A stretch of 64,000 nucleotides of DNA from Dongia mobilis. GTDB taxonomy: Bacteria > Pseudomonadota > Alphaproteobacteria > Dongiales > Dongiaceae. The DNA lies in assembly GCF_004363235.1 (NCBI RefSeq), contig NZ_SNYW01000008.1, positions 62,001 to 126,000 on the forward strand, written 5' to 3'. A model generated the notes under the pieces. The model ran no database searches. It was not told the origin of the DNA and saw only the letters and a list, made by a program, of their open reading frames with translations. Positions 1-64,000 of this stretch are shown piece by piece (position 1 is the stretch's first letter; each line of letters begins with the position of its first letter). A program made the translations under genes and the position numbers.

Positions 1-921
1 GCGACCGTGCTCGGCACCGGCAAGCCGCTCATCCGCGAGAGCCGCTATCTCTGGCGCGGACGCGAGTTGTGGTTCCACGAGATCAAGTTCCCGATCCGCG
101 ATGCCGAAGGCAGGACCGCGACCATCGGCAGCATCGGTATCGACATCACCGACAGCAAGCTGGGGCAGGAGGAGCTGATCGAGGCCAAGGAGCGGGCCGA
201 GGCCGCAAGCCAGGCCAAGTCGCAATTCCTTGCCAATATGAGCCACGAATTGCGCACGCCCTTGAACGCGATCCTGGGTTTTTCCGAGATCATCGCCCAG
301 CAGGCGATCGGCCCGGTCAGCCTGGAGCGGATCCGCGCCTATGCCGCCGACATCCACCAGAGCGGCCAGCTGCTGATGAAAATCATCAACGACATTCTCG
401 ATCTCTCCAAGATCGAGGCCGGCCGCGTCACCCTCACCGACACCACCTGCGATCTCGGCGAGATCGTGCGCACGACGCTCAACCTGATCGACAATGCGGC
501 GCAGACCAAGAATTTGCGGGTCAGCAATTTGCTGCCCGGCAATCTGCCGCCGATCCGCGCCGACGAACGGGCACTGACCCAGGTGCTGCTCAACCTGGTC
601 AACAATGCCATCAAGTTCACTCTGCCGGGCGGCGAGATCACGGTGGAGGCGACCCTGCTATCGGACGGCATCGCCCTCTCGGTCACCGATACCGGCATCG
701 GCATCGCCGCCGACGACATCCCGCTGGTCTTCACCGCCTTCGGCCAGGTCGAGGACGCCTTTGCCCGCGGCCATGAGGGCGCCGGGCTCGGCCTGCCCAT
801 CGCACGGGCGCTCATCGAGCTGATGGACGGCAAGCTCGATCTGCATTCCCGCCTCGGCATCGGCACCCGGGTCACCATCTGGCTGCCGGCCTCGCGCCTC
901 CTCGCCAGCAGCGCCGCCTGA
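1..921 (+). CDS. Sensor histidine kinase, 5' truncated by the window edge
   Basis: The frame is open from the first base, so the start lies outside the window. What is seen is the end of a PAS-like domain (GSIGIDITD), a coiled linker, a HisKA dimerisation helix with the phospho-acceptor motif SHELRTPLNAILGFSE, and a HATPase_c domain with N box (NLVNNAIKF), G1 box (DTGIGI) and G2 box (GAGLGLPIARALIELMDG). No receiver domain follows. By family it autophosphorylates on His and passes phosphate to a response regulator, which is not seen in the window. The input signal is unknown because the N-terminus is missing. Confidence 0.93.
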   Translation, partial: ATVLGTGKPLIRESRYLWRGRELWFHEIKFPIRDAEGRTATIGSIGIDITDSKLGQEELIEAKERAEAASQAKSQFLANMSHELRTPLNAILGFSEIIAQQAIGPVSLERIRAYAADIHQSGQLLMKIINDILDLSKIEAGRVTLTDTTCDLGEIVRTTLNLIDNAAQTKNLRVSNLLPGNLPPIRADERALTQVLLNLVNNAIKFTLPGGEITVEATLLSDGIALSVTDTGIGIAADDIPLVFTAFGQVEDAFARGHEGAGLGLPIARALIELMDGKLDLHSRLGIGTRVTIWLPASRLLASSAA

Positions 922-976
922 GCCCTGCCGCCAGAACCCTGCCGGCTGAACCCCGACACCTGAGCCCTGCCGCCAG
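917..976. repeat. 18-bp direct repeat after the kinase stop
   Basis: The 18-base unit CCTGAGCCCTGCCGCCAG occurs at 917-934, running over the kinase stop codon, and again at 959-976. A partial third unit (CCCTGCCGGCTGA) lies between them. It is non-coding and resembles other short tandem duplications at gene ends in this window. Confidence 0.7.
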
Positions 977-1030
977 CAGGCGCCAAGTCCGAGTTAGACA
1001 AGCGGGGGCCGATCCGCTATCAGGGCGGCC

Positions 1031-2470
1031 ATGTCGCCGCAGGACCCGCCGAATCCAGGAAACCCCGCACCGGAAAAGTCCGCACCGGAGCGGGCCGATG
1101 CTGCTGCCGGTCCGACATCCGCCGCGCCATCATCGGGGGGCGACGGATCGCCGCTGGTTTCCGCGCGTTCGATCTCGCTCGATCTTCTCGACGCCATCTT
1201 CCGGCGGCGCAAGCCGCTGGACGAGGCGCTCGCCGAACATGCCGAGCTCGACAAGCTGGCGCCGCGCGACCGGCAATTCGTGCGCGCCCTTGTCACCACC
1301 ACGCTCCGTCACATGGGCCAGATCGACCATGCGCTGGGTCAATGCCTGGAAAAGCCGCTGCCGGCCCGCGCCCTCCTGGTGCGCAACATCCTGCGTCTGG
1401 GGGCGGCCCAGATCATGTTCCTGGCGACCGCCCCGCATGCCGCCGTCGACACCATGGTGACGCTGGCGGCTACGCGCGGCGAAACCGCGTTCAAGGGTCT
1501 CATCAACGCCGTGCTCCGGCGCATCGCGCGCGATCCGCAGGCCTTCCTGGCGGCGGCACCGGCCGGCGCCGTCTCGCTGCCCGACTGGCTGTGGCAGAGC
1601 TGGGTCAAGGCCTATGGCGTCGCCAAGGCGACGCAGATCGCCACCGCGCATCTATATGAACCGCCGCTTGATTTCTGCTGCCGCCGCCCGGCCGAGGCGG
1701 AATACTGGGCCGGGCAATTGCATGCGCGGCTGATGCCGCTTGCCGGCACGCTCAGGCGCCCGGTTGCCTCGGAAGGCGGCGACCGGCTGCATCAAAGGGT
1801 CGAGGATCTGCCGGGCTATGCCGAGGGCGCCTGGTGGGTGCAGGACATGGCGGCGCAGATTCCGGCCCGTCTCCTCGGCAATGTCGCCGGGCAACGCGTC
1901 ATCGACCTCTGTGCCGCTCCCGGCGGCAAGACGGCGCAGCTGGCCGCCGCCGGCGCCCAGGTGACGGCGCTCGACCGCTCGCGCCCGCGTCTTGCCCGGG
2001 TGAAGGAGAATCTGGAACGCCTCAAGCTGCATGCCGAGCTCGAGGTGGCGGATGCCGCCCTCTGGCATGGCGGGCGCGATTTCGATGCCGTACTGCTGGA
2101 TGCGCCCTGTTCGGCCACCGGCACCATCCGCCGCCATCCTGACGTCGCCTGGCTCAAGGACCCGCGCGATTTGCCGAAGCTCACCGGCACCCAGGACCGC
2201 CTGCTCGACAAGGCGATCTCGCTGCTCCGCCCCGGCGGCACGCTCATCTACTGCACCTGTTCGCTGCAGCCCGAGGAAGGCCCGCTGCGGATCGAGGCGG
2301 CCCTTGCCCGCCATGCCGGGATGAAGCGCGACCGCGTGCACACGGAAGAAGTGGGCGGCCTGTTCGAACTCATTTCCCCCGCCGGCGATTTCCGCTCGCT
2401 GCCCAGCCATCTCGCGGCGGAGGGCGGCCTTGACGGCTTCTATGCAGCCAGATTACTGAAGGCGGGTTGA
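1031..2470 (+). CDS. rsmB: 16S rRNA (cytosine-967-C5)-methyltransferase RsmB
   Basis: About 479 residues. The first ~42 are low-complexity Pro/Ala. A NusB-like RNA-binding domain follows (about 43-165, LLVRNILRLGAAQIMF), then a Rossmann methyltransferase domain with the SAM motif DLCAAPGGKT. The two family cysteines are visible: Cys360 in DAPCSATGTIRRHPD and Cys410 in YCTCSLQPEEG. In this family one cysteine attacks C6 of the target base and the other releases product. It methylates C967 of 16S rRNA in the cytoplasm. The long N-terminal tail is unusual, and a start further downstream is possible. Confidence 0.93.
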   Translation: MSPQDPPNPGNPAPEKSAPERADAAAGPTSAAPSSGGDGSPLVSARSISLDLLDAIFRRRKPLDEALAEHAELDKLAPRDRQFVRALVTTTLRHMGQIDHALGQCLEKPLPARALLVRNILRLGAAQIMFLATAPHAAVDTMVTLAATRGETAFKGLINAVLRRIARDPQAFLAAAPAGAVSLPDWLWQSWVKAYGVAKATQIATAHLYEPPLDFCCRRPAEAEYWAGQLHARLMPLAGTLRRPVASEGGDRLHQRVEDLPGYAEGAWWVQDMAAQIPARLLGNVAGQRVIDLCAAPGGKTAQLAAAGAQVTALDRSRPRLARVKENLERLKLHAELEVADAALWHGGRDFDAVLLDAPCSATGTIRRHPDVAWLKDPRDLPKLTGTQDRLLDKAISLLRPGGTLIYCTCSLQPEEGPLRIEAALARHAGMKRDRVHTEEVGGLFELISPAGDFRSLPSHLAAEGGLDGFYAARLLKAG

Positions 2471-2591
2471 CGGGAACCCTTCATACCCGCCGCCGTTTCG
2501 TCTCCATCAAGACATGCCGCCGCCTTCACCACCGCCCTTCGGCGGCGGTGATTTGCCGCGCGGATGAGTTGCCACGCGATGGAGGTCGATC

Positions 2592-2666
2592 ATGCGTTAT
2601 GCGCTGCTCTGGCTGCTGGGCGTGCCGATCCCGGTGCTGATCCTCATTTATTTCCTGTTCAGTTGA
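2592..2666 (+). CDS. 24-residue single-pass membrane peptide
   Basis: A 25-codon ORF with a strong ribosome binding site (GGAGG at 2581-2585, 6 bases before ATG). The product is nearly all hydrophobic (ALLWLLGVPIPVLILIYFLF), one membrane span with a central Pro-Ile-Pro. I have seen similar very short LLGVPIP-type peptides in alphaproteobacterial genomes but know no function for them. It lies 62 bp before the next small gene in the same direction, so the two may be co-transcribed. Confidence 0.7.
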   Translation: MRYALLWLLGVPIPVLILIYFLFS

Positions 2667-2728
2667 GGAACCCGATCAGCGCCGCTGCCGTTCCACCCGC
2701 CGGAGCGCATCAGATGGAGGTGCCTGAT

Positions 2729-3082
2729 ATGACGAAAGCTGTGATGACGAATGCCATGCCGAAAGAGGAATTCGAGACCGCCATGCAGGATGTGGCCAAG
2801 GCCTTCGGCTCGCCGGCCGAATTGCTGGCCGACGAGCGCCTCAGCCGCGCGCAGAAGCTGAAACTGCTGCAGCAATGGGATTACGATCTCGGTCTGCTGC
2901 TGGTGGCGGGCGAGGAGAACATGGCAGGTGATGGCAGCCAGTCCGCCGCCGAGCGCCTGCGCCTGGTGCGCGCCTGCATAGATCGCCTTGGCGGCGCGGC
3001 GGATGCCGAGAAGGACCCGACCGGCAAGGTCGGCGGCGCGCAGATCATCGCGCTCGACCGCAAGCCGCCCCGCGCGTCATAA
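2729..3082 (+). CDS. Small hypothetical protein (117 aa)
   Basis: The ATG at 2729 is preceded by GGAGG at 2716-2720 with 8 bases spacing, which favours it over in-frame codons at 2564 and 2714. The product is soluble and mixed-charge. Its core (residues ~10-55) reads as helical: EEFETAMQDVAKAFGSPAEL, then a segment with DERLSRAQKLKLLQQWDYD. The tail is polar. No domain is recognised. An intrinsic terminator follows at once, so this is the last gene of its transcript. Confidence 0.75.
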   Translation: MTKAVMTNAMPKEEFETAMQDVAKAFGSPAELLADERLSRAQKLKLLQQWDYDLGLLLVAGEENMAGDGSQSAAERLRLVRACIDRLGGAADAEKDPTGKVGGAQIIALDRKPPRAS

Positions 3083-3117
3083 CGCGACTTCCCCTAAGTC
3101 GTGCCGCCCCACGTGGC

Positions 3118-3139
3118 GCCCCACAGGCGGGGCCCTTTT

Positions 3140-3141
<2 letters not shown>
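3118..3141 (+). terminator. Intrinsic terminator between the 117-aa gene and tdh
   Basis: The stem GCCCC (3118-3122) pairs with GGGGC (3129-3133). CC and a run of six T (3136-3141) follow. It terminates the plus-strand transcript and touches the tdh stop codon, which is read convergently. Confidence 0.75.
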
Positions 3142-4165
<1,024 letters not shown>

Positions 4166-4187
4166 GTCCCGTTTCCCTTTTAGGCCG

Positions 4188-5390
4188 TCATCGGATGGCG
4201 CCCAATGCGCGCCCGACCGTGGCGAAGGCCGCCACGGCGCGGTCGATATCCTCTTTCGTATGCGCGGCCGACATCTGGGTGCGGATGCGGGCCTGGCCCT
4301 TCGGCACCACGGGATAGGAAAAGCCGACCACATAGACGCCTTCCTTGAGCAAGGCATCGGCCATGGCCGAGGCAAGGCGCGCATCGCCCAGCATCACCGG
4401 CACGATCGGGTGTTCGCCCGGCACCAGGCGGAAGCCGAGCTTGGTCATTTCACCGCGGAAATGCGTGCCGTTGGCGGCAAGGCGGCGGCGCAGTTCGGCG
4501 CCCTCCGCGCTGTCGATAAGGGCAAGGCAGGCCAGTGTCGCTTCGGCGATCGCGGGCATCAGCGAATTGGAAAAGAGATAGGGCCGCGAGCGCTGGCGCA
4601 GTAATTCGATGGCTTGCCGGCACCCTGCGACATAGCCGCCCGAGGCCCCGCCCAGCGCCTTGCCGAAGGTGCCGGTGAAAAGATCGATCCGGTCCTGCAC
4701 ACCGCGATACTCGGCCGAGCCGCGGCCATGTGCGCCGACGAAACCGACGGCATGGCTGTCATCCACCATCACTAGCGCGTCATGGCGCCGGGCAAGGTCG
4801 GTGATCCCGGCCAGATCGGCGATGATGCCGTCCATCGAGAAAACGCCATCGGTGGCGATCAGCTTGAAGCGGGCGCCGCCGGCATCGGCTTCCTGCAATT
4901 TCGCCTCGAGATCGGCCATGTCGTTATTGGCATAGCGGAAGCGCCGCGCCTTGGAGAGGCGGATGCCGTCGATGATCGAGGCATGGTTGAGCGCATCCGA
5001 GATGACCGCGTCCTCTTCCGCGAGCAGCGTTTCGAAGAGGCCGCCATTGGCGTCGAAGCAGGAGGAATAGAGGATCGCGTCCTCGGTGCCGAGGAATCGC
5101 GCGATCGCTGCCTCCAGCGCCTTGTGCAAATCCTGGGTCCCGCAGATGAAACGGACCGAGGCCATGCCGAAGCCGTGCTCGTCGAGTCCGCGCTTGGCGG
5201 CTTCGATCAGGCGCGGATCGTCGGCAAGGCCGAGATAGTTGTTGGCGCAGAGATTGAGCACCCTCTGTCCGTCGCCGAGGCGGATATTCGCCTCCTGCGG
5301 CGTGGCGATGATCCGTTCCGATTTCCAGTACCCCTCGGCGCGGATGCCGGCGAGGATGCCGTCGAGATGGGCGAGATAGGCTTGCATCAT
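4188..5390 (-). CDS. kbl: 2-amino-3-ketobutyrate CoA ligase (glycine C-acetyltransferase)
   Basis: 400 residues from ATG 5390. A second ATG is adjacent at 5387, and GGAG lies 5 or 8 bases upstream. It is an alpha-oxoamine synthase family PLP enzyme that cleaves 2-amino-3-ketobutyrate with CoA to glycine and acetyl-CoA. Motifs seen are [22 protein letters not shown] (the Asp contacts the PLP pyridine) and the Schiff-base lysine in [12 protein letters not shown]. It is the first gene of a kbl-tdh operon. The open frame extends 31 codons further upstream to 5483, but that stretch is Arg/Pro-rich and unlike the family. Confidence 0.96.
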
Positions 5391-5540
5391 AGGAACTCCG
5401 GCGGGGCGGCTGGCGGGCGGCGGACGGGGCCCGCGCCTCTGCCATCCATGATCCCGCATCACCGGGTGCCGGCAAAGTGACATTTGCGAAAGCCCGGGCC
5501 GGCGTTGATCTCATCCGGTGCGGTCTGTATGGAGAATGGC

Positions 5541-6047
5541 ATGGAACAGCGTCCCTATCCCCGTACGACCGATGTCGAGGAAATCCGCCGCCGCTGCCGG
5601 CCGGCGACCTGGGCCTTCTACTGCTATTGGGATGCCAAGCGCCGCCGTCCCGACGGCAGCCAGCGCCGCATGCCGGCGCGGGCGGATCTCGATCCCGTCG
5701 AGATGCGGCCCTGGCTGGCGCATCTGCAGCTGATCGACGTGTTCCACAATCCCCGGCGCCTGATCTATCGCCTGGTCGGCGAGACCGATGTCGCCTTCCG
5801 CGGCTACAACCCGACCGGGCGCTCGGTCGAGGAAGGCATGATCGGCCAGAGTCTTTCCGAGACGCTGCGCAATTACGAGCTGGTGGTGGATCAGCAACTG
5901 CCGGTGTTCGACTGGGCCGAATATGTCAGCCGCTCCGGTTTTCTCCGCAGCCAGGAGGGCCTGCTCCTGCCCCTCTCGGATGACGACCTCGTGGTCAACA
6001 TGGTGGTCACCTTTGCCCAGGTCGATCTGACGCCGCGCCAGGGGTGA
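5541..6047 (+). CDS. PAS_5-family PAS-domain protein
   Basis: 168 residues from ATG 5541, which has GGAG 6 bases upstream. An earlier in-frame ATG at 5529 has no such site. The layout is typical of the alphaproteobacterial PAS_5 family (DUF1491-like single-domain PAS): W-Y-W near residue 30, RADLDPVEMRPWLAHLQLIDV, then YRLVGETDVAFRGYNPTGRSVEEGM and a C-terminal strand with LLPLSDD. There is no output domain, so it may sense a ligand and act through a partner. It is one of three PAS_5 genes here. It is divergent from kbl across a 150-bp gap. Confidence 0.8.
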   Translation: MEQRPYPRTTDVEEIRRRCRPATWAFYCYWDAKRRRPDGSQRRMPARADLDPVEMRPWLAHLQLIDVFHNPRRLIYRLVGETDVAFRGYNPTGRSVEEGMIGQSLSETLRNYELVVDQQLPVFDWAEYVSRSGFLRSQEGLLLPLSDDDLVVNMVVTFAQVDLTPRQG

Positions 6048-6182
6048 CGGGCCGGGGTTGGGTCGCTGGCTGCTGATTGACTTTTTGCCACGGCAGAACT
6101 ACCGTCGCGTGTATTTCCCGCGATGCCAATCGCCCTGCCGCCGGCAAGTCCGGGCCGGCGACCTTTCGGGGTGGAGTGTGCC

Positions 6183-6836
6183 ATGCCGGATCTAGCCGCC
6201 CTGCGCGAGCCGCACGGCTTCAAGGACAGCCAGGTCTGGTACCTGACGCCGATGGGTCTGCTGGTGGGCGGGGAGAACGTGCCGCGCACCAGCGGCGGGC
6301 CGCCCAGGACGGTGCGCAACATCTGGCAGAATTTCGGCGCCGACATCGCCGCCGCCGCGCGCAAGCATGACGTGCCGGTCGAACTCGTCATCGCCACCAT
6401 CGCCACGGAATCCCGCGGCAACCCCAATGCCGAGCGCACCGAGCCCGGCTTCGTCTCCTATCAGGCGACGCCCGGCCGCGTTTCCATCGGCCTCATGCAG
6501 ACGCTGATTTCGACCGCGCGCGAGGCCAGCGGCAATCCTGCGCTGGGGCCCGCGGATCTGCGCATGCCCGCGGTCTCGATTGATGCCGGCACCGCCTATA
6601 TCGCGCGCCAGGGCGGAATCACCGGCTTCGATCCGCCCAAGGTGGCCTGCGCCTATAATGCCGGCGGGCTCTATCACAATACCGGCAGTGCCAATCGCTG
6701 GCGCATGCGCCAGTATCCGATCGGCACCGGCGCCCATGCCGACCGTTTCGTCGCCTGGTTCAACGATTGCTTCCTGCTGTTCGACGATCCCGCGCAGGCG
6801 CCGCAGCCGGGCTTCGTCCGGGCACTGCAGGGCTGA
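6183..6836 (+). CDS. Lytic transglycosylase (SLT domain)
   Basis: 217 residues. The ATG at 6183 is preceded by GGAG with 6 bases spacing. The SLT fold shows the catalytic glutamate Glu76 in IATIATESRGNPNAE, then SIGLMQTLISTA and the CAYNAGGLY motif. It would cleave the MurNAc-GlcNAc bond of peptidoglycan to 1,6-anhydro ends. There is no signal peptide or membrane anchor at the N-terminus, which is odd for a cell-wall enzyme and resembles phage- or secretion-associated transglycosylases. A subtilisin-like gene follows 51 bp downstream. Confidence 0.85.
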   Translation: MPDLAALREPHGFKDSQVWYLTPMGLLVGGENVPRTSGGPPRTVRNIWQNFGADIAAAARKHDVPVELVIATIATESRGNPNAERTEPGFVSYQATPGRVSIGLMQTLISTAREASGNPALGPADLRMPAVSIDAGTAYIARQGGITGFDPPKVACAYNAGGLYHNTGSANRWRMRQYPIGTGAHADRFVAWFNDCFLLFDDPAQAPQPGFVRALQG

Positions 6837-6887
6837 TATCCGGGCGATATTTGCTGCGGCGGAAACAGTACTGGAAGGATTCCTGCC

Positions 6888-8303
6888 ATGGCAAAGCCAG
6901 CTGCGAAGAAACCGGCCGCGAAGAAACCAACCGCGAAAAAGGCCTCCACCGGAGAGCCCGCAACCAGCGCAGCCGCGGCGGCAGCGACCGAGCTGCCCTC
7001 GATCCTGGTGGTCGACATTGCCGGCGCCAATTTCCTGCCCGGCATCGAGCAGGGCTTGGCACCCTATCTGGGCGAGGAGGCGGGCCACGCCTTCAGCCAG
7101 ATCGGTGCCCGGAGCTATGCCCTGTCGCGCGCCGTCTATCGCCGCCTGCGCGCCGCCAAGGGCACGCCGAGCGCGCTTTCTCATGTCGCCAATCTGCCCG
7201 GCGTCGCCAGGGCCTATCTGGAAGAGGCCGATGCCGTGGTCGACGCCATGCAGGCGAAGCTGCACGAGGTACAGCCGGCGGCGGCGCCCGACAATTTAAA
7301 GACCGGCTGGAATCTGGCGCGCGTCAATGCCGCCGCGGCCTGGGACATGTTCAAGGGCGGGCTTGCCGCCGCGCCCTGGTCGCATATGCGCATCGCCCAG
7401 CTCGATACCGGCTACACACCCCATGCCTGTTTCGGCTTCGACAAAAACGGCGAGCCGACGCCGGCCACCTGGATGCGCGCCGATCTTGGCCTCAACCTGT
7501 TCGACGGCGCGGGCCGGCCGCTCGACCCGCTGCCCAAATCCGGCACACCCGGCCACGGGACCAGGATCGGCAGCGTCATCTGCGGCATCGACGGCAAGCG
7601 CATTACCGGTGTGGCACCGCGCGTCACGGTGGTGCCCTATCGCATCACCGATTTCGTGGTGATCGGCACCGGCAGCACCCCCAATCTGGTGGCGCCGGCG
7701 CTGCGCCATGCCGTCCGCCACGCCGCCTGCGACGTGGTCAATATCAGCCTCGGCGATCCCTGCCTGCCGGGGCGCGAGATGGGCCGCGCCATCGACGAGG
7801 CCTATCTGGAAGGCATCCTGGTCTGCTGCGCCGCCGGCAACATCACCAGCGAGGTGACCTATCCCGGGCGCTATCGCCGCACCCTGACCGCGGGCGGCCT
7901 CGCCAAGCCGGGGAAGAAGCCCTGGGCGGGCAGTTCCCGCGGCCAGCGGGTCGACCTGGTGGCGCCGGCGGACGAGATCTTCCGTGCCCAGGCGCCGGCC
8001 GGCTATGGCGACGAGGATGCCGACGGCACCTCCTATGCGACGGCGCATCTCTCCGGCGCCGCGGCGCTGTGGCTGGCCTATCACGGCAAGGCGATCGAAC
8101 AGCGTTACGGCCGCACCTGGCGCCGGGTCGAAGCGTTCCGCCAGGTGGTCCGGGCCAGCGCCCACCGCCCGGCGGACTGGGCGCGCTACGAGAAGGATTT
8201 CGGCGCCGGCATCCTGGACGTCGCCGCCCTGCTCAAGGCCAAGCTGCCCAACCCCGACGATCTGCGCATGATCGAGACGCCGGCCGAGGGCGAAGTGGTC
8301 TAG
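6888..8303 (+). CDS. S8 (subtilisin-like) serine protease with a Lys/Ala/Pro-rich tail
   Basis: 471 residues. The catalytic triad is visible: Asp173 (AQLDTGYTP), His223 (GHGTRIGS) and Ser382 (DGTSYATAHLSGAAA), with the oxyanion Asn318 in CCAAGN. The first ~20 residues are a repeated AAKKP tail that resembles histone H1 C-termini. Residues ~38-135 form an uncharacterised region. No signal peptide is seen, so the protease may be cytoplasmic or exported by another route. It lies 51 bp after a transglycosylase lacking a signal peptide; the pair may work together. The substrate is unknown. Confidence 0.88.
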   Translation: MAKPAAKKPAAKKPTAKKASTGEPATSAAAAAATELPSILVVDIAGANFLPGIEQGLAPYLGEEAGHAFSQIGARSYALSRAVYRRLRAAKGTPSALSHVANLPGVARAYLEEADAVVDAMQAKLHEVQPAAAPDNLKTGWNLARVNAAAAWDMFKGGLAAAPWSHMRIAQLDTGYTPHACFGFDKNGEPTPATWMRADLGLNLFDGAGRPLDPLPKSGTPGHGTRIGSVICGIDGKRITGVAPRVTVVPYRITDFVVIGTGSTPNLVAPALRHAVRHAACDVVNISLGDPCLPGREMGRAIDEAYLEGILVCCAAGNITSEVTYPGRYRRTLTAGGLAKPGKKPWAGSSRGQRVDLVAPADEIFRAQAPAGYGDEDADGTSYATAHLSGAAALWLAYHGKAIEQRYGRTWRRVEAFRQVVRASAHRPADWARYEKDFGAGILDVAALLKAKLPNPDDLRMIETPAEGEVV

Positions 8304-8433
8304 CGCCAGACCCCAGACGGGGGGCAGCCGCCCGCCCGGCGCCTTTCCCCGCCCGGCGTTTTTCGTTGCTTTTGCCCGGCTTGTCACCGCGCTTGCCTTG
8401 ATCGCGGCGCGGGCCGGGTGCTAGGTAGGGCGC

Positions 8434-9108
8434 ATGCAGCAAAGGACTAAAATCGCCCCCTCGATCCTTTCCGCCGATTTCGCACAACTGGGCGCGGAAG
8501 TGGCGGCGATTGCCGCCGCGGGCGCCGATTACGTGCATGTCGACGTGATGGACGGGCATTTCGTGCCCAACATCACCATCGGGCCGATGGTGCTGAAGGC
8601 GCTCAAACCCCATGCCGGCATCCCCTTCGACGTCCATCTGATGATCGCACCCGTCGATCCCTATGTGGTCGAATTCGCCCGCGCCGGAGCCGACATCATC
8701 ACCTTTCACCCGGAAGCCGGACCGCACCCCCACCGCACCGTCCAGCTGATCAAGGCGGAGGGCAAGAAGGCCGGGCTCTCGCTCAACCCGGCGACGCCGC
8801 TCTCGGTCCTCGACCACCTGCTGCCGGAGCTCGACCTCGTCCTTGTCATGAGCGTCAATCCCGGTTTCGGCGGTCAGGCCTTCATTCCCTCGGCGCTGGA
8901 GAAGATCGCCGAGATCCGCCGCCGCATCGATGCGGTGAGCGCCAGCCAGAACGGCCGCCCGATCGATCTCGAGGTGGATGGCGGCATCAATCTCGAGACC
9001 GCGCAGGCCGCGGTCAGGGCCGGCGCCGACGTGCTGGTCGCCGGCACCGCCACCTTCAAGGGCGGTCCCTCGTCCTATGCCGGCAATATTGCCGGCCTTC
9101 GGGCCTGA
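8434..9108 (+). CDS. rpe: Ribulose-phosphate 3-epimerase
   Basis: 224 residues, normal length. A TIM-barrel enzyme interconverting ribulose 5-phosphate and xylulose 5-phosphate in the pentose phosphate pathway. Motifs seen: [31 protein letters not shown] (metal-binding His and catalytic Asp), [20 protein letters not shown] and [11 protein letters not shown] (second catalytic Asp). The next gene starts 28 bp downstream and may be co-transcribed. Confidence 0.97.
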
Positions 9109-9136
9109 CGGGCCCCGGCCGGCGCGGCGGTTCGCG

Positions 9137-10903
9137 ATGGCGGATGGCGGCAGCGACAGCAAGCCGAAACAGGGCGCGCGGCGCGGCAACCAGCGCCCGA
9201 AGCTGCTGGCACCCCGGCTGCAGACCTTCTTCGCCCTGCCGGCCGGCCTGATCTGGCAGCGTTTGAAGCGCCGGCTGCGCCAGCCCTATTACCAGAGCGG
9301 CCTCTATCACATGTCGCTGGGCAGGCGCTCGGCCGGCGAGATGCGCCTGCCGGCACCGGAAGCCTGGGGCGGCGACGACCAATGCGGCCTCGCCTTGCTC
9401 TCGGACGAGTTCCGCTTTGCCGGCGAGGCGATCCGCGCCCCGGCGCCGCTCGGCAACCCGATCGGCGCCGGAATTGGCTGGCGCACGGTGATGAATTCCT
9501 TCGCCTGGCTGAATGATCTACGCCTGGTCGGCGGCCCCTATGCGCGCCAGCGCGCGCGCGCCCTCACCCAGCGCTGGGTCGAGGAGAACGAGCGCTACGA
9601 GCCCTTCGCCTGGCGCGGCGACATCCTGGCGGCGCGGCTGCGCAACATCCTGCTCAACCATAGCTATCTCGACGTCAACAACGACGCGCTGTTCCGCTCG
9701 GCGCTGCTGCTCAGCCTCTCGCGCCAGGCCGAGCATCTGTCCCGCGCGCTGCCCGACGCGCTCTCGGGCGGCGCCTATATCAAGGCGGCGGCTGCGCTGA
9801 TGCTGGCCGGCATGATGCTGCCTCGGGGCGAGAAATGGCTGGGCCGGGGCGAGGCGCATCTGCGCGCCGCGCTTGCCACCCAGATGCTGGCCGATGGCGG
9901 CCATGTCGAACGCTCGCCGCAGCTGATGCTGGAGGTGCTGCAGCATCTGATCGACCTCCGCGATTGTTATCTGGCGGCGGCCAGGCAGCGCGGCGATGCG
10001 GCGCCGAAACTGCCCGCCTCGCCGCTTTCCAGCAGCCTCGAACTCACCATCAACAATCTGGGCTCAGTGCTCCTCATGCTCAGCCATGGCGACGGCATGC
10101 TGGCCGGCTTCAACGACACGCCCGAGATCGACCCGCAGGAACTGGTGCGCACCATCGAGCGCGTGGGCGAGAAGCTGCGCCCCTTGAACCAGCTGCCGAT
10201 GACCGGCTTCCAGCGCCTCGACCGCGGCCGCACCACCATCATCATGGATTGCGGGGCGCCGCCGCGCCACGGCCTCGATACCCATGCCCATGCCGGGACG
10301 CTCTCCTTCGAGCTCTCGCATGACGGCGAGCGCATGCTGGTGAATTGCGGCGCGCATCCCTGGGCCCATGACTGGCGCCAGGTGCAGCGCACCACCGCCG
10401 CCCACAACACCCTCGTCGTCGACAACACCAATTCGGCCATGCTGCTGCCCCATGGCGGGCTGGCGCTGCGCCCGGAAGTGGTCACCTGCCGGCGCGAGGA
10501 GACCGACGGCCAGATCTGGCTCGACACTTCCCATGACGGCTATGAGGAAAGCTTCGGCCTGGTGCACCGGCGCAAGCTCTATCTCTCGGCCGACGGGCAC
10601 GAATTCATCGGCGAGGAGCATCTGGTGGGGCCCGGCGGCAATGCCTATGCGCTGCGCTTCCACCTGCATCCGCAGGTCTCCGTCAGCGTGACGCAGAACG
10701 GCCAGGCGGCGCTGATCCGCATGCCCAAGGGTTCGGGCTGGCGCCTGCGGGTCGACGGCGCCGAACTGGCGCTCGCCGAAAGTGTGCATATCGCCGAACT
10801 GGGCCAGGTGCGCCGCAGCCAGCAGATCGTCGTCATCGGCACGATCGAGAGCGACCGCACCGAGATCCGCTGGCTGCTGCAGCGCGAGGGCGGCAAGAAG
10901 TAG
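9137..10903 (+). CDS. Heparinase II/III family protein
   Basis: 588 residues from ATG 9137 (MADGGSDSKPKQG). The open frame continues upstream across the end of rpe, but that part is a shadow. The N-terminal half is an alpha-helical toroid (WRGDILAARLRNILLNHSYLD). The C-terminal half is a beta-rich heparinase II/III-like domain with GLDTHAHAGTLSFELS and TAAHNTLVVDNTNS. Members of this family are polysaccharide lyases or related proteins. An rpe-heparinase order is, as I recall, common in alphaproteobacteria. No signal peptide is obvious and the actual substrate is unknown. Confidence 0.9.
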   Translation: MADGGSDSKPKQGARRGNQRPKLLAPRLQTFFALPAGLIWQRLKRRLRQPYYQSGLYHMSLGRRSAGEMRLPAPEAWGGDDQCGLALLSDEFRFAGEAIRAPAPLGNPIGAGIGWRTVMNSFAWLNDLRLVGGPYARQRARALTQRWVEENERYEPFAWRGDILAARLRNILLNHSYLDVNNDALFRSALLLSLSRQAEHLSRALPDALSGGAYIKAAAALMLAGMMLPRGEKWLGRGEAHLRAALATQMLADGGHVERSPQLMLEVLQHLIDLRDCYLAAARQRGDAAPKLPASPLSSSLELTINNLGSVLLMLSHGDGMLAGFNDTPEIDPQELVRTIERVGEKLRPLNQLPMTGFQRLDRGRTTIIMDCGAPPRHGLDTHAHAGTLSFELSHDGERMLVNCGAHPWAHDWRQVQRTTAAHNTLVVDNTNSAMLLPHGGLALRPEVVTCRREETDGQIWLDTSHDGYEESFGLVHRRKLYLSADGHEFIGEEHLVGPGGNAYALRFHLHPQVSVSVTQNGQAALIRMPKGSGWRLRVDGAELALAESVHIAELGQVRRSQQIVVIGTIESDRTEIRWLLQREGGKK

Positions 10904-11027
10904 CGCACCCGCCAGATAGCACTCGCCTGAAAACACCCGCCTGAAAACACCTCCCTGACGTCCAGCGCTTGACGTCCCTCGGTCAACCCGCCATGAAAGA
11001 TGCGGGGACGGTCGCGAGGGAGGTCCG

Positions 11028-12092
11028 ATGGACGGCGACCAGGGCGGAAACAGGCAGTTCAGGAGCATCGACACCAACGATCTGCCGCGTGGCACGCGCA
11101 TGGGAACCCTGCGCGATTTCCTGGCGCGCGAATTGATGGGCGTCGAGATCACTCCCATCCGCGAGGAAGGCTTTTACGTCAGCGTGCATGCGCTGACCCT
11201 GCCCGACCTCCTCATCGCCTATGGCCGCTCGGACGAGCTTTCCTGCGCCCGGCTTGTCGACCGGCTAGGCGACGGCCAGGACGATTTCATGCTCGACGTC
11301 ATGAACGTGCCGATGTTCCTCTCGGTCGAGGGGCGCTGGGAAATCGAGGTCAAGGCCGGCGACGGTCTCATCTATCCGCTCGACCGGCCCTGGCGCCTCG
11401 ACCACAAGCGTTCCGAAGTGCGCTGCATGCGCCTGCCGCGGGCACTGCTGGCCGGCATCCTGCCCGATCTCGACAGCCAGCCCTGTCATGTCATCCCGCG
11501 CGAGGGGGGTGCCCTCGACCTGTTGCTGGGCTATGCCGAACTGGTGATGAAGCGTGCCGCTGCCGTGCCGGAACTGCAGGCCGAGATGTCGCGCCATCTC
11601 GTCGAACTGGCGGCCCATGCCTTCACCCGCCGCCAGCCGGTGGTGGCCATGCCCGAGACCCGGCGTCGCGCGCTGGCGCTGGCGCGGCTCGACCTCATCA
11701 AGGCGGACATCTGCCGCCGTCTCGGCGATCCGGCGCTCAGCGTCGGCGACATCGCCGCCCAGTACCGCATGTCGCCCCGGAACCTGCAGGCCCTCTTCGC
11801 CGCCAGCGAGACCACCTTCACCGCCTATCTGCGCGACCAGCGCCTGCTGCGCGCCTGGCGCCTGCTGGAGGATCCGCGGCGCCGCGATGCCAGCATTGCC
11901 GCGATCGCCGCCGAGGCCGGATTTTCCGATCTGTCGCATTTCAACCGCGCCTTCCGGGCGCGCTTTGCGGCCAGCCCGCGCGATGTGCGCGACAAGGGCC
12001 CGCGCGACCTGCGCGACAAGGAGCTCCGCCAGTTGCGCGATAGGTGTGAGTCCGGCGGGAATTGCACAGGGTCCGGTCAGGACCTGACCTGA
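11028..12092 (+). CDS. AraC-family transcriptional regulator with a repeated C-terminal tail
   Basis: 354 residues from ATG 11028, with GGAGG 4 bases upstream. The N-terminal part resembles the AraC-binding-like domain of the FeaR type. The C-terminal double helix-turn-helix spans about 225-325 (VGDIAAQYRMSPRNLQALF, then IAAIAAEAGFSDLSHFNRAFRARFA). After the HTH the protein runs into a charged repeat (RDKGPRDLRDKELRQLRDR) encoded by short near-repeats, an unusual extension. Its target is unknown; purH lies downstream but is separated by 300 bp and a hairpin. Confidence 0.9.
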   Translation: MDGDQGGNRQFRSIDTNDLPRGTRMGTLRDFLARELMGVEITPIREEGFYVSVHALTLPDLLIAYGRSDELSCARLVDRLGDGQDDFMLDVMNVPMFLSVEGRWEIEVKAGDGLIYPLDRPWRLDHKRSEVRCMRLPRALLAGILPDLDSQPCHVIPREGGALDLLLGYAELVMKRAAAVPELQAEMSRHLVELAAHAFTRRQPVVAMPETRRRALALARLDLIKADICRRLGDPALSVGDIAAQYRMSPRNLQALFAASETTFTAYLRDQRLLRAWRLLEDPRRRDASIAAIAAEAGFSDLSHFNRAFRARFAASPRDVRDKGPRDLRDKELRQLRDRCESGGNCTGSGQDLT

Positions 12093-12395
12093 CGTTGACC
12101 GATTCTTCGTTTTTCGCCCGGTTTTTGCGCAAGCCGCCAAGACAGCAGGCCATCTGGCGGCTAGGTTCCGCCCGACCGCGCCGGTGCCTCGCCGGCCCGG
12201 TCGAGATCTCGATTTTCCGCGCACAAGTCTTATCCGGGTTCGTTTCGGCCGTCCCCTGAAACAGGGCCCTGATAAGTGTCTGCCGGCCCCTGTGGCCGGC
12301 AGACTCGCGCGCCGCCTTTCCTTTTTCCTTGCCGGTGCCCGGCGCGGCGGATTAATCCCTGCCCCATCGCTACCAGAGCCAGGGAAGCCCCGATC
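12093..12395. other. 303-bp gene-free stretch before purH
   Basis: No convincing ORF. It contains one strong hairpin (12278-12304) and a C/T-rich run just before purH. A purH promoter should lie here, but I cannot place -35/-10 boxes with confidence. Confidence 0.6.
12278..12304 (+). terminator. 10-bp perfect hairpin upstream of purH
   Basis: GTCTGCCGGC (12278-12287) pairs perfectly with GCCGGCAGAC (12295-12304) around a 7-base loop. A pyrimidine tract (CCTTTCCTTTTTCC) follows about 10 bases later. It could terminate the AraC-gene transcript or act in a purH leader. The T tract is not adjacent, so termination is uncertain. Confidence 0.5.
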
Positions 12396-13988
12396 ATGAG
12401 CCAAGACGCGCGCCCGATCCGCCGCGCCCTCGTTTCCGTCTCCGACAAAACCGGGCTGGAAGAACTCGGCCGCGCCTTGGCCGCCGCCGGGATCGAAATC
12501 CTCTCCACCGGCGGCTCGGCCAGGGCACTTGCCGCCGCCGGCATCGCGGTCAGGGAAGTGGCCGCCCATACCGGCTTCCCCGAGATCATGGACGGGCGCG
12601 TCAAGACGCTGCACCCGAAGATCCATGGCGGCCTGCTGGCCAGGCGCGACCTTCCCGCCCATGTCGAAGCGCAGAAGGCCCACGACATCCCCGATATCGA
12701 TCTGCTGGTGGTCAACCTCTATCCCTTCCAGGCGACGGTGGCGGCCGGCAAGGCCTGGGCGGATTGCATCGAGAACATCGATATCGGCGGCCCCGCCATG
12801 CTGCGTGCCGCCGCCAAGAACCATGATTTCGTGACCGTCGTGGTGGACCCGGCCGATTACGCCGGCCTGCTGGCCGAACTCGCCGCCCATGGCAACGGCA
12901 CCACGCCGGGTTTCCGCCGGCGCCTCGCGCAGAAGGCCTATGCCCATACCGCGCAATATGACGGTGCCATCGCCAACTGGATGGCGGCGCAGGATGGCGA
13001 GGCCCTGCCCGAGAGCATCAGCCTCAACGGCACCCGCGTGCAGATGCTGCGCTATGGCGAGAACCCGCACCAGCAGGCGGCCTTCTATCGCACCCAGCCG
13101 CCGCGCCCCGGTGTGGCGACGGCGAAACAGCTCCAGGGTAAGGAACTTTCCTACAACAACCTCAACGACACCGACGCCGCCTTCGAACTGGTGGCCGAGT
13201 TCGAGGCGCCCGCCATTGCCATCATCAAGCACGCCAATCCCTGCGGCGTCGCTATCGCGCAAACGGATGGCGAGCTGGCCGCGGCCTATGCCCGGGCGCT
13301 GGCCTGCGATCCGGTCTCGGCCTTCGGCGGCATCATCGCGCTCAACCGCACGCTCGATGCCGCGACCGCCGAGGCGATCGTGAAACTCTTTGCCGAGGTG
13401 GTGATCGCCCCGGCGATCGATGCCGGCGCCAGGGCCGTGCTCTCGGCCAAGCCCAATGTGCGCGTGCTGGAAACCGGCGCGCTGCCCGATCCCGCTGCTC
13501 GCGATGTCGTCGTGAAGTCGCTGGCCGGCGGCTTCCTGGCGCAGGACCGCGATGGCGGCCGCATCAACACCGCCGATCTCAAGGTGGTGACGAAGCGTAG
13601 CCCCAGCGACCGGGAACTGGCCGACCTCCTCTTCGCCTTCCGCGTCGCCAAGCATGTGAAGTCGAACGCCATCGTCTATGCCAGGGACGGTGCCACGGTG
13701 GGCATCGGCGCCGGACAGATGAGCCGAGTCGATTCCTCGCGCATCGCCGCCTGGAAGGCCGAGGAAGCGGCCAAGGCTGCTGGCGCTGCGCAAAGTTTCG
13801 CCAGGGGATCGGTGGTCGCCTCCGACGCCTTCTTCCCCTTCGCCGACGGCCTGCTGGCGGCCGCCGCCGCCGGGGCCACGGCGGTGATCCAGCCCGGCGG
13901 CTCGATGCGCGACCAGGACGTGATCGCCGCCGCCGATGAGGCCGGCCTCGCCATGGTCTTCACCGGCATGCGCCATTTCCGGCATTGA
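12396..13988 (+). CDS. purH: Bifunctional AICAR transformylase / IMP cyclohydrolase
   Basis: 530 residues, family-normal. It catalyses the last two steps of de novo IMP synthesis. The N-terminal MGS-like cyclohydrolase domain (1-~150) shows [21 protein letters not shown] and [15 protein letters not shown]. The transformylase domain shows [13 protein letters not shown], the catalytic KHANPCG, and a C-terminal [31 protein letters not shown] 12396 ([17 protein letters not shown]) is chosen by homology; the frame is open for 40 codons upstream with no family similarity. Confidence 0.98.
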
Positions 13989-14000
13989 GTATGCAAGGCG

Positions 14001-14032
14001 GCCCCCTCACCCCCTGAAGGTGGCGAGGGGGC
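14001..14032. repeat. REP-like GC-rich inverted repeat after purH
   Basis: GCCCCCTC (14001-14008) is the perfect inverse complement of GAGGGGGC (14025-14032), around a CACCCCCTGAAGGTGGC centre. It is 13 bp after the purH stop. The CCCTGAAGG centre is shared with the larger element at 46311-46423, so it is probably a member of the same dispersed repeat family. Confidence 0.6.
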
Positions 14033-14068
14033 GGTTGCATCGCACCGACAAGTGGTCATAGTTTCCAA

Positions 14069-15247
14069 ATGACCCGTGCCGAGATCGACCGCGCCCTGCT
14101 GGCGCTGCGCCAGCGCAAGATGGCGCAATCCGCCTTCGCCCATTTCCGCGGTACGGGTGAGGATTTCCATCGCCGCACGCTGCCGGAGCTGCTGCGGCTG
14201 AAGGCGCCCGCGGTCTGGCTCAACGGCGATCTGCATCTGGAGAATTTCGGCACCTATCGCGGCGACAACCGGCTCACCTATTTCGACATCGGCGATTTCG
14301 ACGATGCCTGTCTGGGGCCGGCGGTGATCGACCTTGCCCGTTTCCTCGGCGGCATCATGGTGGCGGCGCCCGAGATGGGCCTCAGCTTCGCCGAGGCGCG
14401 CGGCGAGGCGCGGCAGGCACTCATGCGCTATCGCGCGGCGCTGGTCGACGGCAAGGCGCGCTGGATCGAGCGCCGTGTCGCCTCGGGTGCCATCGGCGAT
14501 CTGCTGCGCGAGCTCGAGGGTCGCAGCCAGATCGATCTGCTGGCCAAGCGCACGGTACTGAAGAACGGCAAGCGGCGGCTGCGCTTCGACACCGGCAAGG
14601 CGCTGAAGCTGGAGAAGGCCGAGGCGGCGCGCGTGGTGGCCGCCCTCGACCGTTTCGCGCGCGACCGCGCCGCCCCCGGCTTCTTCCGCGTGCTCGACGT
14701 GGCGCAGCGCGTCGCCGGTCTCGGCGCCCTTGGCCGCGCGCGTTATGTCGTCCTTGTTGCCGGCAACAGCAAGAACGGCGGCGGGCGCCACGGCCCGGCC
14801 CTGATCGATCTCAAATTGCAGCCGGGCTCGATCCTCGCCCCGCTGCTGGTGACGCGCCGCCAGCGCCAGCCCGACTTTGCCAACGAGGCCAGGCGCGTGG
14901 TCGAGATCGAATACCGCCTGCAGGCGGCGGCCCCCGCCTTTCTTACCGAACTGGCGATCGGCCGGCGCCCCTTCACCTTTCGCGAATTGCAGCCCGACCA
15001 GGACAAGCTGGAAGCGCGGCACCTCGCCGGCGACCCGGCGCGGCGGCGCGAGGCCTTGGGCACCATGGCCGAACTCATCGCCTGGGCGCAGCTGCGGACG
15101 GGCGGCTGGCGCGGCAGCGCCACGATCGATCAGCTGATGGCCTGGGGCGGCAATCGCGACTGGCCGGCACCGCTCCTCGCTTTGGCCACCAGGGCGGCCA
15201 AATCCGCCATTCAGGCCTGGGCCGGGGCACAGCCGGCGACAAATTAG
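14069..15247 (+). CDS. DUF2252 family protein
   Basis: 392 residues. DUF2252 hallmarks are seen: a region near residue 45 with LNGDLHLENFGTYR, then FDIGDFDDACLGPAVIDLARFLGG, and RHLAGDPARRREALGTMAELIAWAQLR near the C-terminus. The GDLHLENF/DFDD arrangement resembles aminoglycoside-phosphotransferase or protein-kinase-like folds (HGDLHxxN and DFD), so a kinase-like fold is likely, but activity is unproven. It is preceded by a REP-like element and has no obvious operon partners. Confidence 0.85.
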   Translation: MTRAEIDRALLALRQRKMAQSAFAHFRGTGEDFHRRTLPELLRLKAPAVWLNGDLHLENFGTYRGDNRLTYFDIGDFDDACLGPAVIDLARFLGGIMVAAPEMGLSFAEARGEARQALMRYRAALVDGKARWIERRVASGAIGDLLRELEGRSQIDLLAKRTVLKNGKRRLRFDTGKALKLEKAEAARVVAALDRFARDRAAPGFFRVLDVAQRVAGLGALGRARYVVLVAGNSKNGGGRHGPALIDLKLQPGSILAPLLVTRRQRQPDFANEARRVVEIEYRLQAAAPAFLTELAIGRRPFTFRELQPDQDKLEARHLAGDPARRREALGTMAELIAWAQLRTGGWRGSATIDQLMAWGGNRDWPAPLLALATRAAKSAIQAWAGAQPATN

Positions 15248-15396
15248 CAGCTCGCGGAAACCCGTTTTCCGCGCAAATCCGCGGTTCCGAAAAATTGCCT
15301 CAAATGCTTGATATTACAGAGATTGCCCGATTCCATGGACATGAGTATAAGCTGCCGGAGCCAGCGTGATCCGCAGCTGATCCTGGAAGGCGCCAA

Positions 15397-17631
15397 GTGA
15401 TCGACGGCACCGCCCATAGCCTTTTCCTGCCCCCTGCCGCCGCCCTGGCGAGCCTGGTTTTCATGCTGGCCGCGCTCGCCCTCTATCCGGCGCTGCGGCT
15501 GGAATCCTGGCGCGCCTATGGCCGGCTGGGGCGCGCCGGTGCCGGTTTGGCGCTGGGCATGCTGCTGGCGCTCGCGCAACTTCTTGCAGCAGCCCTGCTT
15601 TCCGCCGGAAACCTGCAACCGGCAGCAGCAACCGCCCCCGCCCATTCCCTCGCCCTCTGGATCGGCAGCTATTGGGCCGTGCCCGCCTTGCTCGCCGCCC
15701 CCGCCTGCCTCGGCCTGGCGCTCGCAGCCCGGCAGGATGCCTGGCTGGGATTGGCCGCTCTGCCGGCCGGTCTGGTGCTCTTCAGCCTTGGCGGCATCGC
15801 CACGGTGCCGGCCCTTCCGCTGCTGCTGGTTGCGGCGCTGCTGCCGCCGCTGCTTTCCCGCCGTCGCCTCCTGCGCCCGGATGCACGCGGGGCCGCCCTT
15901 CTTGCCCTGCCTTCCGCCCTCGCCTTGCTGCCGCTGTTGATCGGACAGTCATTGCCGGATGCCGCCCTCACCCTGCTCGCGGTGGTGCTGGCGCCGCTTT
16001 CGGCCATTGCCGGCCAGCGCCTGCTGGGTGAACCGCCGGCGCCGTTGGCCGGCGACAGCGAAGCTGCCGCGGCGGGGGCCGGGGCCGGTGCCCTGGCCGG
16101 CGGTGCCCTGCGCGCCGCCCCGCTCATCAACCGCACCATCGCCGATCTGCCGGAAGGGGTCGCGGTGTTCGATTCCGCCGACCGCCTGATCGCCTGCAAC
16201 GCCACCTACCGCCGGCACAATGCCGCCATCGCCGATCTGCTCGAGATCGGCGCCGCCTATCCCGATCTGGTGCGCGCCGAGTTCCTGCGCCAGGGCGGCG
16301 GCGCCGATCCGGAAGGCGCCATCGCCGAGCAGCTCATGCGCCACCGGCAATTGCCCTGGCGCGCCGAACGCCCATCGCCCGAAGGCGGCACGCTGCTGGT
16401 GATCGAATCGCAGACCGCCGAGGGCGGCACGTTGCGCCTCAGCACCGACATAACGGCGATCAAGGGGCGCGAGACGCGGCTCACCGAACTGGCGCAGCGC
16501 AACGAGGTGCTGGCAACTGCGGTCGGTGCCGTCACCAGCGGCATCGTCATCTGCGACGCGACCCAGCCCGGCTATCCGGTGACCTTCGCCAACCAGGCCT
16601 TCACCCGCATCACCGGCTATGCGCCCGACGAGATCATCGGCCGCAATTGCCGTATCCTGCAGGGCCGCGACACCGACCGGGAGGCGCTTGATCGCCTGCG
16701 CCGCGCGCTCAGCCAGCAGCGCGCCATCAACATCACGCTCCGGAACTATCGCAAGGACGGCCGCACCTTCTGGAACGAATTGTCGATCAGCCCGGTGGCC
16801 GACGAAAGCGGCCGCGTCGTGCAATTCGTCGGCATCATGAGCGACGTGACGCAGCGCATCCGTTCCGAGGAGAGCCTGCGCGAAGCGAAGAACCAGGCCG
16901 AATTCGCCAACCGCTCGAAATCCGAGTTTCTCGCCAATGTCAGCCACGAATTGCGGACGCCGCTCAACGCCATCATCGGTTTTTCCGACGTGATGAAGAT
17001 GGAGCTGCTGGGACCGCTCGGCACGCCGCGCTACCAGGAATATATCAGGGACATCTTCGACAGCGGCAAGCTGCTGCTCTCGCTCATCGAGGACATCCTC
17101 GATCTCTCCAAGATCGAATCCGGCAAGATGGAACTGCATCCCGAGCCCGTCTCGGTGGCCGAGGTGTTCGACACCGCGATGACCCTGATGCGCGAACGCG
17201 CCAAGAATGGCGGCATCACCATGCGGACCGAGGTGGCCCCCGATCTCCCCGACCTGATGGTCGATCACCGCGCCATGAAGCAGATCGTGGTCAACCTTGC
17301 CTCCAATGCGGTGAAGTTCACGCCCAAGGGCGGCGAGGTGACGCTGACTGCGCGGCGGCTCGACGACGCCCAGGCCGAGATCGTGGTCAGGGATACCGGC
17401 ATCGGCATCGCCCGGCAGGATCTCGACGAGGTGGTGAAGCCCTTCGTCCAGGTGGATTCGGCGCATCAGCGCCGGCAATCCGGCACCGGGCTGGGCCTCC
17501 CCATCGTGAAATCGCTGACCGATCTCTCCGGCGGCGCCTTCCGCCTCGAGAGCGAGCTCGGCAAGGGGACCACCATCACGCTGCACCTGCCTCTGGCCGG
17601 CGCCGATTCCGCCCGATCGGCGGCGGAATAG
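15397..17631 (+). CDS. Membrane LOV-domain histidine kinase
   Basis: 744 residues from GTG 15397, with GGAAGG upstream. About seven hydrophobic segments span residues 8-210. A PAS domain (~245-355) is followed by a LOV-type PAS domain (~370-487): DATQPGYP, GRNCRILQG with the photo-adduct cysteine Cys418, NYRKDG (Asn450) and FWNEL (Asn460). The strand where LOV proteins usually have FxGxQ reads FVGIMSD, so Met481 replaces the flavin-contacting glutamine. A HisKA domain follows (His517 in SHELRTP), then HATPase_c (NLASNAVKF, DTGIGIA, GTGLGLPI). It is probably a blue-light or redox sensing kinase. No response regulator is adjacent. Confidence 0.92.
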   Translation: MIDGTAHSLFLPPAAALASLVFMLAALALYPALRLESWRAYGRLGRAGAGLALGMLLALAQLLAAALLSAGNLQPAAATAPAHSLALWIGSYWAVPALLAAPACLGLALAARQDAWLGLAALPAGLVLFSLGGIATVPALPLLLVAALLPPLLSRRRLLRPDARGAALLALPSALALLPLLIGQSLPDAALTLLAVVLAPLSAIAGQRLLGEPPAPLAGDSEAAAAGAGAGALAGGALRAAPLINRTIADLPEGVAVFDSADRLIACNATYRRHNAAIADLLEIGAAYPDLVRAEFLRQGGGADPEGAIAEQLMRHRQLPWRAERPSPEGGTLLVIESQTAEGGTLRLSTDITAIKGRETRLTELAQRNEVLATAVGAVTSGIVICDATQPGYPVTFANQAFTRITGYAPDEIIGRNCRILQGRDTDREALDRLRRALSQQRAINITLRNYRKDGRTFWNELSISPVADESGRVVQFVGIMSDVTQRIRSEESLREAKNQAEFANRSKSEFLANVSHELRTPLNAIIGFSDVMKMELLGPLGTPRYQEYIRDIFDSGKLLLSLIEDILDLSKIESGKMELHPEPVSVAEVFDTAMTLMRERAKNGGITMRTEVAPDLPDLMVDHRAMKQIVVNLASNAVKFTPKGGEVTLTARRLDDAQAEIVVRDTGIGIARQDLDEVVKPFVQVDSAHQRRQSGTGLGLPIVKSLTDLSGGAFRLESELGKGTTITLHLPLAGADSARSAAE

Positions 17632-17640
17632 CCACGCAGC

Positions 17641-18147
17641 TCAGCGTCCCTCCGCCGATGGCAGGACGCAGCTGCAGCCCAGGAAGCGTGCCGCGCCATC
17701 CGCGGGCGCCAGCGGACAGACCAGCGCCTCCAGCTCGATCCAGTGCCGCGCGGTCAGTTCCAGATTCCCGATCGTGCGAATGGGGCGGCCGGCCTGGGCC
17801 ACCAACTGCATCAGCCGGGCCGAATCGCGCATCACCGGATCGGGCGAATCGAAGCGCCACACCCAGCCCTTCTTGAGGCCGAACAGGCGGATGTATTCCT
17901 CGCCGGCAAGGCGCAACTCGAACCCTGCTGCGATTTCCTCGATAAGGTAGAGATTCTGGGCAATATCGGCGAATTCGAGGATGTCAAAATCGGTGCGCCG
18001 CGGCAGGTCGGACCCGGCCCGGGCGCTCCACCACGCGAAGATGCGCTTGAGCGGCTGGGTGACGAAATCATCCGCGCGCGCCCAGGCGATCCGGCGCCCG
18101 GCCAATCCGGGCAGAACCGGGATCGGCATGTCGGGATGGTGCATCAT
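17641..18147 (-). CDS. PAS_5-family PAS-domain protein
   Basis: 168 residues, convergent with the LOV kinase, whose stop codon is 9 bp away. The PAS_5 pattern is visible: IFAWWSARAGSDLPRRTDFDILEFADIAQNLYLIE, ELRLAGEEYIRLFG and a C-terminal ALVCPLAPADG strand. There is no effector domain. It is one of three family members in the window. Its closeness to the LOV kinase may be functional or chance. Confidence 0.78.
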   Translation of the reverse strand: MMHHPDMPIPVLPGLAGRRIAWARADDFVTQPLKRIFAWWSARAGSDLPRRTDFDILEFADIAQNLYLIEEIAAGFELRLAGEEYIRLFGLKKGWVWRFDSPDPVMRDSARLMQLVAQAGRPIRTIGNLELTARHWIELEALVCPLAPADGAARFLGCSCVLPSAEGR

Positions 18148-19075
18148 GCGGCGATGCTAGGCGCGGGCCGGTTAATTTTCGGTTTGATCCAACCGGCCGG
18201 ACCGGTCTGCGGCGGGCGCTGCAGGAAAAAGAAAAACGGCGCCGCGCTTCCCGATGGACACAAAGGATCGCGCGACGCCGTCGAGCATGCCAAAGGCAAC
18301 CGCCGCGCGCCTGGGGGATGGGGGATGGCGCGCGGCGGCCTTGCCCTTCACGCCGCGCCATTCGGGGGTAGGGACTGGCGCGGACCTCGGCCTTGGACCT
18401 GGTACCGCCGGTCGCGCGGGCGCCGACGAAACCCCAAGCCCATCGAGGGGCATCCGGACGAATGGGCCGACCACCCGTCTGGGTCGCGGATCGGAAGGGG
18501 GGATGGCCATTCCGACCCGTCCGGCACTGTCATCGTGCCCTGTGGCCCGTTTAGGACCGGAATGTGGCAAGAATAAGGTATCTGCCCAGAAGCGGCAGAA
18601 GGCGCGCGGCAACGACCCGGGCCCCATGCCGCTGGCGGGCGGGGCCGGCGCTGTTCGCCGTTTCGGCGGACCCCAACAATATATTGGCCTAGGCCGATCG
18701 TTTGGCGCCTGACGCCCACCGATCCATCCCGGTTAAGAGGAAGCAATTCTGGCGATGGGCGCCGGGCCGGCCGGGGTCGCCCGGGGCCGGGTCAGCCGGG
18801 GTCGGCATGGTCCGATGCAGGCAATCCCACTCGCTGGTGCCGGGCCTTCGTGTTAATCTGCCGGCCAGCGTCCAGCACCAGAAGATCAGGTTCTCCAGCC
18901 CCGGTCGGCAGCCCAAGGCAAGATCCCGTCCCGCGCGCCGCCAGCCCGGCGGAAAGGATTGGTTAACGCCGGCAGGCGAACATGCGGGGAAAGCCGCCGC
19001 CGGCTCGTTGAGCCGCCAGAATTCAGTCGCCAAGCCGCCCGGTTTCAGGGCGCAAAGCCAAGTGGGAGTGTCTCC
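18148..19075. other. 928-bp gene-free region upstream of acnA
   Basis: Several frames are open on both strands but none has family similarity, coherent hydropathy or a convincing ribosome binding site. The region contains the palindrome GGCCTAGGCC near 18687 beside an AATATATT tract, which is the AT-richest spot and the best promoter candidate. The acnA promoter and leader should lie here. Confidence 0.55.
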
Positions 19076-21799
<2,724 letters not shown>

Positions 21800-21823
21800 C
21801 GGCGGCTTGTCATCGCATAACGG

Positions 21824-21859
21824 GGGCCGCAGCCGGATGACCGGATGCGGCCCTTTTCT
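21824..21859 (+). terminator. Intrinsic terminator of acnA
   Basis: GGGCCGCA (21824-21831) pairs with TGCGGCCC (21846-21853), followed directly by TTTTCTT. Confidence 0.85.
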
Positions 21860-21994
21860 TGTCTGGCGGACCGCATTGATCCGCGCATCGGCATGCGGCA
21901 ACATCCGGCGGACTTGCCGCCGGATGCCAGGCTCCGCTATCTGGGCCTGATGCCGCAATCGGCCGCCTGAATCCATTGCCGAAGGAACACCTCC

Positions 21995-22426
21995 ATGCCG
22001 CTCAAGAAGATCCTCTGCGCCGTTGATGACTCCAAGGTGACGAAGGCGGTCGCCTCCTGCGCCGTCGAGATCGCCGCGGGTTCCGGTGCCACGCTCACCT
22101 TCCTCTCGGTCGAGACGATGGCAGCACGGCTGCGCCGGGCACATTTCTGGGACCCGCGCCGGCTGGATGCCGCCGATGCGGCGCGGCACAAGGGCTTCGC
22201 CCCGGCCCTCAAGGCGGCGAAGGCACAAGGCTTCGACGGCTTCGACTGTGTCAGCGTGCTTGGCAGCGACGTGGCCGATGCGATCATCGCCTATGCCGAC
22301 AAGATGAAGGCCGACCACATCGTCATCGGCACCCATACCACCAGCCAGCTCGCCCGCATCTTCGTCGGCTCGGTCGCCACCGCCGTCCTCTCTCATGCGC
22401 GGGCGCCGGTCACGGTGGTGAAATAG
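21995..22426 (+). CDS. Universal stress protein (UspA family), copy 1
   Basis: 143 residues. A single UspA domain begins KKILCAVDDSKVTKAVA and ends DKMKADHIVIGTHTTSQLARIFVGSVATAVLSHARAPVTVVK-like. The ATP-binding G-2X-G-9X-G(S/T) element appears as GTHTTSQLARIFVGS in altered form. A strong SD-like GAAGGAACACC precedes the ATG. It has a paralogue of the same length 185 bp downstream. The function is inferred only as stress or nucleotide-binding. Confidence 0.88.
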   Translation: MPLKKILCAVDDSKVTKAVASCAVEIAAGSGATLTFLSVETMAARLRRAHFWDPRRLDAADAARHKGFAPALKAAKAQGFDGFDCVSVLGSDVADAIIAYADKMKADHIVIGTHTTSQLARIFVGSVATAVLSHARAPVTVVK

Positions 22427-22611
22427 AAGCGGCGCGTTTTACCTGCCGCGTTTTTTTCGTCGATTTTCCGGTCGAGTTCTCCGCGACCGACGCAAACTGC
22501 TCCCCAATCGGCGCCGCCCCGATCCGGCGTTTGATCTGGCGCAAGGATTGCGGATTTGCGGGCTGCAATTATAATCCCAGGCAACAAAGATAAACCGGAG
22601 GAAACAAAACC

Positions 22612-23043
22612 ATGGCCATCAAGAACATTCTCTGCGCGGTGGACGGCTCCAAGAATACCGGGCGGGTGGCGGAATGCGCCATCGACCTGGCCCGCGCCAC
22701 CGGCGCCAAGCTGGTATTCCTCAATATCGACATCGTGCCGGCCCGCACGCGCCGCACCTATTTCTGGGATGCCGAGCTGATGAACGCGGCCGACGCCCAG
22801 TCGCACAAGCAATTGGCGCTCGCCGCCAAGGCCGCCCGGGCAGCCAAGTTCGACGCCTTCACCTGCGTCAGCGCCACCGGCCACAACGTGGCCGATGCCA
22901 TCGTCGCCTATGCCGACAAGATGAAGGCCGACCACATCGTCATGGGCACCCATACCACCAGCGAGCTTGCCCGCATCTTCATGGGCTCGGTCGCCACCGC
23001 CGTCGTCTCCCATGCCAAGGCGCCCGTGACGATCGTGAAGTGA
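22612..23043 (+). CDS. Universal stress protein (UspA family), copy 2
   Basis: 143 residues, same length and layout as copy 1 and highly similar in the C-terminal 50 residues (YADKMKADHIVMGTHTTSEL). The N-terminal and central parts diverge more (FLNIDIVPARTRRTYFWDAE). A GGAGG site lies upstream of the ATG. The separate 185-bp leader suggests its own promoter. It is most simply a tandem duplication followed by divergence. Confidence 0.88.
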   Translation: MAIKNILCAVDGSKNTGRVAECAIDLARATGAKLVFLNIDIVPARTRRTYFWDAELMNAADAQSHKQLALAAKAARAAKFDAFTCVSATGHNVADAIVAYADKMKADHIVMGTHTTSELARIFMGSVATAVVSHAKAPVTIVK

Positions 23044-23066
23044 CGATCGTGACGTGACGATCGTCA
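23026..23066. repeat. Three 14-bp-spaced copies of TGACGATCGT
   Basis: Copies start at 23027, 23041 and 23055. The last one completes the palindrome TGACGATCGTCA. The array covers the end of the second Usp gene and its stop codon, so the extra copies appear to have arisen by duplication of the gene end. Confidence 0.75.
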
Positions 23067-23220
23067 AACAGGCGCCATCGACAGCCGGAAATCGACAGCG
23101 GGAAATCAACAACGGAAAAGGGACGCTGCTTGTCCGGCGCCCCGGCAACGGCTAGGAAGGGGCGCCGCCTGTGGGTGGCGCATCTTTCCTTTGCCGCTTT
23201 TCCCATCCGCGACGTGATCC

Positions 23221-23853
23221 ATGCCCAACCCGATTCTCCCCGCCGGCTATTCGCCCGTGAAGCCCGGCCAAATTGCCAATGTCGTCACCTGCCTCGAGAT
23301 GCTGGCGCCGCCGCCGCAAGCCCCCGCGCATCCGGGCGACGCGGATTTCGTGCTGGAGGACTGGCGGGGGGCGAACCTCGCCGATTACCGCGACCTCTTC
23401 CGCGCCATCGGCACCGACTGGCTGTGGTATTCGCGCCTCGTCATGGCGGATGAGAGGCTGGCGGCGATTCTCGCCGACCCCCGGGTCGATCTCTATCGCC
23501 TGATGGATCGCGCCGGTCGGGTGCTCGGCCTGCTGGAACTCGATTTCCGCGCGGAAGGCGAATGCGAGCTGGCCTTCTTCGGCCTCGTCCAGGCGGCGAT
23601 CGGCAAGGGTGCCGGGCGCTTCCTGGTGGGCGAGGCGACGCGCCTCGCCTGGGCGAGGGATGTGGACGGGCGGCAGATCCGGCGCTTCTGGGTGCATACC
23701 TGCACGTTCGACCACCCGAATGCCCTCGCCTTCTACCGGAAGGCCGGCTTCAAGCCTTACGCCTTCATGGTCGAGGTGGCCGACGACCCGCGCCTCACCG
23801 GCCTGCTCCCGCGCGACGCCGCCCCGCATCTGCCGCTGATCGAGCCAGTCTGA
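23221..23853 (+). CDS. GNAT-family N-acetyltransferase
   Basis: 210 residues. The central acetyl-CoA site reads QAAIGKGAGRFLVGEATRLAW, followed by the strand RRFWVHTCTFDHPNALAFYRKAGFKPY, a typical GNAT motif A/B arrangement. The N-terminal ~70 residues are less conserved. The substrate is unknown. It is a single gene, not clearly in an operon. Confidence 0.88.
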   Translation: MPNPILPAGYSPVKPGQIANVVTCLEMLAPPPQAPAHPGDADFVLEDWRGANLADYRDLFRAIGTDWLWYSRLVMADERLAAILADPRVDLYRLMDRAGRVLGLLELDFRAEGECELAFFGLVQAAIGKGAGRFLVGEATRLAWARDVDGRQIRRFWVHTCTFDHPNALAFYRKAGFKPYAFMVEVADDPRLTGLLPRDAAPHLPLIEPV

Positions 23854-24071
23854 CTGAACTCTGCTGGTCGATCTCTCCTGATCGCCCTTTCCGGCGCAAC
23901 GACGCTCCCTTGACACTGGACCGGGCGCGGTCGCATCGTGGCGGCGCTGTCTCAATTTCCGGTCGTGGCTGGATGAACGCCGCGGTGTCCCCCCGACCCG
24001 CCGGCGCGTTTCGCGTTTGCCCGCCCCGTGCGGCAGGCGCGTCCGCCACCCGTCACCAATGGAGACCAGCC

Positions 24072-24446
24072 ATGTCCAGCGCTGTCCTGGGTCCCGTCTT
24101 CCGCAATCTCGCCAATGCCATGGAGGCCACGATCAAGGCCTTCGAAAGCGCCATCCGCGCGCTGCGCCAGAAGATCCGCGCCAACCTCAAGGGCAAGCCC
24201 AACGACCGCAGGCGCTTCGACGACGAATGGCAGAAGGCGAAGACCACCAAGTCGCGCCTGCGCGCCGCCGTGCGCGCATTGGGGCGCTTGGTCGACGATC
24301 TGGAAGATCTCGGCGATGCCGCGGCGACCGAACTCACCGATGCCGAGCGCGAACTCTGGGCCCTCATCGACCTCCTGCGCGCCCTGCAGGGGCTCGAGGA
24401 TTTGCGCGACCATTACGACGGACTCGCCAAGGGCATGGGGTATTGA
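24072..24446 (+). CDS. Small helical hypothetical protein (124 aa)
   Basis: ATG 24072 is preceded by GGAG with 7 bases spacing. The product is almost all alpha-helix or coiled coil with many Arg, Lys, Glu and Asp residues: FRNLANAMEATIKAFESAIR, a basic linker KGKPNDRRRFDDEW, then LVDDLEDLGDAAATEL and LRALQGLEDLRDHYDGLAKG. No membrane span or signal is present. No family is recognised. Confidence 0.7.
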   Translation: MSSAVLGPVFRNLANAMEATIKAFESAIRALRQKIRANLKGKPNDRRRFDDEWQKAKTTKSRLRAAVRALGRLVDDLEDLGDAAATELTDAERELWALIDLLRALQGLEDLRDHYDGLAKGMGY

Positions 24447-24595
24447 GGGAGGGGTCGCCCGGAATCCTATTTGCGCGACTTGGCCGCCACTGGTCGAATT
24501 GGCGATGGTTGTCGCGCAAAACCCACCATTGATTTCCCGATCTGCACATGCAGGCGGTGCCGCTGGCGCATAGCCGGCATCAATGGGGATCAATC

Positions 24596-24847
24596 ATGGA
24601 AATGCGAAAGACCTGTACGCGCAACAACCCGGCCGCGCCGCATCTGGTCCAGAAAAACTCCGGCAAAAGGATTCCGGCCGCGCAGGTGCAGGATGTTCGC
24701 CATGTCATCCAGGAACTGGTGCGCGAGGTGACCCACGACCTCGCCACGCGCAGCGGCAATCCCGGCGTTCTTCTCGACACGGAGCTCAATTTCGAGGCGC
24801 AGGCGCGAGTACTTCGCAATGCTTTCAACGCTAAGCTGGGTGCTTAG
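24596..24847 (+). CDS. Small hypothetical protein (83 aa)
   Basis: ATG 24596 follows a GGGGAT element. The N-terminus is basic and polar (MRKTCTRNNPAAPHLVQKN). The C-terminal half is a predicted helix pair (VQDVRHVIQELVREVTHDLA, NFEAQARVLRNAFNAKLGA). No family is recognised. It is the last gene with host-like composition before the AT-rich segment that begins about 24880. Confidence 0.55.
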   Translation: MEMRKTCTRNNPAAPHLVQKNSGKRIPAAQVQDVRHVIQELVREVTHDLATRSGNPGVLLDTELNFEAQARVLRNAFNAKLGA

Positions 24848-24971
24848 GCTTGATCTTCGCTGATCTTGGCAACGGCGGACGGTGAGACATCCGCTGTCCG
24901 TCAGCCGCAGCACCTTGCGGAGTAGGCATTTGCCTGATTCGAACCACAGCTGCTTCACGAAATTTTGCAGC

Positions 24972-25781
24972 TCACACTTGCCGCAATCGCCCCGTAATTC
25001 TCTCCTTATATGGACTCAGTTCTCTCGGCAGCTTGTCAAGGATTGCAATCATTTCAGAATCGAAATCCGAAGGCTCAATTTGATTCTTCGTCTGTAGCTC
25101 CTCAATCTTCTTCAGAGCCCTCTCGGCGTTCCAGATATACCCAATTTCTAACGCATGACTGACAACTTCCATCGAAGTTGTGAGTACATTAGCGGGAACA
25201 TCTCTTTGTTCCCACAGGAACACCTCAAACTCAGTGATCTTAAGTAGCATCTCCTTTTCCAACTTCGAATTGCGATCTCTAAGTGAAGCAACTCGCTTTT
25301 GAATTTCCTGTAACTCCTTAGAGACCGAAGCGATCTTTCCTTCAACTGAATTTGTAATAGCAGAGTCAATCGCGGCCATATGTATTTCATGAAGCTTCTG
25401 CAAGTCGCCGCGAATTTCCGCAGCTTTGCTCTGAACTTCAGCCAGCAGAACTGAACTCAAAGCTTGTTTATCTCGCTCATACACCCGGTAATTTGTAAAC
25501 CAACTATAGCCGACCAACGCCACCATCGTGCCAGCTACAACCCCCAATGCCCAATAGACTGTAGCAATCATTCGATCATTTGACTGACCTAAGATTGCGA
25601 ACCACTGTTGTATCAGAGCGTCATTCTCAATTGATGAGGTATTTTGCTTATCGACTGACAGCCCCTCCGTTGAGCTCATGTTAGATTCATCGGCAACCTG
25701 TGCTTTAGCGGTTACCAAAAAAGAAACCGTTGTAAAGAAGAGCAAACTCCAGAAAATAAAAAAGGCACGGACCAGTTTCAC
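24972..25781 (-). CDS. AT-rich membrane-anchored coiled-coil protein
   Basis: 269 residues from GTG 25781, with GGAG 7 bases upstream. It has a signal peptide (FFIFWSLLFFTTVSFLVTAKA, cleavage near 27), one membrane span at 71-95 and a long cytoplasmic or periplasmic coiled coil (~100-190: EVQSKAAEIRGDLQKLHEIH, KELQEIQKRVASLRDRNSKLE). No family is recognised. Base composition and codon use are clearly more AT-rich than all neighbours, which suggests horizontal acquisition. It lies just downstream of the comM 3' part on the same strand. It could be a small anti-phage or envelope gene, but nothing proves this. Confidence 0.8.
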   Translation of the reverse strand: MKLVRAFFIFWSLLFFTTVSFLVTAKAQVADESNMSSTEGLSVDKQNTSSIENDALIQQWFAILGQSNDRMIATVYWALGVVAGTMVALVGYSWFTNYRVYERDKQALSSVLLAEVQSKAAEIRGDLQKLHEIHMAAIDSAITNSVEGKIASVSKELQEIQKRVASLRDRNSKLEKEMLLKITEFEVFLWEQRDVPANVLTTSMEVVSHALEIGYIWNAERALKKIEELQTKNQIEPSDFDSEMIAILDKLPRELSPYKERITGRLRQV

Positions 25782-25805
25782 TTAACGTCTCCTGTGTCAA
25801 ACTCC

Positions 25806-25821
25806 TGCTGAACGTTCAGCA
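25806..25821. promoter_or_regulatory. 16-bp perfect palindrome between comM and the AT-rich gene
   Basis: TGCTGAACGTTCAGCA is its own reverse complement. It sits 24 bp upstream of the GTG start of the AT-rich gene and 9 bp from the comM stop. No T run follows on either strand, so an operator or a recombination scar fits better than a terminator. Confidence 0.55.
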
Positions 25822-25830
25822 TGCGTAGAA

Positions 25831-27252
25831 CTAAGCCGCCCTTGCCGGCGCCACGCGGCGGTAGCCGAGTGCTTCGGCGATGTGCAGCGCGCGGACGTCC
25901 TCGCTGCCCGCGAGATCGGCCAGCGTGCGGGCGACGCGCAGGACGCGGTGATAGCCGCGGGCGGAGAGGCGGAATTTCTCGATGGCCTGCGTCAGCAGCC
26001 GGCGGCCTTCGGCATCGGGGGCGGCGAGGTTTTCGAGGAGGTCGCCATCGGCTTCGGCATTGGTGCGGATGTTGAGCTCGGCATAGCGCGCCGCCTGGCA
26101 GGCGCGGGCGGCGGCGATGCGCGCCGCCACCTGCGCGCTCCCTTCCGCCGGCGGCGGCAAAGTGAGGTCGGCGGCCGAGACCGCCGGCACGTCGACATGG
26201 AGATCGATGCGGTCGAAGATCGGCCCCGAGATGCGCGCCTGGTAATCGGCGGCACATTTCGGCGCCTTGCCGCAGCCCAGCGCGGGATCGCCGAGATGCC
26301 CGCAGCGGCAGGGGTTCATCGCCGCCACCACCTGCACGCGGGCCGGATACGTGACATGCGCATTGGCGCGGGCGATGGAGACGCGGCCCGTCTCCATCGG
26401 CTGGCGCAACGCCTCCAGGGTGCTGCGCTGGAATTCCGGCAGCTCGTCGAGGAAGAGGATTCCGAGATGGGCGAGGCTGATCTCCCCCGGCCGCGCCCGC
26501 AAACCACCACCCACCAGCGCCGGGAGCGAGGCCGAATGATGCGGGTCGCGAAAGGGCCGGCGCCTCAGCAGCTTGCCCTCGGAAAGATTGCCGGCGAGGG
26601 AATGGATCATGGTGACTTCCAGCGCCTCGGCCGGCGAGAGCGGCGGCAGCAGTCCGGGGAGGCGCTGCGCCAGCATGGATTTCCCCGAGCCCGGCGGACC
26701 CACCATCAAGAGATTGTGCCCGCCCGCCGCCGCGATCTCGAGCGCGCGCTTGGCGCTCTCCTGGCCCTTGATGTCCCTAAGGTCGAGCGCCTGGCCCTCA
26801 TCCGCGGCGATTCTCGGCTCCGGCGGGCTCAGCAGCTGCTCGCCCTTGAGGTGATGGATGAGGGCGAGGAGATTGGCGGGTGCCAGCACCTCGATCTCGC
26901 CCGCCCAGGCCGCCTCGCCACCCTGCGCCCGGGGGCAGATGAGGCCGAGATCCGCCGCCGCGGCATGAAGCGCCGCCGGCAGCACGCCGGCCACACTGGC
27001 GACCGAGCCGTCGAGGCCAAGCTCGCCCAGCACCACATAGGGCTCCAGCGCCTTCGCCTCGATCACCCCCATGGCGGCGAGCAGGCCGAGGGCGATGGGC
27101 AAATCGAAATGAGAGCCCTCTTTCAGAAGATCGGCCGGGGCGAGATTCACCGTGATGCGTTTGGGCGGCAGCGCCAGGCCGATCGCCGTCAGGGCGGCGC
27201 GCACCCGCTCGCGACTCTCCCCCACCGCCTTGTCCGGGAGACCGACGAGGGT
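25831..27252 (-). pseudogene. comM: comM (Mg-chelatase-like helicase), 3' part cut off by the island
   Basis: 470 native codons remain, from VGLPDKAVGESRERVRAAL onwards, ending at TAG 25831. The ChlI-like N-terminal domain, AAA+ domain (Walker A GPPGSGKS, Walker B LFLDELPEF, arginine-rich RVQVVAAMNPCRCGH) and C-terminal domain (YHRVLRVARTLADLAG) are intact. The first 33 codons are 5.6 kb away at 32809-32907. Codons ahead of the junction here are island DNA; a TTG at 27276 could in principle start a truncated protein. ComM is a branch-migration helicase of natural transformation; its loss would impair that process. Confidence 0.93.
27248..27252. other. Attachment-site core, comM-3' side
   Basis: AGGGT shared with 32810-32814. 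On the minus strand the comM sequence resumes after it as ACCCTCGTCGGTCTCCCG, coding for TLVGLP. GAGACC at 27268-27273 lies 15 bp inside the element. Confidence 0.8.
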
Positions 27253-27445
27253 CCATGTCAAGCCCTGGAGACCCAAAATGACAGGGTAGAACGAGTCTAA
27301 AGGAGAAGGTCACAGTCACCGAGAGTGGTCGGGGTCGAATGACGACGCCTTAGACAAATGAAATCACCCCCCTCTGCATCGGCCAAGGCAACTTCCCGCT
27401 AGCGAGGGGGGGCGGGGGAATCCATATGCGCACGGAGGGAAATAC

Positions 27446-27649
27446 ATGCTCGCGAATCACAGTCCCATTTTAAAGCGGGGATTCATCGGCTTCTGGGCAA
27501 CTCTAATGCTTACCGTTACTTCGTCTCGGGCTTTTGCTTCTTGTTGGGGAAAAGCGTGTGATGACGACCTTCGCATGGGTGCATTCGGGGCGATCCTTAC
27601 AGTCGTCATGTTGCTGGTCGGGCTGTTTCTCCATCTGCGCGATAGGTAG
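27446..27649 (+). CDS. Small membrane protein of the island (67 aa)
   Basis: GGAGGG lies 6 bases before ATG 27446. There are two hydrophobic segments, residues ~12-31 (GFIGFWATLMLTVTSSRAFA, which may be a signal peptide ending at ASC) and ~46-63 (FGAILTVVMLLVGLFLHL), separated by CWGKACDDDLRMG. No family is recognised. It reads outwards to the restriction-modification genes, but 340 bp separate them. Confidence 0.6.
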   Translation: MLANHSPILKRGFIGFWATLMLTVTSSRAFASCWGKACDDDLRMGAFGAILTVVMLLVGLFLHLRDR

Positions 27650-27991
27650 CTGCCAGCCGTCAGCTTTGGCGAGGATTCGAAAAGTCGTTAGCCAATTACA
27701 CTCTGCCACCTTGGCGAAAGCGTTGGTATCTCGGGGAAACCGCACGAGCACGAGATAATTCCTTACGATGAACCTGGAAATCTTGTCAGTCCAAGCATTT
27801 AGTCGCAACCGACCAATCGCTCGGACTCTTGACTTCTTGGGCGTAGAGCGCACCCTATTCTCCGAGTCGCGTGCGCGTCGGGGAGAGGCTATTCCACACA
27901 CCGTTCCACTGCCGGACATAGTACCGGAGGGGGAAGGAGTCCCTGGTGAATCGCGGCGGTCGGACAGACTACTGCCTATAGAGGAGCAATC
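27650..27991. other. 342-bp stretch upstream of the methyltransferase
   Basis: Open frames exist on both strands (for example plus 27768-28091, minus 27503-28012), but they are low-complexity, overlap real genes and lack good ribosome binding sites. A promoter for the restriction-modification pair is expected here. No C-protein (controller) gene is visible. Confidence 0.5.
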
Positions 27992-28900
27992 ATGCATACC
28001 AACGGCGCGCAACGACGGAACGATTCCCGGATTGCCTGTCGCGACAACCTCTCGTTCATGCGTTCGTTGGCGGATGAGTCAATGCGGCTGATTGTTACGT
28101 CACCGCCGTACAATATCGGGAAGTCATATGAAACCCGAATCACGTTGGACGACTACATTGCGGGCCAGGATAAGGTCATAGGCGAATGCGTCCGATTGCT
28201 CGACAAGCAGGGTTCTCTGTGCTGGCAGATTGGGAATCACGTTCAAGGGGGCGAAATTTTCCCGTTGGATGTCGTTCTTTATCCCATCTTCCGCAAATAC
28301 AATTTGAAGCTCCGAAACCGAATTGTCTGGCACTTTGAGCACGGACTGCATTGCTCGAAACGCCTCTCGGGTCGCTACGAAACCATTATGTGGTTCACGA
28401 AGTCAGATGACTACGTATTCAACCTCGATGCTATTAGAGTGCCGCCCAAGTATCCTGGGAAGAAGTACTATAAAGGCCCGAAGGCGGGCCAACTGTCCTG
28501 TAATCCTCTCGGCAAGAACCCTGGTGACGTATGGATTTTTCCGAACGTTAAAAACAACCATGTTGAAAAGACCATTCACCCCTGCCAGTTCCCGGTCGAA
28601 TTAGTCGAACGTCTCGTCCTATCACTTACGGAACCGGGTGACGCAGTGCTCGATCCTTATATGGGCGTGGGTTCGTCAGCGGTTGCCGCCGAGATGCACG
28701 GGCGGGCGGGGTATGGTTGTGACGTCGTTAAAGAGTACGTTGAGATCGCGAAAGACCGATTGAAGCAGCTTAGGAACAAGACACTGAAGACGCGCCCCAT
28801 GACTCGTCCGGTTTACGATCCGGCAAAGCCTCGTGGCGGACAACCTGACATGGATCGAGAAGACAATGTCGTGTCGATGGCGGCGATGGCCGCAGAATGA
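27992..28900 (+). CDS. Type II DNA methyltransferase, beta class, probably N4-cytosine
   Basis: 302 residues, with AGGAG 5 bases before ATG 27992. The catalytic motif IV reads TSPPYNIG (residues 36-43) and comes before the SAM motif I region (LDPYMGVGSSAVAAEMHGR, near 220-240), the order of the beta class. SPPY is typical of N4-cytosine enzymes, whereas N6-adenine enzymes usually have DPPY. Its stop codon overlaps the start of the endonuclease gene (ATGA at 28897-28900). It would protect DNA from the partner nuclease. The C-terminal ~35 residues are low-complexity. Confidence 0.9.
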   Translation: MHTNGAQRRNDSRIACRDNLSFMRSLADESMRLIVTSPPYNIGKSYETRITLDDYIAGQDKVIGECVRLLDKQGSLCWQIGNHVQGGEIFPLDVVLYPIFRKYNLKLRNRIVWHFEHGLHCSKRLSGRYETIMWFTKSDDYVFNLDAIRVPPKYPGKKYYKGPKAGQLSCNPLGKNPGDVWIFPNVKNNHVEKTIHPCQFPVELVERLVLSLTEPGDAVLDPYMGVGSSAVAAEMHGRAGYGCDVVKEYVEIAKDRLKQLRNKTLKTRPMTRPVYDPAKPRGGQPDMDREDNVVSMAAMAAE

Positions 28901-29631
28901 AGTTGTCGGTCTACAGCTATCGATACGCGCAGGAAATCCTCGAACACCCAAACAATGTGGGCGCCTGGAACGAGATCAAGTCGGTTCTTCAGGAGGCGCC
29001 GGTCTTTATCTATCCGGGGAAAAGCACCAAGAGCAAAAAGCTCAAAATCGTTCAGCAGCTAATGAACACCTATTTCGACAGGCGCTTCGCTGTTGATCTT
29101 GGGTGGAAGTATCATCCGCTCGCTACCGCAATTAAAAACTCCAACTTGGCAGCGGACTTCCAGAAGCAATTCGGGAACCTCACCATTCAGGCTGAAATTC
29201 AGTTCGGCAACATGGCACGGTGGTACTCCGATATCTTCAAGCTACAGGCGGCATATTCCAACTCGCTTATTCAGCTTGGGTTGCTTGTCGTGCCAATGGC
29301 CGAAATGGCTAAGGTAACAGACTCCAACGTGGCGCAGTTCGAGCGAGCTTCTCGTGAACTACCAGCGGCAAATCTGTCGATCACACTGCCAATCATGTTG
29401 GTCGGGCTTGAACAGGATGCTCACACGCCGGAAGTAGACGTTCGCGAGTGCGCTTTCGCAAGCCTCAAGGATATCGTCGGCAAGGGGAACACTGAGAATC
29501 GCTGGCGAATCATCAATGGTTATCTCGCGGGCGTACCAATGAAGGACATTGGGCCTCACAGCCCAACAGGCCCCATGCTAGAAACCGCACCCGAGGAAGA
29601 GGAAGAAGAAGCGAGCGGTAGCGCACCTTAG
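28897..29631 (+). CDS. BglII/BstYI-like type II restriction endonuclease
   Basis: 244 residues overlapping the methyltransferase by ATGA. Central motif AEIQFGNMARWYSDIFKLQ contains Glu100-x-Gln102, the ExQ active-site variant known from BglII (where Asp84, Glu93 and Gln95 bind metal). Asp87 in AADFQKQFGN may be the partner acid, although its spacing to Glu100 is 13 rather than 9. Coupling with an SPPY (N4-cytosine) methyltransferase also fits a BglII-type system. A GATC-centred site such as AGATCT or RGATCY is therefore a reasonable guess. The C-terminus is acidic (EEEEEE-like). Confidence 0.78.
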   Translation: MKLSVYSYRYAQEILEHPNNVGAWNEIKSVLQEAPVFIYPGKSTKSKKLKIVQQLMNTYFDRRFAVDLGWKYHPLATAIKNSNLAADFQKQFGNLTIQAEIQFGNMARWYSDIFKLQAAYSNSLIQLGLLVVPMAEMAKVTDSNVAQFERASRELPAANLSITLPIMLVGLEQDAHTPEVDVRECAFASLKDIVGKGNTENRWRIINGYLAGVPMKDIGPHSPTGPMLETAPEEEEEEASGSAP

Positions 29632-29709
29632 ACCACCGATTTACGATCAGCGCCCATTTTACCTGCTTCGCCGCCGCTGCTTCCACAATGTGGGCTTTGC
29701 TGTCGCCCT

Positions 29710-30096
29710 CTAAGCTGCCGATTTCTCTTCCGATGCCGTTACGGCTGGGCGTCTGGAATATCCCCGTCCGACCGTTAGGTTGTCCCGTCGAAGATTGAGG
29801 CCGTTGCCGTCGTGGTACGTGACGCGCTGGCCCCTCTTGGCTTGGGTGAGAAGGCGGGCGATGGGAACTTTCCGGCCATCAACCCACCCGACCACATAGA
29901 GGTGCCCCTGCCCATCGCTGTTCAAGCATGGGCGGACGATGCCGAATTGGTCGCGGAGGGCCGCGAGGTCAGCGGCGTAAATCTGGAACGATCCACCTTC
30001 GACCTCTACGATTGCCACCTTCCGCCCATTGGGGCTGCTGAAGAGGCGGTAGGGGGCAGGGGAACGGGGTCGGAAGGTTCGATTTGGATGGGTCAT
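29710..30096 (-). CDS. HNH-like protein of the island
   Basis: 128 residues from ATG 30096, preceded by AGGA. Residues ~95-112 read VTYHDGNGLNLRRDNLTVG, which matches the second half of an HNH or AP2/HNH homing-type nuclease (D-H-x-D-G-N-x-x-x-N-x-R-x-x-N-L), but Tyr replaces the first acidic residue before His. The N-terminal part is beta-rich (KVAIVEVEGGSFQIYAADLAAL). It may be a DNA-binding or nuclease accessory protein, or a decayed homing endonuclease. It is convergent with the endonuclease gene. Confidence 0.65.
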   Translation of the reverse strand: MTHPNRTFRPRSPAPYRLFSSPNGRKVAIVEVEGGSFQIYAADLAALRDQFGIVRPCLNSDGQGHLYVVGWVDGRKVPIARLLTQAKRGQRVTYHDGNGLNLRRDNLTVGRGYSRRPAVTASEEKSAA

Positions 30097-30240
30097 AGAG
30101 GGTCCTGTCAGGAATGAGTCCTCGCTGCCCGTGCGGGAGTCGCTGGGCAGGGGGTGCGTTGTTTCGGGTAGGGGTGGTGCGGAAGCGCCCAGAGGCCGCC
30201 AGAGGAGTCCTGAGGGGCCGTTGTGGCGTTGGTTAGTCTA

Positions 30241-30339
30241 GGGGCCACGGGTTGGTATCGAGCAACCCTTCCAAGGCCCCCAGCACTAACGCCGCCTGAA
30301 GCCCAGCGAGATTACCCCCAGGTCAGAACTGGGGGTAAT
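30241..30339. other. Two strong hairpins in the island
   Basis: Hairpin 1 has outer arms GGGGCC (30241-30246) and GGCCCC (30275-30280) and inner arms GGGTTG (30249-30254) and CAACCC (30263-30268). Hairpin 2 has ATTACCCCCAG (30311-30321) paired perfectly with CTGGGGGTAAT (30329-30339) around a 7-base loop. They lie just beyond the stop of the minus-strand gene at 30368. No T run follows, so simple intrinsic termination is not supported. Confidence 0.6.
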
Positions 30340-30367
30340 GGTGGAGGAGGGGTTGGCGGGACGCTCT

Positions 30368-30751
30368 CTATTTGCGACTGACGAACTCATTCATCAATTC
30401 ATCAGCCAGGATGACCGCAGTGTCCTTCGGGTCCGGCAGGGGGGTCTCTCTCGACTTGGGAAGTCTCACCCCTTCCAACATGTCCACCAACAGCCCTGGG
30501 TCAAAATCGTCGATCATGATGGCGGCCCGCATAACCGCTCGGATCACGCCGGGCCGGGAGGGGCGGCTGCCGTCCGTGGTCAGGGGGCGCAGTGTTTCTT
30601 GGAGCTTATGGAACATGGCCACGTCCTCGACCGTCGGAGCCATGATGACTTCTCGGTTCTGAGTGCGGCGGGTGGCATGTTTGGGCGTTGGGTAGGTGAT
30701 GGGCTTCAACCCTTCGGCCCCTGTGAGATCGTATAGGTCCCAAGACCTCAT
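30368..30751 (-). CDS. Hypothetical island protein (127 aa)
   Basis: ATG 30751 overlaps the stop of the upstream 72-residue gene (ATGA), so the two are translationally coupled. The product is soluble and mostly helical: APTVEDVAMFHKLQETLRPL, RPGVIRAVMRAAIMIDDFDP, DTAVILADELMNEFVSRK. No family is recognised. Co-expression with a ribbon-helix-helix-like protein suggests a two-component regulatory or antitoxin-toxin-type pair, but no toxin motif is visible. Confidence 0.65.
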   Translation of the reverse strand: MRSWDLYDLTGAEGLKPITYPTPKHATRRTQNREVIMAPTVEDVAMFHKLQETLRPLTTDGSRPSRPGVIRAVMRAAIMIDDFDPGLLVDMLEGVRLPKSRETPLPDPKDTAVILADELMNEFVSRK

Positions 30752-30966
30752 TGTTTCCCCTTGGTGCCATTGGGGGACAAGAGGGACTCGACGTGGTCGA
30801 GAAGGTTACGACCCACCAGCCCACCCACAAGGTCTAGGGCATATCGGATAGCGGATGACCTGTCGGGATAACGAATGCTGTCGCGCTGGGAGAGGGCGCT
30901 GGTGATGGTCTTAAAGACGGCCATCTCGGGATTGGACATCCGCACATTAAGGACGTGCGGTCGCAC
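30748..30966 (-). CDS. Ribbon-helix-helix-like small protein
   Basis: 72 residues. Another possible start is ATG 30939 (MSNPEMAVFKTITSAL). The middle (RDSIRYPDRSSAIRYALDLVGGLVG) has the strand-helix-helix pattern of RHH DNA-binding proteins, with RSSAIRYALD as the first helix. It would be a transcriptional repressor or plasmid/ICE regulator. It is the first gene of a two-gene minus-strand unit. A pair of 38-bp direct repeats lies 85-175 bp upstream, a plausible operator. Confidence 0.55.
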   Translation of the reverse strand: MRPHVLNVRMSNPEMAVFKTITSALSQRDSIRYPDRSSAIRYALDLVGGLVGRNLLDHVESLLSPNGTKGKQ

Positions 30967-31050
30967 TGAGTGCAGTTAAGCCTCCTAGTGTATGACGGTA
31001 AAACGGGGGGTGAGGAGTACGTCTCCCCAGAAAAAGCCGTGGCTGCCCCT

Positions 31051-31141
31051 AGGTATCGCACGGGGCCTAGCGATAGGTGGATTTGAAAGCGCACCCTACC
31101 CTCAGGTATCGCAGGGGGTCCTTCCGTTAGGTGGATTTAAA
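31051..31141. repeat. Two 38-bp imperfect direct repeats (possible operator)
   Basis: Copies at 31051-31088 and 31104-31141 share AGGTATCGCA at one end and TAGGTGGATTT(G/A)AAA at the other, with a variable middle; the period is 53 bp. They lie between the 3' end of the recombinase gene and the start of the RHH-like gene, in non-coding DNA. Confidence 0.75.
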
Positions 31142-31185
31142 TGTCCAGAGACGGTCCTGCCTCGGGTTTTGAGGCATCCTGCCTG

Positions 31186-32757
31186 TCACTGAGCGGCGGC
31201 TGGGGCTTTCAGGTATTCCTCGTCGGGCCAGCCGTATTGTAGTTCTGAGGTGCCCCCATGGTGCCAATGGAGCACCACCTTACCCCACCGCCAATCGACC
31301 TCCACCCCCTCCACAAGCTGTCGTAGCTGGTGATTGGTGGCGGGTATGTCGAGCGAGGCGGAGACTAGAAGGGACACGAGGTTGTCCACCCGCTTGATCA
31401 GGGTTGGGGCGCTGGCCTGGGCGCGAGCGGTAAGGAGCGTGTCTCGACGGGCCTTGTTCAAGCCGATTGCGCTTTCTAGCGACCGGATGCGTTCTCGGAT
31501 GGACGGTGAAGAGGTGTGGGTTAGCTGGTCGAGCAAGACATCAATGTTCTCTTCCGCCCCCGCTATAGCCATCTCCAACGAATCCAATTCATCGTCGATC
31601 TCGCCTTCCCGCTGTGCGGGCGCGGGCATCGTCTCCCGCAGTTGTCTCGCTCGATCTACGAGGCACCTTTCGACTTCACTGAGGACAACACTACGATAGA
31701 CGCAGCCAGCGCCGGTCTTGGCACGGTTGCAGACCAGATAGGGATTCCCGTACTTCCCATGCTTCTTTCCGTGAGACTTGCGGGTCATGGTGCCACCACA
31801 CAACGGACACCGCGCGAGACCAGCCAGGATGCTTTGGACCTCGTGGGCCGCATGGCGACCGCGCTTAGGAGACTTGGTGTTGGCGATAGCCTGAACAGTT
31901 CGATACGTCTCAACGTCCACCACGGCGGGATAGTAGTTTTCGACGGGGTCGAGAGGCTTCCGAACCTTCTTGTTGTTGTCGTATTCAAGCTCGTGCGGCA
32001 CGTATGTTCCGATCACCGCAGGGTTAACCAAAATCTTCTTCACGTAGCTTTCGTACCAGCGGTCGGCTTTCCGATCCGCAGTCTCGAAGACTGGCACGTT
32101 CTCTCGATTCAAAGTCTCTGTGATCGTGAGATAACCGGCCCCCGCTGCTCGCATCTCGTAAATGCGCTTCACCACCTCAGCCCGAGCCTCGATAACTGTC
32201 CATTGGCGCTTTTCACGGTCGAGGATTAACCAGCTTGGACCCATTGCCGTGAGGACCCTTTCGGCTGCCTTGGCGCGGCGTCCCTTCCAAGATTCCTTTA
32301 CCCGCACCCCCTTCGACACGCTTTCTTCGTTGGCGCGGATCATGATCCCCAGCGAGATGAAAAGCTGATAGGGATTGGCGGCAATGGATTCCTTTGAATA
32401 GACTTGCTTGTCTGTCAGGGTAACGATCACCACGCCGCTCTCTATGATCATCGTGAACAGACCGAGTGCAGACATCACCTGTTGACGGCTCACGCGGTCC
32501 AGCGATTCCACTATCAAATAGCTGCCAGCTTCAATCCGCCCTTCTTCGACAAGATCGAGAAAGGCTCTCAGCGCCCCACGATTCGCGTTCCGGCCCCGGT
32601 AGGCTGAAACCCCGAGGTCCTGGAACGTCAGTGTCACGTCAAGGTCAAGACCGTGCTCTCTGGCGTAGCGAGCCGCATTTTCCGATTGTCGGCGGAATGA
32701 ATCCCCCTGCATTTGCTCCGGGGTCGAGAATCGAAGATAAGAGTAAGCCTTCGGCAT
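31186..32757 (-). CDS. Large serine recombinase (integrase) of the island
   Basis: 523 residues. The resolvase domain (1-~150) has the nucleophile Ser11 in SYLRFSTPEQ, then the Arg-rich region VESLDRVSRQ. A Recombinase domain follows (~165-280, GYLTITETLNRENVPVF), then a zinc ribbon (CPLCGGTMTRK ... CNRAKTGAGC), a coiled coil (~375-430) and a C-terminal tail. By family it recombines short attB and attP sites through a 2-bp staggered cut. Its start is 52 bp from the attachment core and 40 bp after the comM fragment stop, in the same direction as comM. It is therefore likely read from the comM promoter while integrated. Confidence 0.95.
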   Translation of the reverse strand: MPKAYSYLRFSTPEQMQGDSFRRQSENAARYAREHGLDLDVTLTFQDLGVSAYRGRNANRGALRAFLDLVEEGRIEAGSYLIVESLDRVSRQQVMSALGLFTMIIESGVVIVTLTDKQVYSKESIAANPYQLFISLGIMIRANEESVSKGVRVKESWKGRRAKAAERVLTAMGPSWLILDREKRQWTVIEARAEVVKRIYEMRAAGAGYLTITETLNRENVPVFETADRKADRWYESYVKKILVNPAVIGTYVPHELEYDNNKKVRKPLDPVENYYPAVVDVETYRTVQAIANTKSPKRGRHAAHEVQSILAGLARCPLCGGTMTRKSHGKKHGKYGNPYLVCNRAKTGAGCVYRSVVLSEVERCLVDRARQLRETMPAPAQREGEIDDELDSLEMAIAGAEENIDVLLDQLTHTSSPSIRERIRSLESAIGLNKARRDTLLTARAQASAPTLIKRVDNLVSLLVSASLDIPATNHQLRQLVEGVEVDWRWGKVVLHWHHGGTSELQYGWPDEEYLKAPAAAQ

Positions 32758-32796
32758 GGGGTTCCTCGTGGGGGCGCGGTAGATATCACGAGGTCT

Positions 32797-32907
32797 CTAC
32801 AGCCGCAACAGGGTAAAGGCCGGCATCCCGCCCGAGACCTGCACCTGCACATCCACGGGACGGACATCGACGCCCTCGAATGCCACCGTGCGGATGCGCG
32901 CGACCAT
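32797..32907 (-). pseudogene. comM: comM, 5' fragment
   Basis: ATG at 32907 (minus strand) opens 36 codons ending in TAG at 32797. The first 33 codons (start MVARIRTVAFEGVDV, ending SGGMPAFTL) match the conserved ComM N-terminus. After that, three codons are element DNA before the stop. The 3' part is at 25831-27247. The fragment was never called a gene by size, but its fit to the missing ComM N-terminus is exact in frame and position. Confidence 0.93.
32810..32814. other. Attachment-site core, comM-5' side
   Basis: AGGGT identical to 27248-27252. GGTCTC at 32792-32797 lies 12 bp inside the element and is the inverse of GAGACC at the other end, so a circular form would carry a dyad around the core. 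Confidence 0.8.
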
Positions 32908-33094
32908 GGATTTGTTTGATCCGACCTGGGGTTGTTGAGGTTAGGAGAAAACAATCATGGCGCGCAGCATGGCAAAGCAAGCCCGCTTTGGCAACCGGGC
33001 GCGCCGGCAACCTCTTCTCCGGCTATGCCTCCATCCGCCCCAGCGCTTGAGCCAGCAGGGGCGGCCATCTACAAGACATGGCTCCAACCGAGCG

Positions 33095-33655
33095 ATGATG
33101 AGGTTTGCCGCCTTGGCCCTGCTGCAGACAACGCGCCTGACGCTTCGTCCCTCCATGCCGGCGGATGCCGCCGATTTCAGGGCACTGGAGCGCGATCCCG
33201 AAGTGATGCGCTATCTCAATGGCGGACATCCCGTCGACCAGGAAGAAGCCGATCCAGATGCGCCCTTCCTGATGCCGCGCGGGACCGAGCCGCATGTGTG
33301 GACGGCGCGCCTTGCTGCCGGCGAAGCCTTTGTCGGCTGGTTCTGCCTCTGGCCGGAGGATGACGGGCTGGCCGAACTTGGCTATCGCCTCGCGCGGGCC
33401 TTCTGGGGCCGGGGCCTTGCCAGCGAGGGTGCTGCCGCCCTCATCGCCTGGGGCTTCACCGCGGCCGGCTACGGGAGGATCGTTTCCACCACCATGGTGG
33501 TGAACCAGGGGTCGCGCCGCGTCATGGAAAAGATTGGCATGACGCACACCCGCACGGTGCCCTTCACCTCGGGCGATCCCATTCCGGGGAGCGAGCAGGG
33601 CGACGTCTGGTACGAATTGACGCGCGCGGCCTGGCAAGCCGGCAGGGGGCATTAG
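33095..33655 (+). CDS. GNAT acetyltransferase, RimJ/RimL-like
   Basis: About 186 residues if started at ATG 33095. The frame is open to 32957, but that extension is Arg/Gln-rich and lacks similarity. The Acetyltransf_3 pattern is seen: LQTTRLTLRPSMPADAADFR, then PEVMRYLNGG, then the CoA loop LARAFWGRGLASEGAAALIAW and VNQGSRRVMEKIGMTHTRT. Members acetylate protein N-termini, ribosomal proteins or small molecules. The start codon is uncertain. It is divergent from the comM 5' fragment. Confidence 0.88.
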   Translation: MMRFAALALLQTTRLTLRPSMPADAADFRALERDPEVMRYLNGGHPVDQEEADPDAPFLMPRGTEPHVWTARLAAGEAFVGWFCLWPEDDGLAELGYRLARAFWGRGLASEGAAALIAWGFTAAGYGRIVSTTMVVNQGSRRVMEKIGMTHTRTVPFTSGDPIPGSEQGDVWYELTRAAWQAGRGH

Positions 33656-33779
33656 GGCCGGCCGGTTTCACCCCGATCAGGGCAGGGTGTGGGAAAATTG
33701 TCGCCCGTCGCGCGCTTGCTTGCGGGCGTTCCGGAATTGGGACAAGCTTCCGTTCCAGCCGCAATGAGGGGGGATACGC

Positions 33780-34994
33780 ATGGGACGGACGCGAAAGGCA
33801 CTGGAACGGGCAGCCATCTTTCCCGTTCTCCTCGCCCTGTCGCTGCTCGCCGCCTGCGCCTCGCCGCCGGAGCGCACGCTGTCGCTGCAGGCCCCGGCCT
33901 ATGCCACGCTTCCGAACGGGTTCGAGCCGCTGGACCCGACACGAATCTCGCATCTCTATGCCGATGTGGCGGCGGTGCCGGGCAACAACCTGATCCGCCA
34001 TCTCGAGCAAAAGCGCGGCCATGCGCTCAACCTCCTCTCGCTCTCCGGCGGGGGCCAGAACGGCGCCTTCGGGGCTGGCTTCCTGAACGGCTGGCGCGAG
34101 GCCGGCACCAGGCCGCAATTCGATCTCGTTGGCGGCGTCAGCACCGGGGCGCTGCTTGCCACCCATGCCTTTCTGGGGACACCGGAAGACGACGCGCTGC
34201 TCGAGGAGATGTATACCGGCATCTCGGCCGAAGACATCTACGAGGATCGCGGCCTCCTCGCCCTGCTCTCGGCCGATTCGCTCCGGGACACCGCACCCCT
34301 GCGGGCCTTGCTGCAGAAATACATCACGCAGGAGACGCTGGCGCGCGTGGCTGCGGCCTATGACGACGACCGCATGCTCTTCGTCGGCACCACCAATATC
34401 GATTACGGCCAGACCTGGGTCTGGAACATGACCCTGATCGCCAAGGCCGGCAAGCTTGACCTCTATCGCGACGTGCTGCTGGCCTCGGCCTCGTTCCCCA
34501 TCGTCTTCCCGCCGGTCGAGATCGACGGGCATCTCTTCGTCGACGGTGCCGCCCGCTCCAACCTGGTGATCCCGGGCATGGGCGGCACGCAGAAGCCGAA
34601 CCCGCCGCTGCATGGGCCGGGCAACCTCTACCTGATCGACAACGGCAAGGTCACCCAGCCGCCGGAGGCGCTGATCCGCGCATTGGGCAAGATTGCCGCC
34701 ACCACCATCAGCGTGATGATGGAACAATCCATGCAGACGGCGCTGACGCGCTCCTATGTCGGCACCAAACTGCTCGGCTATGATTTCAACATGGTCGGTA
34801 TTCCGGACGGCGTCGATATCGGCAATGACGTGCTGGCCTTCGATCCCCAGCAGATGCGCGCCGCCTTCGATTCCGGGCGCGAACTCGCGGCACAGCAGAA
34901 CCCCTGGTTTCACAGCCCGCTCAATTCCGGCGACATCCCCGCCTGGCTGCTGCAGGAAACGACGCCGCTGCCGGAGGCCGGCAGCACGCCCTAG
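33780..34994 (+). CDS. Patatin-like phospholipase lipoprotein
   Basis: 404 residues. A lipoprotein signal peptide ends at Cys26 (SLLAAC). The patatin fold has the oxyanion loop SLSGGGQNGAFGAGF, the nucleophile Ser121 in GGVSTGAL, and the catalytic Asp255 in FVDGAARS. It should hydrolyse lipid acyl esters at the outer membrane or in the periplasm. It stands alone between the GNAT gene and the convergent PAS_5 operon. Confidence 0.92.
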   Translation: MGRTRKALERAAIFPVLLALSLLAACASPPERTLSLQAPAYATLPNGFEPLDPTRISHLYADVAAVPGNNLIRHLEQKRGHALNLLSLSGGGQNGAFGAGFLNGWREAGTRPQFDLVGGVSTGALLATHAFLGTPEDDALLEEMYTGISAEDIYEDRGLLALLSADSLRDTAPLRALLQKYITQETLARVAAAYDDDRMLFVGTTNIDYGQTWVWNMTLIAKAGKLDLYRDVLLASASFPIVFPPVEIDGHLFVDGAARSNLVIPGMGGTQKPNPPLHGPGNLYLIDNGKVTQPPEALIRALGKIAATTISVMMEQSMQTALTRSYVGTKLLGYDFNMVGIPDGVDIGNDVLAFDPQQMRAAFDSGRELAAQQNPWFHSPLNSGDIPAWLLQETTPLPEAGSTP

Positions 34995-35018
34995 GGCCGC
35001 CGCCGCCATCCGTTTCCC

Positions 35019-35579
35019 TCACGCCGCACCCGGATCCGGGATGCCCAGTTCGGCAAGCGGCAGTTCGTGGTGCAGCTCCACGAAGTCATTCCAGAAGGGA
35101 TCGCGGTCGGCGCTGGTGAGGATGCAACCCAGCACGCCGGTGGCATGGATTCCATCCTCCGAAAGCGGCAGCATCAGCCTCGCATAGGCGATGAACTGGC
35201 GGTCATAGGAGGTCATGCGGTCATGGGTGTAGGCGACGATGCGCCGGGCCGCCACGTCATGGGTCTGGCGCGAGGTTTCGTCGAAATCGGCATGGGCAGC
35301 GGGCGCCACATGGCGCTGGCGGATCTCGGCCCTGGTCAACCCCCTGGGCTCGAAGCCGAAGGCCTGGCAGATGGCGCCGCCGGCGAGGCGATAGCGCAGT
35401 TCATCCGGCGTTGCCCCCACGTCGAGGAGGTTGATATGGGGGAGCAGCGGCCCGAGGGCGATGGCGTCGATGTCGCGCCGGCGCGGCAGGCGGCCTTCGA
35501 CCACCAGCCCGCGCCAATAGAGATAGAGCGCGCGCAGGCGCGGATGAAGGATGACGGCGGGGACGGCACCCGTTCTCAT
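35019..35579 (-). CDS. PAS_5-family PAS-domain protein
   Basis: 186 residues from ATG 35579, which overlaps the TGA of the RsuA-like gene (ATGA). This argues against the longer in-frame start at 35639. The family pattern is visible: LYLYWRGLVVEGRLPRRRDIDAIALGPLLPHINLLDV, ELRYRLAGGAICQAFGFEPRG and a C-terminal LMLPLSEDG. It is the last gene of an operon with two rRNA-modifying enzymes, an unexpected partner. It is the third PAS_5 protein in the window. Confidence 0.82.
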   Translation of the reverse strand: MRTGAVPAVILHPRLRALYLYWRGLVVEGRLPRRRDIDAIALGPLLPHINLLDVGATPDELRYRLAGGAICQAFGFEPRGLTRAEIRQRHVAPAAHADFDETSRQTHDVAARRIVAYTHDRMTSYDRQFIAYARLMLPLSEDGIHATGVLGCILTSADRDPFWNDFVELHHELPLAELGIPDPGAA

Positions 35580-36292
35580 GCCGGCGCGCCCTGGGGCAGG
35601 ATGACGCGCGCCTTTTCTACCGCGTCGAGTTCGCGCCATTTTCCTTCCGCCAGATCGCCGAGATCGATCCCGCCCACCACCGAGCGGTGCAGCGCCTCGA
35701 CATGATTGCCGGTGGCGGCGAACATGCGCCGCACCTGATGATAGCGCCCCTCATGCAAGGTGAGGCGGGCATGGATGGGGTCGATCACCACCAGCTCGGC
35801 CGGGAGCAGCGGCTTTTCCTCGGATTCCAGCATCATCGTGCCGCTGGCGAAGAGCGCCGCCTCGTCGCCCTTCATCGGCCGCGCCAGCGTCACCTCATAG
35901 ACCTTGGGCACGTTGGATTTCGGCGAGATGATTCGGTGGAGAAAGGCGCCGTCGGCAGTCAGCAGCAGCAGGCCCGTCGTGTCGCGGTCGAGGCGCCCCA
36001 CTGGCGAGATTGCGGGTTTTCGCAGGCGCCAGCGCATGGGCAGGAGGTCGTAGATGATGCGACCCGGATCCCTGGTCGAGCAGGTGAAGCCCAGCGGCTT
36101 GTGCAGCATGATGACGGCTTGCGAATCGGGATCGAGCGGGGCGCCGTTGAGGCGGATATCGTGATGCGCGACCTCGCTGTCCGCGTCGAGTTCGTTGCCG
36201 GCGGCATCGGTGATGCGGCCGTTGCGCAGCAGGGCCGCCACCTCCTTGCGGCTGCCATAGCCGAGATTGGCGAGGTGCTTCACCAGTTTCAT
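35576..36292 (-). CDS. 16S rRNA pseudouridine synthase, RsuA family
   Basis: 238 residues. An S4-like RNA-binding N-terminus (MKLVKHLANLGYGSRKEVAALL) is followed by the catalytic domain with the family loop VGRLDRDTTGLLLLTADG, where Asp is the catalytic residue, and the C-terminal HEGRYHQVRRMFAATG. RsuA makes pseudouridine 516 in E. coli 16S rRNA; the exact target site here is inferred. It overlaps both neighbours by ATGA, so the three genes are one translationally coupled unit. Confidence 0.9.
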   Translation of the reverse strand: MKLVKHLANLGYGSRKEVAALLRNGRITDAAGNELDADSEVAHHDIRLNGAPLDPDSQAVIMLHKPLGFTCSTRDPGRIIYDLLPMRWRLRKPAISPVGRLDRDTTGLLLLTADGAFLHRIISPKSNVPKVYEVTLARPMKGDEAALFASGTMMLESEEKPLLPAELVVIDPIHARLTLHEGRYHQVRRMFAATGNHVEALHRSVVGGIDLGDLAEGKWRELDAVEKARVILPQGAPA

Positions 36293-37398
36293 CGCGCCAC
36301 CGCCTCGATCACCTTGTAGCCGCCTTCCTCCGCCAGCACGCGGAAATGGGCAAAGCCCGCCACGAGGCCCTGCTCATAGGGCAGGTGCCGGTTGGCGACC
36401 AGCAGAAAACGCCCGCCGGGCTTCAGCGCCCTTGCCGCCGCGCCGATGAAGGCCTGGCCGAGATCGGCGCGGTCCGCGCGCGAAACATGGAAGGGCGGGT
36501 TGCTGACGATGAAATCATAGTCCCGCCGGCCATCGGTTTGTTGCCCAGTTTCTTGTTGCCCGGTGATGTGCGAGAGACCCCGCGTCACGTCATGCCAGTA
36601 GAATGCAAGACGCCGCCCGCCTGCCAGCGGGACCAGATTGCGTTGCGCAAGTTCCAGCGCATCCTGTTCGGCCTCATAGAGATCGAGCGCCGTGACGCCG
36701 GGGCGGCGCGAGAGGATCACGGCGCCGAGATAGCCGGTGCCGCAGCCAAGATCGGCGCCATGCCCAGCGAGATCGGTGGGGAGGTGTCGGGCGAGCAGGG
36801 CGGAGCCGGCATCGACCCGGTCCCAGGCGAAAAGGCCGGGCCGGGACCAGAATTTGCCGCCGGGAAATTCGGCGGATGCGATCTCGCGCGGGCTGACGCC
36901 TGCCTGCCATGACGCGACGCGGGCCCGGTCGATGCGCGATGGTTCGATCCGCGCCCAGAACACGCGGCACTTGTTCTTGGAGCGGCTCTCGACGCCGCCG
37001 GCGAGGGCGGCGAGATCGTCCTCGACCGACTTCGCTCCCTCGGCATTGGCGAGGGCCGCGACCACGATGCCGCCGGCTTCTGCCGCCATGACCGCCTCGG
37101 CGAGGAGCGCGCGCGCTTCCGCGCGCTGGCGCGGCGGCAAGACGAGGATGAGCGGGAAGGAGCCGGATGCCGGCGGCGTGGCATGGTCCAGGGTCAATCC
37201 CGCCGCCGACAGGCCCTGCGCGAAGGGCAAATAGCTTTGCCGGCATAGCAGGCGCGCCCGCGGCGCCTTGCCGAGCGCCGCCCCGGCGCGCGCCCGCAGG
37301 AAGAGGATATTGCCGCTTTCCGGCCAGGCGAGATCGCCTGTCGCAAAGGGCAGCAGCAGGGTGTCGAGGACGGGGTCGGCAAGGGGTGCGGCGGTCAT
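36289..37398 (-). CDS. RsmC/RlmG-like class I SAM methyltransferase
   Basis: 369 residues from ATG 37398. The larger open frame up to 37986 is a shadow. The N-terminal half resembles the inactive duplicated methyltransferase domain of RsmC-type enzymes. The C-terminal half carries SAM motif I (GADLGCGTGYLGAVIL) and the catalytic VSNPPFH motif of guanine-N2 methyltransferases. It probably methylates a guanine of rRNA; whether 16S or 23S is unclear. It overlaps the pseudouridine synthase downstream (ATGA), which strengthens an rRNA-modification role. Confidence 0.85.
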   Translation of the reverse strand: MTAAPLADPVLDTLLLPFATGDLAWPESGNILFLRARAGAALGKAPRARLLCRQSYLPFAQGLSAAGLTLDHATPPASGSFPLILVLPPRQRAEARALLAEAVMAAEAGGIVVAALANAEGAKSVEDDLAALAGGVESRSKNKCRVFWARIEPSRIDRARVASWQAGVSPREIASAEFPGGKFWSRPGLFAWDRVDAGSALLARHLPTDLAGHGADLGCGTGYLGAVILSRRPGVTALDLYEAEQDALELAQRNLVPLAGGRRLAFYWHDVTRGLSHITGQQETGQQTDGRRDYDFIVSNPPFHVSRADRADLGQAFIGAAARALKPGGRFLLVANRHLPYEQGLVAGFAHFRVLAEEGGYKVIEAVAR

Positions 37399-37461
37399 GC
37401 AGCGGGATGTAGCCGATTGCGGGACTTGCGTGAAGGCATTGGGGAAGCTAGTCTGCCGGAC

Positions 37462-37536
37462 ATGAGCAAGTCGCATTCCACCGCCGCCCCCCTGATGGGC
37501 CGATTTTGGTACCGCTGGTATAAGCCAGCGGCCTGA
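37462..37536 (+). CDS. Leader peptide with an aromatic cluster (24 aa)
   Basis: ATG 37462 to TGA 37534-37536. Near its end the peptide carries six consecutive codons FWYRWY (two Trp, two Tyr, one Phe, one Arg). The ORF ends inside a set of mutually exclusive hairpins that finish in a terminator 55 bases later. This is the classical layout of a translational attenuator responding to charged aromatic tRNAs. It is divergent from the methyltransferase gene, whose start is 63 bp away. Confidence 0.62.
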   Translation: MSKSHSTAAPLMGRFWYRWYKPAA

Positions 37537-37602
37537 GGACCTGCGCTTCCTCGCTTCTTTCTGAAAGATGGCCGCCTTCGCAAACTGGCGGCCTTTGTTT
37601 TT
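37512..37602 (+). promoter_or_regulatory. Putative attenuator: pause hairpin, antiterminator and terminator
   Basis: Hairpin 1:2 is CCGCTGG (37512-37518) with CCAGCGG (37525-37531), inside the FWYRWY codons. Hairpin 3:4, the terminator, is GGCCGCC (37570-37576) with GGCGGCC (37587-37593), followed by TTTGTTTTT. The 3' side of arm 2, GCGGCC (37528-37533), is complementary to GGCCGC (37570-37575) of arm 3, which allows an antiterminator. Ribosome stalling at the Trp/Tyr codons would free arm 2 and prevent termination. Confidence 0.6.
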
Positions 37603-37678
37603 CCACCCTCCATCCCGGAACGAGCAGAGATCGACAGTCGCGCAAGGCGGTCCAACCACCGCCCAAGGAGAGACTGTG

Positions 37679-37879
37679 ATGACCAGCTTCGATTTCGACG
37701 TGATTGGCGATACGCCGCAAAGGCCGCTGCCCAATGTGCAGGCGCCCAATGCACAGGTGCCCAATGCGCAGGTACCTGGCGCGCAGGTGCCGGCTTCACC
37801 GGTGTCTGCGGCGCCGGAAGTGCCGCCTGACAACCAGGCCAGGGCAGAGACCGGCAAGGTGGCCAGCAAGGCAGCCTGA
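37679..37879 (+). CDS. Small proline-rich repeat protein after the attenuator (66 aa)
   Basis: ATG 37679 has AAGGAG 8 bases upstream. Residues 1-12 (MTSFDFDVIGDT) are followed by a repeat-rich region in which NAQVP and related pentapeptides recur (PNVQAPNAQVPNAQVPGAQVP), then a Pro/Ala tail. There is no membrane span. No family is recognised. It is the only gene left downstream of the attenuator before a minus-strand gene, so either it is the regulated product or it is the remainder of a lost biosynthetic gene. Confidence 0.55.
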   Translation: MTSFDFDVIGDTPQRPLPNVQAPNAQVPNAQVPGAQVPASPVSAAPEVPPDNQARAETGKVASKAA

Positions 37880-37894
37880 TCGGCAATCGCCGGG

Positions 37895-38737
37895 TCATGC
37901 CGTGTGGCGGTCGCCCTTGATATAGGCGCCGGGCGTTTCGCCCATGGTCTTGCGGAACATGGTGATGAAGGTGCTGGGATTGGCAAAGCCCAGTTCCAGC
38001 GCCACGTTCTTCACCGCATGGCCGTTGGCGAGCAGGGTGAGGCTTTTCAGCACCCGCATCTGCTCGCGCCAGCGATGGAAGGTCATGCCGGTCTCGGCCA
38101 TGAACAGGCGTTCGATGGTGCGGTCGCTGGCACCCACCACCTTGGCCCATTCCTTGAGTGAGCGCCGGTCGGCGGGATCGCCGGTCAGCGCCTGGCAGAT
38201 CGGCTTCAGGCGCCGGTCGCGCGGATAGGGCAGGTGCAGATCGCTGGTGGGCTGCGCCACGATCTGGTCGAGCAGCACTTCGGTGATATGCGCCATCGGT
38301 GTTCCCGGCCGGTAGAGGGCCGGGTCGGGCGGCCCGATGGCGACATGCGCCGCCAGGACCAGCTCGCGCAGCAAGGGGGTGACGGCGAGCGCGAAGGGCC
38401 GGGTCGGCAGATTGGCGCGCGCATCCTGTGCCACGTAGACCGTGCGCATCGCCGCCGCCTGGTTGATCAGAATCTCGTGCTCGATGCCGCCCGGCACCCA
38501 GATGCCGCGATTGGGCGGCGCCACCCATTGCCCGTGTTCCGTCTCCACCGTCATGACGCCGGAGATGCAGTAGATCAGCTGCGCCTTGCGGTGCGCATGA
38601 CGCTCGATCTGCCAATCGGTCGGGTAGTCGATCGGCACGATCATGGCCGGCACCGGCACGGCATCGACATCGAACCAGCGGGCATCGATCTCCTCGCGGA
38701 TCGCGGTCGGAAACTTGCTGGGGTCGAAGGCTTCCAT
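37895..38737 (-). CDS. AraC-family regulator with N-terminal cupin
   Basis: 280 residues from ATG 38737; a GTG at 38746 is better placed relative to the GGAGAG site and may be the true start. The cupin domain (WQIERHAHRKAQLIYCISGVM ... PPNRGIWVPGGIEHEI) is followed by a C-terminal double HTH (VVGASDRTIERLFMAETGM, then NVALELGFANPSTFITMFRKTMGETP). It is divergent from the oxidase-decarboxylase cluster across 231 bp, so it most likely regulates that cluster or its ligand export. Confidence 0.92.
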   Translation of the reverse strand: MEAFDPSKFPTAIREEIDARWFDVDAVPVPAMIVPIDYPTDWQIERHAHRKAQLIYCISGVMTVETEHGQWVAPPNRGIWVPGGIEHEILINQAAAMRTVYVAQDARANLPTRPFALAVTPLLRELVLAAHVAIGPPDPALYRPGTPMAHITEVLLDQIVAQPTSDLHLPYPRDRRLKPICQALTGDPADRRSLKEWAKVVGASDRTIERLFMAETGMTFHRWREQMRVLKSLTLLANGHAVKNVALELGFANPSTFITMFRKTMGETPGAYIKGDRHTA

Positions 38738-38968
38738 CGGTAGCACGCGGGGTCTCTCCTGCTGCCGCCGGCATTGCGCCGGGCCAAGTGTCACCACCCG
38801 ATCGAGTGTGCCGCGCCGCTGCCGGTGATGCAACTTCCGCCTATTTTACGGCTGAATCACGACACTCGGCGTACTATCGCATTTTGCCCGCATAGGTTGT
38901 GGCAGGTTACTTGACCACACGCTATGGTAACACCTGCTTCGCGACCGTTCCACCAGCAGGAGAATGCC

Positions 38969-40471
38969 ATGAGCGTGACAGCAGCGACGCAATCACCCCA
39001 TCCAGCCACCAGTCGGATCGCGCGCACGGCCATCGAATCGTTCGCCCGGCTCCCCTTCAACGACGAAGCGCAGGCAGATGAGCTGCAGATCGACGGTAAT
39101 CCCTTCCGCCGTCCGAGCCGGGCCAAGGACCTGCCCTTCATCCCGCTCGGCAAACCGCTGCCGCTTGGCCAGCTCGCCGGCAATTCGGCATTGGCGCTGC
39201 ATCGCCTGCTCCTCAACATCTATGAAGCGGACCAGCTCGTACTGCCCGTAGCCGCCGGTGACGCAACTGCCTGGGACGGTTTCGATGCCTTCTATGGGCC
39301 CGCGGCGATTGCCAGGGGCGAGCGGGCAAGGCCCTGTCTCGAACACATCCTCTTCGCCGCACTCGATGACGAGATCGAGATCAGCGGCAATTGGCAGGAC
39401 GCGACGCTCGGCGCCTATTTCGACGACTTCCTGGCCGAGGAGCGGCGCCAGGCCGGCGCACCGGCCGAGGCCGATCCGCTGCTGGCGGCGATTCTCGCCG
39501 CCGCCGACCCAACCGCCGCGGCGAAGCATTATCTGGTGCAGATGGCGCCCGACTTTCTCTCCGAGGCCTCGGCCATGGCGCGCCTCGCGCCGGGCGCCTA
39601 TGGCCCGCTGCAATCGGCCCTCTTCAATGTGCTGATCGACGAATACGGCGCCGCCGTGCACCGCGCCAAGCATTCGACCCTGTTCGAGGCGACGCTGGCC
39701 TCGCTCGGCCTCGATCCCAGGCCGCATTGCTACTGGCAATTCTACCAGCCCTCGGCGCTGATGCTGACCAACTACTTCCACTACATCACGCGCAACAAGG
39801 CGCATTTCTTCCGCTATCTGGGGGCGCTGTTCTACACCGAATCGACCCTGGTCAACGTCACCGCGCGCCAGAGCGCGCTGCTGGAACGCGTCTTCGGCAA
39901 TGCCGTCGACACGCGCTATTTCGACGAGCACCACCATATCGACCGCCATCACAGCGAGATGGTGCGCCACCGCCTGATCGAGCCCGCCATCGCCGCCTAT
40001 GGCCAGCGCGCCATCCGGGGCGTGCTCAGGGGTTTCGAGGAACTGCGCCTGCTGCAGCGCCTCGCCGATCAGGACATGGCGGACCAGCTTCTCTGGGCAG
40101 GGCGGCTCACGCCCAATGCGCCGGATGTCGCCGCGCATGTATCGCGCTGGCGCGCGGCGCAGGCAGAGGGATCAGGTAACTCCTTCCCGTCCGAAACCTT
40201 CCACGAAGCGCTGGACGAACGCTCGACCACCCATATTCATCCCGATGACCGGCTCCTCGTGCTGGAATCGGGTGAGATGGATTTCTTCCCGCTCTGCGGC
40301 GTCACGCTCCGCCTCCGCGCCGGCGATTGCCTCCTCATTCCGCAGGGCCGTCTGCACGGCTCCATCGTGCGCTCGGCCAGCTCGACCTATCACCAGCCGA
40401 TCCTGACGCCGCAGGAAGCCGCGCCACTCTGGCGGCCCGGCCCGGAAATGAATGCGGGGGCTCGATCATGA
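38969..40471 (+). CDS. Haem-oxygenase-like diiron oxidase fused to a cupin
   Basis: 500 residues from ATG 38969, with GGAG 6 bases upstream. Residues ~60-395 are all-helical and match the iron-containing redox (HDO) family. Candidate ligands are Glu225-x5-His231 (DEYGAAVHRAKHS), Glu291 (YTEST), and His321-x3-Asp325-x2-His328 (EHHHIDRHH), the last pattern as in SznF-type enzymes. Residues ~420-475 form a cupin (THIHPDDRLLVLESGEM, GDCLLIPQGRLHGS). Known HDOs oxidise, cleave or N-oxygenate amino acids and fatty acids. The substrate is unknown. It is the first of four overlapping or closely spaced genes. Confidence 0.85.
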   Translation: MSVTAATQSPHPATSRIARTAIESFARLPFNDEAQADELQIDGNPFRRPSRAKDLPFIPLGKPLPLGQLAGNSALALHRLLLNIYEADQLVLPVAAGDATAWDGFDAFYGPAAIARGERARPCLEHILFAALDDEIEISGNWQDATLGAYFDDFLAEERRQAGAPAEADPLLAAILAAADPTAAAKHYLVQMAPDFLSEASAMARLAPGAYGPLQSALFNVLIDEYGAAVHRAKHSTLFEATLASLGLDPRPHCYWQFYQPSALMLTNYFHYITRNKAHFFRYLGALFYTESTLVNVTARQSALLERVFGNAVDTRYFDEHHHIDRHHSEMVRHRLIEPAIAAYGQRAIRGVLRGFEELRLLQRLADQDMADQLLWAGRLTPNAPDVAAHVSRWRAAQAEGSGNSFPSETFHEALDERSTTHIHPDDRLLVLESGEMDFFPLCGVTLRLRAGDCLLIPQGRLHGSIVRSASSTYHQPILTPQEAAPLWRPGPEMNAGARS

Positions 40472-41931
40472 GCTGCCCCGGCCAGGCCGGCACCCGCTTC
40501 CCGGAATGCGCCCCGGCCGAGATGACAAGCCTGCTGCAGGAGGCGGCCGCGGCGATCGTCGCCCGCATCGCGACGCCGGCCGCCGCCACCGTGCCGGGGC
40601 TCGATCGCGGCGCCATCGAGGCGCTGCTGCCCAGGGCGGCACCGCGTCGCGGCGGCGGGGCCGCACGACTGCGCACCATCCTGCTGGACGAGTTCCTGCC
40701 CACCTTGCGCGACTATCGCCATCCGCTGCATCTCGGCCACCAGCGCCCGGCGCCCGGCTTCGCCAGCCTCTATGCCGACCTGGCCGCCGCCGCCTTCAAT
40801 CCCAGCGTCACCATGTTCGAGGGCGGGCCCTATGCGGTCGCGGTGGAGGGCCGCGTCCTCGCCTGGATGAAAGAACTGGCCGGCTATCCCGCGGACGCCG
40901 TGGCGACCCTGGTCAATGGCGGGGCTGAATCCAACCTGACCGCACTCATGGTGGCGCGCGACCAGGCCATCGCGGCGGGGGCCGCGCACGGGGATCTCCG
41001 CATCCTCGCCGGCGAACATGCGCATTACAGCATCGCCCGCGCCCGCCATGTGCTGGGCCTGCCGGCGGAAGCCCTCGTCGCCATTCCGTCGCGTGCCGAT
41101 CTCGCGATGGATGTTGCCGCCCTCGCCGCCACGGCCGCGCGTGAACAGTCGGGCGGGCACCGCATCATGGCGATCGTGGCAGCGGCGGGTGCCACCGCCA
41201 ATGGCGCCTTCGACGATCTCCGCGCCCAGCGCGCCATCGCCGATCGCCACGGCGCCTGGTTCCATGTCGATGCGGCCCATGGCGGTGCCGCCCTGCTTGC
41301 GCCGCGCCTTGCGCCGCTGGTGGCGGGAATCGAGGCGGCGGATTCCCTGGTCATCGACCCGCACAAGATGTTCTTCGTCAGCGCCCCCTGCTCGGTACTG
41401 CTGTGCCGCCGGCGCGGCGCCTTCGCCGCCTCGCTCGGCATCGGGCTGGAGCATGCCGATTACGTGATACCTGATCCGCAGACTTCCCTCATGCAATCGG
41501 ATGGCGACGAGCCGCTGCGCTGGACGCTGGCCTGCACGCGCTTCTTCGCCGCCTTCCGCCTCTATGCCGCCATTGCCGCCTATGGGCTGGACGGGCTCGG
41601 CGTCAGGGTCGAGCGCTGCTGTGCCGCAGCCGGCGATCTCGCCGAGATCCTGCGCGGCGCGGACGATTTCGAGCTCCTCGCCGATCCCGCCTTCAACATG
41701 GTCTGCTTCCGCCACCTGCCGCCGGGCTGTGCCGATGCGGACGCTCACAATCGCCGCCTGCGCCGGCAGATCGCCGCCGGGCCGGAGGCCTATCTCACCG
41801 GCTGCCTGGCGCGCGGCGCCTATTGGCTGCGGGCGCAGATCATGAGCCCCAACACCGACCGGGCGGCACTCGCGCGGCTGCCCGAGATCATCCGCCGCAA
41901 CGCAGCCGAGCTCAAAGGGAGGAAAGCATGA
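40468..41931 (+). CDS. PLP-dependent group II amino-acid decarboxylase
   Basis: 487 residues. ATG 40468 overlaps the previous stop (ATGA). The group II fold shows PLP-stacking His184/His186 (GEHAHYSIARARHVLGL), Asp268 in FHVDAAHGGAA and the Schiff-base Lys300 in DPHKMFFV. It would decarboxylate an amino acid to an amine. The family usually has HVDAAYGG; His replaces Tyr here. The specificity cannot be read from the sequence. Tight coupling to an HDO and a methyltransferase suggests an amine product built further in the same pathway. Confidence 0.92.
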   Translation: MSCPGQAGTRFPECAPAEMTSLLQEAAAAIVARIATPAAATVPGLDRGAIEALLPRAAPRRGGGAARLRTILLDEFLPTLRDYRHPLHLGHQRPAPGFASLYADLAAAAFNPSVTMFEGGPYAVAVEGRVLAWMKELAGYPADAVATLVNGGAESNLTALMVARDQAIAAGAAHGDLRILAGEHAHYSIARARHVLGLPAEALVAIPSRADLAMDVAALAATAAREQSGGHRIMAIVAAAGATANGAFDDLRAQRAIADRHGAWFHVDAAHGGAALLAPRLAPLVAGIEAADSLVIDPHKMFFVSAPCSVLLCRRRGAFAASLGIGLEHADYVIPDPQTSLMQSDGDEPLRWTLACTRFFAAFRLYAAIAAYGLDGLGVRVERCCAAAGDLAEILRGADDFELLADPAFNMVCFRHLPPGCADADAHNRRLRRQIAAGPEAYLTGCLARGAYWLRAQIMSPNTDRAALARLPEIIRRNAAELKGRKA

Positions 41932-42728
41932 ACGCAACCGAAGACAGCGAGGTCAAGCTGGCCGAGATGTGGTCGGTGAGCGGCCAGCTGCTGCACACCC
42001 CCGCCTACCGCGCCCGCCATGCCGGCCTGCTGGCGGCGGCTCTGGGCGATCGCGACGCCGCCATCCTCGATGCCGCCTGCGGCACCGGCTTCCCGCTGCT
42101 CGAGCTCATCGGCCTCGGCTTCCGCCACCTCACCGGCAGCGATGCCGATCCTGATCTATTGGCGCGCTGCCGGCAGCGCCTTGCCGCCTATCCGCGCCTG
42201 CGCGCCCGCCAGCCGCGCCTGATCGAGGCCAGCTGGCAGCAATTGCCCGATCGCATTGCGGAAACCTTCGCCAACGTGCTCTGCGTCGATGCCGCCATCG
42301 GCTTCATGGATTCCTGGGTGACCGGCGAGATGCGCCAGGGTCCCGCCAACATCTTCGCCCGCGTCACCGAGGTCCTGCGCAACTTCCATGCGGTGACGGC
42401 GCCGGGCGGGCGCTTCTTCATCGGCCTGCAGAAGAACAACCACAAGGGCAACCGCTTCTATCCGATGAAGGTGGGGGCGATGGAACTGGACGGAATCACC
42501 GCCGAGGCGCATTGGCACATGACCTATGACTGGGAGCGGCGCATCAAGACCTGGCGCAATATCGTGCGCGTGGGGGCGCGCGAGTTCACCCAGACCCGGC
42601 ACTCCTATCTGTTCGATCTCGACGAGCTGGCCGGTTTCCTGCGCGATGCCGGTTTCGCCCGGGTCGCGCGCCTGCCGACACCGGATGATCTTTATGAGGA
42701 CATCCTGGTGGCACATCGTGCGGGCTGA
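41928..42728 (+). CDS. Class I SAM-dependent methyltransferase (GNMT-like)
   Basis: 266 residues. ATG 41928 overlaps the decarboxylase stop (ATGA). SAM motif I reads ILDAACGTGFPLLELIG. The rest resembles glycine/sarcosine N-methyltransferase-like enzymes (GRFFIGLQKNNHKGNRFYP, TYDWERRIKTWRNIVRVG, YLFDLDELAGFLRDAGF). It probably N-methylates the amine formed by the preceding gene, but this is inference from position and family. Confidence 0.85.
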   Translation: MNATEDSEVKLAEMWSVSGQLLHTPAYRARHAGLLAAALGDRDAAILDAACGTGFPLLELIGLGFRHLTGSDADPDLLARCRQRLAAYPRLRARQPRLIEASWQQLPDRIAETFANVLCVDAAIGFMDSWVTGEMRQGPANIFARVTEVLRNFHAVTAPGGRFFIGLQKNNHKGNRFYPMKVGAMELDGITAEAHWHMTYDWERRIKTWRNIVRVGAREFTQTRHSYLFDLDELAGFLRDAGFARVARLPTPDDLYEDILVAHRAG

Positions 42729-42734
42729 GGCGCC

Positions 42735-43136
42735 ATGAGCAGCCTCGTCCCACCGCCTAGCTTTCGCTTCCTGCGCTTCCGGGCGCCTGCGGCCGATACG
42801 ATCTGGCTCGGCGATGCGCGCGCCTTCCTGCTGGCGACGCCCGACGCCAGGCCGGCGCTGATCGACGGCATCTGCCCGCATCGCGGCGGACCGCTCGCCC
42901 TCGGCAGCTATGATTGCCGGACGCAGACGCTGCGCTGTCCCTGGCATGGGCGGCGGCATGCGCGTCGGCAATTGCTGGCGCGGGCCTGGCCAGCGATCCG
43001 CATCGGCAAGGACTGGGTCGTCGCCGTGCCGGGGACGGCTGGCAGCGGCATCTGCTTTGCCGGTGCCCGGGTCACGCTGTCAGCCGCCGCCGGGGCGCCG
43101 GGCGATTCCGACATCGGCCGACCGATCGCACCGTGA
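42735..43136 (+). CDS. Rieske [2Fe-2S] ferredoxin-like protein
   Basis: 133 residues. Rieske ligands: Cys47 and His49 (GICPHRGGPLALG) and Cys68 and His71 (RCPWHGRRH). No catalytic domain is attached, so it is an electron carrier. It starts 6 bp after the methyltransferase. The most likely partner is the haem-oxygenase-like diiron enzyme, which needs reducing equivalents. No matching reductase is in the cluster. Confidence 0.88.
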   Translation: MSSLVPPPSFRFLRFRAPAADTIWLGDARAFLLATPDARPALIDGICPHRGGPLALGSYDCRTQTLRCPWHGRRHARRQLLARAWPAIRIGKDWVVAVPGTAGSGICFAGARVTLSAAAGAPGDSDIGRPIAP

Positions 43137-43297
43137 AGTTCGACCAGGCGGTTGAAACGTGGCGGCGTTCTACAACCGTCTGGCCCAATCCCATGATCGA
43201 TTGTCGCAATCCCACGACCTTACAGGCTCGGGACCGGGCCGCCCCCATGCCAGTATCGATCGATGCTGGAAGCTGTATACAGACGCGGATCAAGCGC

Positions 43298-44251
43298 ATG
43301 AGTTCGACCGCCAACGGCACCGCCGCGGCGCAAGGCACCCGGGCGGGCGCCATGCCGGCGCGCCGGCGCGCCGGCATCCTGCTGGTGACCGGGGCGGCCC
43401 TGGCCTGGAGCAGCGCCGGTTTCTTCACCCGCGTGGTCGAAGCCGATCTCTGGAGCATGCTGGTCTGGCGCGGCGGCCTCGGTGCCCTCGTCCTTTTCGC
43501 TTTCCTGCGCCTACGCGACGGCCGCGACTGGCTGAAATGGTGGCGGCCATCGCTGCAGCCCCAAGGCCGCGCCTTCTGGACCGCCAGCCTGCTCGCGGCC
43601 CTCGCCATGGTCGCCTTCATCGCCGCCCTCGCCAACACCACCGTGGCCAAGGTCTCGCTGATCTATGCGGCGGTGCCCTTTGCCGCTGCCCTGCTCGCCT
43701 TTCTGCTGATCGGCGAAAAGCCGGGCCGCCGCGTCCTTGCCGCCAGCAGCATCGCCGCCCTTGGCATTGCCATCATGGTCGCACCAGGCCTGGTCGGCAT
43801 TTCCCTCGGCGCTGGAACAGGCCTGGGCGGCTCGCTCGGCGGCGACGCGCTCGCCCTGCTCATGACCCTGCTGATGGCGCTGCTCACCGTCCATGTCAGG
43901 CGCTATCCGGATATCCCCATCGTCGCGGTCGCGGCGGTCTCCTGCCTGTTGAGCGCGCTCATCGCACTCCCCTTCGCCGATCCCTTTGCCGTCCGCGCCG
44001 GCGACATCCCCTGGCTGTTGCTGTTCGGGCCAGTCACCACCGGCATCGGCTTCGTGCTCTACACGCAAGGGGCGCAGCGCCTGCCCTCAGCCGAGGCGGC
44101 GTTGCTCTCGGCGCTGGAAACGCCGCTGGCGCCGCTCTGGGTGTGGCTGGCCTTTGCCGAATTGCCGGACCTTGCCACCTTCCTCGGCGGCGGCCTTATC
44201 TTCGCGACGCTCATGATCTATATCTGGCGCGACCGCGCGGCGCCGGCCTGA
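43298..44251 (+). CDS. DMT-superfamily (EamA) transporter
   Basis: 317 residues from ATG 43298. There are ten hydrophobic segments in two EamA repeats (LLVTGAALAWSSAGFFTRVV ... VSLIYAAVPFAAALLAFLLIGEKPG; second repeat ... FGPVTTGIGFVLYTQGAQRLPSAEAALLSALETPLAPLW). The family exports or imports small metabolites and amines. It lies 161 bp after the Rieske gene, in the same direction, without a clear ribosome binding site. It is a plausible exporter for the pathway product. The preceding gap contains an 11-bp near-repeat (CAATCCCAYGA). Confidence 0.88.
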   Translation: MSSTANGTAAAQGTRAGAMPARRRAGILLVTGAALAWSSAGFFTRVVEADLWSMLVWRGGLGALVLFAFLRLRDGRDWLKWWRPSLQPQGRAFWTASLLAALAMVAFIAALANTTVAKVSLIYAAVPFAAALLAFLLIGEKPGRRVLAASSIAALGIAIMVAPGLVGISLGAGTGLGGSLGGDALALLMTLLMALLTVHVRRYPDIPIVAVAAVSCLLSALIALPFADPFAVRAGDIPWLLLFGPVTTGIGFVLYTQGAQRLPSAEAALLSALETPLAPLWVWLAFAELPDLATFLGGGLIFATLMIYIWRDRAAPA

Positions 44252-44480
44252 CGGCACGCATGACAATCATATGAACGTAAAACAGGATGCGCCGATGAGG
44301 CGCGATCCGTCACGCGACGGGCGGCAGCAGGACCGACAACACATCCTTAGGTACGTTGTCGGATTTCCGTTGTTGAATGGCGACAAAGAGACATCGCGAA
44401 TTCTTCTGTTCAGACCCCCACCCATACGATGCTGTATGGGCCGGCCATGATCCATTGCCGGCATTCACCTGGGGGCCAAG

Positions 44481-44912
44481 ATGCAAAAAAAAGCAAAGGT
44501 CGGAGACAAGAAGATCATCCGCCGTCTCGACATGAAGCGGTCCGTTCGCCGCGCGCGGCCGGCGGCCGGTATTTCTGGCGGAATCAATCCGCTTCTGGCG
44601 ATGCGGGAATTGCCGCGGATCTATGAACGCATGGGCGATTGCCTGCTGGACCGGATGCATCGCCATGCGGGCAATCCCGGCGTCACGCGCTCGCTCTCGC
44701 GCCAGCTCGACTGGGTCGGCACGCGGGCGCAGCTGGTCAACAGCTTCATCGCTGCCGGGGATGGCGCGCTCGGCTATCTCTGCGCCGAAAGCCTGTCGCC
44801 GGAACGGCTCGCCTCGCTGGTCGAACTGACCGCGCGGCATGTCGCCGAGGAGCGCCTGCCGGTGGCCCTGTTCCTGATGGAAAAGATCGACGAGGAACTG
44901 CGCCTCGCCTGA
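44481..44912 (+). CDS. Hypothetical protein (143 aa)
   Basis: The N-terminus is strongly basic (MQKKAKVGDKKIIRRLDMKR). The rest is helical: LAMRELPRIYERMGDCLLDRM, GVTRSLSRQLDWVGTRAQLVNSF and a C-terminal LTARHVAEERLPVALFLMEKI. A G-rich stretch (GGGGGCC) lies 4 bases before the start. No family is recognised. It is followed by a 15-bp minisatellite that runs into the xthA stop. Confidence 0.6.
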   Translation: MQKKAKVGDKKIIRRLDMKRSVRRARPAAGISGGINPLLAMRELPRIYERMGDCLLDRMHRHAGNPGVTRSLSRQLDWVGTRAQLVNSFIAAGDGALGYLCAESLSPERLASLVELTARHVAEERLPVALFLMEKIDEELRLA

Positions 44913-44944
44913 AGTACCCGGCGTGGCGCGGCACTCCCGCCAGT

Positions 44945-45019
44945 GCGGGCAGTGCAACTGCGGGCGGTGCAAACGGGGCCAGGGCAATCGGGGGCAGCGC
45001 AACCGGGGACGGCGATCAA
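44945..45019. repeat. 15-bp minisatellite, five degenerate units
   Basis: Units at 44945, 44960, 44975, 44990 and 45005. The first is GCGGGCAGTGCAACT and the later ones keep the G-rich / GCAA(C/T) frame with substitutions. It lies between two stop codons and overlaps the first bases of the xthA stop side. Confidence 0.8.
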
Positions 45020-45816
45020 TCCAGGTCGACGATCACCGCGACATGGTCGGATGGCTGGGTCCAGCCGCGCATGTCCTTGAGGATGGTGGCATGGCGCACA
45101 CGCTTGGCCAGTGACGGCGTCACCCAGATATGGTCCAGGCGCCGGCCGCGGTCGTTCTTCGTCCAGTCGGCCGAGCGATAGCTCCACCACGAATACAATT
45201 TGACCGGCGGCGGCGTCACCTGGCGCACGGCGTCGACCCATTTCCCGGCCTGCTGCACGGCGGCGAGCTTCTCCACCTCGATCGGTGTGTGGCTGACCAC
45301 CGAGAGCAGCTGCTTGTGCGACCAGACATCCTCCTCCAGCGGCGCGATGTTGAGGTCGCCCACCAGGATCGCCTTGCCCTTGGCCGATCCGCCGGCCCTG
45401 GGTGCCGCCGCAAAATGATCCCGCATCTCGTCGAGGAATTGCAGCTTGTGGGCGAATTTCGCATTCGCCGCCGGGTCGGGGATGTCGCCGCCGGCCGGGA
45501 CATAGAAATTGTGGAGTTCGACATCGCCCGGCAGCACGACGCGGGCATGGCGGCAATCGCCCTTGCCGCACCAATCGGTGGGGTCGAGCTCGCGGAACGG
45601 CAGCTTCGACAGCGTCGCGACGCCGTTATAGCCCTTCATGCCGTGGAAGCGCACATGCGGATAGCCCAGCGCGTGGAGATCGGCCAAGGGAAAGAGGCTG
45701 TCCTCCACCTTGATCTCCTGCAGGCAGATGACGTCGGGACCCTCCTGCTGCACCAGGCGGCGCAGCAAATCGAGGCGCAGGCGCAGCGAATTGATGTTCC
45801 AGGTGGCGACGCGCAT
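45016..45816 (-). CDS. xthA: Exodeoxyribonuclease III
   Basis: 266 residues from ATG 45816 (MRVATWNINSLRLRLD). The frame is open to 46077 but that part overlaps another gene's region and lacks similarity. EEP-fold residues are seen: Asn8, Glu34 (CLQEIKVED), the VGDLNIAP loop and the C-terminal catalytic SDHVAVIVDLD. It cleaves AP sites and 3' blocking groups in base-excision repair. Confidence 0.97.
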   Translation of the reverse strand: MRVATWNINSLRLRLDLLRRLVQQEGPDVICLQEIKVEDSLFPLADLHALGYPHVRFHGMKGYNGVATLSKLPFRELDPTDWCGKGDCRHARVVLPGDVELHNFYVPAGGDIPDPAANAKFAHKLQFLDEMRDHFAAAPRAGGSAKGKAILVGDLNIAPLEEDVWSHKQLLSVVSHTPIEVEKLAAVQQAGKWVDAVRQVTPPPVKLYSWWSYRSADWTKNDRGRRLDHIWVTPSLAKRVRHATILKDMRGWTQPSDHVAVIVDLD

Positions 45817-45971
45817 GACGTGATTTCCGGCGCTGTTGAGGACGCTTCTTCCTGACACGCCGAATCGTTCGCCGTCCAGCAAATGACGACCCATGCATAC
45901 CGCGATAAAGTCTTCGCTTCCGCCAAGGGCAGGTTGCGCACCAGCATTTCCGGAGAGAGGTTGATGGAGCT

Positions 45972-46349
45972 GTGACGCGGGATCCGATTGAAACGGCGCG
46001 CCGGCTTCGCCGCGACATGACCGCCGCGGAGAAAGAGCTCTGGCGCGCAATCCGCAACCACCAACTCGAAAATGCACACTTCCGGCGGCAGTTTCCGATC
46101 GGTCCCTATGTTGCGGATTTCTGCTGCCGCCGGGCCAGACTGGTGATCGAGGTGGATGGCGGACAACATGCCGACAATCTGCGCGACGACCGGCGCTCGC
46201 GCTATCTCGCGACGCAGGGCTACCGCGTGCTGCGCTTCTGGAACAATGACGTAATCGAGAATATCGGAGGCGTCGTAGAGAAGATTCGCGCTGACCTTCG
46301 GCTGCACGACCCCCACCCTAACCCTCCCCCTGAAGGGAGAGGGGATTAG
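45972..46349 (+). CDS. DUF559 endonuclease-like protein with a REP-encoded tail
   Basis: 125 residues. The DUF559 (Vsr-like PD-(D/E)xK) core reads PIGPYVADFCCRRARLVIEVDGGQH, then DRRSRYLATQGYRVLRFWNNDV. The last ~14 residues (HDPHPNPPPEGRGD) are encoded by the left arm of the repeat at 46311-46423. The original stop was probably lost when the repeat inserted. It is divergent from xthA. Confidence 0.85.
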   Translation: MTRDPIETARRLRRDMTAAEKELWRAIRNHQLENAHFRRQFPIGPYVADFCCRRARLVIEVDGGQHADNLRDDRRSRYLATQGYRVLRFWNNDVIENIGGVVEKIRADLRLHDPHPNPPPEGRGD

Positions 46350-46423
46350 CGGCGGGATACGACGAGCGCGTGCGCCCGCTTGCCCCCTCTCCCCGCTGGC
46401 GGGGGGAGGGTTAGGGTGGGGGG
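46311..46423. repeat. Large REP-like inverted repeat
   Basis: The left arm (46311-46344) starts CCCCACCCTAACCCTCCCCC and the right arm (46383-46423) ends GGGGGGAGGGTTAGGGTGGGG, its inverse complement with small gaps. Each arm also contains a small hairpin (CCCCCTGAAGGGAG; CCCCGCTGGCGGGG). Related pieces lie at 14001-14032 and 63525-63570. Confidence 0.85.
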
Positions 46424-46453
46424 TGATGCCAAATATGTGGTCTTATGAACCAG

Positions 46454-46491
46454 AAAAAGTGAACGCCCGGCCAGGGGAGGACCGGGCGTTC
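46454..46491 (-). terminator. Intrinsic terminator on the minus strand
   Basis: GAACGCCCGG (46461-46470) pairs perfectly with CCGGGCGTTC (46482-46491). On the minus strand it is followed by ACTTTTT (46454-46460). It ends the short transcript unit at 46500-46610. Confidence 0.8.
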
Positions 46492-46499
46492 GTTACTCC

Positions 46500-46574
46500 T
46501 CATCGGAGTCCGGTTACGGTGGGGGAGACCGCTTCCGGTGCGACTGCCGCCATTGCAGCGACCGTCATTCGCAT
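46500..46574 (-). CDS. Very short ORF or small RNA before a terminator
   Basis: A 24-codon ORF (start MRMTVAAMAAVAPEAV) ends just before a strong minus-strand terminator. No ribosome binding site is seen. A promoter-like TTGAAT / 18 bp / TCTAGA element lies just upstream, so the transcript would start near the ATG (leaderless mRNA) or be a ~120-nt small RNA. The function is unknown. Confidence 0.35.
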   Translation of the reverse strand: MRMTVAAMAAVAPEAVSPTVTGLR

Positions 46575-46766
46575 AAACTCTAGATGAGGTTGATACACCC
46601 GAATTCAAGGCCTCGGATCGCAAAAGAATGCAGATCAGAAACCGCCCGCTTGCATGGCTCGGAAGTGCTTGGAATCGCCGCGTGAATCAGGCCTTCACGA
46701 CAAAATGATCAGGACTCGGCGCTGTATACATCGCGCGCCAGCGGTCTTTGGTCCCAATCCGCGCGC

Positions 46767-47585
46767 CTATGCCGCGCGGCCGGCATCCCGCGCACTGCGA
46801 CGCGCCGTCGCATAGACCCGCACGGCATCGCCGAAGGCACCGAACAATTTCATCGAATCCGCATTCTCGATGCAGCGATATTCCGGATGCCATTGCACGC
46901 CCAGCGCGAAGGTAGCACCCTTCACGCGCACCGCCTCGATGACGCCGTCGGGCGCGCGGCCCTCGACGACGAGCCGATCGGCCGGGCGATCGATCGCCTG
47001 CCAATGCACCGAATTGATGGTGATGCGGGTGGCGCCAAAGATCGCCGCGAAGCGGCTGTCCGCCTCCAGGATCAGGTCATGGGCCGGCTTGTAGATGTCG
47101 TCATAGGGGCCGTCGCTGCCGCGATGGTCCATCTTGCCCGTCTGCTTGTGGATGCGGGTGTGCAGCGTGCCGCCCAGCGCCACGTTCAATTCCTGGAAGC
47201 CGCGGCAGATGGCGAGCAGCGGGATGTCGCGCTGGAGGGCGGCACGAATGAGGGGCAGGGTGACGGCGTCGCGGCCGGGATCCTGCGGGCTGTCATCGCG
47301 ATCGGGATCGCCGCCGTAATGGCCGACGGCGATGTTGCTGGGGCTGCCGGTCAGCAACAGGCCGTCGACATGGTCGAGCAGCGCCTCGACCGGCAGGACG
47401 GTGCCCAGCGCCGGAAAGGAGAGGGGATAGACCCCCGACCCGTCGATGAGGGCGGTCAGGTACTTCTCGCCCACCGTGTGATAGTTCTGCCCGTCGATAT
47501 GCTTGACGCACATCGGCACGGCGACGACCGGCGCATGGGCCGGCAGCTGCTGGGTCTTCAGGGTCGGTTGCGGCGGCGTGATCAT
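46767..47585 (-). CDS. puuD: Gamma-glutamyl-gamma-aminobutyrate hydrolase-like class I amidotransferase
   Basis: 272 residues. The PuuD-type glutamine-amidotransferase fold carries the nucleophile Cys127 (LLAICRGFQELNVALGG) and His233/Glu235 (LGVQWHPEYR). PuuD hydrolyses gamma-glutamyl-GABA in putrescine breakdown. No other puu genes are adjacent, so the substrate may be another gamma-glutamyl compound. The symbol reflects family resemblance only. Confidence 0.88.
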   Translation of the reverse strand: MITPPQPTLKTQQLPAHAPVVAVPMCVKHIDGQNYHTVGEKYLTALIDGSGVYPLSFPALGTVLPVEALLDHVDGLLLTGSPSNIAVGHYGGDPDRDDSPQDPGRDAVTLPLIRAALQRDIPLLAICRGFQELNVALGGTLHTRIHKQTGKMDHRGSDGPYDDIYKPAHDLILEADSRFAAIFGATRITINSVHWQAIDRPADRLVVEGRAPDGVIEAVRVKGATFALGVQWHPEYRCIENADSMKLFGAFGDAVRVYATARRSARDAGRAA

Positions 47586-47745
47586 GGGTGCATCCCGGCG
47601 GCGTTATGGCTGGTATCTTGGCCGAACTTGTGGCTGTCCCAAAATCTAGCCAGCGCCTCCGGGCCCCACAAGCCGCCCCCGTTGCAGGGCCGACCCCGGT
47701 TTGCTGCAGGGGGGGCTATCCCGTAAGGCCGAGAAACCGCCAAAC

Positions 47746-47774
47746 AAAAAGGCCCGCGCGAGGGCGGGCCTTTT
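47746..47774 (-). terminator. Terminator of rpmB (bidirectional shape)
   Basis: GGCCCGC (47751-47757) pairs with GCGGGCC (47764-47770). AAAAA precedes it (T run on the minus strand) and TTTT follows it, so it can terminate in either direction. It lies 24 bp beyond the rpmB stop. Confidence 0.85.
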
Positions 47775-47797
47775 CGGGTCTTGATCGTTTTTTCCGA

Positions 47798-48091
47798 TCA
47801 GGCGGCCTTCTTGGCGGCGGCCTTCTCGATGCGACGCTTCAGGCGCTTCGCCTCGGCGGTCAGGTTCTTGTCCGCCGTGTTGGCGAGGAACGAATCCAGG
47901 CCGCCATTGTGCTCGATCGTGCGGATGGCATTGGTCGAGAGCTTCAGGCGCACCTGCTGGCCGAGAATGTCGGAAAGCAGGCTGGTCTCCTGCAGGTTGG
48001 GCAGGAAGCGCCGGCGCGTCTTGTTGTTGGCGTGGCTGACATTGTTGCCGCTCTGCACGCCCTTGCCGGTGATGTCGCAGCGCCGTGACAT
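47798..48091 (-). CDS. rpmB: 50S ribosomal protein L28
   Basis: 97 residues. The L28 signature reads [34 protein letters not shown], with [23 protein letters not shown] later and a Lys/Ala tail typical of alphaproteobacteria. It is a single gene with its own terminator. Confidence 0.98.
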
Positions 48092-48249
48092 GACGGTAAT
48101 CCTTCCAGATCAAATACTTGACGAAAACAAAGGGGCCGGAAACAGGGGCTTCCGGCCGGCTCGGGCGGGGTTTTACGGGCTAAGCCTCTCGCCGTCAAGG
48201 CGATTCCGGGGTTTCCCGGCGCCGCCTGTCGGCCTTTCCCCGCCCGGAT

Positions 48250-50250
48250 TCAGGCGGCCTGGCCGCGGCCGGCGGTCTCGATCAGGCGGCTGAGGAAGCC
48301 CTCCACCACGGCTTTGAGGTCGCCCGCCTGGCCGCTGACCGAGCCGGCGACGTCATGGACCCGGTCCGAGCGCGCGCCGGTGGTCTCGGCCGCCGATTTC
48401 ACCTCGGTGATGACGCTCGCCACCTCGCGGGTCTTAGCGGTCGCTTCGGTGACGTTGCGCGCGATCTCCTGCGTCGCCGCCGATTGCTGGGTGACGGCGG
48501 CAAAGATGGCTGCGGTCGACTGGTTCATCCCCTCGATGATGGTCGCGATCTCGGAGATGGCGCCGGCCGCTTCCTGGGCCGCCGATTGCACCCCGGCGAT
48601 CTGGCTCTCGATCTCGGTGGTGGCGCTGGTGGTCTGGGCGGCGAGGTTCTTGACCTCGGTCGCCACCACGGCAAAGCCCTTGCCGGCCTCGCCCGCCCGC
48701 GCCGCCTCGATGGTGGCGTTCAAGGCCAGCAGATTGGTCTTGCCGGCGATGTCGCGGATGAGGCCGAGCACGCCCGAGACCTTGGCCGCGACCTCGGTCA
48801 ATCCCCCGACGATGCGGCTGATCTCGCCGGCGCGGCCGACCGCGGTGCCGGCGGTCTCGGTCGCACTTTCCGCCTGGCGGCCGATCTCCTCGAACGAGGC
48901 CGACATCTCGGTAACGGCGCTGGCGATCGATTGCGCATTGCCGGCGGCGATCTCGGCCAGCTGCGCCACATTCTCCGATTGGCGGCCGGAGATCTCCGCC
49001 GCCTGGCGCATGACGCCGGATTGCTGCTCGAGATCGCCGGCGCTGCCCATCATGGCGCCCACCGCCGCCACGAAGCGCTGCTCGAAATCGCCGCAGAGCG
49101 CCTGGATGTCGCGGATCTGCGATTCGCGCCGGGCCGTCTCCTGCCTTGCCGCCGCTTCCAGCTCCAGGCGCCTTGCGACACCGGCGCGGAAGGTCTCGAC
49201 ATGGCGCGCCATGCGTCCCAATTCGTCGCCGCGCGCGGTGAGTGCCACGGCGATGTCGGTGCGGTCCCGGGCGATCGCCTCGATGGTCACGGCCAGCTGG
49301 TCGATCGGCCGGGTCACATTGCGGCGGATGAAGAAGATGACGCCGAAAATGGCGAGCGCGAAGAGCAGGGCGGTGGTGGCGAAGACGACGATCCGGTCCT
49401 GCTGGAAGCTGGCGATGCGCGCCGCCAGCAATGCGTCGAGGGCGGCGTGATTGGCATCGCCGAAGGCGATGACGGCATCCAGCGCCGCGTCCCGCGCCGC
49501 GCCGATGGCGGCGAGGTCGAGGGCGGCCTCGCCGGCGGAAAGTTGCGACCCGGCATAGCTCGCCTTGAAGGCGGCGAGGGAGGCGAACATCGCCTCGGCG
49601 CCGGGCTGCAGCAGGCCCGGCAGCAGATCGACGCGGTCATAGATGTTGCCGCTGCTGCCGTCATAGGCCTGCCCGATCGAGGCCTGCGTGCCGCCGACCA
49701 GCGTGTCGAAGGCGCCGGTCATCTGCAGGAAGCCGGCGACATCGGCGATGCTGTAGCCCGTACCGCCGGAGGCGGCATGGCTGGCGGCATAGGCGGCGAC
49801 ATTGTCGACCTGGTCCATCAGTTCGGGAATCTTCAGCAGCACCAGATCCATGACATAATAGCTGTCGAGATCGGGATCGAGGATCAGGTTCGACTTGTCG
49901 CCGACCCGGGTGATGAGGGCGCGGATGGCGGCCCGCGCCGCGGCCGCATCGCCGGCATCCAGTGCCGCCTTCAGTGCCGCATGCTGCTCGGCCGATTCCA
50001 TGCCCGGGCCGAACTGTGCCCCGGCCCGGTCGATTCCGGCGGCAATGGCGGGGAGATCCCTGCCTGCCAGCAACGCACCATGGGCGGCGCGCAACTGGCC
50101 GAGATAGGCATTGCCCTGGGCTTCCTTGGTGCCGAAATCGATCGCGATCTGCTGCGTGCCATAGAGCTGGTAGATGGTATAGCCTACGGGGAGCAGGAAG
50201 AGCGCGATGGCCAGCGCCAGTTTTGCCGCGATTCCAAGAGAGCGTTGCAT
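48250..50250 (-). CDS. Methyl-accepting chemotaxis protein
   Basis: 666 residues from ATG 50250, with GGAG 9 bases upstream. TM1 spans ~8-28 ([19 protein letters not shown]), followed by a ~290-residue periplasmic region that is helical (nitrate/TarH-like four-helix type), TM2 near 305-325 ([20 protein letters not shown]), HAMP ([20 protein letters not shown]) and the signalling domain with the hairpin tip [40 protein letters not shown]. The ligand is unknown. It signals to CheA/CheW, which are not in the window. Confidence 0.95.
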
Positions 50251-50440
50251 CGCCTGTTTCTCCGCTTGCGGCGTCGCACGACATGACCCTGCGGGACCAT
50301 CCGGCCCCGGTGCGAAACGCTGCTGATTAATCATATGATAGGCGAAGTGTTAGGTGCGGATGCTTAACGAACGATGAATGTCCTGCCCAGCCGGCGATTC
50401 GGCGGCATAGAATCCTGATTTCCAGGATGAAAGGCGGCGC

Positions 50441-51421
50441 CTAGCCGCCGAGGAAGGCCGCCAGCACCTGGCGCGCCGCACTGGCGGGGGCGATGCGGCC
50501 GGCCGCCACCTTGTCCTCAAGCTCGACCAGGCGCTCGGCGACGGCGGGATGCGCCTTCAGCGTCTCGAGGAGATTGTCGGAGAGTTCGTGCCACAGCCAG
50601 GCCTTGGCCTGGATTCGGCGCCGCGCGGGCAATTCGCCGCTGGCACCCATGGCGGTGGCGAAGGCCTGGGCGCGATCCCAGACATGGTCGATGCCGATAT
50701 CGCGCAGCGCCGAGCAGCGCAGCACCTCGGGCGACCAGGATTTGTGCAGGGGCTGCATCAGGCGGAGCGCATTGGCGACATCGGCGGCGGCGCGTTCGGC
50801 CGCCGGGGCGAGATCGCCATCCGCCTTGTTGACGACGACAAGGTCGGCCAGTTCCATGATGCCGCGCTTGATGCCCTGCAGGTCGTCGCCGCCGCCGGGC
50901 AGCAGCAGCAGCAGGAACAGATCCACCATCTCGGCCACCGCCGTCTCCGACTGGCCGACTCCCACCGTCTCGACGATGATGAGGTCGAAGCCCGCCGCCT
51001 CGCAGAGCAGCAGGGCTTCGCGCGTGCGCCGCGCCACGCCGCCCAGCGTCAGCCCGGCAGGCGAGGGGCGAATGAAGGCCTGCTTCATGCGCGACAATTC
51101 CGACATACGCGTCTTGTCGCCGAGGATCGAGCCGCCGGAGAGGCGCGAGGAGGGATCGACCGCGAGCACGGCGAGCTGCTTGCCGGCGGCGATGGCATGG
51201 CGGCCAAAGGCCTCGATGAAGGTCGATTTGCCGACGCCGGGCGGCCCCGATATGCCGATGCGCAAGCTGCGCCCGGTCTTCGGCAGCACCTCTTCCAGCA
51301 GCACCTCGGCCTGGCGGCGGTGATCGGCGCGGGTCGATTCGATGAGGGTGATGGCGCGCGCCAGCGCGCGACGGTCGCCGGCGAGCAGCTGTGCGGGCGT
51401 GATGGCGGCGGCATGGTTCAT
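50441..51421 (-). CDS. meaB: MeaB/ArgK-type P-loop GTPase (B12-enzyme chaperone)
   Basis: 326 residues from ATG 51421, overlapping the ABC gene's TGA (ATGA). G-protein motifs: GISGPPGVGKSTFIEAFG (Walker A), VDPSSRLSGGSILGDKTRM, ETVGVGQSETAVAEMVD and NKADGD. MeaB guards and reloads adenosylcobalamin on methylmalonyl-CoA mutase. No mutase gene is in the window; the diol dehydratase 3.4 kb away is another B12 enzyme. Coupling to an ATM1-type exporter is unexpected. Confidence 0.92.
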   Translation of the reverse strand: MNHAAAITPAQLLAGDRRALARAITLIESTRADHRRQAEVLLEEVLPKTGRSLRIGISGPPGVGKSTFIEAFGRHAIAAGKQLAVLAVDPSSRLSGGSILGDKTRMSELSRMKQAFIRPSPAGLTLGGVARRTREALLLCEAAGFDLIIVETVGVGQSETAVAEMVDLFLLLLLPGGGDDLQGIKRGIMELADLVVVNKADGDLAPAAERAAADVANALRLMQPLHKSWSPEVLRCSALRDIGIDHVWDRAQAFATAMGASGELPARRRIQAKAWLWHELSDNLLETLKAHPAVAERLVELEDKVAAGRIAPASAARQVLAAFLGG

Positions 51422-53298
51422 GCCGGCACCTCGACCGCGGGCACGGCAGCCCATTCGCGCCGCGCCGCCTCCTGCTGGCGCCGCCACATGGCGGCATAGG
51501 CGCCCTCGGCGCGCAGCAGCTCGTCATGGCGGCCGCGCTCGACCACGCGCCCGGCATCCAGCACGATGATCTCGTCGGCATCGATGATGGTGGAGAGCCG
51601 GTGCGCGATGACCAGCGTGGTGTGGTTCTTCGCCACTTCGGCGAGGTTGTCCTGGATCTCGCGCTCGGTATGCGAATCGAGCGCCGAGGTCGCCTCGTCG
51701 AAGAGCAGGATGGGCGGGTCCTTGAGGATGGTGCGGGCGATGGCGACGCGCTGCTTCTCGCCGCCAGAGAGTTTGAGGCCGCGCTCGCCCACCATGGTCT
51801 TGTAGCCGTCGGGCAGCGCGCTCACGAAGTCGTGGATATGGGCAAGGCGCGCCGCGTTCTCGATCTCGGCCGTATCGGCGCCCGGCCGGCCATAGGCGAT
51901 GTTGTAGGCGACGGTGTCGTTGAAGAGGACGGTGTCCTGCGGCACGATGCCGATGGCGGCGCGCAAGGAGGCCTGCTGGACGTTGCGGATATCCTGGCCG
52001 TCGATCAGGATGCGGCCGCTGCCGACGTCGTAGAAGCGGTAGAGCAGGCGCGAGATGGTCGACTTGCCGGCACCCGACGGGCCGACGATGGCAAGCTTCC
52101 TGCCCGGCGCCACGGTGAAACTGACGCCCTTCAGGATCGGCCGCCGAGGGTCGTAGCCGAATTCGACATTCTCGAAGCGGATCTCGCCCGCAGTGACATC
52201 GAGCGGTGCCGCACCCGGCGCGTCGGCGATCTCGACATCGACCCGCAGCAAGGCGAACATCGCCTCCATGTCGATCAGCGACTGCCGGATCTCGCGATAG
52301 ACGAAGCCGAGGAAATTCAGCGGCAGATAGAGCTGGATGAGATAGGCGTTGACCAGCACGAAATCGCCCACCGTCATGTGGCCCTGCGCGGTGCCCCTGG
52401 CCGCCATGCCCATCATCAGGACAAGGCCCGCGGCGATGATGAAGGCCTGGCCGACATTGAGTGTCGCGAGCGAGGTGCGGCTCTTGACCGCCGCCTTCTC
52501 ATAGGCCTGCAGCGCCACGTCGTAGCGCCTCGCCTCGTGCTCCTCATTGCCGAAATATTTCACCGTCTCGTAGTTGAGCAGCGAATCGACCGCCTTGGTA
52601 TTGGCCGACTGGTCGCTCTCGTTCATTTCGCGGCGGAACTTGATGCGCCATTCGGTGACGAAGAGCGAATACCAGATATAGACCGCGATGGTGAGGAAGG
52701 TGACGGCGGCGAAGGTCCAGTCGTAGAGCGTCCAAAGGATGATGCAGACGAGGCCGATCTCGAACAGGGTCGGCAGCACGTTGAAGAGGATGAAGAAGAG
52801 CAGGAACTCGATGCCCTTGGCACCGCGCTCGATGGCGCGGTTGAGTCCGCCGGTCTGGCGCTCGAGGTGGAATTTCAGCGACAGGCTGTGCAAATGGCGG
52901 AAGGTGTTGAGCGCCACCTTGCGGATCGAGCGCTGCGCCACCTTGGCAAAGATGCCGTCGCGGAATTCCGCGAAGGCCTGGCTCATGACGCGGGCCGCGC
53001 CATAGGCCAGCAGCAGGCCCAATGACACGCCGGCCACCGACACCGCCGCCGTCGCCGTGGTGCCGGCGACGGTGCCCAGGCTGTCGACCATCTGCTTGAA
53101 CAGGATCGGCACATAGACATTGGCCAGCTTGGCGACGATCAGGCAGGTGACCGAGGCAATCACCCGGGCGCGCAAATCCCATTCCCCTTTCGGCCACAGA
53201 TAGGGCAGCAGGGTGCGCAGGGCCTCTAGCTGCGGGTGACGCGGCGCGGCGGGTGCCTTTTGGGGCGCGGCAGTGGGTTGTGCGGGCGACACGGCCAT
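51418..53298 (-). CDS. ATM1/HMT-type ABC transporter
   Basis: 626 residues, half-transporter. The N-terminal membrane domain is of exporter type I with the ATM1-family stretch ERQTGGLNRAIERGAKGIEFLLFF. Nucleotide-binding motifs are GPSGAGKST (Walker A), LSGGEKQRVAIARTILKDPP (signature) and LLFDEATSALD (Walker B). Bacterial ATM1 proteins export glutathione-linked compounds or heavy-metal conjugates. It overlaps meaB downstream by ATGA. Confidence 0.93.
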   Translation of the reverse strand: MAVSPAQPTAAPQKAPAAPRHPQLEALRTLLPYLWPKGEWDLRARVIASVTCLIVAKLANVYVPILFKQMVDSLGTVAGTTATAAVSVAGVSLGLLLAYGAARVMSQAFAEFRDGIFAKVAQRSIRKVALNTFRHLHSLSLKFHLERQTGGLNRAIERGAKGIEFLLFFILFNVLPTLFEIGLVCIILWTLYDWTFAAVTFLTIAVYIWYSLFVTEWRIKFRREMNESDQSANTKAVDSLLNYETVKYFGNEEHEARRYDVALQAYEKAAVKSRTSLATLNVGQAFIIAAGLVLMMGMAARGTAQGHMTVGDFVLVNAYLIQLYLPLNFLGFVYREIRQSLIDMEAMFALLRVDVEIADAPGAAPLDVTAGEIRFENVEFGYDPRRPILKGVSFTVAPGRKLAIVGPSGAGKSTISRLLYRFYDVGSGRILIDGQDIRNVQQASLRAAIGIVPQDTVLFNDTVAYNIAYGRPGADTAEIENAARLAHIHDFVSALPDGYKTMVGERGLKLSGGEKQRVAIARTILKDPPILLFDEATSALDSHTEREIQDNLAEVAKNHTTLVIAHRLSTIIDADEIIVLDAGRVVERGRHDELLRAEGAYAAMWRRQQEAARREWAAVPAVEVPA

Positions 53299-53386
53299 GA
53301 ACGACTTTCGATGAACGGACTTTCGGTCCGCGCAACATGCGGGGACGGTCTCTTTGCGACAGCATTAACGGATGCGGCGCGCCGGA

Positions 53387-53454
53387 GCAATCACAGGGGG
53401 CAATCGCAGGGGGCAATCGCAGGGGGGCAATCACGGGGAGCGTAATCGCAGGGC
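53387..53454. repeat. 13-bp tandem repeat upstream of the ABC gene
   Basis: About five degenerate units of GCAATCRCAGGGG in the 200-bp gap between the AraC gene stop and the ABC gene start. The gap otherwise holds no gene. Confidence 0.75.
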
Positions 53455-53500
53455 GGGAGACGGTCAGGCAGAAGGCGGGAGGGAGCGAGGTTTCTCCGCC

Positions 53501-54532
53501 CTAATGCCGTGCGAGCCCGGCGCGCCACCTGCGGGGCGAGACGCCGGACCAGCGGGTGAAGGCGCGGGTGAAGGCGGAAAGCTCGGAATAGCCCAGCAGC
53601 AGGGCAATCTCGCTTAAGGGCAGGTGCAGCTGGGCGAGATAGTGCCGGGCAAGCTCGAAGCGCACATGCTCGACCGCCTCGCGGAAGCCGAGGCCCTCGG
53701 CGGAAAGCGCCTTCTGTATGGCGCCGGGGGAAAGGCGCAGGGTGGCTGCGATTTCCTCCAGATTGGGTGCACCTTCGGCAAGGCGCTGGCGGATGGCACT
53801 GAGGATGCGGTCGGCGAGGCGCTCGGCCTGGGGATGCGAACCCATGGATTCGAGGCAGGAACGCATCATGGCGAGGAGCTTCGGGTCGCTGCCCGGCATC
53901 GGCCGCGCCAGCAGCGCGCGTTCGAACAGGATGGCGTTGCTGGCGGCGCCGAAAAAGACCGGGGCGCCGAAGGCCATTTCATGCTGGCGCCAGTTCTCCG
54001 GCCTCGGATGCTCGAAATGCACCTCGAGCGGCGACCAGTGGCGCCCGCAGCATTCGCGGATCACGTTGGTGAACTGGCCCAGCGACAATTCCGCATCCTG
54101 CCGCCGCGCCAGGATGGCCGGGGCCTCGATGCGGTATTCCAGGCGCATATGGTTGGCGCCCGCCGGCGCCAGGCGCATGACCGAGGAGCCCTGCTGATAG
54201 CGGAAGAGGTCGACGAAATTGCCGAGGGCCGCCCCCAGATTGGGCGAGGAGAGGGCGGCATAGCCCCACATGCCGAGATCGCGCGGGGCGAATTGCTGGC
54301 CGAACCACAGGCCAAAATTGTCGTTTCGGGTCTGCCTGGCACCTTCCTCGAACAGCGCGCAGAAGGTGTCGAGCGGCAGCTGCAGGGTCGGCGCATCGGT
54401 CATTTCCGGGGCGATGCCGCAGCGGCCGAAGATGGTGTCGATATCGCCGCCCTGGGCGGCGATGAAATCCACCAGGCCGGCAGCGGCGGCGGCCAGCACG
54501 ACCGGAACTTCCGCGCCCGGCATCTCCGCCAC
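53501..54532 (-). CDS. AraC-family regulator next to the diol dehydratase genes
   Basis: 343 residues if started at GTG 54532, which has AAGG just upstream; ATG 54523 is the alternative. An AraC-type Arabinose_bd-like N-terminal domain (FGLWFGQQFAPRDLGMWGYA, YRIEAPAILARRQDAELSLGQF) is followed by the C-terminal HTH (IAATLRLSPGAIQKALSAEG, SEIALLLGYSELSAFTRAFTRWSGVSPRRWR). It is divergent from the dehydratase operon, so it probably controls it. A close paralogue lies at the other end of the cluster. Confidence 0.9.
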   Translation of the reverse strand: MAEMPGAEVPVVLAAAAAGLVDFIAAQGGDIDTIFGRCGIAPEMTDAPTLQLPLDTFCALFEEGARQTRNDNFGLWFGQQFAPRDLGMWGYAALSSPNLGAALGNFVDLFRYQQGSSVMRLAPAGANHMRLEYRIEAPAILARRQDAELSLGQFTNVIRECCGRHWSPLEVHFEHPRPENWRQHEMAFGAPVFFGAASNAILFERALLARPMPGSDPKLLAMMRSCLESMGSHPQAERLADRILSAIRQRLAEGAPNLEEIAATLRLSPGAIQKALSAEGLGFREAVEHVRFELARHYLAQLHLPLSEIALLLGYSELSAFTRAFTRWSGVSPRRWRAGLARH

Positions 54533-54723
54533 CGGGCCTTCCCTTCCATCTTGACCCGGCTGAAGCATGCCGATACCGACCTCGCAAGCGGCTGCGGATG
54601 ACGATGTTGCGGGGCGCAATGATGGCATGGGGCCTGCCATGCTGCAAGGCAGCATCCCCAATCTGTCAAGCCAGCCCGGGTTTCGGTCAAGCCGCCGGTT
54701 TTCCCGGGGGAGTAAGGTCGGCT

Positions 54724-54779
54724 GGCGCAGGAGAACTGGCGCAGGAGAACTGGCGCAGGAGAACTGGCGCAGGAGAACT
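54724..54779 (+). repeat. Four tandem 14-bp units carrying Shine-Dalgarno-like AGGAG
   Basis: GGCGCAGGAGAACT repeated four times without interruption, ending 15 bp before the dehydratase start. Every unit contains AGGAG, so the leader carries four ribosome-binding-like sequences in series. Confidence 0.88.
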
Positions 54780-54794
54780 GGCGATGTGGCAGTC

Positions 54795-57116
54795 ATGAGC
54801 AAGTCAGTGAGCGGTGAAAGCGGCAAGACCAGTGCGACCGACCCGAGAAGCGGGGGTGCCAATCGCTGGCGCCGCTTTGCCGATTGGGACGAACGGCCGC
54901 TGCGCCTCGACCGCTTCGCGATCGAGGATCCGGAGAACGGCTTTGCCGCCTTCAAAGGGGCGAAGGACCCGAAACCGGGCATCGAGATCGCGGATGGCCG
55001 CATCCTCTCGATGGACGGCATCCCGGCCGCCGATTTCGACATGATCGACCATTTCATCGCCACGCATCACCTCGACCTCGATCTCGCGCCCGAGGCGATG
55101 GCGCTGCCCTCGCGCGAGATCGCGCGCATGCTGGTCGACGTCGCCGTGCCGCGCACGGAACTGGCGCGCCTCGCCCACGGTCTCACTCCGGCGAAGCTCG
55201 CCGAGGTGGTGGCGCAATTGTCGGCGATCGAGCTGGCCTTCGCCTTTTCGAAGATGCGCACGCGCAAGACCCCCGGTAACCAGGGCCATGTGACGAATGC
55301 CAAGGACGATCCCCTGCAGCTGGCGGCCGACGCCGCCGCTGCCGTCGCCTTCGGCTTCGACGAGATCGAGACCACCATGCGCGTTGCCCGCAACTCCTGG
55401 TCGAACGCGCTGGCCTGTTCCGTGGGGGCCGCGATCGGGCGCTGGGGTACCCTCTTCCAATGCTCCAGCGAGGAGAACGAGGAACTGCAGATCGGCATGG
55501 CGGGCTTCACCTCCTATGCCGAGACGGTCTCGGTCTATGGCACCGAGAAGGCCTTCACCGATGGCGACGACACGCCCTGGTCGAAGGCCTTCCTGGCCGC
55601 CGCCTATGCCAGCCGCGGCATCAAGATGCGCTGCACCTCCGGCGCGGCGTCCGAATTGCTGATGGGCTTCCACGAGGCGAAATCGCTGCTCTATCTGGAG
55701 GCGCGCTGCCTCTGCCTGCAGCGCGCCATGGGCGTCCAGGGAACGCAGAATGGCGGCATCGACGGGGCGCCGCTCGCTTCCACCATGCCGGGCGGGGTGC
55801 GCGAATTGATGGCCGAGAATCTGATCGCGGTCTGGCTCGATCTCGAATGCGCCACCGGCAACGATGCGCGCCATTCCGAATCCGAGATCCGGGTCGGCGC
55901 CAAGATCCTGCCCTTCCTCATCGCCGGCTCGGATCTGGTCTGTTCCGGCATGGGTTCGATCCTGAAATACGACAATTCCTTCAACCCCTCCTCGTTCAAC
56001 GGCGAGGAGATGGAGGATTTCCTGGTGCTGCAGCGGGATTTCGAGGCCGATGGCGGCTTGAACTCGGTCGACGAATCCCGCGCCCTCGAGCTGCGCCGCC
56101 GGGCCATCGATGCGCTTTGCGCGGTCTTCGCCGAGCTCGATCTGGGCTCGCCGACAGCCGCCATGAAACAGAGTGTGGCGATCGCCTCCGGCTCGAACGA
56201 GACCGCCAGCTATACCCCGCGCGAGGTCAGCTTCATCAGCGAGAAGATCAAGGCAAAGGGCATAAACGTGCTCGACGTCATCAAGGCGCTGGCCCGGCGC
56301 GGCTTCCGCGAGGAGGCGGAGAATCTCCTCCAGGTGGTGCGGCTGCGCGTCTCCGGCGACTACCTGCAGACGGCCGCCGTGGTGCGCCGCGGCCGCGTCA
56401 TCTCGGCGGTCAACGATCCCAACGATTACGGGGGGCCCGGCAGCGGCTATCGCCTGTCGCCGCAGCGGCGCCAGGAACTGGCCGCAATCCGCGACGTGCT
56501 GACGCGCGAGGAAGTGCTGCGCACCGAGGCCACCTATGCCGCGGCGGAAAACCGGCGCATCACCTACCGCGCCCTCGGCACGGCGCCGGCGGCGGGACCC
56601 GAGAACGAGGTGGTTGTCGGGGTCAGTCCCGCCTTCGGCATCAAGCTCTACCGAACGCTGGCGGGTCATCCGCTCTCCGCCGTGCTGCGCGCGATCGGCG
56701 ACGGCATCCGGGCGCGCGGCGGAGAGCCCCGCTTCGTGCGCCTGCGCCACACCGCCGACACCTCCTTCCTCGGCCTCTCGGCGGCGCGGCTGGCGGGGTC
56801 GGGGATCGGCATCGGCCTGCAGGCCAAGGGCACCGCGGTTATCCATCAGAAGGACCGCCTGCCGCACCACAATCTGGAACTTTTCTCCAACGCGCCGATC
56901 ACCACGCTCGACCATTACCGGGGGCTGGGCGAGAATGCCGCCCTCTATGCCCGGGGCGAGATGCCGGAACCGGTGGTGGTGCCGACGCAGGGCCAGGCCC
57001 TGGGGGCCCGCTATCACGCCCAGGTGGCCCTCATCTATGCGATCGAAACCTCGCTGACCCAGGACGGCGCCAAGCCCGAGGCGATCGAGATCAGCTTCCA
57101 GGAGGCGGCGGAATGA
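54795..57116 (+). CDS. B12-dependent diol/glycerol dehydratase, fused large and medium subunits
   Basis: 773 residues from ATG 54795; GTG 54786 is an alternative nearer to the last AGGAG. Residues ~35-560 match PduC-type large subunits: RRFADWDERPLRLD, KPGIEIADGRILSMDGIPAADFDMIDHFIA, RARKTPGNQGHVTN-like substrate loop, SVYGTEKAFTDGDDTPWSKAFLA, GVQGTQNGG, LDLECATGNDARHSE. Residues ~610-773 match PduD-type medium subunits: EVVVGVSPAFGIKLYRTLAGHPL, GIGIGLQAKGTAVIHQKDRLP, NLELFSNAPITTLDHYR. Classical enzymes keep these on separate chains. The enzyme would convert a 1,2-diol or glycerol to an aldehyde using adenosylcobalamin. An ethanolamine ammonia-lyase identity is excluded by the motifs. Confidence 0.92.
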   Translation: MSKSVSGESGKTSATDPRSGGANRWRRFADWDERPLRLDRFAIEDPENGFAAFKGAKDPKPGIEIADGRILSMDGIPAADFDMIDHFIATHHLDLDLAPEAMALPSREIARMLVDVAVPRTELARLAHGLTPAKLAEVVAQLSAIELAFAFSKMRTRKTPGNQGHVTNAKDDPLQLAADAAAAVAFGFDEIETTMRVARNSWSNALACSVGAAIGRWGTLFQCSSEENEELQIGMAGFTSYAETVSVYGTEKAFTDGDDTPWSKAFLAAAYASRGIKMRCTSGAASELLMGFHEAKSLLYLEARCLCLQRAMGVQGTQNGGIDGAPLASTMPGGVRELMAENLIAVWLDLECATGNDARHSESEIRVGAKILPFLIAGSDLVCSGMGSILKYDNSFNPSSFNGEEMEDFLVLQRDFEADGGLNSVDESRALELRRRAIDALCAVFAELDLGSPTAAMKQSVAIASGSNETASYTPREVSFISEKIKAKGINVLDVIKALARRGFREEAENLLQVVRLRVSGDYLQTAAVVRRGRVISAVNDPNDYGGPGSGYRLSPQRRQELAAIRDVLTREEVLRTEATYAAAENRRITYRALGTAPAAGPENEVVVGVSPAFGIKLYRTLAGHPLSAVLRAIGDGIRARGGEPRFVRLRHTADTSFLGLSAARLAGSGIGIGLQAKGTAVIHQKDRLPHHNLELFSNAPITTLDHYRGLGENAALYARGEMPEPVVVPTQGQALGARYHAQVALIYAIETSLTQDGAKPEAIEISFQEAAE

Positions 57117-57559
57117 GCGGGCCGGCCGACAGGAACGGGCGCATCCGCGGTATCGCCGACTATCCGCTCGCCGAGAAGCGGCCGGAGATCGTGAAATCGG
57201 CGCGCGGCAAGCCGCTCAAGGACCTCACCCTGGCTGCGGTCGAGGCCGGCGAGGTGACGCTTGAGGATCTCGGGATCACGCCGCAGGCCTTGCTCGACCA
57301 GGCGGCGATCGCCGCCAAGGCGGGGCGGCCCACCCTCGCCCGCAATTTCGCCCGCGCCGCCGAACTGGTCGAGGTGCCGCAGGACGTGCTGCTTCGCATC
57401 TACGAATTGCTGCGGCCCGGCCGGGCCGGGAACAAGGACGAGGTGCTGGCGGCGGCGCGGGAGTTGCGGGAAACCTACAACGCCCCCACCATGGCGGCCT
57501 TCGTCGAGGAGGCGGCCGAGATCTACGAGCGGCGCGGCCTGTTCACCTTCCGCTATTGA
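57113..57559 (+). CDS. Diol dehydratase small subunit
   Basis: 148 residues; ATG overlaps the fused subunit's stop (ATGA). The PduE-type pattern reads DYPLAEKRPEIVKSARGKPL, LAAVEAGEVTLEDLGITPQALLDQAAIA, RNFARAAELVEVPQDVLLRIYELLRPGRA and NAPTMAAFVEEAAEIYERRGLF. With the fused large-medium chain it should give a complete enzyme. Confidence 0.93.
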   Translation: MSGPADRNGRIRGIADYPLAEKRPEIVKSARGKPLKDLTLAAVEAGEVTLEDLGITPQALLDQAAIAAKAGRPTLARNFARAAELVEVPQDVLLRIYELLRPGRAGNKDEVLAAARELRETYNAPTMAAFVEEAAEIYERRGLFTFRY

Positions 57560-57614
57560 GGAGAACCACGGTATTGAGGGGAATCATGGTGGATCATCGG
57601 CCCGGCGGAACAGC

Positions 57615-58310
57615 ATGAGTTGGAAGACCCGCAACCGTTCCTTCTATTACCAGGACGCCCCCGAGCCGGAGGATCTCGACTGGAAGCCGGCCGAGACGGC
57701 CTTCCTCGTCATCGACGTGCAGAACACCTATCTGGCGCGGCCCGACCGCGCCGGCCTCGATCCGGCGGGCCAGGCCGCCTATGACGCGTGGACGCCGTTT
57801 CATGAACGCATGAACGGTATCGTGATCCCGCGCATCAGGGACATGCTGGCATTCGCGCGCGCCCGCGGCATCGAATGTCTGTTCGCCCGCATCGCCTGCC
57901 AGACCGGGGATGGCCGCGACCGCTCCTTGAGCCAGAAACTGCCGGGCTGGAACAACCTGCTGCTGCCCAAGGACGAGCATGCCTCGCAGCTCGTGCCGCA
58001 ATTGCAGCCGCAGGGCGACGAGATCGTCGTCACCAAGACCACGGATTCCGCCCTCACCGGCACCAATCTCCGGCTCATCCTCCACAATCTCGGTATCCGC
58101 AACGTGATCTGCGCCGGCATCTTCACCGATCAATGCGTCGCTTCCACCGTGCGGTCTCTGGCCGATGAAAGCTTCCGCGTGGTGGTGCTGGAGGATTGCT
58201 GCGCTGCGGGAAATGATGCACTGCACCAGCAGGAACTCGCCATCATCAACATGATCTACTGCCATGTGATGAATGCCGCGGAATTGAAGGCGCAACTGGC
58301 ACCCGCCTGA
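57615..58310 (+). CDS. Isochorismatase-family cysteine hydrolase
   Basis: 231 residues from ATG 57615. The catalytic triad is visible: Asp34 (AFLVIDVQNTY), Lys141 (VVTKTTDSAL) and Cys174 (GIFTDQCVASTVRSLADE), with the cis-peptide region FTD before Cys. Members hydrolyse amides, ureides or isochorismate. In this setting an amide or amino-diol derivative substrate is possible. It lies 55 bp after the dehydratase small subunit and is probably co-transcribed. Confidence 0.9.
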   Translation: MSWKTRNRSFYYQDAPEPEDLDWKPAETAFLVIDVQNTYLARPDRAGLDPAGQAAYDAWTPFHERMNGIVIPRIRDMLAFARARGIECLFARIACQTGDGRDRSLSQKLPGWNNLLLPKDEHASQLVPQLQPQGDEIVVTKTTDSALTGTNLRLILHNLGIRNVICAGIFTDQCVASTVRSLADESFRVVVLEDCCAAGNDALHQQELAIINMIYCHVMNAAELKAQLAPA

Positions 58311-58641
58311 TGCCCGGCCATGCCGGATCCCAGCTGGATACGGGCTGAATCCGGGCTGAATGCTGACCGATCGTCCAGAAAGCCGCCGCTCACGCGCTCG
58401 TGGCTGGCGGTGGCGCGCGATCGGGTGTGGGATGGGTCTGTCAAGATTATCGCCCGAAATGTCAAGACCGGGTGGCAGGCGGGGCCTATCGTCGGCATCC
58501 TGCGAAGAACAGATGAACTCGCGCCAAGCGAGCCTGACCCCGATACGGGTCGAGATAGGTTGGACCAACAGGGCTGATTCAACAGGGAAGCGGCCGACGG
58601 CGGCAGTCACGCGCCCAGGGCCGCGGCAACGGAGAGGGAAG
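58311..58641. other. 331-bp gap before the ABC importer
   Basis: No convincing ORF. It holds an 11-bp direct repeat (CGGGCTGAATC-like at 58341 and 58352) and two TGTCAAGA boxes about 20 bp apart near 58439 and 58459 that may form an operator or promoter for the importer genes. Confidence 0.5.
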
Positions 58642-59802
58642 ATGAGCTATTTCAAGCAGACGCGTCGCGATTTCCTGAAGCATTCCGCGCTGGCGGCCGG
58701 CGGTCTTGCCGCGGGCGGCCTTACCGGCCTCGGAGCCGCCTCGGCGCGCTCCAACGAACTCAACATCCTGTGCTGGGAAGGCTACAACTCGGCCCAGGTG
58801 CTGGATCCGTTCCGCTCGGAACACGGCATCACGATCCGCGCCGAATCGCTCACCAACGATCCCACCATGATCAACCGCCTCAGGGCGGGCGAGACCAATG
58901 TCTGGGACCTGATCAACGTCAACAATCCCTGGGCGCGCAAGATCATGTATCCGGAAGGCTTGATCAAGCCGATCGACCGCGCCCGCTTCGAGCCCTATTT
59001 CGACAAGATGTTGCCCGAGTTCAAGGCGCCCTATAAATGGGCGATGGACGAGAAGGGCGAGCAGCTGCTCGGCATGGCGCAGCGCTTCGGTCCGTTCTCC
59101 TACGTGGTGAACACCGACAAGATCAGCCGGGCGACGGCCGAGGACCAGGGCTGGGATCTGTGGAACGATCCGGCCAATGCCGGCAAGTACGGCGTGCAGG
59201 CCTCCGATGACTGGAACGTCTTCGACATTTGCTGCATTGCCGGCTTCGACCCCTTCAAGGAGCATTCGGACGAGGAAGTGGCGAAGTTCACCGAGACCGC
59301 GGCGAAGGTCTTCAAGGGCGCCAAGATGGTGAGCGACCTCGCCACCCTCAACCAGGGCCTGGTCTCGGGCGAGATCGATTTCTACCTCACCGGCGGCACC
59401 TATACCGCCTCGCCGGCGCGCGCCGACGGCGCCCTCAACATCCGCGCCATCACGCCGCTGCGCGGGCCGTTTGCCGACGGCAAGGCGGGCATTTCCTGGA
59501 TCGAGATCACCTCGGTGGTCAACAACCCGGATATCTCGACCCATGCCGAGAACTTCCTGGAATACGTCCAGTCGCCGGAAATGTCGCACACGGTCGCCTT
59601 CGCCGAAGGCACCTTCAATCCGGTCACCCAGATGGGCAACAAGGCCTGTTTCGATCTCTTCACCAAGGAAGAGCTCGACATCATCCAGTGGGACAGCCTG
59701 GAAGAGGAAATGGCGCGCTGCGTCGAATATGATATCGTGCCGGATTATGACAAGCTGCTCGACATCATGACGGCGGCGAAGCGCGAAGCGTCCGGCGGCT
59801 GA
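58642..59802 (+). CDS. Extracellular substrate-binding protein (PotD/PotF type), Tat-exported
   Basis: 386 residues from ATG 58642, with GGAGAGGG upstream. A twin-arginine signal (TRRDFLKHSALAAGGLAAGG) precedes the mature protein. The Pot-type SBP fold follows: LNILCWEGYNSAQVLDPFR, TNVWDLINVNNPWARKI, LDIIQWDSLEEEM. The family binds polyamines and other cationic or amino compounds. The ligand may be a diol or amino-diol fed to the dehydratase, which is inference from position. Confidence 0.9.
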   Translation: MSYFKQTRRDFLKHSALAAGGLAAGGLTGLGAASARSNELNILCWEGYNSAQVLDPFRSEHGITIRAESLTNDPTMINRLRAGETNVWDLINVNNPWARKIMYPEGLIKPIDRARFEPYFDKMLPEFKAPYKWAMDEKGEQLLGMAQRFGPFSYVVNTDKISRATAEDQGWDLWNDPANAGKYGVQASDDWNVFDICCIAGFDPFKEHSDEEVAKFTETAAKVFKGAKMVSDLATLNQGLVSGEIDFYLTGGTYTASPARADGALNIRAITPLRGPFADGKAGISWIEITSVVNNPDISTHAENFLEYVQSPEMSHTVAFAEGTFNPVTQMGNKACFDLFTKEELDIIQWDSLEEEMARCVEYDIVPDYDKLLDIMTAAKREASGG

Positions 59803-59912
59803 CGCAAGGCCACAAGACCACACGCGGGTCGCCCCTTTCGTCACGGATCGGGCGGCCCGCGTCGTTTTCGTGCTAGCGAGAACTGACTTCACGAGACTCC
59901 ATCCAGGGAACC

Positions 59913-60989
59913 ATGACGGGGATCATGACCGGCCGTTCGCCCATCCTGCAATTGCGCAACCTCACCAAGACGTTCGGCAGCTTCGCCGCTGTCAACAGCA
60001 TCGATCTCGACATTGCCGAGGGCGAGTTCTTCACCATCGTCGGTCCGTCCGGCAGCGGCAAGACGACGCTGCTGCGCATGCTGACCGGGATGGAATTCGC
60101 CAGCTCCGGCGACATCCTCCTGCGCGGCGAGCGGATAAACGATTTGCCGGCCAACAAGCGGCCGACCTGCATGGTGTTCCAGTCGCTGGCGCTGTTCCCG
60201 CACCGGACCGTCGGGCAGAACATCGAGTTCTCGATGAAGATCAAGGGAATCGACCCGGCCAGGCGCAAGGCCCGCGCGCTCGAGCTGATGGCGCAGCTGC
60301 GCCTGCCCGAAAACTACTATGCCAAGAATGTCACCAAATGCTCGGGCGGCGAGCGGCAGCGCGTGGCGCTGGCTCGTGCCCTCGCCTATGAGCCGGACAT
60401 TCTCTTCTTCGACGAGCCGCTTTCGGCCATCGACTACAAGCTCCGGAAGACGCTGGAGAAGGAGCTGAAGGACATCCACCGCGAGACCGGCAAGACCTTC
60501 ATCTACATCACCCACAGCCTCGAGGAGGCGATGGTGATGAGCGACCGCATCGGCGTCATGCGCGCCGGGCGGCTGGTCCAGGTCGGCACACCGCAGGAGA
60601 TCTACACCGCGCCGAAGACCAAGTTCGTCTCGGAATTCATCGGCGACGTCAACATCATCGCCGTCTCCGTCAACGGGTCCGGCGTCACGGCGCCGACGCT
60701 GGGCGTCGGCCTGAAAAGCCCGCCGGCACCCGCCGGCTTTGCCGCCGGGCATCTGGTGGTGCGGCCGGAATCGCTGCGTTTCCTCGAGCATGCCGGCGAG
60801 GCGGACAATGCCCTGAGCGGCCGGGTCTACAACGAATATGTGCTGGGCTCGCGCATCCAGTACCAGGTGCGCGTCGGCGAGCAGGTCTTCATCGTCGAGA
60901 AGCTGCGTCAGCAGGCCTTCGCCGGCAAGCTCGACGACAACGTGCTCATCGGCTGGGATGCCAAGGACAGCATCCTGGTGACGGATTGA
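59913..60989 (+). CDS. Pot-type ABC importer ATPase
   Basis: 358 residues. ATG 59913 has AGGGA upstream; ATG 59925 is also possible. Walker A GPSGSGKTTLLRML, Q-loop QSLALFPHRTV, signature CSGGERQRVALARAL (Cys in place of the usual Leu), Walker B ILFFDEPLSAID, H-loop YITHSLEEAM, and a C-terminal TOBE-like domain (~280-350). It powers the two permeases that follow. Confidence 0.94.
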   Translation: MTGIMTGRSPILQLRNLTKTFGSFAAVNSIDLDIAEGEFFTIVGPSGSGKTTLLRMLTGMEFASSGDILLRGERINDLPANKRPTCMVFQSLALFPHRTVGQNIEFSMKIKGIDPARRKARALELMAQLRLPENYYAKNVTKCSGGERQRVALARALAYEPDILFFDEPLSAIDYKLRKTLEKELKDIHRETGKTFIYITHSLEEAMVMSDRIGVMRAGRLVQVGTPQEIYTAPKTKFVSEFIGDVNIIAVSVNGSGVTAPTLGVGLKSPPAPAGFAAGHLVVRPESLRFLEHAGEADNALSGRVYNEYVLGSRIQYQVRVGEQVFIVEKLRQQAFAGKLDDNVLIGWDAKDSILVTD

Positions 60990-61003
60990 GGGTGGGGCGC
61001 GCC

Positions 61004-61861
61004 ATGTCGATCCTCTCCCGCCTGCTGCCCCCGGGCCGCCGCCACGCCCTGCCGCTGATCCTGTTCATGGCGGTGGGATTTGCGGCGCCCCTCTTCGCAG
61101 TCATCGCCTACAGCTTCGTGCCAGCCCGCACCTTCGACCTGTGGGCCGATTGGAGCTTCGACAACTATCTCGAGGTCTTCAATTCCACCAGCTACATCGC
61201 CTTCGGCTGGTCGCTGGGCCTCGCCGCCGCAACCGTCCTTATCCTGGCGCTGGTCTGCTATCCGGTCGCCTTCGGCCTGGCGCGCGTCTTCGGCAAATGG
61301 GCGACGCTGATCACGCTGCTCTTCACCCTGCCGCTTTTCGTCTCGGAGAATGTCCGCCTCTATGGCTGGATCATGGTCTTCATCAAGAACGGCGTGCTGC
61401 TGGGAACGCTGAAATCCTTGTTCGGCTGGGAACCGGACAGCATCGTCTTCACGCCGGAACTGACCCTGCTCGGCATGGTCTATGTGTATCTGCCCTTCAT
61501 GTTGTTTCCGATGACGCTGGGCGTCTCGATGGTGCCGCAGCAGACCCGCGACGCGGCCTATGACCTCGGCGCCAGCCGCTGGCAGGTCTTCCGCGAGGTC
61601 GATCTGCCGCTCTCCATGCCGGGCATCGTCATCGGCTTCCTGCTGACCTTCGTCCTTGCCGTGGGTGCCATTGCCGAGGCCAAGGTGCTGGGCGGCCAGC
61701 GCATCATCCCGATCGCCAACGACATCGAGGTGGCCTTCACCTATGCGCAGAACTGGCCGCTGGGCTCGGCGCTGGCGGTGCTGCTGATGCTCCTGGTCGG
61801 CTTCCTGGTCCTGATCGTGCTGCGGCGCTTCGACCTCGACACCATCCTGGGCCGGAGGTGA
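61004..61861 (+). CDS. Pot-type ABC importer permease 1
   Basis: 285 residues from ATG 61004; the frame also reads from a TTG at 60986. There are six hydrophobic segments and the EAA loop DAAYDLGASRWQVFREVDLPLSMPGIVIG, which docks the ATPase. It is PotB-like and first of two permeases. Confidence 0.92.
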   Translation: MSILSRLLPPGRRHALPLILFMAVGFAAPLFAVIAYSFVPARTFDLWADWSFDNYLEVFNSTSYIAFGWSLGLAAATVLILALVCYPVAFGLARVFGKWATLITLLFTLPLFVSENVRLYGWIMVFIKNGVLLGTLKSLFGWEPDSIVFTPELTLLGMVYVYLPFMLFPMTLGVSMVPQQTRDAAYDLGASRWQVFREVDLPLSMPGIVIGFLLTFVLAVGAIAEAKVLGGQRIIPIANDIEVAFTYAQNWPLGSALAVLLMLLVGFLVLIVLRRFDLDTILGRR

Positions 61862-61865
61862 GATC

Positions 61866-62678
61866 ATGAACAGCCGTTCCGACCGCATGATCCGCGCCCT
61901 CATCTGGGCCTGGGCCAGCGCCATCATCCTCTTCATGTATCTGCCGGCCATCGGCCTGCTGCTCGCTTCCAGCACTTCTTCGCGCTATTTCATCTTTCCG
62001 ATCCAGCGCTGGGGCTTCGACTGGTGGCAGAAGACCTTCGTCTCGCTGGAGATCCACCAGCTGTTCAAGACTTCCTTCGCCATTGCCGGCTCGGTCACCG
62101 TGATCGCCGTGGTGATCGCGCTCTTCGGCGCGCTCGCCTTCGCCCGCTATGACTGGAAGGGGCGCGGGATCTTCCAGAAGATCGTGCTGCTGCCGATCTT
62201 CTTTCCGCAGACCGTGCTGGGCCTCGCCCTCCTGCTCTGGTTCAACGCGCTCGGCCTGCAGATGTCGTGGCAGACGGCGGTCTTCGCGCATCTGGTCTGG
62301 ATCATCCCGGTCTGCACGCTGGTCATTTCGATCCAGGTCTATTCCTTCGACCCGGCCCTGGAAGAGGCGGCGTTCGATCTGGGCGCCAGCCGCTTCCAGG
62401 TGTTCCGCGAGGTGACGCTGCCGGTGCTGTTTCCAGGCATCTTCTCCGGTGCGCTTTTCGCCTTCCTGCTCTCCTGGGGCAATTTCCCGCTTTCGCTCTA
62501 CACCACCGGCGCCGACACGACGCTGCCCGAATATCTTTATTCCAAGATGATCGCCGGCTACACGCCGGGCGTCCCGGTGCTTGGCACCGCCTCGACGCTG
62601 GGCGCCGGAATCCTGCTGCTCTGCGGCTATCTCCTCATCGTCTACCTGCGCCGCCGCCGCTCGGCGGATGGCGCCTGA
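61866..62678 (+). CDS. Pot-type ABC importer permease 2
   Basis: 270 residues, 4 bp after permease 1. Six membrane segments and an EAA loop (EAAFDLGASRFQVFREVTLPVLFPGIFSG) are seen. It is PotC-like and makes a heterodimer with permease 1. Confidence 0.92.
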   Translation: MNSRSDRMIRALIWAWASAIILFMYLPAIGLLLASSTSSRYFIFPIQRWGFDWWQKTFVSLEIHQLFKTSFAIAGSVTVIAVVIALFGALAFARYDWKGRGIFQKIVLLPIFFPQTVLGLALLLWFNALGLQMSWQTAVFAHLVWIIPVCTLVISIQVYSFDPALEEAAFDLGASRFQVFREVTLPVLFPGIFSGALFAFLLSWGNFPLSLYTTGADTTLPEYLYSKMIAGYTPGVPVLGTASTLGAGILLLCGYLLIVYLRRRRSADGA

Positions 62679-62707
62679 CCAGCAACTGGAAACCGGAGGT
62701 CTCGACC

Positions 62708-63490
62708 ATGTTGGGTGCATCGCTCAAGGACAAATCCGTCATCGTCACCGGCGCCAGCAAGGGCATCGGCAAGGGCATCGCGCGGGTCTTCGCGCAGCAT
62801 GGCGCCAAGGTGCTGGTGGTGGGGCGCGACCTCGCCGCGGCCGAGGCGACGGCGAAGGAATTCGTGGCGGCGGGCGGCACGGCCAGCGGCTTCTCCGCCG
62901 ACGTGACCAAGCTTGCCGACATGGAGAAGATGGCCAAGGTTGCGGCCGAGCGCCATGGCGGCGTCGACGTGCTCTGCGCCAATGCCGGCGTCTTCCCGCA
63001 GGTGAAGATGGAGGAAATGTCGCCCGAGACCTGGGACGAGGTGATGGCGACCAACCTCAAGGGCACCTTCCTCTCGGTCAAGGCCTGCATTCCCTATCTG
63101 AAGAAAAGCGGGGCGGGGCGTATCGTCATCACCTCCTCGATCACCGGCCCGGTCACCGGCTTCCCCGGCTGGACCCATTACGGCGCCACCAAGGCCGGGC
63201 AATTGGGCTTCATGCGCACCGCCTGCATGGAGCTCGGCAAATACGGCATCACGGTGAATGCGGTTCTCCCCGGCAACATCGTGACGGAAGGCCTCAAGGA
63301 ACTCGGGCCCGAATACATGAAGGGCATGGCGGCGGCGGTACCGCTCGGCCATCTCGGCGAGGTCGAGGATATCGGCCATGCCGCGCTCTTCTTCGCCACC
63401 AAGGAAGCGGGCTACATCACCGGCCAGACCATCATCGTCGATGGCGGCCAGATCCTGCCCGAATCGCCCGACGCGCTCGCTCAGATGTAA
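62708..63490 (+). CDS. Short-chain dehydrogenase/reductase
   Basis: 260 residues; GGAGG lies 8 bases before ATG 62708. Classical SDR features: TGASKGIG cofactor loop (residues 14-21), NAG at 91-93, catalytic Ser143/144 (ITSSITG), Tyr158 and Lys162 (YGATKAG). It ends QTIIVDGGQILPESP. It most likely oxidises or reduces a hydroxyl or aldehyde of the pathway. It is the last gene of the importer operon. Confidence 0.93.
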   Translation: MLGASLKDKSVIVTGASKGIGKGIARVFAQHGAKVLVVGRDLAAAEATAKEFVAAGGTASGFSADVTKLADMEKMAKVAAERHGGVDVLCANAGVFPQVKMEEMSPETWDEVMATNLKGTFLSVKACIPYLKKSGAGRIVITSSITGPVTGFPGWTHYGATKAGQLGFMRTACMELGKYGITVNAVLPGNIVTEGLKELGPEYMKGMAAAVPLGHLGEVEDIGHAALFFATKEAGYITGQTIIVDGGQILPESPDALAQM

Positions 63491-63524
63491 GCGATAGAGG
63501 GTGGGGCCCGGTCGCGCCACCCGC

Positions 63525-63570
63525 TCACCTCATCCCCTCTCCCCTCGCGGGAGGGGGTCAGGGTGAGGGG
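63525..63570. repeat. REP-like element after the SDR gene
   Basis: CTCACCTCATCCCCTCTCCC and GGGAGGGGGTCAGGGTGAGG form an imperfect inverted repeat around a CCTCGC centre. It belongs to the same repeat family as 46311-46423 and separates two convergent genes. Confidence 0.7.
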
Positions 63571-63583
63571 GCCGACGTGAAGA

Positions 63584-64000
63584 CTAGTGCGCCTGTTTCC
63601 GGTATGCCCGCGGGCTCACCCCGGTCCACCGCGTGAAGGCGCGGGTGAAGGCGGAGAGCTCGGAATAGCCCAGCAGCAATGCGATCTCGGTCAGCGGCAA
63701 TTGATGCTGGTCGAGATACATGCGGGCGAGGGACTGGCGGGTCGTTTCCACCGCGTCCTTGTAGGTGAGGCCGGCCGCCGCCAGTTCCCGCTGGATGCTG
63801 CCCGGTGAGAGGCGCAGATCCTGGGCGATGCGCTCCAGCGCCGGATAGCCGTTGGGGAGAGAGACGCGGATCGCGGTCTTCACCCGCTCCACCAGGCCTT
63901 CATCGCCGCTCCTGTGCGAGCCCAGGGATTCGAGGCAGGTCCGCATCATGGTCATCAGCTGCAGGTCGGAGCCCGGCATGCCGCGTTCCAGCAGTTCCGG
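63584..64000 (-). CDS. AraC-family regulator, truncated by the window edge
   Basis: The C-terminal ~139 residues are visible and the frame stays open to the window end. It contains LLERGMPGSDLQLMTMMRTC, then the HTH IAQDLRLSPGSIQRELAAAG and LTEIALLLGYSELSAFTRAF. It is a close paralogue of the regulator at 53501-54532 and is convergent with the SDR gene. A function in the dehydratase/importer cluster is possible. Confidence 0.88.
   Translation of the reverse strand, partial: PELLERGMPGSDLQLMTMMRTCLESLGSHRSGDEGLVERVKTAIRVSLPNGYPALERIAQDLRLSPGSIQRELAAAGLTYKDAVETTRQSLARMYLDQHQLPLTEIALLLGYSELSAFTRAFTRWTGVSPRAYRKQAH

Follow-up and report, generated by a model that had tools for sequence, protein, structure and literature searches.

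A large serine recombinase island splits comM of Dongia mobilis at codon 32, a possible counterpart of the Walker A site used by its relatives

Large serine recombinases (LSRs) that favour comM (the Mg chelatase/YifB gene) have been published, so the kind of element described here is already known. In the available text of Durrant et al. 2022 (PMC10083194), 12.4% of predicted site-specific integrases target the magnesium chelatase/ATP-dependent protease gene family, which places comM among the commonest LSR targets. Those elements, like ours, carry an LSR and split the gene; that text gives no position within it, whereas in the present data the usual position is the Walker A coding sequence (about codon 213) and the island studied here lies at codon 32. 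The sr1WO prophages of Wolbachia phage WO likewise combine a serine recombinase with a magnesium chelatase gene target and are flanked by pieces of that gene, as described in the accessible part of PMC9203015, but they are prophages rather than a 5.6-kb restriction island, and positions within the gene were not compared. AbaR/Tn6022 and Tsy elements also insert cargo repeatedly in comM. By the account in the available sections of PMC10293859, their machinery is of the Tn7-like or tyrosine-recombinase type, and TnsF directs it to the Walker B motif, the insertion site of AbaR/Tn6022; none of this was found among the scanned ORFs of our island. Croucher et al. 2016 (PMC4774983) treated the same gene and the same idea, the blocking of transformation by insertion of mobile genetic elements (MGEs), and found two distinct MGE sites in one gene, comFA; the comM insertions in the available text share a common integrase and an orthologous location, and no codon-32 LSR was found there. 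Since comM is a common target and Acinetobacter baumannii becomes less naturally transformable without it (PMC11472951, available text), the choice and change of LSR sites within this gene bear on how mobile elements and their hosts come into conflict. None of the paper titles and main-text passages covered describes a codon-32 site in comM, which does not prove that no such description exists. The docking site at codon 32, mirroring the relatives' site further along the gene, seems to be new.

The window, a stretch of 64,000 nucleotides of the Dongia mobilis genome (contig NZ_SNYW01000008.1), contains a comM gene split at codon 32 by a 5,562-bp LSR island, which confirms a preliminary description of two comM pieces with base-exact junctions. 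The minus strand at 32907-32813 encodes ComM from M1 into codon 32 (MVARIRTVAFEGVDVRPVDVQVQVSGGMPAFT), including the first two bases of that codon, and matches the intact comM of relatives. The rest, from codon 32 to the stop, is translated from the minus strand at 27252-25831, and a truncated ORF may start at a TTG at 27276. Pfam Mg_chelatase, ChlI and Mg_chelatase_C and NCBIfam TIGR00368, all exceeding their cut-offs, identify the split gene as ComM/YifB. AGGGT (ACCCT on the minus strand) is present at both junctions, 5,562 bp apart, at 32810-32814 (attL) and 27248-27252 (attR), as had been described; the recombination core, however, need not be 5 bp long, the best-supported crossover being AC alone (32814-32813 and 27252-27251), with CCT matching in addition. 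When the island was removed and the flanks joined in silico, a comM of 504 codons plus stop resulted, with no internal stop, bearing out the claim that excision restores an in-frame ComM. The two split pieces are the only comM matches in the host genome, and the second comM copy with another N-terminus that would have spoken against a split gene is absent. The Walker A region of this comM is unbroken, and the insertion does not lie at the codons before VGPPGSGK. Its position at codon 32 also differs, as had been proposed, from the Walker B site of AbaR/Tn6022 given in the available text of PMC10293859.

A contiguous comM was, as anticipated, found in four congeners (G001, G003, G005 and G006). 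In congener G004, the gene is broken elsewhere, near codon 214, and the comM search gave no match in congener G002. The expectation that relatives would carry ACCCT at the empty site held in part: G008, of the same family, reads ACCCT, whereas G001, G003, G004 and G006 read ACGCT, with a synonymous Thr codon.

The island LSR (523 aa, 31186-32757, minus strand) starts about 55 bp beyond the left junction and runs in the same direction as comM. Its Resolvase (2.5e-17), Recombinase (3e-15) and Zn_ribbon_recom (7.5e-9) domains all exceed the Pfam cut-offs, and it matches the integrase family phrog_95 (1.1e-75); together with the precise junctions in comM, these domains agree with the earlier attribution of the island to a large serine recombinase, which would be the inserting enzyme. 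As a single-protein query, it found no relative in the genome contig collection or viral contigs, and no solved structure was matched by sequence at E 0.001. Three further minus-strand ORFs follow: one of 72 aa (30748-30966) without Pfam, NCBIfam or PHROG match, one of 127 aa (30368-30751) with nothing above the curated Pfam and NCBIfam cut-offs and no PHROG or PADLOC match, and one of 128 aa (29710-30096) with nothing above the curated Pfam cut-off and no NCBIfam, PHROG or PADLOC match. On the plus strand, an N6/N4 DNA methyltransferase gene (302 aa, 27992-28900; Pfam N6_N4_Mtase 2.6e-51, PADLOC MTase_II) overlaps by 4 bp a type II restriction endonuclease gene (244 aa, 28897-29631) with a Pfam Endonuc-BglII match (6.2e-9; 36.2 bits, cut-off 26) and a weak BstYI match (E 0.007). 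Judged by sequence, the two form a BglII/BstYI-like type II restriction-modification pair, with predicted restriction activity. Enzymes of the BglII/BstYI family cleave and methylate at one common GATC-centred site. The methyltransferase is 73% identical to those of Burkholderia phages DC1 and BcepIL02, and the endonuclease had no match in the plasmid collection or viral contigs. A possible ORF of 67 aa (27446-27649, plus strand) has a weak, below-cut-off match to Pfam DUF3611.

Relatives of the LSR were first sought in 385 genomes of the host's class, where five of the seven others are lodged in comM around codons 210-220, and further searches were then added. Among 13 distinct comM-lodged LSR relatives, the window's included, 11 are at Walker A (about codon 213) and two at codon 32, namely the window's and that of G415; three plasmid-borne LSR loci have no comM in their flanks. 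The window LSR belongs to a loose group with many members in comM at the Walker A coding sequence. In the tree, it falls next to Walker A LSRs, among them G200 at 43% identity, to which it is joined with weak support (88/60). The two LSRs at codon 32 are placed apart, and G415 pairs with the Walker A LSR G391 (support 98/93). With only two codon-32 rows, comparing the tree's site labels with shuffled ones tells nothing (500 of 500 shuffles were as low). G415 is a metagenome-assembled genome (MAG; 88% complete, 7% contamination) in which a single junction is seen and the 3' part of comM is missing. That junction reads PAFTM, as the native comM could too; for want of a known intact comM from this genome, the position of the break is narrowed to a few bases but not to a single one.

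Symmetry within the reconstructed attP sites was used to locate the crossover. In seven of the nine Walker A elements with both junctions, the best attP symmetry falls on bases 1-2 of codon 213, the codon two before the V of VGPPG (L-M-VGPPGSGKS), and six of these seven score 14-18 of 22. For the window, the symmetry over all 22 positions is 10, an ordinary value (743 of 2,000 random best-of-8 draws reach 10), and the first null, computed over all positions, gave no support for its centre. The best register is the AC of codon 32 (PAF-T-L-VGLPDKA), with 9 of 15 matches at positions 8-22 and a run of six (P 0.02 and 0.004), significance that came only from this restricted test, chosen afterwards. 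A mirrored GAGACC sits 16-21 bp inside the island and not at its termini. Relative to VGLP, the AC takes the position that the Walker A centre takes relative to VGPPG, and across 73 comM sequences the flanks of the two sites are most similar at zero shift (48.6% vs at most 38.9%). The likeness of the codon-32 and Walker A sites stems partly from their common VGxP codons.

Two congeners, G001 and G003, contain LSR-less fossil elements that break at codon 32, each upstream of an intact comM having a second 5' end. The displaced comM copy ends right after the same AC in G003 and one base later in G001; neither element showed the mirrored P' motif at its opposite end.

The element's own LSR probably inserted the 5.56-kb element at codons 32-33 of comM, where codon 32 would serve as a near-cognate second attB to the Walker A site. 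The enzyme would have recombined its attP with the attB in PAF-T-L-VGLPDKA, with AC as the likely crossover dinucleotide, splitting comM and bringing the LSR gene close behind its first codons. The split would be expected to abolish ComM function, and the island may be excisable, although no element was seen in excised form. Because a second VGxP-coding stretch follows codon 32 in the same register, this codon is best read, from sequence comparison, as a near-cognate second attB in comM, used by at least two non-grouping LSRs.

The LSR may instead have inserted at codon 32 as a site unrelated to the Walker A one, with unrelated specificities for a favoured gene and a register arising merely from the VGxP codons. 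We regard this as rather unlikely. It would account for the large share of VGxP codons in the identity between the two sites and for the lack of a clear match of the P' halves to Walker A half-sites: at zero shift, the window's P' half and the one of G200, which has the closest LSR, agree in fewer than 9 of 18 positions, and that of G415 matches no Walker A half-site (best 5/16, P 0.84). Unrelated elements also choose comM, at Walker B (PMC10293859, available text). The register is nevertheless identical to the base if the window's centre is AC, and the fossil half-site of G001 matches that of the Walker A element G392 at 11 of 16 positions (P 0.0005). Movement in trans by a different recombinase, or boundaries left after part of a larger element (a prophage, for instance) was lost, would fit the LSR-less elements with the same break in G001 and G003 and the phage-like methyltransferase; this appears improbable, given an island complete between precise junctions and an intact LSR as close to the junction as in other comM LSR elements.

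The 5-bp identity at both ends, in a gene into which Tn6022 is known to insert, recalls a Tn7-like (AbaR/Tn6022) or other transposon with 5-bp target duplication, yet the insertion is at codon 32, the mirrored motif lies inside the ends and the scanned island ORFs include no Tns or DDE protein. Tn7-like transposition was rejected on the scanned ORFs and the different site, and the chance of any such transposon is minute. That an assembly or binning artefact fused a foreign island to comM is barely more credible. The nearest named relatives are MAGs, but both junctions are internal to a contig of 615 kb, in a genome of 14 contigs (100% complete, 0.03% contamination), which led us to reject a chimera, and G001 and G003 independently break at the same place.

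A broader scheme can be put forward, tentatively. In comM, two same-register sites, each followed two codons later by a VGxP-coding stretch, might be usable by one LSR group that switched between them at least twice. Some elements might carry a ComM 5' fragment from the start codon and swap the gene start instead of killing the gene. With repeated use, displaced 5' ends would remain in front of an intact gene; the window island would then represent the non-rebuilding form. An LSR joining unlike attP and attB by itself supplies no coding left half. In dusA-associated islands, the island gives its target a new 5' end and the old one is left as a remnant (PMC4482086, available text), and comM of G001, G003 and G008 looks alike; those islands differ in integrase family and target, and the window island leaves comM split. 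A second same-register site would yield a testable attB rule, in which the crossover dinucleotide keeps a constant spacing to a coding motif, and if some elements do rebuild comM, killing the gene is not always advantageous to the element. A Magnetospirillum copy (L138) also breaks at codon 32, but its comM resumes at codon 179, which distinguishes it from a plain codon-32 fossil.

The comM gene of Dongia mobilis, assigned to the ComM/YifB family, is split at codon 32 by a 5,562-bp island, as the preliminary description had proposed. On translation, its 5′ part runs on the minus strand from 32907 to 32813, into codon 32, and the remainder from 27252 to 25831 on the same strand, with copies of AGGGT at both junctions (27248-27252 and 32810-32814), 5,562 bp apart. 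The predicted restoration of the gene by excision was borne out in silico: joining the flanks in a script gave an in-frame comM of 504 codons plus a stop, with no internal stops. A second comM in the host genome, the finding named beforehand as contrary to this reading, was searched for across all 14 contigs (the window lies on a 615-kb contig) and none was found. As anticipated for relatives without the island, a search of six congeners found a contiguous comM in four (G001, G003, G005 and G006); in G004 the gene is broken near codon 214, and G002 yielded no comM match. The expected empty-site sequence, ACCCT, was present in G008, a member of the same family, but not in G001, G003, G004 and G006, which carry ACGCT. 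The G+C content of the island is below that of most of its flanks, though a flanking stretch at approximately 24,500-26,000 is lower still. This latter stretch (24500-26000; G+C ~0.49-0.51), just downstream of comM and outside the island, contains a 269-aa ORF (24972-25781).

The island encodes a 523-aa large serine recombinase (LSR), in support of the earlier attribution to a serine recombinase; its gene starts ~55 bp inside the junction on the comM start side and has the same direction as comM. Given that the comM leader stays open to codon 36 and then meets a stop, the LSR may be transcribed from the comM promoter. Three small minus-strand ORFs with no family match above the cut-off follow the LSR. 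On the plus strand, the gene for an N6/N4 DNA methyltransferase overlaps by 4 bp that for a BglII-like endonuclease, which also has a weak match to BstYI (E 0.007). Burkholderia phages DC1 and BcepIL02 encode methyltransferases with 73% identity to that of the island; next to it, BcepIL02 has a gene annotated as encoding a putative type II restriction endonuclease, which shares 30% identity with the island endonuclease across 91 positions. We infer that the island enzymes act in restriction, that ComM has lost its function and that the island is mobile.

A search with the window LSR (E 1e-30) matched eight genomes, the window's own included, among 385 from the class. comM adjoined the LSR in five of the other seven (G200, G391, G392, G373 and G030), with comM matches starting or ending at about codons 210-220, and was not found inside the 1.5-kb LSR flanks in G161 and G078. 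An alignment of six LSRs, used as a second query, matched 1 of 17 genomes in the order of the window genome (the window), 2 of 43 in that of G391 (G391 and G415), 1 of 76 in that of G200 (G200), 36 of 398 in the phylum, window counted, and 25 loci on viral contigs. Of the loci obtained, 61 in number, three came from plasmid records and some represent one genome more than once; comM adjoined the LSR in 11 of them, a count that leaves out the 17 of 47 phylum-search rows without a locus; it was not seen alongside most of the examined LSRs of the wider group. Eleven distinct LSRs are lodged in comM at about codon 213, before the Walker A motif (G200, G391, G392, G373, G030, G767, G785, G737, G647, G766 and viral L189), and two at codon 32 (the window and G415). 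The G391 element also contains a gene with a CoiA-like (competence protein) nuclease domain (L068:6135-6953). In G415, the sequence reads MVARINTVAFQGVDTLDIDVQVQIAGGLPAFTM and then departs from comM; the LSR comes immediately after, and genes matching RlmN, argininosuccinate synthase and NnrU follow. The break is placed at codon 32 to within a few bases, since a native comM could likewise read PAFTM. The 3′ part of comM was searched for in this MAG (88% complete, 7% contamination) and not found.

For elements with both junctions, every dinucleotide that attL and attR have in common at one comM position was taken as a candidate crossover, and the attP it implies was scored for mirror symmetry. 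At the Walker A site, the best register was bases 1-2 of codon 213 in seven of nine elements, with symmetry, out of 22, of 16 in G767, 18 in G785, 15 in G647 (dinucleotide TT), 17 in G392, 14 in G200, 18 in G030 and 9 in G766; 9 of 2,000 random best-of-8 draws from window DNA scored at least 14. G391 and G373 failed the strict register rule, and by eye their half-sites mirror at codon 213 with one dinucleotide mismatch. The best register in the window is the AC of codon 32, with a score of 10/22 that was reached by 743 of 2,000 random draws; positions 8-22, a restriction applied afterwards, gave 9/15 (P 0.02, or P 0.004 with the run of six, GAGACC). In G003, an extra, displaced comM 5′ copy exits comM right after this AC, and the one in G001 does so a base further on. 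Placed on these centres, the two sites both occupy bases 1-2 of the codon two ahead of the opening V of a VGxP stretch, which is VGLPDKA at codon 32 and VGPPGSGK at Walker A. Codon 213 is TTG in the window genome, G009, G013 and G015 and CTG in G001, G003, G005, G006, G012 and G014. The two sites were compared in 73 comM genes, which include a few genomes twice and were taken from 110 candidate sequences by a filter for both motifs in one long frame. Their flanks show 48.6% identity when aligned without shift and no more than 38.9% for any of 24 other shifts, a likeness partly due to the common VGxP codons. A Walker A weight matrix ranked the codon-32 position among the best 30 of ~2,900 in 71 of the 73 genes, first in four and 15th of 2,913 in the window. 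The resulting two-site model for LSRs in comM, a useful addition of this analysis, is well supported for Walker A and moderately for codon 32.

According to Durrant et al. (PMC10083194), 12.4% of predicted site-specific integrases have the magnesium chelatase/ATP-dependent protease gene family, to which comM belongs, as their target. Phage WO sr1WO recombinases are described as mostly having the same gene family as target (PMC9203015). In a tree of 35 LSRs, with many long branches, the two codon-32 LSRs lie apart: that of the window pairs with G200 (codon 213), with weak support (88/60), and that of G415 with G391 (codon 213; 98/93). The codon-32 label requires two changes, on the starred branches alone; since this count was reached in 500 of 500 shuffles (two rows), it speaks against a single codon-32 clade and nothing more. 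The codon-213 LSRs do not form one clade (8 changes).

The displaced comM 5′ ends in G001 and G003 break at codon 32, as at the window junction. Next come other genes, which encode a DUF4279 protein and an HD protein matched by PADLOC to a dGTPase, and then intact comM 1.0 and 2.1 kb away; no LSR match was obtained in the stretches between. The two element ends agree at 14 of 16 positions, and these fossils in congeners may record one event. They agree with the G392 Walker A half-site at 11/16 (G001, P 0.0005) and 9/16 positions (G003, P 0.03); the G415 half-site showed no agreement with Walker A half-sites (best 5/16, P 0.84). The window half matches those of G001 and G003 at 9 of 18 positions each; for G200 the figure is below 9. 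L138, from a Magnetospirillum MAG, carries two displaced copies on one contig, the first of which departs from comM at codon 32 and has a half-site resembling that of G767 (10/16, P 0.006); because this copy resumes at codon 179, ~600 bp on, it could be a Walker A copy of older date that was itself interrupted. In G008, G066, G094, G196, L076 and L144, displaced copies break off elsewhere. Likeness between displaced and intact copies starts at the start codon, or no more than a few bases from it, in G003, G008, G066, L138 (both copies) and L076, and further upstream in G001, G094 and G196. The copies look as though the element had brought a ComM 5′ coding fragment that took the place of the host's, a pattern resembling the dusA islands as described in PMC4482086. 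Loci with a second, displaced 5′ end are L032, L033, L034, L057, L058, L061, L076, L138 and L144; in each, other genes intervene before a downstream comM that is either complete or continues up to the end of its contig. In L061 (G196), the displaced part (to codon 213) and intact comM are separated by a gene (4108-6513) for an N6 methyltransferase of 801 aa that includes an HsdR-N-like stretch.

Insertion of mobile elements in comM is already known, and has been discussed by Croucher et al. as a conflict with transformation, together with two sites inside comFA (PMC4774983). Tn6022 and Tsy are reported at the Walker B site (PMC10293859), whereas the window island lies at codon 32. Our search of the literature on comM insertions found no description of the codon-32 site or its register, which seem to be the new part. 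In other comM genes, the interruption falls near codon 242 or 305 and consists of IS1595-family transposases (PF12762; L063, L064 and L039), beside which lies a companion ORF of ~145 aa with no convincing family match; L039 also has a DNA methyltransferase. L103, L115 and L066 resemble these splits by their ORFs only, L066 having the companion ORF alone. In G807 (L235 and L223), a single contig has two overlapping comM parts, residues 1-111 and residues 63-499, at a distance of ~33 kb, which suggests another insertion or a duplication.
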